Origin: an uncultured Desulfuromonadales bacterium
GTDB lineage: Bacteria; Desulfobacterota; Desulfuromonadia; Desulfuromonadales; Geopsychrobacteraceae
Direction of reading: 5' to 3'
Assembly (NCBI GenBank): GCA_947259715.1
Contig: CAMYNR010000167.1
Location: 1 to 37,246, forward strand
DNA: 37,246 nucleotides
This document shows, piece by piece, positions 1 through 37,246 of this stretch. The position numbers were made by a program, and so were the translations under genes. Within the stretch, counting starts at the first letter, position 1; each line of letters opens with the position of its first letter. The notes beneath the pieces are model-generated. The model did no database searches, was not told the origin of the DNA, and worked only from the letters and a program-made list of their open reading frames with translations.

Positions 1-432
1 ATGCAGGAGTTTGCAGTTTTTATTGCCGATCACCCGCTGGTTGCCCACAATGCGGCCTTCGACAGCAGATTCCTGAAAGACGAGCTGGAACGAATCGGGC
101 AGTATCGCCCCCTGGAGTTCGCTTGCAGCATGCTAATTGCCCGCCGCGTCTATCCGGAAGCGCCAAACCACAAATTGTCCACCCTGGTTCGCTGTCAGGA
201 GCTACCGGTCACCGGCCAGTTTCACCGGGCTCTGGCTGATGCCGAAATGACGGCGCACCTCTGGCTGAAAATGGTCGAAGACCTGAAAACCACATTTGGT
301 TTTAAAGAGGTTCCATTTACCCTTATGAAAAATCTCGGCAGGCTTGCCAGGCGGCAGGTTCCGGGCTACCTTAAAAAGCAGGCCGCGAATTTTGAGGCGC
401 ATGAGCAGCAGGGCGCGACACTTCCCTTTTAG
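1..432 (+). CDS. DnaQ-like 3'-5' exonuclease, C-terminal part (5' truncated by window edge)
   Basis: This is the C-terminal 143 residues of a DEDDh-type 3'-5' exonuclease related to the epsilon proofreading subunit of DNA polymerase III. The Exo II segment (LVAHNAAFDSRFL, near residue 14) and the Exo III segment (HRALADAEMTAHLW, near residue 76) are visible. The Exo I segment with its DxE pair is missing. The reading frame is open at base 1, so the gene almost certainly starts upstream and the ATG at base 1 is probably internal. The family removes nucleotides from DNA 3' ends using two metal ions. The stop lies 15 bases before the start of the small selenoprotein gene, so the two are probably co-transcribed. 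Replication proofreading versus a repair role cannot be decided from this fragment. Confidence 0.82.
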   Translation: MQEFAVFIADHPLVAHNAAFDSRFLKDELERIGQYRPLEFACSMLIARRVYPEAPNHKLSTLVRCQELPVTGQFHRALADAEMTAHLWLKMVEDLKTTFGFKEVPFTLMKNLGRLARRQVPGYLKKQAANFEAHEQQGATLPF

Positions 433-447
433 CATCCGGAGAGACAG

Positions 448-666
448 ATGAACGCCAGCATTGAATACTGCGTGGAGTGAAACTACCAGCCTCGCGCTGC
501 CGGTCTGGCGGCGAAACTGGAAAATGAGTGTGCTGCGAGCGTTGATTTGATCCCCTCCAGCGGAGGAGTTTTTGAAGTGATCGTCGATGGGAAATTGATC
601 TATTCGAAAAAAGCCACTGGTCAGTTTCCGGACGATGAGCAGCTGGTAAAATCTCTCAACTCATGA
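448..666 (+). CDS. SelW/Rdx-family selenoprotein (UGA-encoded Sec11)
   Basis: A 72-residue protein read through an in-frame TGA at 478-480. It starts at an ATG after a GGAGAGACAG purine stretch and ends at the TGA at 664-666. Read with selenocysteine, the start is MNASIEYCVEU, which gives a C8-x-x-U11 redox motif. After it come the usual Rdx/SelW-like features: YQPRA after the Sec, a GGVFEVIVDG strand, and an SKKATGQFPD segment. The length fits the family (about 70-95 residues). SelW-like proteins have a thioredoxin-like fold and are thought to act in thiol redox chemistry; the substrate is unknown. The frame stays open and protein-like for 61 codons after the TGA, and a SECIS-like hairpin lies at 495-513. 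The end overlaps the next start by 4 bases (ATGA), which suggests translational coupling. A TGA-broken pseudogene is the alternative and seems unlikely. Confidence 0.87.
495..513 (+). promoter_or_regulatory. Bacterial SECIS-like hairpin for Sec insertion at TGA 478-480
   Basis: Fourteen bases after the TGA, CGCTGCC (495-501) pairs with GGCGGCG (507-513). This is a 7-bp stem with one U-G wobble and a GGTCT loop (502-506). Bacterial SECIS elements lie inside the coding region just downstream of the UGA and present a short apical loop with G and U for SelB. The loop matches the GGUCU core of the E. coli fdhF element as I remember it. The spacing is also in the expected range. SelB binding is inference. 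Confidence 0.75.
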
Positions 667-1166
667 CCGATATCAAAACCCTGGCCGAAACGCTGGGCCT
701 CTGGCCACAAATTTCTGAAGCGATTGCCCGTGCAGGTCAAAAGTCTCTACTGCAAACAATCGCCCAGCTGCCGGTGCGCAAAAGCTCCGCCACCCGCAGC
801 CTTGGCGCTTATGTCTCCAAAGGAGGCAAACCGCTCTGCATCCGTCTGCAGTTTGCTCAGGAGATCGAGCAACTCAAGGACACCTTGCTGCATGAAATAG
901 CCCACGCCTGCGATCACCTCGCCGAGCAACCGGGACAAACCTACCGGCGTGCCCACGGACCGACCTGGCGGGCCTGGGCCAATGCTCTGGGTGCCACCGC
1001 GCAACGCCGCGGCCACAGCGACTCGGTCGCCCTGCTGCATCAGCAACGCCTTAAAGTGGTCGCCGTGTGCCAGAACTGCGGAGCTGAATTCAAACGACTG
1101 CGACGCCTGAATCGGCGCCGCCACTATACCCATCCTGCCTGCGGGGGGCGGGTTCTCCCGGTCTGA
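663..1166 (+). CDS. SprT-like zinc metalloprotease-fold protein
   Basis: A 167-residue SprT-like protein. The zinc-binding HEIAH motif is at residues 77-81, followed by a further HGPTWRAWANALG segment (around residues 98-110) that is typical of SprT-like domains. A C-terminal zinc ribbon is visible as C136-x2-C139 and H157-x2-C160. The eukaryotic relative SPRTN cleaves DNA-protein crosslinks. The role of bacterial SprT proteins is poorly known, and proteolysis here is inference from the HExxH motif. The ATG at 663 overlaps the stop of the selenoprotein gene (ATGA), so translation is probably coupled. Together with the exonuclease upstream, the cluster has a faint nucleic-acid-maintenance and redox flavour. 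Confidence 0.85.
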   Translation: MTDIKTLAETLGLWPQISEAIARAGQKSLLQTIAQLPVRKSSATRSLGAYVSKGGKPLCIRLQFAQEIEQLKDTLLHEIAHACDHLAEQPGQTYRRAHGPTWRAWANALGATAQRRGHSDSVALLHQQRLKVVAVCQNCGAEFKRLRRLNRRRHYTHPACGGRVLPV

Positions 1167-1180
1167 GCAGCCTTCAGCCG

Positions 1181-2074
1181 TCAGGTGAATCCTCCCGCCT
1201 GCTTCTCGGCCAGCATCCAGAAAGCCTGTACGCTCGGTCGCTTGAGATTCCTCCTACTGGTGCAGAGCCCGACAACATAGGGATCAAGCACAGGAGCATT
1301 GTCCAAAACCAGGACATCTTCGCGGAACGGACTGCGCTCCCAGACCAGCTGCGGCACAATACCAACACCACAGCCGAGGCGCACCATGGCAATAATCGCT
1401 TCGTTACCAGTGATCTCTGAAGCGATATTCGGGGTTATTCGCTGCTCCTTCAACCATTGTTCCAGCCGCCAGCGCGACAGCCCCATTTGCGGGACCACCA
1501 GGGGGGCCCGAGACAGGTCAAGCTGCCCATCGCCAATGACTGGCAAATCCGGTTCTGCCGATTTCGGCGCGATAAAGATCAGCGGCGTGGTGGTTATTGG
1601 CAAAAATTCGATCCGTGAGCGCTGGCGATCCGGCAGGGCAGCCACGGCCAAATCGATTTCGCCACTCTGCACCAGGCTGACGGCCTGCTCGGCAGCGCCG
1701 GTCCGCAGCTCCAGCTGCACTTCCGGATAGGCGCGCCGGTAGGCTTCCAGAAGTTGCGGCAACAGGCTGTAAACAGCAGTGATCGAGGCATAAAGTGACA
1801 AGCTGCCGGCCACCTGCTCCTCGGCCTGAAGGGTCGTTCGAAAGGCCTGCCACTCCTGGAGGGTTTGCCGTGCGTAGCTGCGGAATCGTTCACCTGCCGG
1901 GGACAGACTGACCTTGCGATTGTCACGGATAAACAGCGATTGCTCAAGTTGCTCTTCAAGCCGCTGGATGGTGCGGGTCAAGGCGGAAGGGCTGAGATTG
2001 CAGGCCTGACTGGCCCGACCAAAATGCAACTGTTCAGCGACCACCAGAAAGATTTCCAGTTCACGAATATCCAT
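1181..2074 (-). CDS. ilvY: LysR-family regulator IlvY
   Basis: A 297-residue LysR-type transcription factor, the same length as E. coli IlvY. The N-terminal winged helix-turn-helix covers residues 1-60 (HFGRASQACNLSPSALTRTIQRLE). The C-terminal periplasmic-binding-protein-like effector domain fills the rest. It is transcribed divergently from ilvC with a 158-bp shared control region, the arrangement known in enteric bacteria, where IlvY activates ilvC in response to the KARI substrates acetolactate and acetohydroxybutyrate. The name is given from similarity to IlvY plus this context. Its 3' end converges on the SprT-like gene with a 14-bp gap and no obvious terminator. Confidence 0.87.
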   Translation of the reverse strand: MDIRELEIFLVVAEQLHFGRASQACNLSPSALTRTIQRLEEQLEQSLFIRDNRKVSLSPAGERFRSYARQTLQEWQAFRTTLQAEEQVAGSLSLYASITAVYSLLPQLLEAYRRAYPEVQLELRTGAAEQAVSLVQSGEIDLAVAALPDRQRSRIEFLPITTTPLIFIAPKSAEPDLPVIGDGQLDLSRAPLVVPQMGLSRWRLEQWLKEQRITPNIASEITGNEAIIAMVRLGCGVGIVPQLVWERSPFREDVLVLDNAPVLDPYVVGLCTSRRNLKRPSVQAFWMLAEKQAGGFT

Positions 2075-2090
2075 AGTTACCCTTTGAGCA

Positions 2091-2160
2091 ATGCAACCAT
2101 CCTACTATTGCATTTCACGCAACACAATATACACAACAAATCAATTTACGCAATATTGTA
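2091..2160. promoter_or_regulatory. Candidate IlvY operators in the ilvY-ilvC intergenic region
   Basis: The 158-bp divergent region holds several inverted repeats of the LysR type. TTGCATTTCACGCAA (2108-2122) is a TTGC-N7-GCAA dyad containing a T-N11-A core. ATGCAA (2091-2096) mirrors TTGCAT (2108-2113). A third site, CAATATTG, is a perfect palindrome at 2151-2158. In E. coli, IlvY binds tandem operators between ilvY and ilvC. Binding here is inferred. The ilvC start is preceded by a strong ribosome binding site (AAGGAGAG, starting at 2219). Confidence 0.6.
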
Positions 2161-2232
2161 TTTCGGTTATTGTGCCCAGAATTCACTTAATATCAGCACT
2201 TCGCCCCCATACAAAACACAAGGAGAGAGATC

Positions 2233-3711
2233 ATGGGTCAGAACTATTTCAACTCCCTGCCATTCCGTCGTCAGCTTCAGGAACTCGGCACCTGCCGCTT
2301 TATGGACGCTGAAGAGTTCGTCAATGGCTGCGAATATGCCAAAGGCAAGAAAATCGTTATCGTTGGCTGTGGTGCCCAGGGTCTCAATCAGGGCCTGAAC
2401 ATGCGCGACAGCGGTCTTGACGTCTCCTACGCCCTGCGCGAAGAAGCGATTGCCGAAAAACGCCAATCCTACCTTAACGCAAGCGAAAATGGCTTCACCG
2501 TCGGCACCTACCAGGAGCTGCTGCCGAGCGCCGACATCGTCATGAATCTGGCCCCTGACAAGCAGCATACCGACGTGGTCAACACCGTGGTACCGCTGAT
2601 GAAGCAGGGCGCAACTTTCTCCTACGCGCACGGCTTCAACATTGTCGAGGAAGGCACCCAGATCCGCAGCGACCTGACCGTGATCATGGTTGCCCCCAAG
2701 TGTCCCGGATCAGAAGTGCGCGCCGAGTATCAGCGAGGTTTTGGCGTTCCGACCCTGATCGCCGTTCACGGTGAAAACGATCCCAATGGCGATGGCCTGG
2801 AGATTGCCAAGGCACTCTGCTCCGCTCAGGGCGGCGATCGCGCTGGGGTGCTCGAATCCTCCTTCGTTGCCGAGGTTAAATCCGACCTGATGGGCGAGCA
2901 GACCATCCTCTGTGGCATGCTCCAGGCTGGCGCTCTGCTCTGCTTCGAAAAGATGACCGAAAACGGCATCGATGCCCCTTACGCCGTTAAACTGATTCAG
3001 TACGGCTGGGAAACCATCACCGAGGCCCTCAAGCATGGCGGCATCACCCACATGATGGATCGCCTTTCCAACCCCGCCAAGCTCGAAGCTTTCGAGCTGG
3101 CCGAAGAGTTGAAGGAGATCATGCGGCCGCTGTTCGAGAAGCACATGGATGACATCCTCTCCGGTGAGTTCTCACGCACCATGATGGAAGACTGGGCCAA
3201 CGATGATGTTAAGCTGCTGACCTGGCGTGAAGAGACCGGCAAGACGACTTTCGAGAAGACCGAAGCTGCCGGCGAGATCTCTGAGCAGGACTATTTCGAC
3301 AAGGCGATTCTGATGGTCGCCATGGTCAAGGCAGGTGTCGAACTGGCGTTTGAAGTTATGGTCGAAGCGGGTATTGAGCCAGAGTCGGCCTACTACGAGT
3401 CGCTGCACGAAACTCCGCTGATCGCCAACACCATCGCCCGGAAAAAGCTTTACGAAATGAACCGGGTGATCTCCGATACCGCTGAATACGGGTGCTACCT
3501 CTTTGCCCACGCCTGCGTGCCGCTACTGAAAGATTTCATGGCGGCAGTCGAGACCGATGTGATCGGCAAAGGCCTTGAATTGACCAGCAACGGCGTTGAC
3601 AACCAGGAGCTGGTGGCGGTAAACGCAGATATTCGTGGCCACCTGATCGAAGCGGTCGGTGAAGAATTGCGCGCGGCGATGAACGGCATGCAAGCGATCG
3701 CCTCAGCTTAG
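2233..3711 (+). CDS. ilvC: Ketol-acid reductoisomerase, class II (long form)
   Basis: A 492-residue NADPH-dependent ketol-acid reductoisomerase, the second common step of valine and isoleucine synthesis. It converts acetolactate or acetohydroxybutyrate to the dihydroxy acids with Mg2+. The Rossmann motif [17 protein letters not shown] is near residues 46-62. The knotted C-terminal domain is duplicated, which makes the long class II form found in E. coli and plants. Stretches such as [37 protein letters not shown] and [13 protein letters not shown] are nearly identical to the enteric enzyme. Many delta-proteobacteria, as I recall, carry the short class I form of about 338 residues, so this gene and its paired ilvY may have been acquired together. 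A clear terminator follows. Confidence 0.97.
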
Positions 3712-3735
3712 GCTATCACCCAGATCAATTCGGCG

Positions 3736-3770
3736 AAAAAGTCCCTTCCATATGGTAGGGACTTTTTTTT
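3736..3770 (+). terminator. Rho-independent terminator after ilvC
   Basis: AAGTCCCT and AGGGACTT arms enclose a CCATATGG core, followed by a run of eight T. It lies 24 bases after the ilvC stop and fits the end of the ilvC transcript. Confidence 0.88.
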
Positions 3771-3858
3771 GGACAGCATTGGCTTACGCCACATTTTTCG
3801 TTAGAGTAGCCTCGTCATGACCCTGTAAATCTGCATATCTTTGCAAGGAAAGCCACCG

Positions 3859-4878
3859 ATGAAAAAATATCACCTCACCGCCATCGGCAACGCCCTGGTC
3901 GATATGGAATTTAAAATTGAAGATAACTTTCTCAAGGCCTGCTCAATCGACAAAGGCGTAATGACCCTGGTCACTGAGGAACGCCAAACGGAATTGGTTG
4001 CGGCCCTGGAGGGGCACCCAGGAAAATGGGCATGTGGCGGTTCAGCAGCGAATACGGTCATCGCCGCCGCACAGTTCGGTGCAGACTGTTTTTATTCCTG
4101 CAAATTAGCGGCAGATGAGACCGGTGATTTCTATCTGCGCGACCTGCACACCGCCGGAGTAGCCAGCAATGCCGATCATGGACGCGGCCCGGGGATCACC
4201 GGGAAATGCCTGGTTATGGTAACGCCTGATGCCGAGCGGACGATGAACACCTTCCTGGGAATTTCCGAGGGATTCTCCATTGCCGAGCTGGATAGCGATG
4301 CGATAAACGCTTCCGAGTACCTCTACATTGAAGGCTACCTGGTCACCTCTCCGACGGGTCGGGCAGCGGCAATTGAAGCCAAACGAATAGCTGAACGCGC
4401 TGGGGTCAAAACCGCGCTGACCTTTTCCGATCCGGCAATGGTTCAGTATTTCAAGGAAGGCCTCGAAGAAATGGTCGGTGGCGGCGTCGATATGCTGTTC
4501 TGCAATGAGGCTGAAGCTCTGGCCTGGGCGGGCTGCGGCCAACTGGAAGAGGCACTAGGCGCTTTATCGCAGATTGCCAAAAATTTTGCTGTGACCTGCG
4601 GCGCCGATGGGGCCATCCTTTTCGACGGCGAAGGCCTGCATCGCGTCAGCCCGCATCCGGTGACTGCGGTCGACAGCAACGGTGCCGGTGATATGTTTGC
4701 CGGAGCACTGCTTTTTTCCCTGACCCGGGGCGACAGTTTTCCAAATGCAGGCCGGCTGGCAAGCCTGGCTTCAGCTCGGGTCGTCAGTAGTTTTGGCCCA
4801 CGACTTCTGGCCGAAGAGCACCAGGAGATCCTGCAAACGGTTTCCCTCCAACAGCAACCTCAAGCTGTCAGGCGATAA
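3859..4878 (+). CDS. PfkB-family kinase, adenosine kinase-like
   Basis: A 339-residue ribokinase/PfkB-fold sugar or nucleoside kinase that transfers phosphate from ATP to a hydroxymethyl group. Visible features are the N-terminal GNALVDME, the substrate-loop GGSAANT near residue 54, and the PfkB signature DSNGAGDMFAGA near residue 272 with the catalytic Asp in GAGD. The sequence resembles the adenosine kinase-like branch that is widespread in proteobacteria, but the substrate cannot be fixed by reading. The ATG at 3859 is preferred to a TTG at 3841 because AAGGAA (3846-3851) sits 7 bases upstream. It is a single-gene unit between terminators. Confidence 0.88.
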   Translation: MKKYHLTAIGNALVDMEFKIEDNFLKACSIDKGVMTLVTEERQTELVAALEGHPGKWACGGSAANTVIAAAQFGADCFYSCKLAADETGDFYLRDLHTAGVASNADHGRGPGITGKCLVMVTPDAERTMNTFLGISEGFSIAELDSDAINASEYLYIEGYLVTSPTGRAAAIEAKRIAERAGVKTALTFSDPAMVQYFKEGLEEMVGGGVDMLFCNEAEALAWAGCGQLEEALGALSQIAKNFAVTCGADGAILFDGEGLHRVSPHPVTAVDSNGAGDMFAGALLFSLTRGDSFPNAGRLASLASARVVSSFGPRLLAEEHQEILQTVSLQQQPQAVRR

Positions 4879-4906
4879 TTCCTGAATCGACAAACAAGCT
4901 CAAACA

Positions 4907-4942
4907 GCAATGCCCCTCCATGAAAACATCGAGGGGCATTGC
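4907..4942. terminator. Hairpin between convergent genes, possible bidirectional terminator
   Basis: GCAATGCCCCTC (4907-4918) pairs perfectly with GAGGGGCATTGC (4931-4942) across a 12-base loop. It lies between the convergent kinase and Cache-protein genes. There is no long T run on either side, so the strength is uncertain. Confidence 0.6.
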
Positions 4943-4987
4943 CAGCAAGACCTACAGCCTCAGACCGCAGCAGCGGCGAGCTGAATT

Positions 4988-5455
4988 TTATTGATAGATT
5001 CCAGCGGCTACGAACATATCGGTACCCGGAACACGATAGATGTAAGTATCTTTCTTTGAGGGGGCTTCCTCGCCCGGCTTAGGCCACATGTAATCAACCC
5101 AGCCCTCGCCAGAATTCTTTGCCACTTCAACGAATTCGGCAAACAGCATCTTCGGGTTCTCGGCATTTTTGTCAGGAACCGCAAGCAGACTGCCTTTTTC
5201 GGTCAAAGCCGGTTTGATCGGATGTGCAAGCATGTTGCCGTTCAGATCCATCAAAAAAACATAGGTATCTTTCCAGACAAATTGCCCTTCCTTATTACCA
5301 ATTTCTGCAACCCCGGCAGCTTTATCCTGCTGCAGCATTTCAGCAGCTTTCTTACATGTGGCGACACACTCCTCCTTGGTGGCCGAATCCGCAAAGGCGG
5401 TGCTGGCAACAAAGAGAACAGCAACAAGCAGCAACAAAACTTTCTTCATTTTCAT
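4988..5455 (-). CDS. Secreted single-Cache-domain protein
   Basis: A 155-residue exported protein. Residues 1-22 are a signal peptide (Lys-rich start, hydrophobic LLLLVAVLFVA, AFA cleavage site). The rest resembles a single Cache (sCache_2-like) sensor domain: TYVFLMDLNGNMLAHP, then EGWVDYMWPKPG and a KKDTYIYRVPGTDMFVAAGIY end. Cache domains usually sense small ligands outside the membrane as part of chemoreceptors or kinases. This one stands alone with no transmembrane or signalling domain, so it may be a free periplasmic ligand-binding protein. Two Cys (C30 and C34, as ECVATCKK) could form a disulfide or bind something; this spacing is not a haem-c motif. The first ATG follows GGGGGTTAAAAA. 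Confidence 0.82.
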   Translation of the reverse strand: MKMKKVLLLLVAVLFVASTAFADSATKEECVATCKKAAEMLQQDKAAGVAEIGNKEGQFVWKDTYVFLMDLNGNMLAHPIKPALTEKGSLLAVPDKNAENPKMLFAEFVEVAKNSGEGWVDYMWPKPGEEAPSKKDTYIYRVPGTDMFVAAGIYQ

Positions 5456-5856
5456 TTTTTAACCCCCATCTGTCAGTTCGATTTTCATTTTGTTTGCACT
5501 GGTCAATTTCACCTCTCGAGTGGCTGCATCACCCCTGAACGATATCTCCTTCCTGCAGCAAGGCTCAACTTTGGGTTCAGGCGTTTAAACCCCCACCGGT
5601 AAACCACAAGAAAAAATATAATATTGTTTTACTCCGGAACATTATCGCCACTTTTTTATTTTTCGCAACAGTCTGAATACATTTTTTGAGATTATTTTTT
5701 CTAATCAAAAAAAGCCAAGACACTGAAATACATCGTTCTTTTATTGATTAATCCAGTAATGACAAAAACTTATCCTAGAATAATGCCGTTCTACGTCATT
5801 CCCTTTCCAGAAGAAGATCCTGACTCACTATTGAGGAATCCTTTCCCGATTTTGCG
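5456..5856. other. Long intergenic region with a possible structured leader
   Basis: About 400 bp with no convincing gene. The part next to the Cache gene would be its 5' leader. CCTGAAC (5534-5540) can pair with GTTCAGG (5575-5581), and inside that loop CCTT (5548-5551) can pair with AAGG (5560-5563). The far half (5610-5760) is strongly AT-rich and suits a promoter region. I looked for the conserved segments of GEMM (c-di-GMP) riboswitches and did not find them. No riboswitch class is claimed. Confidence 0.35.
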
Positions 5857-5890
5857 ATAAAAAAAGGCCGTCAGTAATATCTGACGGCCT
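5857..5890 (-). terminator. Rho-independent terminator after guaA
   Basis: On the minus strand AGGCCGTCAG and CTGACGGCCT form a 10-bp stem (5865-5874 with 5881-5890) with a 6-base loop, followed by a T run (the A run before 5865 on the plus strand). It lies 26 bases beyond the guaA stop. Confidence 0.92.
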
Positions 5891-5916
5891 GGCGATTCAA
5901 TGAAGAAAACCTTATG

Positions 5917-7476
5917 CTATTCCCACTCGATGGTGGCGGGAGGCTTGCTGGAAATATCGTAGGTGACGCGATTGATCCCCTTAACCTCGTTGATGATCCG
6001 GTTACTGATCCGCGCCAGATCTGCATAAGGCATCGGATACCAGCCGGCGGTCATGAAGTCCTTGGTCTCGACCGCGCGCAGGGCGACAACATACTCGTAG
6101 GTGCGGCCATCGCCCATGACCCCGACCGACTTGACCGGCAGAAAGACGGCAAACGCCTGACTGATTTTGTGGTAGTGGCCGCTCTCGTAAAGCTCTTCGA
6201 TATATATGGCATCGGCGCGGCGGAGAATTTCGCAGTACTCCTCCTTAACTTCGCCAAGGATCCGCACGCCCAAGCCCGGTCCCGGGAAGGGATGCCGCCA
6301 GACCATCTGATGCGGCAGGCCGAGCTCTTCGCCGACGGTGCGCACCTCATCCTTAAACAGTTCGCGCAGCGGTTCAAGCAGCTCCAGCTTCATGTAGTCG
6401 GGCAGACCGCCAACATTGTGATGGCTCTTGATGTTATGCGCCTTACCGGTCTTAGCTCCGGCCGATTCGATGACATCGGGGTAAATGGTCCCCTGCGCCA
6501 ACCACTTGGCATCCTTGACCTTGTTCGATTCTTCCTCAAAGATATCGACGAACAGGCCACCAATGATTTTACGCTTCTTCTCCGGATCGGCCTCACCGGC
6601 CAGCGCATCGTAAAAACGCTGCTGAGCATTGATCCGGGTGACCTTGACGCCCATGTTGCTGGCGAAGGTGGCCATCACCTGATCGCCCTCGTCGAGGCGC
6701 AGCAGACCGTTATCGACAAACACACAGTGCAGCTGATCGCCGATCGCCCGGTGGATCAGCGCCGCAGCCACCGAAGAATCAACCCCCCCGGAAAGACCGA
6801 GGATCACCTGATCGGTACCGACCTGTTCCTTAATCCGCGCCACCGCATCTTCGATAATCCTGCCCGGCGTCCAATTGCCGCTGCAGCCACAGATTTTGCG
6901 CACGAAGGTGTTAATCAACATGTCACCGCGCGGGGTGTGATTGACCTCCGGGTGAAACTGAACGCCGTAGAGATTACGGGCAACGTTCTGGATCCCACAG
7001 ACCGGCGCGTTGGCGGTCTTGGCGATCATCTCGAAGCCTTCGGGCATCTTCTCGACGTGATCGCCGTGGCTCATCCACACCGGGCTCTTGCCATCGGCAA
7101 AGAAACCGTCGAACAAGGGTCCCGGAGTGCCAACCGAAAGCAGCTCAGCGTGGCCGTACTCCCGCTTGCCCGCAGCGATAACTTCGCCGCCGAAGTGACG
7201 GCTCATCAACTGCATGCCGTAGCAGATCCCCAACACCGGGATGCCCAGCTCGAACAGCTCCTCTTCGATCCGCGGAGCCCCCTCCTCATAGACCGACTTC
7301 GGCCCACCGGAGAGGATAATCCCCTTGGCACCGAAGGCTTTGATCTCCTCCAGCGACATGTCAAAGGGCTGCAACTCACAATAGACGTGCGACTCACGCA
7401 CCCGGCGAGCGATCAGCTGAGTATATTGCGACCCGAAATCGAGAATCAGAATTTTTTCGCTATGAATATCGGTCAT
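5917..7476 (-). CDS. guaA: GMP synthase (glutamine-hydrolysing)
   Basis: A 519-residue GMP synthase that converts XMP, ATP and glutamine to GMP. The N-terminal class I glutamine amidotransferase domain shows the nucleophile Cys in GICYGMQLM (about residue 85) and the FHPEVNHT His-Glu pair. The ATP pyrophosphatase domain follows with the P-loop [11 protein letters not shown]. The C-terminal dimerisation domain ends in the conserved KPPATIEWE. The length matches the family. It lies 5 bases downstream of guaB, so both committed GMP-branch enzymes come from one transcript. Confidence 0.98.
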
Positions 7477-7481
7477 CGCAA

Positions 7482-9018
<1,537 letters not shown>

Positions 9019-9099
9019 GCACTTACGGAGCTTTTTAAAATTAAAAAAAACGCCGTAATTTTGGGACATTGTTTTAGTTTTAAAGGGACACCAGGAAGC

Positions 9100-10195
9100 C
9101 TACTTTCCTTGCAATAAATAGGCTTCAATAAAACCTTCCAAATCGCCATCGAGGACGGCATCAGTGTTGCCGACTTCATGACTGGTGCGATGATCCTTGA
9201 CCATCCGGTAAGGGTGCAATACATAAGAACGGATCTGACTCCCCCAGCCGATCTCCTTCTTATCCTCTGAAAATGCCGCGGCCTCCTCTTCCTTCTTACG
9301 CATTTCCTGCTCGTAGAGCCGGGCCTTAAGCTGCTTCATCGCAGTCGCCCGGTTTTTGTGCTGGCTCCGTTCGTTCTGGCAGGCAACGACAATTCCACTT
9401 GGGATATGGGTAATTCTGATCGCCGAGTCGGTCTTGTTGATATGCTGCCCCCCTGCGCCGCTGGCCCGGAAGGTGTCGACCTTGATATCCTTTTCTTCGA
9501 CTTCGACCTCGATAGAATCATCCAGCTCCGGAAAGACAAACACCGAGGAAAAAGAGGTGTGGCGACGAGCACTCGAATCGTATGGAGAAATCCTCACCAA
9601 GCGGTGGATGCCATTTTCCGCCTTCAGGTAGCCGTAGGCGTACTCCCCGTCAACGCTGAAGGTCGCACTCTTGATCCCCGCTTCGTCTCCTGCCTGACAT
9701 TCCGTCAATTCCGTCTTGAAGCCCTTACGCTCGCAATAGCGCAGGTACATCCGTAACAGCATTTCCGCCCAATCCTGGGCTTCGGTGCCACCTGCCCCGG
9801 CATTGATCGTAAGGGTCGCGCAGCTGGCATCATGCTCACCGGAAAGCATTCGGGCGAACTCCATTTGCGCCACCTGCTTCTCGACCTCCGGCAGCAGTTC
9901 ATTGACCTCTTCCAGGGTGTCCTGATCTTCTCCCTCTTCACCCAGCTCAATCAGGACCTGAAGATCATCCAACTCGCTGTTAGCTGTTTCCCAGGACTCA
10001 ACAATCTTCTGCAATCCGGTCCGCTCACGCAACAGATCCTGAGCGGCATCACCCTGATTCCAGAAATCGGGCTGGGCTATTTCTGCCTCAAGCTCTGAGA
10101 CCCGTTCCTTTTTGGCAGGAACGTCAAAGATACCTCCATAGTTCCTGAAGCTTTTCTTGTAATTCTTTGACGGTCTCTTTGGGTTCACGGAACAT
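9100..10195 (-). CDS. prfB: Peptide chain release factor 2, with programmed +1 frameshift
   Basis: RF2 recognises UGA and UAA and triggers peptide release. The gene has two frames. The true start is the ATG at 10195-10193, preceded by AAGGAG. It codes for 23 residues (MFREPKETV...LWRYL) and stops at TGA 10126-10124. After a +1 shift at CTT-TGA-C, reading continues at GAC (10125) for 341 residues, giving 364 in total against 365 in E. coli. Start choices inside the second frame near 10188 are artefacts. The peptidyl-hydrolysis motif GAGGQHINKTDS is intact. The stop-codon recognition motif reads SPY (9580-9588) where E. coli has SPF. The gene is monocistronic. Confidence 0.96.
10123..10137 (-). 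promoter_or_regulatory. prfB programmed frameshift site
   Basis: On the minus strand the site reads GGAGG TAT CTT TGA C: an internal Shine-Dalgarno (10137-10133), the slippery CTT, the UGA stop and the C that weakens termination. This is the classic RF2 autoregulation signal. Low RF2 slows termination at UGA and lets the ribosome shift +1. Confidence 0.95.
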
Positions 10196-10240
10196 CGTTA
10201 CAATCTCCTTAAGATAGGTTGGATAGCCGCTAAGTATAAC

Positions 10241-10276
10241 TTAAATAAAAACGGAAAAACAGCCCGGGTTTCGGGC
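10241..10276 (-). terminator. Probable terminator after the Fur-family gene
   Basis: GCCCG (10262-10266) pairs with CGGGC (10272-10276). On the minus strand it is followed by TGTTTTTCCGTTTTTATT. The stem is short and lies about 130 bases after the fur stop. The stretch between shows nothing else. Confidence 0.5.
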
Positions 10277-10407
10277 GGCAACCGCAAGGCGATGACGCAA
10301 GAGCCTGTCGCAGAACAAAAACGTTCAAGGCGACTCATGCACCGCCGTAAAGGTTTTCGTTCCGGGTATAAAGCCTGTTTGAAGGTAGAAAAGGATCAAG
10401 CAGAGGA

Positions 10408-10836
10408 TCAGTTGTTGCTGCAGTCAGTGCAAAGGCCATAAAGCTCAAGACGATGGGTCTGAATGGTGAAATTATGCTCAGCGGCGACTTTTTCCTGCAG
10501 TTCTTCGATCTCAGGTTCTTCGAACTCGATGATCAGACCACACTCCTTGCAAACCAGATGGTCATGATGCTCCTGATCAGTCACCGGCTCAAAGCGGGTC
10601 TGCCCATCGCCAAAATGGCGCTCGGCAGCGATGCCGCACTCTGCAAACAATTTCAGTGTCCGGTGCACGGTCGCATAGCCGATCTTCGGGTAGGCGGCGC
10701 GTAATTTCAGATAGAGCTCTTCCGTTGAATAATGGGAATCTGACTCGAGAAAGGCTTTAAGGATAAGCATTCTCTGGTTGGTATTCTTCAGCCCCTTGCG
10801 GTTGAGGAACTCGGTAAAATGGCTGATCTGGTCCAT
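10408..10836 (-). CDS. Fur-family metalloregulator
   Basis: A 142-residue Fur-family repressor. The N-terminal winged helix covers residues 1-85 (KNTNQRMLILKAF, GYATVHRTLKLF). The metal-binding dimerisation domain carries the HHDH motif (about residues 89-92) and two CxxC pairs, CKECG and CTDC, which fit a structural zinc site. Ferric uptake regulation is the default reading. A perfect Fur-box-like dyad in its own promoter supports Fur over Zur or PerR and implies autoregulation. The terminal CSNN tail is short. Which metal it senses cannot be settled by reading. Confidence 0.9.
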   Translation of the reverse strand: MDQISHFTEFLNRKGLKNTNQRMLILKAFLESDSHYSTEELYLKLRAAYPKIGYATVHRTLKLFAECGIAAERHFGDGQTRFEPVTDQEHHDHLVCKECGLIIEFEEPEIEELQEKVAAEHNFTIQTHRLELYGLCTDCSNN

Positions 10837-10862
10837 AATCTCGCTTCATTCCTCCACAGCAC

Positions 10863-10877
10863 TGAAAATGATTTTCA
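10863..10877. promoter_or_regulatory. Fur box upstream of the Fur-family gene
   Basis: TGAAAAT-G-ATTTTCA is a perfect 7-1-7 inverted repeat 26 bases upstream of the fur ATG. It resembles the core of the Fur consensus GATAATGATAATCATTATC. It lies between fur and the divergent glgC and could affect both, though autoregulation is the simpler reading. Confidence 0.72.
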
Positions 10878-11033
10878 AAATAGTCAGCTGAAGGGCAAAG
10901 GTCAAGGAAAAAGTTTTCCTGATTTTCCGATATAAATATTTAATATATTTAGCCGATTCTAAGGTTGCTAAAGAGCCATTCTAAAGGTTTAATTGTAGCT
11001 ACTAAACTATATAACCCTCAAGGAGAATGCTCA

Positions 11034-12317
11034 ATGGTCCAACAGCCGAACGAAAATGTGATTTATCGCTATGTCAGCCAGTTGACGCGAGATACTCTAG
11101 TGTTGATTCTTGCCGGCGGCCGCGGCTCCCGACTCTACGAATTAACCGATTACCGCGCCAAGCCGGCGGTCCATTTCGGCGGCAAGTATCGGATCATCGA
11201 CTTCCCCCTCTCCAACTGCGTCAATTCCGGCCTGCGCCGCATCGGCATTTTGACCCAGTATAAATCTCATTCCCTGATCCGACATCTGGTCCGCGGCTGG
11301 AGTCACTTCAAGCAGGAGTTGAATGAATATGTCGAGATCCTGCCCGCATCTCAGCAAAACTCTGAAGACTGGTATCAGGGAACCGCCGATGCCGTCTATC
11401 AGAATTTAGATATCATTCGGGCGACTCGCCCCAAATACATTATGATCCTTTCCGGCGACCATATTTACAAAATGGATTATCGGCCGATGCTTCTTGAACA
11501 TGTCGAAAAAGGTGCAGATATGACTGTCTCCTGCCTGGAGGTACCTGTTGAAGAAGCCGCCGGTGCCTTCGGGGTTATGAGTGTCGACGACCAAAGCCGG
11601 GTTCTCGACTTCACCGAAAAACCGCAGAAACCTGCTGAGATACCCGGTAAACCGGGCCTCACCCTGGCCTCCATGGGCAATTATATTTTCAATACCGAAT
11701 TTCTTTTCGACCTGCTTGAAACCGATGGCCAAAATCGCGATTCGGACCATGACTTCGGTAAAAACATCATTCCCTCGATTATCGACAGCCAAAAAGTCAT
11801 TGCCTACCCATTCCGCGATCCAGATACCGGCGGACTGGCCTACTGGCGCGACGTAGGCTCACTGGATGCCTTCTGGGAAGCCAATATGGAGATGATTTCG
11901 CCAGCGCCGGAATTGAACCTGTACGACCAGAACTGGCCGGTTTGGACTTATCAACGCCAGTTGCCACCGGCGAAATTCGTCTTTGATGATGACGATCGGC
12001 GCGGCGCGGCAGTCGATTCCGCCGTTTCGGGCGGCTGTATTATTTCAGGCTCCAAGCTGCGAAAATCCCTGTTGTTCTCTGATGTCAGAATCCACTCCTT
12101 TTCTTCCATCGAAGAAACCGTTATCTTGCCGGAATGTGAAATCGGCCGTAACTGCAAGATCAAGCGGGCGATCATCGATCGGGGCTGCAAGGTTCCTCCG
12201 GGCACAGAAATCGGCTTTGATCCGGAGCAGGACAAAGCCAACGGCTTCCGTATAACCGACAAAGGCGTGGCGTTGATCACCCGGAAAATGCTTGGCCAAC
12301 CGGGCGGTTATGATTAG
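11034..12317 (+). CDS. glgC: Glucose-1-phosphate adenylyltransferase (ADP-glucose pyrophosphorylase)
   Basis: A 427-residue enzyme making ADP-glucose from glucose-1-phosphate and ATP, the first committed step of bacterial glycogen synthesis. The nucleotidyltransferase domain shows [27 protein letters not shown] near residues 26-52 and [11 protein letters not shown]. The C-terminal left-handed beta-helix region carries [16 protein letters not shown]. The ATG at 11034 is chosen because AAGGAG (11020-11025) sits 8 bases upstream. A longer frame from 10965 has no such site. No other glycogen gene is in the window. The enzyme family is allosterically controlled by glycolytic intermediates. Confidence 0.97.
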
Positions 12318-12415
12318 ACCGCAAGGCCGACCTTAGCTGGCCGTTGCGCTGGACAGTCGCAACATACTCCTGGGGAGCTCTGTAAGGGCAGGCTCCCCTG
12401 CCACTGGAGCAGCCC

Positions 12416-13807
12416 GTGTTTAGCCTGACTTATGCAGCGACCTCTCCCTCAGCAACCGCGGTAGCACAACCACTGCTACCCATGCTGATTCTTGGTTTGG
12501 TACTGATTGTCACCTTTGTCTGCATCGCCTTTGAGTGGCTGCACAAAACCCTGGCGGCTTTATTGGGGGCGGTGACAGCTGTGGCCCTGGCGCTGCTGCT
12601 GGGAGTGTATCAGGCTGAACGGCCCTATGGTGCGGTTCACGATTTCATCCACCATGACCTGGGAGTCATCGGAGTGATCGTCGGCACCAGTATTATCGTT
12701 GCCATCGCTGCAGATTCAGGATTATTCCATTTTATCGCAGTACGGCTGGTTAAACTGACCGGCGGTCAGCCAGCACTGCTGATGCCGGTCGTGCTGGCGG
12801 TCACAGTCGGCTTTGTCACCTTCCTGACCATTGCCCCTGGCGTGCTGATTATGGCATCTCTGGTTCTGGTCATCACCAGATCTCTTAACGATGATCCGCG
12901 CCCCTACATCATTGCTGTCGCCATCGGCGCCAATTCGGGGGCCTTGATGACCTTTGCTTCTGGAATTCCGACCCTGATGATCGGGACCAGCGCTGAGATC
13001 CCCTACCTGCATTTCTTGCTTGTCTCCGCCCCCCTGGCCCTGCTCTCCGCGATTGTCGCGTATTTTGTCATCCGGCAACACTATCGTCAGGCCCTGACCC
13101 GCAGCGATGACCCTCAGGAACGTGCCACACGGGTCGCCCAATTTGACGAATGGGCGCTGGTGCGTGATCGCGGTCTGTTTTACCGCGCCGCTGGCATTCT
13201 GCTGGTCACCATCGTCGGCTTTGCCCTGGCCCAACAGCTGGGCGTGGGCCTTGATTATATCGCCTTTGCCGCAGCCACAGCCGCGCTGCTTTTTTCCGGA
13301 TTTCCCCCCGAAGAGGCGATCCGCAAGGTCAAATGGACCATCATCCTTTTTTTCGTCGGCCTCTTCGTTCTGATCGGCACAGTTAAGGCCACCGGCCTGC
13401 TGGAGGTTCTGGCGGAAGGAATCTACCGCCTCAGCGGTGACAACATGAATCTGGTTTTGCTGCTTCTGGTGCCTTTTGTCTTCATTACCGCCGGAATTGT
13501 CGACAACATCCCGGTGGCGGCAACGATGATTCCGGTGGTTAAAACGATGATCGCGAAAGGCCTTGCAGCCGAACCTCTCTGGTGGTCGTTGATCGCCTCC
13601 TGTAATCTCGGCGGAAACCCGACCCCGGTGGGAAGTATCGCCGCTGTCATCGCTCTGCACGCATTGGAAAAGGAGCGTGCCATCAAAATTGGCTGGGGTG
13701 AATATCTTAAAGTCGGCGGGCTGGTGACGGCTTTGCAGGTTCTGCTGGTCCTGGCATACATGAATTTCTTCCGTGCTTTCGACCTGTTTCCGCCCCTTCA
13801 TCCTTAA
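12416..13807 (+). CDS. Ion permease of the ArsB/NhaD (SLC13-like) superfamily
   Basis: A 463-residue, very hydrophobic membrane protein with about 11-12 predicted transmembrane segments, of the ion transporter superfamily that includes ArsB, NhaD and citrate carriers. Supporting features are paired reentrant-loop regions: GANSGALMTFASGIPTLMIG in the first half, and VDNIPVAATMIPVVK with CNLGGNPTPVGSIAAV in the second. The start is a GTG with GGAG 7 bases upstream. A hairpin (GGGGAGC 12372-12378 with GCTCCCC 12392-12398) separates it from glgC. The substrate is unknown; Na+/H+ exchange or anion transport is possible. A UspA-domain gene begins 11 bases after the stop, so the pair is probably an operon. 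Confidence 0.85.
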   Translation: MFSLTYAATSPSATAVAQPLLPMLILGLVLIVTFVCIAFEWLHKTLAALLGAVTAVALALLLGVYQAERPYGAVHDFIHHDLGVIGVIVGTSIIVAIAADSGLFHFIAVRLVKLTGGQPALLMPVVLAVTVGFVTFLTIAPGVLIMASLVLVITRSLNDDPRPYIIAVAIGANSGALMTFASGIPTLMIGTSAEIPYLHFLLVSAPLALLSAIVAYFVIRQHYRQALTRSDDPQERATRVAQFDEWALVRDRGLFYRAAGILLVTIVGFALAQQLGVGLDYIAFAAATAALLFSGFPPEEAIRKVKWTIILFFVGLFVLIGTVKATGLLEVLAEGIYRLSGDNMNLVLLLLVPFVFITAGIVDNIPVAATMIPVVKTMIAKGLAAEPLWWSLIASCNLGGNPTPVGSIAAVIALHALEKERAIKIGWGEYLKVGGLVTALQVLLVLAYMNFFRAFDLFPPLHP

Positions 13808-13818
13808 GGAGAATGGTC

Positions 13819-14730
13819 ATGAGCGACAGTGATGTGGACGATCGTGATATCCGCTCAACCATAGATGCGTTTGAAGCCGCTCGCACTGCCCGGCAGACCA
13901 GATTACCGCAACCAACTGTGCAGCGCATCCTCCTGGTGCTTGACGGCTCCAATCAGGACGGTACTGCGGAAGCCTTCGCACGGGCACTGGCCCAAAGGAG
14001 CAGTGCTGAGCTACAGTTGCACTGGGCCTACCCTGGTCCCCTTCAGCAAAAGAGGCAGGACTATGTAGGGCAAAAAGCCACTGCTCTGGAAGAAACCGGT
14101 ATTAGCGTCTCCCTGGTCCAGCGCCCCCCAGAGGAGAGCAGAAATGCAGTCGATCAAATCCTTGCTGCGTTGGCAGCGGCCGACCTGGCTGTGATATGCG
14201 CGCCCTACCAGGAAGATTTCGAAGAGTTGGGGCAGGAAAGTGTCGGCAGTACCTTGGACATGTTATTGGGGCGGACCCAGCAGCCCGTACTTGCGGTGCG
14301 TGAACCCAAGCTGGAGCCGGAAAACTGTTTACGCCGGGCCCTGCTGCCCTTAACCCCTATTCTCCAGAGCAGCAGTGCCGCCGCGGCCTGGGCGCTTTTC
14401 CTCGCTCAAGACGGTGAGGTCGAACTGCTGGCTATTTCTCCCGAGGAACCGGATGCGGAGGAAAGCGCGCCGCAGAAGGTGATCGCTTCATTGCGTAGCC
14501 CGGAGGAAGCCGGACTGGTGGCAGCCATTCAACGTCGAGCAGCGGAAACGAATATCGATTGCCGGGTCGATGTACAGCGTAACGAGGGGCTGGACCCGCT
14601 TGCCGCAGCCGCCAATCGCCAAGACCAGGTTGTGGTGATTCCCTGCTCTCCACGCCAGCATGGGCAAGCGGCATATCTGCGTATGCTGGCACTGCTGCGC
14701 GTCTCGCGCAACCCTCTTCTGGTGATCTGA
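13819..14730 (+). CDS. Tandem universal-stress-protein (UspA) domain protein
   Basis: A 303-residue cytoplasmic protein. Residues about 33-160 look like a UspA fold: RILLVLDGSNQDGTAEAFARALAQ strand and helix, and a GSTLDMLL...QPVLAVREP end. A second, more divergent copy fills the C-terminal half and ends QVVVIPCSP...SRNPLLVI. The usual GxxGx9G(S/T) ATP-binding loop is only partly recognisable in either copy. The ATG at 13819 is preferred over the one at 13813 because AAGGAG (13806-13811) lies 7 bases before it and only 1 base before the other. It follows the permease at 11 bases, a pairing seen with other transporters where Usp domains may act as regulators. Its role is not known. Confidence 0.75.
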   Translation: MSDSDVDDRDIRSTIDAFEAARTARQTRLPQPTVQRILLVLDGSNQDGTAEAFARALAQRSSAELQLHWAYPGPLQQKRQDYVGQKATALEETGISVSLVQRPPEESRNAVDQILAALAAADLAVICAPYQEDFEELGQESVGSTLDMLLGRTQQPVLAVREPKLEPENCLRRALLPLTPILQSSSAAAAWALFLAQDGEVELLAISPEEPDAEESAPQKVIASLRSPEEAGLVAAIQRRAAETNIDCRVDVQRNEGLDPLAAAANRQDQVVVIPCSPRQHGQAAYLRMLALLRVSRNPLLVI

Positions 14731-14773
14731 ATCAGCCGGTCGTAAGCGTGGTTGAATAATCTGCCAGAAAAAT

Positions 14774-14801
14774 GGGGCCCCCCATTTATGTGGGGAACCC
14801 C
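14774..14801. terminator. GC-rich hairpin between convergent usp and encapsulin genes
   Basis: GGGG (14774-14777) with CCCC (14798-14801), and an inner CCCCA with TGGGG, make a strong but imperfect fold midway between two converging stops. There is no T run, so factor-independent termination is uncertain. Confidence 0.4.
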
Positions 14802-14841
14802 GACAGTCCATTAGATTAGAGCGAATATCTTTCAGCCGACC

Positions 14842-15657
14842 TTAGCCGCCAACATACGGGATGACCGCAGCCGGCTCCAGAATGCGGAAGGTGAACGACT
14901 CGTTGTAATACAGTTTGACCTTCTCGGCAGTATGGGAATCATAGCCGACGGACAGATCCTGACCAAGGATCAGTTCAAAATCGCCACCCCGGGTGGTCAC
15001 CATAAAAGCTTCATCGGCATGATCGCCGGTCAGGTAAGGACTTAGGATAACCGAGCCGCCGAGAATATTTTCAGCCTGCATCTTTACCGGATAGCCTTGC
15101 ACATGAGCCGACATTTTGCTCCACAGCTTCGGTCCGACGACAAAAGAGTAAGGCCCCTCTATGGAGCGTTCGGCAAAAATCGTCACGCCTTGAGCAATGG
15201 TCTCGAGCAACTGTTCCGGCTTCGAGCCAATGGTCATGCATTGGGACCCGGTGCAAACCTTCAGCCCTTTTATATTCGCCTCATTCAGGCCATGATAAAC
15301 CACGCTCTCTTCAAACAGAGCGATTTTGCGTGCTGCGTCCTCCAAGTTGCCAAGGTCGATATCCTTGGCCCCGCGGACCACGTTATCCATCTCTTTGATA
15401 TCCAGCTCAAAGGGGATACGCGCTTCCACCAGATGGTGAACCTTATGGATGCCGTAGTTCAAGCCATCCTTCGGCTGCTTTTTCGGATAATCGAGCCGGC
15501 CTTCCGGAACACCGGGAAAATCAGTGCCCATCGGCTCGCTGACATCCACCACCTTTCGTGCAGAAAGCATGGCTGTTAGGGTACGCGTCGCCTGCTGGTC
15601 TATTTCAGTCCACGCCTCGGCGGGAATCGGTGCCAGTTCTCGTTTTAAAATATCCAT
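14842..15657 (-). CDS. Encapsulin nanocompartment shell protein (family 1)
   Basis: A 271-residue HK97-fold shell protein. It aligns by eye along its whole length with the Thermotoga maritima encapsulin: MDILKRELAPIPAEAWTEID at the N-terminus, ARKVVDV, NVVRGAKDIDLGNLEDAARKIALFE, SIEGPYSFVV, and the near-invariant GGDFELILGQDLSVGYDSH close to the C-terminus. Family 1 encapsulins self-assemble into icosahedral shells (60 or 180 subunits) around cargo enzymes that carry a C-terminal targeting peptide. Older annotation often calls these proteins bacteriocin or linocin M18. The cargo gene lies 49 bases upstream on the same strand. GGAGGTTTT precedes the ATG. Shell size cannot be told from the sequence by eye. 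Confidence 0.95.
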   Translation of the reverse strand: MDILKRELAPIPAEAWTEIDQQATRTLTAMLSARKVVDVSEPMGTDFPGVPEGRLDYPKKQPKDGLNYGIHKVHHLVEARIPFELDIKEMDNVVRGAKDIDLGNLEDAARKIALFEESVVYHGLNEANIKGLKVCTGSQCMTIGSKPEQLLETIAQGVTIFAERSIEGPYSFVVGPKLWSKMSAHVQGYPVKMQAENILGGSVILSPYLTGDHADEAFMVTTRGGDFELILGQDLSVGYDSHTAEKVKLYYNESFTFRILEPAAVIPYVGG

Positions 15658-15706
15658 AAAACCTCCATTGCTCCATGGCTATGAGATGCAAGAATGATTT
15701 TTAAAC

Positions 15707-16219
15707 TTACTTTTTCAGGCTGCCGATCCCCAGCCCGGCGGCAACCGACCTGCCGGCGGAACGGCCTGAAGTATCGATTCCAGCAGGGACCTCTGGCAGG
15801 CGGACATTCAGAAGATTCTCTTTCGCTTCCTGAAATGCTGCGCCCAGAGCGGCTAAATCTTTGGCAGCCAGCAGTTGCCGGGCCATGGGGAAGACCTCCA
15901 TCTCCTCTTCATCAAGATGGTGATTGGTATATTCGCTGAGGCCCTCGACCTTTATCGGAAAGCGATCATGCTCAGGAGGGAATCCCTCGGCATCCTTCAA
16001 TATCAACTCGATAATATGGTGTTCGTTGACCGCCTCGAGCGAGGCATGACGCGCGGCCGGCACCTGTTCGAACAGATCGTAAAAATACTTTTCCTCCATG
16101 GTGTGATGAACAACCAGGTGGCGAATATATTCTGCAAAAGCGGCTGGGTCTTCCTCCGCCTGTTGACTGAGTTGCCTTAAAACCTGGTGGTGTTCGACAA
16201 GGGCATCGACAATATCCAT
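15707..16219 (-). CDS. Hemerythrin-domain encapsulin cargo protein with targeting peptide
   Basis: A 170-residue protein. Residues 1-125 are a four-helix hemerythrin-like domain with the di-iron ligand pattern: H10/H11, HHTMEE (38-43), H67/H68, and NHHLDEEE (99-106). A Gly/Ser/Arg-rich linker (about 146-161) leads to the C-terminal GLGIGSLKK (162-170), the form expected of an encapsulin-targeting peptide. Hemerythrins bind O2 or other small molecules at a di-iron centre. Encapsulin-hemerythrin pairs have been predicted and reported to help against oxidative or nitrosative stress. The ATG at 16219 follows AAGGAGG; a longer frame from 16264 lacks such a site. The shell gene follows in the same operon. 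Confidence 0.93.
   Translation of the reverse strand: MDIVDALVEHHQVLRQLSQQAEEDPAAFAEYIRHLVVHHTMEEKYFYDLFEQVPAARHASLEAVNEHHIIELILKDAEGFPPEHDRFPIKVEGLSEYTNHHLDEEEMEVFPMARQLLAAKDLAALGAAFQEAKENLLNVRLPEVPAGIDTSGRSAGRSVAAGLGIGSLKK
15710..15736 (-). other. Encapsulin-targeting peptide (cargo-loading signal)
   Basis: These bases encode residues 162-170 of the hemerythrin protein, GLGIGSLKK. The hydrophobic L-G-I-G-S-L-K pattern after a flexible linker is the typical C-terminal cargo-loading peptide of family 1 systems, which binds the inner face of the shell. Confidence 0.85.
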
Positions 16220-16315
16220 AGAACCTCCTTCAACAAGATGAACGTCGGGCTTGCGTTCCAGCAATCAAGAAACGCTGTCAGCCACTGTTAGGGACGAGTT
16301 TACCGTAAATATTGA

Positions 16316-16364
16316 AGAAAAAAAGCGGTCGGGCGAAAAGGAAAATTTTTCCTGCTTCTCGCCC
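16316..16364 (-). terminator. Probable terminator after ccdA
   Basis: On the minus strand GGGCGA (16364-16359) pairs with TCGCCC (16336-16331), with an inner AGGAAA/TTTCCT helix. This is followed by GACCGCTTTTTTTC. It sits between the ccdA stop and the encapsulin operon and would separate the two transcripts. Confidence 0.7.
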
Positions 16365-16443
16365 TACCTGGAAAAGATCTTGGCTGAAATGAACGCTAGG
16401 TCAGGACCAAACGACCGAAAGCCGGCGCTGAGGGTAAACCCTG

Positions 16444-17196
16444 CTAGCCCAGCGCAGGAGGGAAAATCTGATAGAGATAACCGGTCAAGCGGGTGAACTG
16501 ATCGAAAAATAGCAGCACCCCGGCGATCATCAGCAGGATGCCGGTGGCCATTTCGACGACACGAATATGTTTCTTGAAACGCTCGAAAAAGTTCAGGAAG
16601 GAATGAAATAAAATGGCCGAAACCAGGAACGGCACACCTAGCCCCAAGGAGTAGAAGGAAAGCAGAACAACCCCACGCCCCGCTCCTCCGGCACTACTGG
16701 CGGCGATGGCCAGAATTGCTCCCAGAATCGGCCCGATGCAGGGTGTCCAGCCAGCGGCAAAGGCGACGCCGACCAAAAAAGTGCCCACATACCCGGTCGG
16801 TTTATTGCGAATATGAATGCGCTTTTCTCCCAGCAGGGCGCCGATATGAAAGATTCCACTCAAATGCAGACCGAACAAGAAAATCAGCACGCCGCCGGCC
16901 TTTTGAATAACCCCCAGCCATTCGCGCATATGCATTTGAAAAGAACCGGAAGCCAGACCGGCCAGGGCACCAAGAGAAATAAAGATGACCGAAAAACCAG
17001 CGATGAAAACCAAAGAATGGCTGATGACGGTAAATTTGACTTTGGCGCTGGCGTGGGCGTCTTTAAGCTCGCCAAAGGAAAGCCCGGAAATGTAGGTCAG
17101 AAATGAAGGGATCAAGGGCAGAACGCACGGCGAAAAATAGGAAAGCAAACCTGCAGAAAAAGCTATCCAGATCGTGACGTCAGACCCTGCGTCCAT
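16444..17196 (-). CDS. ccdA: Cytochrome c biogenesis protein CcdA (thiol-disulfide electron carrier)
   Basis: A 250-residue polytopic membrane protein with about six transmembrane segments. It carries the two family Cys motifs, SPCVLPLIPSFLTY near residue 22 and GWTPCIGPILGAI near residue 134. CcdA passes electrons from cytoplasmic thioredoxin across the inner membrane to periplasmic thioredoxin-like proteins. The partner here is probably the TlpA-type lipoprotein encoded 18 bases upstream. It is the last gene of the five-gene kinase-to-CcdA set. Roles in cytochrome c maturation or general periplasmic disulfide reduction both fit. Confidence 0.93.
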   Translation of the reverse strand: MDAGSDVTIWIAFSAGLLSYFSPCVLPLIPSFLTYISGLSFGELKDAHASAKVKFTVISHSLVFIAGFSVIFISLGALAGLASGSFQMHMREWLGVIQKAGGVLIFLFGLHLSGIFHIGALLGEKRIHIRNKPTGYVGTFLVGVAFAAGWTPCIGPILGAILAIAASSAGGAGRGVVLLSFYSLGLGVPFLVSAILFHSFLNFFERFKKHIRVVEMATGILLMIAGVLLFFDQFTRLTGYLYQIFPPALG

Positions 17197-17214
17197 TCTC
17201 GCTCCTGTCTTTGA

Positions 17215-17757
17215 TCAGCCGTTTAACAACAAACCAAGCATCGTGGTGATTTTCGGCGACATCCAGTCTCGGGCGCCAATTAATTTATCAACGACCATGC
17301 CATTGCGATCAATAATAAAGGTTTCCGGAAAACGGAAGACCTTGTACTGATTTTGCACTTCGGCAGCGCTGTCGAGCAGAATCGGAAAGGTATAATCTTT
17401 TCCCGGCAGAAAACGACTTACTGCTTCGTAGCCCTCTGCTTCTACATTCACCGCCAGCAGGACCAGGCCCTGATTTTTATAGCGCTGATGCAGCTCTTCC
17501 ATCGATGGCATCTCTTCGCGGCAGGGCGGGCACCAGGTGGCCCAGAAATTCAATAATACTACATTACCGCGGAGTTGGCTGAGAGTCACCTGATTGCCCT
17601 GCATATCGGTCAGGGTAAAATCGGGAGCCGGTTGATTAACACCGTCGCCGGCAATAGGCGGCACAGTTCCACTGGAACCCTTTTCACAGCCTGACAGCAG
17701 GGCCAGACTGAAAAGTAAAAAGCAGCAGATTCTCAGCAGGGGAACAAAACGTATCAA
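17215..17757 (-). CDS. TlpA/ResA-like thioredoxin lipoprotein
   Basis: A 180-residue periplasm-facing lipoprotein. A hydrophobic signal (residues 3-20) ends in the lipobox LLSGC with the lipid-bearing C24. A TlpA-like redoxin domain follows (PAPDFTLTDMQGNQVTLSQLRG), with the active-site WCPPC (C76, C79) and cis-Pro region FRFPETFIID. It reduces disulfides, for example in apocytochrome c, and would be recharged by CcdA, encoded next. The start is a TTG at 17757 with AGAAGGA 6 bases upstream. This gives a much cleaner signal peptide than the TTG at 17778, which overlaps less plausible sequence. Confidence 0.88.
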   Translation of the reverse strand: MIRFVPLLRICCFLLFSLALLSGCEKGSSGTVPPIAGDGVNQPAPDFTLTDMQGNQVTLSQLRGNVVLLNFWATWCPPCREEMPSMEELHQRYKNQGLVLLAVNVEAEGYEAVSRFLPGKDYTFPILLDSAAEVQNQYKVFRFPETFIIDRNGMVVDKLIGARDWMSPKITTMLGLLLNG

Positions 17758-17778
17758 GGAATTTCCTTCTCTGGGCAA

Positions 17779-19122
17779 TCAGGGAAGCTCAATCAGATAA
17801 GCTCGATTGCCCCGGACAACGGTAAACTCTAGCGGCACGCGGCCGAGCCGATCTTCCATCACCTCTTCAAAGTCGCTGAGCCGGGCGACTTCGTTACGAT
17901 CAATCTTTGCCAGCAGATCACCGGGGCGGATTCCGACTTGATCAGCAGGAGAGCCTGCCTCGACTTTCGTCACCACCAGCCCCGAGCGCCCCGGCCGCAA
18001 CGAAAAACCGAAAGTTCGCCGAGTATAGGCCATCAGGTAGCCATCGGGCAAGGCGGATAGCGCGACGGATGTTTCAAGTTCCTGCCGTCCTCGCAAAAGT
18101 GTCAGCTGGAGACGATCATCAGGCGTGTAGGTTTGCAGCAGCGAATAAAAGTGCTCGGCTGATGAGAGCGGCACGCCGTCGATGGCAAGAATCACGTCTG
18201 CCACCTGCAGGGCCGCTTTTTTTGCTGGCGAATCGGGGAGAATTTCTTCGATCAGGACTCCGCCCTCACCCTGCGCTCTAATAAAGGAATCGCCCACCTC
18301 GCCCGGCACCACGCCAAGAAAAGCCCGGCGCACCCGGCCATGCTCAATCAGGTCATTAAGGACCCGCTTGGCGGTATCGATCGGAATAGAAAAACCGATC
18401 CCCTGGGCCTGGCGGGCGATGGCCGTATTAATGCCGATCAACTCACCGTTGATGTTGATCAGCGGCCCACCTGAGTTGCCTGGATTGATCAGCGTATCGG
18501 TCTGAATAAACACCGAGGAATAGGTTTCCGCCACCTGAATCCGGCGCTGGGTCGAGCTGATAATTCCGGTAGTAATCGAGTGCCCCAGGCCAAGCGGGTT
18601 GCCGATGGCAATCACCGACTCTCCAAGCAGCAGATCATCCGAACGCCCCGGTTCCAGATAGGGATAATTCCCTGGTTCTTTAATTTTCAGCACGGCCAAA
18701 TCGATCCGACTGTCTTTGCCGATCAGCGTCGCCTCCAGTTCCTTGCGCCGGTCCGGCAGGGCGACAAAGATCCGCGAAGCCTTATTAATGACATGAGCGT
18801 TGGTCAGAAGATAGCCTTTGGCATTGATGATCACCCCCGAACCGAGGGACTGGGTTTTATAGCTGCGGTGGGGAAACATCTCGGAAAAAAACTGCTCAAA
18901 GAGAGAATCGCCAAAGCCGAAAAATGGACTGCTGGGCCCCCGCACGATCTGTTCGGTCCGAATATTTACGACCGCGTCGCGTGTTTTGGCGACAGCTTCG
19001 ACGACAGCGGTTCTGCGCTGGGCGGACTCTGCTGTTGTCAGCGTCAACAAGCAGATGAACAAACCAAGGAGCAAACGATAACCACCCCTGTGAACCATGT
19101 TTTCAAGAAGTTTGAATCGCAT
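17779..19122 (-). CDS. HtrA/Deg-family periplasmic serine protease
   Basis: A Do-like protease of about 447 residues. A signal peptide (GGYRLLLGLFICLLTLTTAESA) precedes a trypsin-like domain with His in LLTNAHVIN, Asp in SRIDLAVLK and Ser in NPGNSGGPL. Two PDZ domains follow (FLGVVPGE... and FGFSLRPGRSGLVV...). HtrA proteins degrade or refold damaged envelope proteins. The start is uncertain. ATG 19122 (used here) overlaps the regulator gene by 20 bases and has GGA upstream. ATG 19098 starts just after that gene's stop and also gives a good signal peptide. The frame is open further upstream to 19281, but that part overlaps the regulator and is not credible. Confidence 0.92.
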   Translation of the reverse strand: MRFKLLENMVHRGGYRLLLGLFICLLTLTTAESAQRRTAVVEAVAKTRDAVVNIRTEQIVRGPSSPFFGFGDSLFEQFFSEMFPHRSYKTQSLGSGVIINAKGYLLTNAHVINKASRIFVALPDRRKELEATLIGKDSRIDLAVLKIKEPGNYPYLEPGRSDDLLLGESVIAIGNPLGLGHSITTGIISSTQRRIQVAETYSSVFIQTDTLINPGNSGGPLININGELIGINTAIARQAQGIGFSIPIDTAKRVLNDLIEHGRVRRAFLGVVPGEVGDSFIRAQGEGGVLIEEILPDSPAKKAALQVADVILAIDGVPLSSAEHFYSLLQTYTPDDRLQLTLLRGRQELETSVALSALPDGYLMAYTRRTFGFSLRPGRSGLVVTKVEAGSPADQVGIRPGDLLAKIDRNEVARLSDFEEVMEDRLGRVPLEFTVVRGNRAYLIELP

Positions 19123-20452
19123 ATTTTTCCAACCGATAGAGCAGAGTGTGTCTGGGGATACGTAGAAACGCCGCAGCTTTGGTTTTATTGCCGTTGCAGC
19201 GGCGCAAAGCTTCCTCAACCGCTTCGCGTTCCAGATCTTCAAGAGAATAGCCCTCTTCCGGGAGATTAAGGACGCCACCATGCTGAATCCGAGGGCGGCC
19301 GATCCGCGGCGGCAGGTCGGCCATTTCCAGCTGGTTCCCCTGGCGCAGAATCAGCATCTGCTCGACCACATTCTCCAGTTCGCGGACATTGCCCGGCCAA
19401 TTGTACTGCTGCAGATGCTCGATCACCTGATCCGAGAACCTCACCCCGACATCCGCCTGATGCTTGCGCAGGAAAAACTCAAGCAGCAGGGGTATATCCT
19501 CTTTGCGTTGCCGCAAAGGGGGTAAGGTTATCGGCACCACCGCCAGGCGATAATAGAGATCTTCGCGAAAGCCGCCGGTCTGCATCGCCTCTTCCAAATC
19601 GCGATTGGTCGCCGCGATCACCCGCACTTCGACCCGTTCAGGCGTACCGCCAACCGGCTCGAATTCCTGCTCCTGCAGAGCCCGCAACAATTTCGGCTGC
19701 AAGTCGATGGGCAGTTCGCCAATCTCATCCAGGAACAGGGTGCCGCCATCCGCCAAAGAGAACTTGCCTTTGCGATCCTTCACTGCTCCAGTAAATGAGC
19801 CCTTCAGATGCCCGAACAGCTCGCTCTCGATGAGATCTTTAGGGATTGCAGCGCAGTTCACCGCAACAAAGGGCCCATCGGAACGGGTTGAACCACGATG
19901 CAGCGCCTTGGCAATCACCTCTTTCCCGCTGCCGCTCTCACCACTAATCAGTACAGAGGCCTGACTGGCGGCGACCTTTTCAACCCGCTGCAGCAGTTGC
20001 TGCATTGCCGGGGCCTGGCCGATAATCTGCCCATTGTCGATATTACCAGCCAGAACATCTTTGAGTTGCGTATTCTCTTTGCGCAGGTTACCAAATTCAA
20101 ACGCCTTGGCGACAGTCAGGCTGAGCTGATCGCGGCTGAACGGCTTGGTCAGGTAATCATAGGCTCCCAACTTCATCGCCTCGACCGCCTTTTCCACCGA
20201 GCTGAAGGCCGTAATGATGATCACCAAGGTCTGGGGATTAAGCTCCAGCACCGCGGAAAGGACCTCATAGCCACTTATCTGCGGCATCTGCACATCGGTG
20301 ATCACCAAGGATGGCCGATGCCGCCGAAACAGTTCAATCCCCTCCTGGCCATTGGCCGCGGTCAAAACCTGGTAGCCAGCCTCCTGCAGGTTAAATTCGG
20401 TTACCCGCCGCAGGGAAACATCGTCATCTATCAATAAAATCTGCTTGGCCAT
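19103..20452 (-). CDS. NtrC-family sigma-54-dependent response regulator
   Basis: A 449-residue regulator with three domains. The receiver (1-120) has the acidic pair LIDDD and the phospho-acceptor Asp in LVITDVQMP. The AAA+ domain (about 140-375) has Walker A GESGSGKE, the sigma-54 contact loop as GSFTGA (19784-19801) instead of the commoner GAFTGA, and Walker B GGTLFLDEIGELP. The C-terminal Fis-type helix-turn-helix reads NKTKAAAFLRIPRHTLLYRLEKY. The start ATG overlaps the kinase stop (TGATG), with GGAG 7 bases upstream. It should activate sigma-54 promoters, perhaps including its own operon, though I could not see a clear -24/-12 element upstream of the kinase gene. Confidence 0.95.
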   Translation of the reverse strand: MAKQILLIDDDVSLRRVTEFNLQEAGYQVLTAANGQEGIELFRRHRPSLVITDVQMPQISGYEVLSAVLELNPQTLVIIITAFSSVEKAVEAMKLGAYDYLTKPFSRDQLSLTVAKAFEFGNLRKENTQLKDVLAGNIDNGQIIGQAPAMQQLLQRVEKVAASQASVLISGESGSGKEVIAKALHRGSTRSDGPFVAVNCAAIPKDLIESELFGHLKGSFTGAVKDRKGKFSLADGGTLFLDEIGELPIDLQPKLLRALQEQEFEPVGGTPERVEVRVIAATNRDLEEAMQTGGFREDLYYRLAVVPITLPPLRQRKEDIPLLLEFFLRKHQADVGVRFSDQVIEHLQQYNWPGNVRELENVVEQMLILRQGNQLEMADLPPRIGRPRIQHGGVLNLPEEGYSLEDLEREAVEEALRRCNGNKTKAAAFLRIPRHTLLYRLEKYAIQTS

Positions 20453-21597
20453 CAACTCTCCTCTACCGCAGGCCGACAGTCTGCTGTTTGCAGTTTCAGG
20501 GTAAAAACCGTGCCCCCTTCGGGTGGACAGGCGACGCTGATCTGCCCATAGTGGTTGCGCACGATCCGGTGGGTAATCGCCAGGCCTAATCCGGTCCCTT
20601 CATCCTTGGTGGTAAAAAAAGGATTAAACACCTTATCCAGATACTCATCCGGAATTCCCGGTCCGGTATCCTGAAAAGCCATTTCAATCTGCTCCTGTCC
20701 GACCGCGGTCCTGATCCATAACTGCCCACCTGAAGACATCGCCTGCAGCGCATTGAGAACCAGATTTAAAAAGACTTGCTTGAACTGTGCCGCGTCGCCA
20801 ATGGCGGCGGGCAGCGACTGCTGCTCCCAATGAATCGCTATCTGTTTTTTCAAGGCCGGCTGCTGGGTCAATTGCAGTACCTCCTGCAGCACCTGATCCG
20901 GACGAAAATCATTTTTTTCATTGTTCTGCGGTCGGGCAAAGCTGAGAAAGTCCTCCAACACCTTGTTAAGGCGGTCCACCTCGCTGATCAGAATCTGGGA
21001 AAATTCAGCATAGCGGTTTTCCGGTGGAAAAGCGTCGCGCAGGATTTCTGCCGTTCCACGGATCGATCCCAGCGGATTACGAATTTCATGGGCCATCCCC
21101 GCGGATAGCTCACCCAGAGCTGTCAGCCTATCTGCGCGGCGCAGCTGGTCTTCAATCTCCAGGATCAGGTCAGCCTGCTGGCGAAGCTTATCGTAGCTTG
21201 CCGTCAACCGCTGTGCCGCCTTTTCAGCGCGCAGCCGCTGAGAATGTTCTTTCGATGCGAGAAAACCGGTAAGAAAACCGATGGTATTGTAAAGCAGGAT
21301 TTCCAGATACTGCTCCAGATGGCTGGTTGGCAGATGGCCCCACTGGAAAAGAACATGGGGAGCATACAGCAAGGAAACCAGCAAGCTGGTTCCAACGCCG
21401 CCGCGCAGGGAAAACCAGAGTCCGCCAAGCACAATCGGTACGTAATACAGTCGCCGATAAATGTCATGCACGCTGGAATGGTGGGTCGCGGTCAAATAGT
21501 GCGAAGCGGTGATCGCAGCAACCATCACCAGTAATACAGCCAGCCGCATCAGCTGAGACCGATCCAGCTTCAACGACAAATACGTCAACTTCCCCAT
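20452..21597 (-). CDS. Membrane sensor histidine kinase (NtrB/ZraS-like core)
   Basis: A 381-residue kinase. The N-terminal 120 residues hold about four membrane segments with very short external loops, so it may sense within the membrane. A short coiled-coil region (ASKEHSQRLRAEKAAQRL...) leads to the H box MAHEIRNPLGSIRG. The ATPase domain carries an N box NLVLNALQAM, G1 DTGPGIP, F box FNPFFTTK and G2 GTGLGLAI. ATG 21597 is chosen over GTG 21621 because AGAGG lies 8-9 bases before it. It is coupled to the NtrC-type regulator and heads the five-gene set ending in ccdA. The signal is unknown; the operon content suggests envelope or redox stress. Confidence 0.92.
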   Translation of the reverse strand: MGKLTYLSLKLDRSQLMRLAVLLVMVAAITASHYLTATHHSSVHDIYRRLYYVPIVLGGLWFSLRGGVGTSLLVSLLYAPHVLFQWGHLPTSHLEQYLEILLYNTIGFLTGFLASKEHSQRLRAEKAAQRLTASYDKLRQQADLILEIEDQLRRADRLTALGELSAGMAHEIRNPLGSIRGTAEILRDAFPPENRYAEFSQILISEVDRLNKVLEDFLSFARPQNNEKNDFRPDQVLQEVLQLTQQPALKKQIAIHWEQQSLPAAIGDAAQFKQVFLNLVLNALQAMSSGGQLWIRTAVGQEQIEMAFQDTGPGIPDEYLDKVFNPFFTTKDEGTGLGLAITHRIVRNHYGQISVACPPEGGTVFTLKLQTADCRPAVEES

Positions 21598-21791
21598 CAA
21601 TAACGACCTCTGCGTTTCCACCTGCCGACAGAAAATAAACTCAACAAATCGTTGAATATCCTACACTACCCCCCGTAGGCTGTCCAGGAACCACATTTGA
21701 ATGGGGCCCATTACCTGGCCCCCTTGTTGTGCCTGCAGGATAGACAGCTCAACTCTTCTGGGCTATGCTGCCTCTGCTCTGGAGGAGATGC

Positions 21792-22733
21792 ATGCCCCTG
21801 CTTATTGAAACCATTACGATCGTTCTGCCGGTGTTCCTGGTCATTGGCTTGGGCCAACTATTGATCCGCCTGCAGCTGTTTGACAGTTCTTTTCTGCAGC
21901 AGACGAATCGACTGGTTTATGTCGTGTTCCTTCCTTTGCTGCTGTTTTACAAAATTGGCAAAGCCGACTTCGCCAGTTTCTTCAATGCCCCGCTGGTGAT
22001 TGCTTCATCGCTGGTGATCGGGTTCGGCTTTTTCCTCACCTACAGCTTTGCCGCCCTACGCAATTACCCGCCAGCAGTTCACGGCAGTTTCTGTCAAGGG
22101 TCTTTTCGCGGCAACCTCGCATATATTGGCCTGGCCATCTGCCTGAATGCCTATGGCGATGATGGTTTGACACGGGCCGGTATCCTGATGGGTTTTCTGG
22201 TTCCGGTCCTGAACTTTTTCGCCATTTTAGCTTTGTTGCTCCCCCATAAAAAATCTTCCGCCAATGAACAGGTCAACTGGCTGGCGCAGATTGCCCTGAA
22301 CCCATTGATCCTGGCTTCATTTCTGGGGATCATCTGGAGCTTCTGGCAGCTGCCGATTCCACTGATCATCGACCGGGCATTAAATATCACCACGGGTTTG
22401 ACCCTGCCGCTGGCGCTGCTGGCGATTGGCGGGTCTTTTTCGCTGGCACGACTGAAAGGGGATCTTCTCCTGGCCAGCCTGTCGAGCGGCGTCAAGCTGA
22501 TGGTTCTGCCGGCGGCAGCGACCCTGCTCCTGTGGAACTTCGGTGTCCGCGGGACAGACCTGGGGGTCGGCATTTTAATGGCTGGAACTCCGGCGGCCAC
22601 CGCCACGTATATCATGGCCCACCAGATGAAAGGCGACGCAGAGCTGGCCGGCTCAATCGTCATGCTCTCGACGCTCTGCTCGGCCTTCAGCTACACGATT
22701 ATTCTGCTTCTGCTCAAAGGAACAGGGATATGA
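21792..22733 (+). CDS. AEC-family (auxin efflux carrier-like) transporter
   Basis: A 313-residue membrane protein with about ten transmembrane segments in two inverted halves. Family marks include LIRLQLFD...NRLVYVVFLPLLLFYKI near the start, FRGNLAYIGLAI in the middle, and TGLTLPLALLAIGGSF with AGTPAATATYIMAHQM in the second half. Bacterial AEC proteins move organic acids such as malate, but the substrate here is unknown. The ATG at 21792 has GGAGGAG (21781-21787) just upstream; an alternative from 21765 has none. Its stop overlaps the glycosyltransferase start (ATGA), so the two are translationally coupled. Confidence 0.88.
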   Translation: MPLLIETITIVLPVFLVIGLGQLLIRLQLFDSSFLQQTNRLVYVVFLPLLLFYKIGKADFASFFNAPLVIASSLVIGFGFFLTYSFAALRNYPPAVHGSFCQGSFRGNLAYIGLAICLNAYGDDGLTRAGILMGFLVPVLNFFAILALLLPHKKSSANEQVNWLAQIALNPLILASFLGIIWSFWQLPIPLIIDRALNITTGLTLPLALLAIGGSFSLARLKGDLLLASLSSGVKLMVLPAAATLLLWNFGVRGTDLGVGILMAGTPAATATYIMAHQMKGDAELAGSIVMLSTLCSAFSYTIILLLLKGTGI

Positions 22734-23737
22734 CCCGACCCCTGGTCTCGATTCTGCTGCCGGCGCGCAATGAAGAGGTCCATCTGCCGGCAGCGTTGAA
22801 ATCGATCCGCCGGCAGAGTTTGCAAAACTGGGAACTGATCGTTGTCAATGACGGCTCCCAGGATGCAACCGCTCAGATCCTCGATCAGGCGGCGGCCAGG
22901 GATCAGCGCATACGGGTCCACCACCAATCCGCGTCCGGCCTGGTCAGCGCCCTTAATACTGGTCTGCAGTACTGCAGCGCCGAACTTGTTGCCAGGTTCG
23001 ATGCGGATGATATTGCCCATCCTCGCCGGCTGGAAAAACAGGTCGCTCGGCTGCAGCAGGCTCCTCACCTTGACCTTGTTGCCTGCTGTGTCCGCCACAT
23101 TCCACGGCCGCAACTGCGTTCCGGCATGCTGGCCTATGAAACATGGCAGAACGGGCTGTTAACGCCCAGCGACATCAGCCGCAACATCTATGTTGAATCC
23201 CCTTTTGCCCATCCCAGCGTCGTCTATCGAAAACAGCTGGTCATGCAGCTTGGTGGCTACTTTGAGCAGGAATGGGCGGAAGACTACGACCTTTGGCTGC
23301 GCATGGCCCAGTCTGGCGCGAACTTTGAGCGTCTGCCGGACACCCTTCTTTACTGGCGCGACCGTCCGCAAAGACTGACCCGCACCGCCGCGAATTGCTC
23401 GCAAGCGGCCTTTCGCGCCTGCAAGGCCCACTATCTTAAAAAGGTTTTCCTTGCTGCTGAATCCGCTGTCGCCATCTGGGGCCTGGGCCCTGAAGGAAAA
23501 GCCTGGCGAAAGCTGCTGCGACAGGCGGGCATTGAAGTCGCAGCCTGGATCGATGTCGACCGGAAAAAGATCGGACAATCGATTCATGACGCCAAGGTTC
23601 ATGCACCGGGAGAGCTTAAGGCAATCCCGAACAAAATCCTGGTGGCCGTCGGCGCCAGAGGCGCGCGTCAGCGGATTCGCGATTGGTGCACGCAACATAA
23701 TCTTGTCGAAGGCGATAACTTTATCTGTGTCGCCTGA
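22730..23737 (+). CDS. Family 2 glycosyltransferase with C-terminal Rossmann-like domain
   Basis: A 335-residue protein. Residues 1-220 form a GT-A glycosyltransferase family 2 domain: SILLPARNEEVHLPAAL, VVNDGSQDAT, the metal-binding FDADD, and a WAEDYDLWLRM acceptor region. The last 90 residues (AVAIWGLGPEGKAWRKLL...VAAWIDVD...ILVAVGARGARQRIRDW) look like a small Rossmann fold similar to the N-terminal domain of PglD-type sugar acyltransferases. The ATG at 22730 overlaps the stop of the transporter gene by 4 bases. There is no wider polysaccharide cluster around it, so the acceptor is unknown. Confidence 0.86.
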   Translation: MTRPLVSILLPARNEEVHLPAALKSIRRQSLQNWELIVVNDGSQDATAQILDQAAARDQRIRVHHQSASGLVSALNTGLQYCSAELVARFDADDIAHPRRLEKQVARLQQAPHLDLVACCVRHIPRPQLRSGMLAYETWQNGLLTPSDISRNIYVESPFAHPSVVYRKQLVMQLGGYFEQEWAEDYDLWLRMAQSGANFERLPDTLLYWRDRPQRLTRTAANCSQAAFRACKAHYLKKVFLAAESAVAIWGLGPEGKAWRKLLRQAGIEVAAWIDVDRKKIGQSIHDAKVHAPGELKAIPNKILVAVGARGARQRIRDWCTQHNLVEGDNFICVA

Positions 23738-23753
23738 ACCAGCGGAGATCGCT

Positions 23754-24347
23754 ATGAATGAAAATTATCAACCGTTCCTGATCGGCAACCGGTTCCGCAT
23801 ACAGCCACCAGGCGAGCCGATTCCGGATGACACTCGCATGACCCTGCTGATGGAGCGCGGCGCTTTCGGTTCAGGAGAACATGAAACGACTGACAGTTGC
23901 CTTAAACTGCTGGAAGAGATGCACTTTACCGGCCGGGAGAGAGTGCTCGACCTTGGCAGCGGAACCGGGATTCTCGCTATCGCCACCTTGCAGCTCGGCG
24001 CGGGGAGGGCCAGTTGTGTTGATATTGAAGAGGCTGCGGTTGAAAATTGCCGGATCAATTGCACTCTGAACAACGTTGGCGATAAAACGGAGCATCTTTG
24101 CGGCACCCTGGAGCAACTGGAGGCAAAACCTTTCGACCTGCTGCTGGCGAACATTTATGGTGACATTCTGCTGGATGTCGCTGAAAAGATGGTCGGTCTG
24201 GCCGCTCCGGGGGCGCAGCTGCTCCTCTCGGGAATTCTCTGGGAATACAATTTTGCGGTCCGACAGAAATACCAGCGACTCGGCTGCACCCTGGTGAAAA
24301 ACCAGATGCTGAGCGAATTCAGTACCGTCCTGCTACGAAAAACTTAG
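23754..24347 (+). CDS. Short PrmA-like SAM-dependent methyltransferase
   Basis: A 197-residue class I methyltransferase. It shows AFGSGEHETTDSCL near residue 38, motif I VLDLGSGTGILAIA near residue 64, an acidic strand-2 end CVDIEEAAVENC, and LLANIYGDILLDVA, the PrmA counterpart of the NPPY region. This pattern is close to the ribosomal protein L11 methyltransferase PrmA. PrmA is about 290 residues, however, and its N-terminal L11-binding domain is absent here, so the substrate may differ. GGAG lies 7 bases before the ATG. It follows the glycosyltransferase at 16 bases and probably shares its transcript. Confidence 0.82.
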   Translation: MNENYQPFLIGNRFRIQPPGEPIPDDTRMTLLMERGAFGSGEHETTDSCLKLLEEMHFTGRERVLDLGSGTGILAIATLQLGAGRASCVDIEEAAVENCRINCTLNNVGDKTEHLCGTLEQLEAKPFDLLLANIYGDILLDVAEKMVGLAAPGAQLLLSGILWEYNFAVRQKYQRLGCTLVKNQMLSEFSTVLLRKT

Positions 24348-24357
24348 TTGGCCTGCG

Positions 24358-24520
24358 AGTACCCTGTACCCCATAAACTATCGAACCTTGCTGGTCTTTT
24401 GAGGCGCCAACAGCGTTGTGTCTGAAGTTGCATAGCTACGGCTATGCGCCATCAGCCACGCCTTATTGCCCCACCAAAATCCTGCGCAATCTTGCGACAT
24501 TCTATGGGCTACAGGGTACT
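24358..24520. repeat. 163-bp element with 18-bp terminal inverted repeats (MITE/REP-like)
   Basis: AGTACCCTGTACCCCATA (24358-24375) is repeated inverted as TATGGGCTACAGGGTACT (24503-24520) with one mismatch. Inside is a perfect hairpin GCATAGC-TACG-GCTATGC (24430-24447). No ORF of note is present. The right end abuts the diguanylate cyclase gene: its TAG stop (24521-24519) uses the last two bases of the element. The layout resembles a miniature inverted-repeat element or a large REP-type element. It could also terminate the two converging transcripts. No clear target-site duplication is seen. Confidence 0.6.
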
Positions 24521-26126
24521 AGGTCTCCATATCCCTGTAGACCAGGGTTCGGTTGCGACCAGTTTCCTTTGCCCGGTAGAGGGCTTTGTCGGCGCAACTG
24601 ACCAACTTCTCCAGGCTATTACCATCCCCTGGAAATGCGGCAATCCCCAGGGAAATTGTCACCGGGACCATTTGTCCGCCAGCCTGTACCTTTAACGCTT
24701 CGACAAATTCGCGCAGCCGTTCGGCAGCCTTCCATGCGCCACGCTTGTCGGTATCTTCCAGAAGAATGGCAAATTCTTCCCCACCGGTGCGCGCAGCCAG
24801 ATCAACCGTACGCACCACGCGGTCGAATAATTTCGCCACCTGGCGCAGAACTTCATCCCCAACCGGGTGGCCGAAACGGTCATTGATCCCCTTGAAATGA
24901 TCGATATCGCAAAGTACGATGTACAATTCGGTGGACTGGCGGCGGGCCCGTTCCAACATGGCCTCAAACCCACGTTGATAAGCCCGGCGATTGGCGATGC
25001 CGGTTAAGCTGTCGATGGTGGCCAGGCGATTGATCTGTTCATGGGCATGCGCCAGATCGATTTTCACCGTCACCTGGGCAGCTACCAATTCCAAAATCGT
25101 CCGACAGCTGCTGCTGATCTTTCCCTGCTGCCTGGAAGCGACGATCAGCGCACCGATACTCCCACCACCCTCCTGTTTGAGTGGCACGATCATCAAGGAA
25201 CGGTATTCGGCAAACAGGTGAGCGGGGCTGAAAACCGGAGAAGTGCCGTTGTAATCAGCATTTTCCGGCAAACTGGTCGAGTACTTCAAGACCTTCCCCA
25301 CCAGCCCCTGATCAATGGGAAAACTCTGGCCTTGCAATTCCGGGGCATTCTCACCTTCCACATAAGCGATCCGGTGCCGCTTCCCCTCAGCGAGGCTCAG
25401 GCCGATAAAATCGGCGGGAACAATACTGCGGATCGCCCTGGCACTTGCTTCAAAAGCCGAGTTCAACCCTAGGGCGGCGTTTAATTTTTGTAACCCTTCA
25501 AAAGCCCGCCGATAAGCGTGTTGCTCGCGATCACTCTGGTAAAGGGCGCGGGCCTGGACAGCATCTGCGGCCAATTTTTCCGCGGTCAATCTAACCATTT
25601 GCTGGTCCGAAGCGCTCCACTCAGCAGGGTCGGAACGATCGAGGCAGAGCAGGGCTAAGTTACCGGTCCAGCTGCCCTCTTGGGGCAAAGGCAGACGAAT
25701 GACCATCAGGCTGCCTACCTGATCATGGCTTCGATAACAAGGAATCTTTGGCGATGTTGAACTGATGGGGGCAAGCAACAGTTCGCTGCGCTCTTTCAGA
25801 ACAGCGCCGGTTACTCCGGTACCAAGGCGATAGGGACCGGGAAGCAACCGATCTTGCGCGCCAGAGAAACTGTAGACCGACAATTGGTCAGGGGTGGGGC
25901 CAGCCCAAAGGAGAACAGCAGAGGATAGATTCAGGGCCTGCCTGAGAATGTCCAATTGCAGCTGAGATCCGGCATGGAGTTGCTCGATTATGGACTGCCA
26001 ACGTGGCGCTTCGATACCACTGCCGTGGCCCGGGGCGAGGGGCAGAGAGGCTGGGTCGGCCTTTTCCGGGTGAGTTGACCCAGCTGTCCTGGAAGGCCTG
26101 GTAATTTTCCCGAACCATTTTTTCAT
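24519..26126 (-). CDS. GAF-GAF-GGDEF diguanylate cyclase
   Basis: A soluble protein of about 535 residues. Two GAF-type sensor domains (about residues 40-190 and 205-365) precede a GGDEF domain with the active-site RTGGEEF and the allosteric I-site RTVD five residues before it. It should make c-di-GMP from two GTP, with product inhibition. There are no transmembrane segments, so it senses cytoplasmic or diffusible cues. ATG 26126 is preferred: starting at ATG 26183 would leave only about 35 bases after the frdB terminator for a promoter. The stop codon lies at the edge of an inverted-repeat element, so the C-terminus (RDMET) may have been altered by its insertion. Confidence 0.9.
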   Translation of the reverse strand: MKKWFGKITRPSRTAGSTHPEKADPASLPLAPGHGSGIEAPRWQSIIEQLHAGSQLQLDILRQALNLSSAVLLWAGPTPDQLSVYSFSGAQDRLLPGPYRLGTGVTGAVLKERSELLLAPISSTSPKIPCYRSHDQVGSLMVIRLPLPQEGSWTGNLALLCLDRSDPAEWSASDQQMVRLTAEKLAADAVQARALYQSDREQHAYRRAFEGLQKLNAALGLNSAFEASARAIRSIVPADFIGLSLAEGKRHRIAYVEGENAPELQGQSFPIDQGLVGKVLKYSTSLPENADYNGTSPVFSPAHLFAEYRSLMIVPLKQEGGGSIGALIVASRQQGKISSSCRTILELVAAQVTVKIDLAHAHEQINRLATIDSLTGIANRRAYQRGFEAMLERARRQSTELYIVLCDIDHFKGINDRFGHPVGDEVLRQVAKLFDRVVRTVDLAARTGGEEFAILLEDTDKRGAWKAAERLREFVEALKVQAGGQMVPVTISLGIAAFPGDGNSLEKLVSCADKALYRAKETGRNRTLVYRDMET

Positions 26127-26221
26127 CTTCTGGAACCTGTGTAGCTTCAGGATATTTGAGTTATCTAATTTTCGAGATGGCATCCTAGCATGACTTGCGT
26201 TTTTATAAGAATATTTTTAAT

Positions 26222-26248
26222 AAAAAAAGGCGGCCTCGAAAGGCCGCC
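26222..26248 (-). terminator. Rho-independent terminator after frdB
   Basis: On the minus strand GGCGGCCT-TTCG-AGGCCGCC is an 8-bp stem with a UUCG tetraloop, followed directly by seven T. It closes the frdCAB transcript 29 bases after the stop. Confidence 0.93.
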
Positions 26249-26277
26249 CATGAAAAATTGAACCAAAGAGCCGAGGA

Positions 26278-27015
26278 TTAAACCATCGACTTCATATATT
26301 CGCGGTTAAGCTTGGCAATAAACTTAACGTTAATCCCTTTCGGGCAGGCTTCCTGGCACTCATAGTGGTTGGTGCAGTTACCGAAGCCCTCATCCAACAT
26401 GGCTTCGGTCATGTTTTTCACCCGGGCCTTGGCCTCACCCTTACCTTGCGGCAGAACCGCCAACTGGGCGACCTTGGCACTGGTATACAGCATGGCCGAG
26501 CTATTCGGGCAGGAAGCGACACAGGCACCGCAGCCGATACATTCCGCCGCATCCATAGCATAATCTGCATCCGGTTTGGGAATCAGAATAGCGTTGCCAT
26601 CGGCAACACCGCCGGTGTGGCAGGAAGTGTAGCCACCGGACTGCATGACCACTTCGAGGGCGTTCCGATCAACAATCAAATCTTTTTGAATCGGAAATGC
26701 CCGCGCCCGCCAGGGCTCGATGAATATTTCATCGCCATCATTGAAAGAACGCATGTGCAGTTGGCAGACGGTGGTCCGCTCCTGGCCGCCATGAGCCTTG
26801 CCATTGATGACCTGCGAACACATCCCGCAGATCCCTTCCCGACAATCATGATCGAAAGCAACCGGATCTTTGCCGCCCTTAATCAGATCTTCGTTGAGAT
26901 CATCGAGCATCTCGAGAAAGGACTGATCTTCGCTGACCCCTTTGACCTGGTAAGTTTCCAGCTTTCCCTTATCCTGTGGCCCCTTCTGGCGCCATACGTG
27001 CAATGTCAGGTTCAT
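26278..27015 (-). CDS. frdB: Succinate dehydrogenase/fumarate reductase iron-sulfur subunit
   Basis: A 245-residue subunit that passes electrons between the flavoprotein and the membrane haem. Three cluster motifs are visible: CREGICGMC plus TVCQL for [2Fe-2S], [11 protein letters not shown] for [4Fe-4S], and [14 protein letters not shown] for the third cluster. The ATG overlaps the flavoprotein stop by one base (TAATG). The overall sequence type matches the Geobacter/Bacillus-like three-subunit complexes rather than the E. coli one. In Geobacter the same FrdCAB complex works as both fumarate reductase and succinate dehydrogenase, and that dual use is inferred here. The gene could equally be named sdhB. 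Confidence 0.95.
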
Positions 27016-28934
27016 TATTTATAACTCCTCACAGCAAGCTTGACGTTTTCGAATTTCAAGGGCTCTTTGTGCAGCTCAGGTTCTTTGTCTACACCCTTGA
27101 ATTCCCAGGCACCGACATAGGCGAAGTTTTCGTCATCACGCATCGCCTCACCATCATCGGTCTGGTGCTCAGTCCGGAAGTGACCACCACAAGATTCTTC
27201 ACGATGCAATGCATCTTTTGCGAAGACTTCGGCAAACTCCAGAAAGTCAGCCAGGCGACCGGCGTTTTCAAGCTGCTGATTGATTTCGCCAGCTTCACCG
27301 GTGACGTTGACATTGTTCCAGAACTCATCGCGAATTTCCGGAATCCGTTGGAGAGCGTTCTTGAGGCTGGCATCACTACGCGCCATGCCGGCATCTTCCC
27401 ACATAACCTTGCCAAGCTCACGGTGCAGCTCGCTGACGGTCTTCTTGCCGTTGATGTTGAGCAGCTTGTTGATGTCTTCCTCAACCTGATCGACCGACTC
27501 TTTAAATGCCGGATGGTCTTCCTTGATGGTACCCGGGGTAATCCCGGCCAGGTAGTTGGCGATGGTGTAAGGAATAACGAAGTAACCATCGGCCAGCCCC
27601 TGCATCAGTGCCGAAGCACCGAGACGGTTGGCGCCGTGAACCGAGAAGTTGGCCTCACCGAGAACGAACAGGCCGGGAACGTTGCTCATGCAGTTGTAAT
27701 CGACCCAGAGACCGCCCATGGAATAGTGCGGAGCCGGGTAGATACGCATCGGACGCTGGTAGGCGTTCTCGTCGGTGATCTTCTCGTACATTTCGAACAG
27801 GTTGCCGTAGCGCTCGGCGATGGTGCTTTCACCAACGCGATCGATGGCGGTCTGGTAGTCGAGGTAAACGCCACGCTTGCCGGGGCCGACGCCACGCTCG
27901 TCATCACACTGCTCTTTGGCGGCCCGGGAAGCGATGTCCCGCGGAGCCAGGTTTCCGAAGGAGGGATACTTCCGCTCCAGGTAGTAATCGCGATCCTCTT
28001 CCGGAATGTCGCCCGGAGCCTTGTCGCAATCTTCCTTCTTCTTCGGTACCCAACAACGACCGTCGTTCCGCAGCGATTCGGACATCAGAGTCAGCTTCGA
28101 CTGCTTGTCACCATGCTGCGGGATACAGGTCGGGTGAATCTGGGTATAGCAGGGGTTGGCGAAGTAGGCGCCCTTCTTGGCAGCCTTCCAGGCAGCGGTG
28201 ACGCTACAACCCATGGCGTTGGTGGAGAGATAGAAGACGTTGACGTAACCACCGGTCGCCAGGACCACGGCATCGCCCCAGTGGGACTCAAGCTTGCCGG
28301 TGATCAGGTTACGCACGGTGATCCCGCGAGCCACGCCATCAACCACCACCAAATCAACCATCTCGGTGCGCGGATGCAGCTTAACGGTTCCAGCTTTCAC
28401 CTGACGGGAGAGCGCCGAGTAGGCACCGAGCAGCAGCTGCTGACCGGTTTGACCGCGGGCGTAGAAAGTCCGGGAGACCTGTGCGCCACCGAAAGAGCGG
28501 TTGTCGAGGTATCCAGCGTAGTCACGGGCGAAAGGCACACCCTGGGCAACACACTGGTCGATGATGTTATTCGACACCTGAGCCAGACGCCAGACGTCAG
28601 CTTCACGGGCGCGGAAGTCACCACCCTTGATGGTATCGTAGAACAGACGATAGATGGAGTCACCATCGTTCGGATAGTTCTTGGCCGCGTTAATTCCGCC
28701 CTGAGCAGCAATCGAGTGAGCGCGACGGGCGCTGTCCTGATAGCAGAAGGCTTCAACATTATAGCCAAGCTCGCCCAGCGAAGCAGCGCCAGCGCCACCT
28801 GCGAGACCGGTACCGACCATCAGAATTTTAAATTTACGCTTATTCGCCGGGTTCACCAGCTTCATGTCGAAGCGGTGTTTATCCCAGGATTTTTCAATTG
28901 GACCTGTGGGTGCTTTTCCATCGAGAATCATCAA
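27015..28934 (-). CDS. frdA: Succinate dehydrogenase/fumarate reductase flavoprotein subunit
   Basis: A 639-residue flavoprotein that interconverts succinate and fumarate. The FAD-binding start is [19 protein letters not shown]. The covalent-FAD His lies in [16 protein letters not shown]. The active-site region [26 protein letters not shown] and the capping-domain [19 protein letters not shown] are both present. The length and ending match the large flavoproteins of three-subunit di-haem complexes. It lies 9 bases after frdC and overlaps frdB. The opposite strand carries a 653-codon open frame that is only a shadow of this gene. Confidence 0.96.
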
Positions 28935-28943
28935 TAAACCCCC

Positions 28944-29612
28944 TTACTTAATGCCAACGAGGAAGACAAACGGAATCATCGCGTAACCGATCAGGAAGAC
29001 AACAGCCACCAATTTACCGACGGCAATCACCTTGCTCTGACTCGGGCCGTTATTGAAACCGAGAGTCTGAACGAAGCTGGAGAGGCCATGACCTAAATGG
29101 AAGAACAGAGCAAACATGGCAGCGATGTAAACCAGCGAAACAAATGCTTTTTCAAAACTGAGCTTGACCATCGAGTACACATCCGGGCGCCCGTTAACCA
29201 GGGTGTTGATCGCGTCGGTGGCATCGGTATGGACAACGTGCATGGTGAAGTGCAGCAGGTGATAGACCACGAAAACCAGCAGAATAACGCCAGTGTAGAT
29301 CATCGACTCTGCCGAGAAAGTGGTAATCTGCCGCTTTTTAATAGCATAAGCTTCCGGAGAAGCGGTGCTGTTTTCCATCGACAGTTGAATGCCGAAGGTA
29401 ATGTGCACGGCGAACAGCGCCAGCATCACAGCACGGAAGATCCAGACGACCGGTCCCAGGCTGTGCAGCTTTTCAGCATAAATGTTGATGGCCTCGGTGC
29501 CGGCAAAGATTGACAGGTTACCGAGCAAGTGAACGATAATGAACCCCACCAGAAGCAGGCCGGTTACCGCCATCAGAACTTTTCGTCCCACAGTACTTGT
29601 TGTCAAATGCAT
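28944..29612 (-). CDS. frdC: Succinate dehydrogenase/fumarate reductase cytochrome b subunit
   Basis: A 222-residue membrane anchor with five transmembrane segments. Conserved His in each of several helices (IIVHLLGNLSIF, AVHITFGIQL, YHLLHFTMHVVH, FHLGHGLSSFVQTLG) fit the two haem b groups of the B. subtilis SdhC/Wolinella FrdC family. It exchanges electrons with menaquinone and is first in the frdCAB operon. A GAGGGAAATGACACT stretch precedes the ATG. A long leader of about 250 bp separates the start from the likely promoter zone. Confidence 0.94.
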   Translation of the reverse strand: MHLTTSTVGRKVLMAVTGLLLVGFIIVHLLGNLSIFAGTEAINIYAEKLHSLGPVVWIFRAVMLALFAVHITFGIQLSMENSTASPEAYAIKKRQITTFSAESMIYTGVILLVFVVYHLLHFTMHVVHTDATDAINTLVNGRPDVYSMVKLSFEKAFVSLVYIAAMFALFFHLGHGLSSFVQTLGFNNGPSQSKVIAVGKLVAVVFLIGYAMIPFVFLVGIK

Positions 29613-29701
29613 AGTGTCATTTCCCTCGAGAATGTGAATTGATTGCCGATCAGGGAACTGCCTTTCCTTGATTCAATCACTAACGGCCTGTTACGGGCGG
29701 C

Positions 29702-29794
29702 TCAAGGCCCGGCACGTCGCTCCTTCTGAAACTGAGCCAGCTCTCTCCATGGCGGCCCCCGCCAGTGTTCAATCCTCCTAAGCATCAGCGACAT
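29702..29794 (-). CDS. Candidate 30-residue leader ORF upstream of frdC
   Basis: An ATG-to-TGA frame of 31 codons inside the frdC leader. The peptide is basic and aromatic (MSLMLRRIEHW, then RGPPWRELAQFQKERRAGP). Its composition looks protein-like, and AAAGG precedes the ATG directly, though closer than is usual. It could be a leader peptide, a small protein or chance. I do not recognise the family with confidence. Confidence 0.3.
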   Translation of the reverse strand: MSLMLRRIEHWRGPPWRELAQFQKERRAGP

Positions 29795-29864
29795 CCTTTC
29801 GGTGTCTAAACGAAAATAGTTTATTCAGCCAAGCTGAAGCGATCCATATAGATGAAATGAAATC

Positions 29865-29877
29865 GTATACTGTATAC
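29865..29877. promoter_or_regulatory. GTATAC-N-GTATAC operator-like site upstream of frdCAB
   Basis: Two copies of the palindromic hexamer GTATAC are separated by one base, about 250 bp before frdC in an AT-rich stretch. Similar short dyads are bound by GntR-type regulators. The binding protein here is unknown. Confidence 0.4.
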
Positions 29878-29981
29878 TAAACATTATTAAAAAATTAAAC
29901 AAAAAAAGACCGAAATAGATGAATTCTAATCCTCAGCTGGCAGGCTGAGTGAAGCGTGGAGGCGGGTTGGAACCGGGTGAT

Positions 29982-30018
29982 AAAAAATGGCCGGAAAGGA
30001 TTCCCCCTTGCCGGCCAT
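29982..30018 (-). terminator. Rho-independent terminator after valS
   Basis: ATGGCCGG (29987-29994) pairs with CCGGCCAT (30011-30018). On the minus strand it is followed by TTTTTA. It begins 5 bases after the valS stop. Confidence 0.85.
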
Positions 30019-30023
30019 GAGTC

Positions 30024-32684
30024 TTAAGGCTTCAGAGCCAATATTTTATCCAGGCTCTGGCGTAAAATTGTGAGTTTCTCTTCGGCTGCCGCGAGCTTGC
30101 CGCGATCTTTCTCCAGAACTTGTGGCGGCGCATTGGCGACAAACTTCTCGTTGGAGAGTTTCTTGTTGAAAAACCCAACGTCTTTTTCAACCTTGGCGAT
30201 CTCTTTGTTCAGGCGCAGCTCCTCTTCGGCGACATTGATCAGCCCGGCCAAAGGAATAAGCACCTCGACATCGCCAGCGACCTGGGTAGACGCCTGCTTC
30301 GGATGTTCCAGGCCGACCGCGACCTGCAACTCCTCTACCCGCGCCAAGGATTTGATATACGCCTGGCCTGTATTGATGGCGGTGACGGACGCGGCCGACT
30401 TTGCATCGAGAGCGACAGCGATCCGCTTGCCGGGCGGCACATCCAGTTCGCCCCGAATGTTGCGGATCGCCCGAATCACCTCCATCAGCAGTTCCATCCG
30501 GTCCACCGCGGCGGGATCGATGGTCGCAATACCGCCAGTCGGATAATCGGCCTGCATGATTGAAATGCAGGGGCGCTCACCAGGCAGCGCCTGCCAGATC
30601 TCTTCAGTAACGAAAGGCAGGACCGGATGTAACAGCCTTAATAAGCCTTCGAGGACAGTGTAAAGCACGGTCTGAGCTCTGCGGCGGGCGTTTGCATCAT
30701 CGCCATAAAGATCCTGCTTACTCAGCTCCACATACCAATCGCAGAACTCATGCCAGGTAAAGGAGTAGAGAGTACTGGCGACATCGTTGAATTTATAATC
30801 GGCAAGGGCCTGATTGGCCTCAGCTGCTGTTTTTGCGAACCGATCGAGAATCCACTGATCGGCCAGAGACAGCTCAAAGTCGGCGAGGCTTTCTGCCGAA
30901 GGGTCGAAATCCTCCAAATTCATCAGGGCGAACCGGCTGGCATTCCAGAGCTTATTGACGAAATTCCGGTAGCCGCCAATCCGTTCGGTGGAAAGTTTGA
31001 TGTCCCGGCCCATGGCAGCAAACGCACAGAGGGTATAGCGGAAAGCATCCGCGCCGTACTCGTCGACAATGGTCAATGGGTCGATGACGTTACCCTTCGA
31101 CTTGCTCATTTTCTGCCCATGAGCGTCGCGCACCAGGGCATGGATGTAGACCTCTTTGAAGGGGACCTGCTCCATGAACTTGAGGCCCATCATCATCATC
31201 CGCGCAACCCAGAAGAAGAGAATATCAAAACCGGTGACCAGACAGCTGGTCGGATAGAATTTTTGCAGGGTTTCGGTTCTTTCCGGCCAGCCCATAGTGG
31301 AAAAGGGCCAGAGCGCCGAAGAGAACCAGGTGTCGAGCACGTCAGTCTCCTGGCGGATGTTGCTGCTGCCGCACTTCTTACAGGACGTCGCATCGTCCAT
31401 GGCGACGGTGATCGCTTCGCAGTCGTCGCAGTACCAGGCCGGAATGCGATGGCCCCACCAGATCTGGCGACTGATGCACCAATCCTGGATGTTGTACATC
31501 CACTCGTAATAGGTTTTCTCCCACTGCGCCGGGACAATTTTGGTATCGCCCCCTTCAACTGCCTTGATCGCCTCCTTGGCAAGCGGGCCAACCGAGACAT
31601 ACCACTGCTTGCTCATATAAGGCTCGATGATCGTCTTGCAACGGTAGCATTCGCCGACCGCATTGGAATAATCATCGACCTTCTCCAGCAGCCCCTTGGC
31701 ATCCAGGTCGGCAACCACATTCTTGCGTGCCTGGTAGCGCTCCTGCCCATGGTAGGGCCCACCGTTTTCATTGATGACGCCCGACTCGTCAAGGACGTTG
31801 ATATTCTCCAGCTCATGCCGCTTGCCGATCTCAAAGTCATTGAAATCATGGGCCGGGGTGATCTTCACCGCGCCGGAACCGAACTCCATATCGACATAGT
31901 CATCTGCGATGATCGGAATCTCCCGATCGACCAGCGGCAGCAGCACTGTCTTGCCGATCAGCTCCCGATAACGCTCATCTTCGGGATTGACCGCCACTGC
32001 GGTATCTCCGAGCATGGTTTCAGGGCGGGTCGTCGCAACCACCAGCACTTGCTCACTGTCCTTGACCGGGTAGCGCAGATGCCAGAGATTGCCCTGCTTA
32101 TCCTCATGCTCGACTTCCAGATCAGAAAGCGCCGTGTGACAACGGGGGCACCAGTTGATCAGACGATTGGCGCGATAAATCAGACCGTCCTCGTAGAGGC
32201 GGACAAAAACTTCGCGGACCGCCTTGGACAACCCTTCATCCATGGTGAAACGCTCACGCTGCCAGTCACAGGAGGCACCCAGCCGTTTGAGCTGATTGAT
32301 GATCTGGCCACCGGACTCTTCACGCCACTGCCAGACCCGCTGAACAAACTCATCCCGGCCGAGGTCATGACGATCCTTACCGTCCGCCGCGAGCTGTTTT
32401 TCAACCACATTCTGGGTGGCAATTCCGGCGTGATCGGTGCCGGGCATCCAGAGCACTTCATGGCCGGTCATCCGCTTCCAGCGGCAGAGAATATCCTGCA
32501 GAGTATTGTTGAGAGCATGCCCCATGTGCAACACGCCGGTGACATTAGGTGGCGGAATAACAATAGAATAGTGCGGTTTGGCAGAGGTTTCATCGGCGTG
32601 AAAATCACCCCGCTGTTCCCAGACATCAAACCATTTCTGCTCAACTTGAGCCGGCTCGTACCCCTTAGGCAGTTCTTTTTTCAT
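30024..32684 (-). CDS. valS: Valyl-tRNA synthetase
   Basis: An 886-residue class I aminoacyl-tRNA synthetase that charges tRNA-Val and edits threonine. The HIGH-type motif is PPPNVTGVLHMGHALN near residue 43 and the KMSKS motif is in GQKMSKSKGNVIDP. The CP1 editing domain lies between them, with TTRPETMLGDTAVAV and paired Cys zinc-like motifs (CDDCEAITV, CKKCGS). The C-terminal coiled-coil arm typical of ValRS closes the protein (LRLNKEIAKVEKDVGFFNKKLSNEKFVANAPPQ region). ATG 32684, with GAGG upstream, matches the family start; a longer frame from 32741 is not credible. Confidence 0.98.
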   Translation of the reverse strand: MKKELPKGYEPAQVEQKWFDVWEQRGDFHADETSAKPHYSIVIPPPNVTGVLHMGHALNNTLQDILCRWKRMTGHEVLWMPGTDHAGIATQNVVEKQLAADGKDRHDLGRDEFVQRVWQWREESGGQIINQLKRLGASCDWQRERFTMDEGLSKAVREVFVRLYEDGLIYRANRLINWCPRCHTALSDLEVEHEDKQGNLWHLRYPVKDSEQVLVVATTRPETMLGDTAVAVNPEDERYRELIGKTVLLPLVDREIPIIADDYVDMEFGSGAVKITPAHDFNDFEIGKRHELENINVLDESGVINENGGPYHGQERYQARKNVVADLDAKGLLEKVDDYSNAVGECYRCKTIIEPYMSKQWYVSVGPLAKEAIKAVEGGDTKIVPAQWEKTYYEWMYNIQDWCISRQIWWGHRIPAWYCDDCEAITVAMDDATSCKKCGSSNIRQETDVLDTWFSSALWPFSTMGWPERTETLQKFYPTSCLVTGFDILFFWVARMMMMGLKFMEQVPFKEVYIHALVRDAHGQKMSKSKGNVIDPLTIVDEYGADAFRYTLCAFAAMGRDIKLSTERIGGYRNFVNKLWNASRFALMNLEDFDPSAESLADFELSLADQWILDRFAKTAAEANQALADYKFNDVASTLYSFTWHEFCDWYVELSKQDLYGDDANARRRAQTVLYTVLEGLLRLLHPVLPFVTEEIWQALPGERPCISIMQADYPTGGIATIDPAAVDRMELLMEVIRAIRNIRGELDVPPGKRIAVALDAKSAASVTAINTGQAYIKSLARVEELQVAVGLEHPKQASTQVAGDVEVLIPLAGLINVAEEELRLNKEIAKVEKDVGFFNKKLSNEKFVANAPPQVLEKDRGKLAAAEEKLTILRQSLDKILALKP

Positions 32685-32743
32685 GTTGCCCAGATCCTCT
32701 TTATTGAAAACTATGATGAAATGAATATATTCGGGGGACAATA

Positions 32744-32787
32744 AAGGGGGGAGGCAAGGAAGTCAAGATCTCCCTGCCTCCCCCCTT
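32744..32787 (-). terminator. Strong hairpin after the response regulator gene
   Basis: AAGGGGGGAGGCA (32744-32756) pairs perfectly over 13 bp with TGCCTCCCCCCTT (32775-32787). On the minus strand it is followed by TATTGTCC, so the T run is weak. It separates the CheW/regulator operon from valS. Confidence 0.72.
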
Positions 32788-32818
32788 GGAGAGCGATTAT
32801 CTGCCTTGCGGAGCAGCT

Positions 32819-34744
32819 TTATTCAACACCCTGCTTGAGGCGACGGATCTCTTCCCGGATCATCGACTCGGCCAGGTCGGGAACCACCTCCCAGGCGATT
32901 TGCTCAAGCATTTCATTGGCGAGTTTCTCGATCATCGGTCCGGCAACCTTGGCAACGACAGCCTTCAGGTCCTCTTCAGACAACTCCCGGAGCTGCTGCT
33001 CGACCTGCTCGATGGGAGCCTCATCGGAGACATCCGGGGCAGCCGCCAGAGCCGTGGCCGCGACCCCTGTCGCAACTCCGGCAGCAGCCAGTCCCGCTAC
33101 TGCTTCACCTGGCTCGTCGACTGTCTCCTCAGCGGCGGTTTCAGCCACAGCCGGTTCCTCTTCTTCATCGCCAGCGGCATCGAAGAAAAAGCCGTCATCC
33201 TCCTCGGCCTCCTGATTGACAGGCTCCTCTTCCGCCACAGGCTCCTCGACAAACTCCAACCCAGCGGCAGCCTCTTCCGCCTCCGACTCGCTCTGCGTCA
33301 GACTCATCTCAGGTTCAGTCAGCGGCTGGTCGATCCCTTGCTGCTCTTCTTCTGCCAGCACGAAAACACCATCTTCAGCATCTGCAGTGCTTAAAGGCTC
33401 ACCAATTTCTCCACCAGCCTCTCCGGCATCAACTTCCGTCAGTGGCTCTTCGGTGAGGATATCTTCCTCAGCCAGTTCGAGAATCTCCTCCTCGGCATCC
33501 ACCTCGGCATCAGCCAGGGCCAGCCCTTCAGGTAGCCCATCTTGTCGCTCTGTATCGCCACTGCCCTCCACGACCGGTGCTGCAGGGTCCAGACTCTCCG
33601 CGAAAGCAGTATCGAGCGCCGGCTCCTCCGGCTCCAGTACGAACGGCTCCGCTAGAGCCTGTCCAGCAGCAGGCGCCTTTTCCAACGTTGCCGAGACCTC
33701 TTCAGAACCGACCGTCTCGACCTGCTCCATTGGTTCGGGGTCAAGCAGATCATCACTGTCACTGACAAAGCTGTTAAAACCTGCAGAAGACTCCAGGCTC
33801 GGCTCAGTTTCTTCCGCCGCAGCGAAACCGATAGATTCGGCATCAATATTCAGCTCAGCCTCAGGATGTTCTGTCTCCGCAGGCGCAAGCTCCTCGCTAC
33901 CAGCGGCTTCAATCTTTTCAGAGCTGGTCTGTTCCGCTTCAGCTGCGGCAGGCTCCAACTCGTCATCTTCAAAGGAAATTGCGTCCCAGATATCTTCCGT
34001 CGCGGTTTCTTCCGTCGCTAGTTCCGAACCGGCCGTGTCCACCGACTCAAGGCCGAAGTCAGCAGCGCCCACCTCAGAAGTAGTCTCTTCAACCTCAAAG
34101 GTAGTCTCTTCAACCTCAAAGGTAGTCTCTTCAACCTCAGAAGTAGTCTCTTCAACCCCAGAGGTAGTCTCTTCAACCTCAGAGGTAGTCTCTTCAACCT
34201 CAGAGTCAAACTCGAGTTCAAGCTCAGCAGCAGGATCTGCCTCAAGCTCCGAAAAGGCAGCGCCTGTAGCACTGGCCGCAGCAAGAATCGATACGGACTC
34301 CCCTCCCGACAGATTTTCTGCCGGTTCGGCAATCTCATCCTCCTGCGGTTGTACGGAAGCCGCAGGGGTAGCAGGCTCGGCAGCCAGCAGCTGTTCGACT
34401 TTATCCAGCAAGGCCTGGGATTCAAATGGCTTCGACAGCCAGCCGTCAGCTCCAACCGCTTGCGCCCGATCTTCATCAAAATGATCAAAGGTTCCGGGCA
34501 GCAAAAGGACTGCGGTGTTTGCCAGCCGAGGATCGTTTTTCAGCGTTTCACAAAGCTCAAAACCGTCCTTACCGGGCATCGAAACATCTGCGATAACCAG
34601 ATCAGGAACTTCTTGTTGGGCTTTTACATATGCGTCATCACCATTGTCAGTGACCAGCAATTGATAATCTTCAGTGGCAAAGATAATACCGATGACTCTT
34701 TGAATCGTCACACTGTCATCGGCCAGCAGCAGCTTTTTAGTCAT
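32819..34744 (-). CDS. Response regulator with long acidic repeat region and helical C-terminus
   Basis: A 641-residue protein. Residues 1-120 are a full receiver domain: acidic pair LADDS, phospho-acceptor Asp in VIADVSMPG, and Lys in LSKPF. About 450 residues of Glu/Ala/Ser/Thr-rich, low-complexity and probably disordered sequence follow. These include seven EVEETTS-like heptads coded by a 21-bp tandem repeat (34071-34205). The last 60 residues form an amphipathic helical segment (PMIEKLANEMLEQIAWEVVPD...). The ATG at 34744 overlaps the CheW-like stop (ATGACTAA) and has GGGAGG 5 bases upstream. There is no output domain of a known type, so it may act by protein contacts in a chemosensory or polarity pathway. 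The function is unknown. Confidence 0.85.
   Translation of the reverse strand: MTKKLLLADDSVTIQRVIGIIFATEDYQLLVTDNGDDAYVKAQQEVPDLVIADVSMPGKDGFELCETLKNDPRLANTAVLLLPGTFDHFDEDRAQAVGADGWLSKPFESQALLDKVEQLLAAEPATPAASVQPQEDEIAEPAENLSGGESVSILAAASATGAAFSELEADPAAELELEFDSEVEETTSEVEETTSGVEETTSEVEETTFEVEETTFEVEETTSEVGAADFGLESVDTAGSELATEETATEDIWDAISFEDDELEPAAAEAEQTSSEKIEAAGSEELAPAETEHPEAELNIDAESIGFAAAEETEPSLESSAGFNSFVSDSDDLLDPEPMEQVETVGSEEVSATLEKAPAAGQALAEPFVLEPEEPALDTAFAESLDPAAPVVEGSGDTERQDGLPEGLALADAEVDAEEEILELAEEDILTEEPLTEVDAGEAGGEIGEPLSTADAEDGVFVLAEEEQQGIDQPLTEPEMSLTQSESEAEEAAAGLEFVEEPVAEEEPVNQEAEEDDGFFFDAAGDEEEEPAVAETAAEETVDEPGEAVAGLAAAGVATGVAATALAAAPDVSDEAPIEQVEQQLRELSEEDLKAVVAKVAGPMIEKLANEMLEQIAWEVVPDLAESMIREEIRRLKQGVE
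34071..34205 (-). repeat. 21-bp tandem repeat inside the response regulator gene
   Basis: Six full copies and one partial copy of a 21-bp unit (plus-strand form acctcagaggtagtctcttc + a) run head to tail from 34071. They differ at only a few bases. The unit is a multiple of three and codes EVEETTS/F/G, so copy changes keep the frame. Confidence 0.95.
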
Positions 34745-35201
34745 TGATGCCTCCCGCACCAGGAGATGAGACCTCCGGAATTCCGAAGGTCTGAAGCAAG
34801 CTCATTATCAGATTATCGACATCCAGAATAGCAAACCTATTCCGCTGGTAGTGAAATTCACCAGATTTGGCTGCCGCATCCGTTTCGTCAAGGGAGATAA
34901 TCCGCCCTTTTGCTTCTGGTACAATTCTGCTTGTCGTATCGGCCGGCAAGGCAATCCTACCGGCCTCAGATTCAATCAGCACAACGTAATCCGCGCTGGT
35001 CGCCGCTGCGCCATGGGCAAACAACAGCTCATGAAGGTTCAACAATGGCACCAAACGAGACTCATCGACTAACACCGACATGACACCATGCGGCAGCCGC
35101 GGCAGGGGAAAACAACGACAACGATGGACGACCCGCAACAATCTTGGCAACGGCACCGCGTAGCGAAATCCCGCAAACTGAAACAGGCCGAGCCGTTTCA
35201 C
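34737..35201 (-). CDS. CheW-like adaptor protein (second of pair)
   Basis: A 154-residue protein with a CheW-type SH3-like fold: FQFAGFRYAVPLPRLLRVVH at the start, a middle PLLNLHELL, and the closing FAILDVDNLIMSLLQTF. CheW proteins link chemoreceptors to the kinase CheA. Similarity is moderate and the N-terminal strand region is basic and Arg-rich. It overlaps the upstream CheW-like gene by 4 bases and the response regulator by 8 bases, so all three are one translationally coupled unit. Confidence 0.75.
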   Translation of the reverse strand: MKRLGLFQFAGFRYAVPLPRLLRVVHRCRCFPLPRLPHGVMSVLVDESRLVPLLNLHELLFAHGAAATSADYVVLIESEAGRIALPADTTSRIVPEAKGRIISLDETDAAAKSGEFHYQRNRFAILDVDNLIMSLLQTFGIPEVSSPGAGGIND

Positions 35202-35659
35202 CGATTGCTTCCTGCTAAACCATAATAGTGTTCCGGCTCAAATACAATGAAAGGCTCATCCTCACACAGCAATATTTTTTGATAGTAGCTGCTCAAAGCC
35301 CCTTTCAGCAGAGGGGGGAGCGGGCAATCGTCGAACTGTTCCCCCGCTTTGATTCCGACGATTTCATCGACCAACAGGCCCCAATTGCCTTCAGCGCTTT
35401 TCAAAACCAGAATGGCCTTTTCCTGAAGCGGCACTGGCGAAGAAACATCCAGACGGATGGTGGGATCGACCACCGGAATGCGCGTCTGGCGAAAATGCAA
35501 TGCGCCAATAATTCCTTGCGGCAAATCCCTGCAGGACAGATTCAGATCATTGTCAATCCGCTTACAGATTTCAACGACATGGGACAGGCTCAAAACAAAG
35601 CCGACCTTATCCAATCTGAAGAGCAACTTCCTTTCAGCGCTACTGCCTGCTAATCCCAC
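35198..35659 (-). CDS. CheW-like adaptor protein (first of pair)
   Basis: A 153-residue CheW-domain protein: LLFRLDKVGFVLSLSHVVEICKRI at the start, the conserved IIGALHFRQTRIPVVDPTIRL, and GLLVDEIVGIKAGEQF. It starts at GTG with AGGG 8 bases upstream and is the first gene of the three-gene set. A possible promoter (TTGACA at 35726-35721, TAGTTT 17 bases on) lies upstream. No CheA, receptor or methylation genes are present nearby, so these adaptors must work with partners elsewhere. Confidence 0.82.
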   Translation of the reverse strand: MGLAGSSAERKLLFRLDKVGFVLSLSHVVEICKRIDNDLNLSCRDLPQGIIGALHFRQTRIPVVDPTIRLDVSSPVPLQEKAILVLKSAEGNWGLLVDEIVGIKAGEQFDDCPLPPLLKGALSSYYQKILLCEDEPFIVFEPEHYYGLAGSNR

Positions 35660-35762
35660 AAAAACAACCCTGCCGCATTTTTAAAAAATTGGCCCCAAAA
35701 CTATCATAGAGAATTTTAACTGTCAAGATCTTCCTTAGGGAAATTCAATAAGTTACCAAACA

Positions 35763-36803
35763 TCAAAGCACCCGCCAGGGCTGAGGCAGGAACAGTTGGT
35801 GATAAAGAGCGACAGCGAACCGATCGGTCATTCCGGCAATAAAATCAGCTACAGCGACCTCAAGACTGTCCCCCTCAAAGCGCCGGCCACCATGGGCGAG
35901 AAAGGTCGTTTCGTTGTCCAGAAAATAAAGAAACAGCTCCCGCAGCAAGTGAGATGCCTTAATAAAATCATCATGCACCTGTTCAGACCGATAAACATGG
36001 GTAAACAGCCAGCTGCGCAAGGCACGAATCGCAGCATCCATCTCAGCGGACAGGCAGATAACCTCTCCCCCTCCAGCCAGGGTAGATTCCAGCAGGTCGC
36101 GGACCATGCGATCAATTCGCTGGGAATGACGCACCCCTATCAGCTGCACGATATCCTCTGGGACATCCTGCTGGCGAATCACTTCGCCCCGGATCGCATC
36201 GTCCAGATCATGACTGACATAGGCGATGATATCCGCCAGACGGACAACCTGCCCCTCAAGGGTAGCGGCGCGAACCCCGGCCGCGGGCGTCAACAGACCG
36301 CCCTGCCCTTTTGAATGCTTGAGAATGCCATCACGCACCTCATGGGTCAAATTCAGCCCACGGCCCTCTTTTTCCAGCAGGTCAACCACACGCAGACTCT
36401 GCCGGACATGATGAAAGCCGCCTGGCACCAGTTCTTCAAGGACCCGCTCGCCGGCATGTCCAAATGGTGTATGACCGAGGTCATGCCCCAGAGCGATGGC
36501 TTCGGTGAGATCCTCATTGAGTCTTAAAGCACGCGCTATGGTGCGGGCAACTTGAGATACTTCAAGGGTGTGCGTCAATCGGGTTCGATAATGATCGCCC
36601 TCCGGCGATAAAAATACTTGCGTTTTGTATTTGAGCCGTCGAAACGACTTACAATGCAGGATTCGATCACGATCATGCTGAAAGACTGTACGTATAGAGC
36701 AAGGCTTTATTTTATACTTACGTCCGCGCGACTCAACACTCCGACAAGCAAAAGGAGCAAGCGTTTCCAGTTCACGCTGTTCAATTGTCTCCCTGATGCT
36801 CAT
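35763..36803 (-). CDS. dgt: Deoxyguanosinetriphosphate triphosphohydrolase-like HD enzyme
   Basis: A 346-residue HD-domain phosphohydrolase of the dGTPase family, which cleaves dNTPs to nucleoside and triphosphate. The conserved start RDRILHCKSFRRLKYKTQVF is followed by the metal-binding set: H in RTRLTHTLEV, HD in LGHDLGHTPFGHAGE, and a later Asp in YVSHDLDDAIRGE. The length is that of the shorter bacterial dGTPase-like group, not the 505-residue E. coli Dgt. GGAG lies 8 bases before the ATG. It is monocistronic. Preference for dGTP is not certain in this subgroup. Confidence 0.93.
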   Translation of the reverse strand: MSIRETIEQRELETLAPFACRSVESRGRKYKIKPCSIRTVFQHDRDRILHCKSFRRLKYKTQVFLSPEGDHYRTRLTHTLEVSQVARTIARALRLNEDLTEAIALGHDLGHTPFGHAGERVLEELVPGGFHHVRQSLRVVDLLEKEGRGLNLTHEVRDGILKHSKGQGGLLTPAAGVRAATLEGQVVRLADIIAYVSHDLDDAIRGEVIRQQDVPEDIVQLIGVRHSQRIDRMVRDLLESTLAGGGEVICLSAEMDAAIRALRSWLFTHVYRSEQVHDDFIKASHLLRELFLYFLDNETTFLAHGGRRFEGDSLEVAVADFIAGMTDRFAVALYHQLFLPQPWRVL

Positions 36804-37045
36804 AGCACGGACTCCAGACTGGTGTTTTAACTAATGACCGTATTGGATTTTCTAGATTGTCAATCTGTTAAAATATGTTATCTAAGTAGAGTAACAATGT
36901 TTACACTATTTATATTTAGAAATTTGCTGATTTTTGTTGATTTAATCTGTGGCACAAATTAAAAAGAAGCCTTGATTATATTACATCAGGAGGGGATGCT
37001 TTTTCGAGTAAGATTTATAACATCCATCCCTAAAGGAGGAAAAAC

Positions 37046-37246
37046 ATGGCAACAATCATGGAAAAGGCTGCTGAAATCATTGCTGCTCACGCATCGACAA
37101 CCCCTATGTCAAAAGAAGAATTAATTCAGGAACTGAGCGAAGTTCATGCAGCCCTTTCTGCTTTGGAAAAAGGCGAGGCCGTTGCAACTGCGGAAACAAC
37201 CGAAGACACCCCGGCTGTTTCTCGCAAAAAGGCTTTCGGGAAAGAT
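37046..37246 (+). CDS. MucR-family transcriptional regulator, N-terminal part (cut by window end)
   Basis: The first 67 residues of a MucR/Ros-type regulator: MATIMEKAAEIIAAHASTTPM, then SKEELIQELSEVHAALSALE. The N-terminal half matches the family; the C2H2-like zinc finger would lie beyond the window. MucR proteins are small DNA-binding regulators that often bind AT-rich sites and their own promoter. A strong AAGGAGG (37033-37039) precedes the ATG. The 242-bp AT-rich region before it contains GGATG (36995-36999) facing CATCC (37021-37025), which could fold in the leader. Confidence 0.85.
   Translation, partial: MATIMEKAAEIIAAHASTTPMSKEELIQELSEVHAALSALEKGEAVATAETTEDTPAVSRKKAFGKD

Follow-up and report, generated by a model that had tools for sequence, protein, structure and literature searches.

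An in-frame TGA very probably decoded as selenocysteine in a SelW-like gene of an uncultured Desulfuromonadales bacterium

SelW-like proteins of the Rdx family that carry a Cys-x-x-Sec (CxxU) motif are an established family of bacterial selenoproteins, and the phenomenon of an in-frame UGA in their genes is already known. In the available excerpts of a 2005 paper on the Sargasso Sea, SelW-like is counted among the selenoproteins known by then, with 48 genes, its function is called unclear, a redox role is suggested from the CXXU motif and an interaction with glutathione is cited (PMC1088965). The excerpted text of a 2006 paper gives SelW-like with 10 selenoprotein sequences, including those of Geobacter sulfurreducens and Desulfotalea psychrophila, and describes few or no Cys homologues among Sec-using organisms (PMC1794560), and the portions at hand of reviews of 2022 (PMC9312934) and 2026 (PMC13188914) list the family as CxxU/PF10262.

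The window, the whole stretch of 37,246 nucleotides analysed here, holds at 448–666 on the forward strand a gene that we read as a further SelW-like, Rdx-family selenoprotein gene, whose UGA at 478–480 is decoded as selenocysteine; we give this reading a probability of about 0.95, the incorporation of selenocysteine at this codon being deduced from sequence. In the mechanism that we propose, ribosomes would start at 448 and arrive at the UGA at 478–480, where an mRNA hairpin just past it (495–513) would recruit SelB with Sec-tRNA(Sec), the UGA would thereby be decoded as selenocysteine, and the UGA at 664–666 would serve as an ordinary stop. The 72-residue product would then present a Cys-x-x-Sec redox site in a thioredoxin-like fold. 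The SelB-directed step is drawn from established bacterial selenocysteine decoding together with the evidence at the locus, and the Cys-Sec redox step from the family and the motif.

Reading frame, protein family and neighbouring genes

The frame that opens with the ATG at 448 runs for ten codons to the TGA at 478–480 and is then open up to the TGA at 664–666. Translation with TGA as selenocysteine yields 72 residues with the motif C8-V-E-U11, encoded at 469–480 with Cys 8 at 469–471. A candidate ribosome binding site, GGAGAG, is found at 438–443, 4 nt 5' of the ATG, and the stop codon shares an ATGA (663–666) with the ATG of the next gene. The sequence-only reading had claimed such a 72-residue CxxU protein, a good ribosome binding site, a stop coupled to the next gene and Rdx-family features after the selenocysteine, and its observation is confirmed at the coordinates given. 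The read-through product scores above the cut-offs of Pfam Rdx PF10262 (77.2 bits, cut-off 22.6, E = 1.1e-21, residues 4–70) and of the NCBIfam models for SelT, SelW and SelH proteins, NF041051 SelTWH (89.3 bits, cut-off 88) and TIGR02174 CXXU_selWTH (65 bits, cut-off 34.2). Cys 8 and position 11 are invariant in a 26-row alignment, and the protein is conserved over its whole length past the TGA.

An AlphaFold model, computed with Cys in place of Sec and 26 aligned sequences, has a pLDDT of 93.3 and a predicted strand-helix-strand-strand-strand-helix topology, in which the C8-x-x-U11 motif is placed after the first strand (residues 2–8). The best match of the model among solved structures is 2fa8 (TM 0.90); 23 solved chains were retrieved at E <= 0.001, the top 21 being bacterial SelW-related proteins and the next mouse SelW and human MIEN1, and a search of the PDB by sequence returned 8 distinct sequences of the same family. 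The product is thus predicted to adopt the thioredoxin-like Rdx fold, nearest to the solved bacterial SelW-related proteins, and its most likely role is that of a small cytoplasmic protein with selenol/thiol redox activity.

Upstream of the gene lies a DnaQ/RNase T-type exonuclease (1–432, forward strand), which has lost its N-terminal part at the contig start and matches Pfam RNase_T from profile position 75. Downstream, a SprT-like protein gene (663–1166, forward strand; Pfam SprT-like, 35.4 bits) begins within the ATGA overlap and is followed by ilvY on the reverse strand and ilvC on the forward strand. A survey of 83 homologue loci at E <= 1e-4, many with short flanks, some from distant phyla and a few counted twice, found the exonuclease in 15, IlvY in 12, IlvC in 16 and a SprT-like protein in none; in every locus that has it, the exonuclease precedes the homologue in the same orientation, and IlvY, where present, is encoded on the opposite strand. 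The recurrence of the exonuclease, ilvY and ilvC and the lack of SprT-like at these loci suggest that the neighbourhood is old in near relatives and that the SprT-like gene is local to this genome, where it was probably gained. Neither the selenoprotein nor the SprT-like protein drew a hit in PADLOC, and no match was found in a phage collection.

The overlap bears on how often the UGA is decoded. Release factor and SelB inherently compete for a UGA, and the ATGA at 663–666 permits coupling, so that the locus could give a mixed output, with mostly a 10-residue peptide and with selenocysteine insertion as a selenium-dependent switch by which translation of the SprT-like gene is set as well; we consider this unlikely, and the count of 0 SprT-like genes in the 83 loci, many of them with short flanks, would make any such switch local to this genome. 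The exonuclease directly upstream in 15 of the 83 loci and the overlap with the SprT-like gene here have also led us to ask whether the selenoprotein could serve DNA-end processing as a redox partner that depends on selenium, its decoding tuning a DNA-repair operon, a speculation to which we attach very little weight.

Two other features of the window are recorded here. An encapsulin (Linocin_M18) adjoins a hemerythrin-domain protein, possibly its cargo, at 14842–16264 on the reverse strand, and a 523-aa open frame (5914–7485, forward strand) lies exactly antisense to a GMP synthase gene (5917–7476, reverse strand) and is probably a shadow frame, since it has no Pfam match.

The candidate SECIS hairpin

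The sequence-only reading had placed a hairpin with a GGUCU loop at 495–513, where a bacterial SECIS should be, and it folds as described. The stem has 7 bp and the loop occupies 502–506; none of 200 shuffled sequences folded as well as the hairpin (−11.8 kcal/mol), and 3 of 200 equalled the longer segment 478–522 (−17.7 kcal/mol). The limits given for bacterial SECIS elements in the excerpts at hand of the 2026 review are a loop of 3–9 nt, a stem of 4–16 bp, G in the first two loop positions, a distance of 16–37 nt from the UGA and a minimum free energy of −7.5 kcal/mol or lower (PMC13188914); with 5 nt, 7 bp, GG, 21 nt and −11.8 kcal/mol, the hairpin lies within every one of them. The window has 1359 TGA triplets, both strands counted, and a script that required 6 or more pairs, including 5 G-C, with a G in the first two positions of the loop, found a comparable hairpin behind 8; of these, only the one at 495–513 has a GGTCT loop. 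Rfam, searched with a lenient cut-off, has nothing that matches the hairpin, and its one weak hit lies at another place, on the opposite strand.

We compared the stem, aligned at a constant offset from the TGA, among 84 homologous genes and 8 paralogous or odd copies (L119, L122–L128), 92 sequences of which 87 are distinct. The five core pairs (497–501 with 507–511) show standard pairing in 420 of 435 cells, compared with 102–267 when one side was slid by 1–3 bases. All five are kept in 74 of the 87 sequences and at least one is missing in 13; among the latter, the hairpin of L052, L057, L058 and L060 folds in another register, and that of L018, L022, L072 and L119 is weaker than −7.5 kcal/mol in the folded 37 nt.

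Two of the stem pairs, 498/510 and 501/507, link third codon positions. The first occurs as C-G (45), U-A (23), U-G (6), G-C (5), A-U (4) and others (4), and the second as C-G (73), G-C (7), U-G (3) and others (4). With bases scored as strong or weak, none of the other third-position pairs, 136 in all, is as strongly correlated as 498/510 (r = 0.79, against a median of 0.11); the second highest value (0.56) belongs to a pair outside the stem, and the outer stem pair 495/513 came third (0.52), all these values being uncorrected for relatedness and controlled for base composition through the other third positions alone. The rank of 498/510 argues that genome base composition by itself is an insufficient explanation. 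A chance hairpin was rejected on the rarity found by script, the conservation of the core pairs and the silent-site covariation. The published limits and the covariation together make 495–513 a SECIS candidate, and the aligned SelW-like set, with its silent-site covariation, is usable as training data for SECIS finders.

The flip of the apical pair from C-G to G-C belongs to a second Rdx subfamily in relatives' genomes (L123–L128), which carries C-x-S-U-G-(H/Q) and whose hairpin reads GC(A/G)GCG-AGUCU-CGC(U/C)GC, with the apical pair reversed relative to the SelW-like set.

Selenocysteine machinery and conservation of the TGA

The genome to which the window belongs is a 2.6 Mb assembly of 209 contigs, 76.7% complete. 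Of the four genes that the sequence-only reading had tied to its proposal, three are present: selC, the tRNA-Sec gene, scores above its cut-off at 60.9 bits with the anticodon tca, and selB (363.2 bits) and selA (605 bits) stand side by side on one contig, selB being above cut-off in 21 of 21 genomes, this one included. The fourth, selD, gave two sub-threshold matches in the whole assembly (30.5 and 22.8 bits, cut-off 125) and was not found adjoining selB within bases 1–9000 of the 14993 of that contig (C95). Since selD is above cut-off in 55 of 60 genomes, a set that includes this one, an assembly gap is the likely cause of its lack. The missing selD nevertheless counts against our reading, as do the sequences in which a core pair of the hairpin is lost and the empty Rfam result at the hairpin. 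On the contig itself (G000:C95) the order is selA-selB with no selD behind selB; in relatives such as G002 and G012 selD follows selB.

A formate dehydrogenase stretch elsewhere in the assembly (contig C15; 188.9 bits, full-length cut-off 666) also has one in-frame TGA, whose context, I-U-H-S-x-x-V-A-S-L, aligns with Sec140 of E. coli FdhF. The five AhpC-TSA matches in the genome have no stop inside, so this family supplies no second example of selenocysteine.

Scanning genome contigs, we obtained 54 homologous loci from Desulfuromonadales and other Desulfobacterota, Acidobacteriota, Verrucomicrobia, Gemmatimonadetes, Neomarinimicrobiota, Alphaproteobacteria, Actinobacteria, Planctomycetota and Fictibacillus, and the CxxU codon is TGA in 54/54, although one of the peptide patterns used in the scan carried Cys at the Sec position. 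With 29 relatives' loci and the window added, and 15 relatives' matches without a locus left out, the codon is TGA in all 84 lined-up genes, which span several phyla; in this count the site was the best-scoring YC-x-x-[U/C/S/G/T], with one score point given for U, and some places stand twice as the same contig in two collections (e.g. L019/L077 and L022/L089), 81 of the 84 54-mers being distinct.

Among 60 genomes, this one included, 39 have a match, and of the 46 matches 44 have one TGA inside and 2 have none. Pfam Rdx applied to 136 genomes of the order, again with this one, yielded 81 matches in 73 genomes, 79 of them with TGA (one in 78, two in 1); of the two free of TGA, L120 is a CxxC form and L121 a match without the N-terminal part. 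No Rdx match was found in 63 of the 136 genomes or in 4 of 9 same-genus relatives, so the gene is common and not universal. The single copy with two TGAs, three codons apart (L119, G070:C44:94400–95000), is in a genome with a second Rdx copy that has one TGA, and may be either decayed or a form with two Sec residues.

The frame alone cannot identify the amino acid inserted, and a general change of code or leaky readthrough could place another residue at 478–480; we regard this as highly improbable in view of the tRNA-Sec, selA and selB in the genome and of a hairpin that fits the rules for a SelB-type SECIS. TGA is moreover the first later stop in 35 of the 84 genes, the window's included, which argues against general reassignment of this stop, and we rejected that possibility. 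We also considered a decayed gene, in which a nonsense mutation or a sequencing error has put TGA in the place of Cys or of some other normal residue. The known Cys forms of Rdx (L120 and solved structures) and the decayed-looking L119 might speak for it, but it was rejected as having almost no chance of being right, with the TGA common to 84/84 genes, the frame intact and the protein conserved beyond it, and compensatory changes maintaining the hairpin.

Comparison with known systems

With a UGA decoded as selenocysteine, 448–666 would be a clear case of a functional gene that is overlooked by plain stop-to-stop reading and for which independent RNA-level evidence is at hand. It raises no new question on genetic decoding, and the question of the substrate of bacterial SelW-like proteins is not eased by this gene alone.

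The SECIS of E. coli fdhF shares the apical GGUCU with the hairpin at 495–513, whereas the distance from UGA to GGUCU is 18 nt in fdhF and 21 nt here, the fdhF stem is interrupted in its predicted fold while the stem at 495–513 is a continuous 7 bp, and the host proteins differ. The Cys-type bacterial Rdx structures 2fa8, 2obk, 2oka, 2p0g, 3dex and 2ojl have the same fold as the model (query-normalised TM 0.79–0.91), as has mouse SelW, 2npb (query-normalised TM 0.73), and 2fa8 and 2oka have Cys aligned where 448–666 has TGA. Opposite position 11 the homologues have Sec, with TGA as the codon in 84/84 genes, or Cys, as in L120 and 2fa8, and the scarcity of Cys forms among the homologues repeats the pattern described in the excerpted text of the 2006 paper (PMC1794560). 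On all three points by which the sequence-only reading had proposed to judge itself, namely selB and selC in the genome, Cys or Sec at position 11 of homologues and conservation past the TGA, the outcome supports its interpretation. The closest system is that of the bacterial SelW-like (SELENOW-like) selenoproteins, with the same PF10262 family, the CxxU motif and a SECIS right after the UGA, from which this gene differs by its 55–65% identity to the nearest named Desulfuromonadales relatives and by the local SprT-like neighbour. The gene at 448–666 is an additional clear member of this known family, new only in sequence detail.
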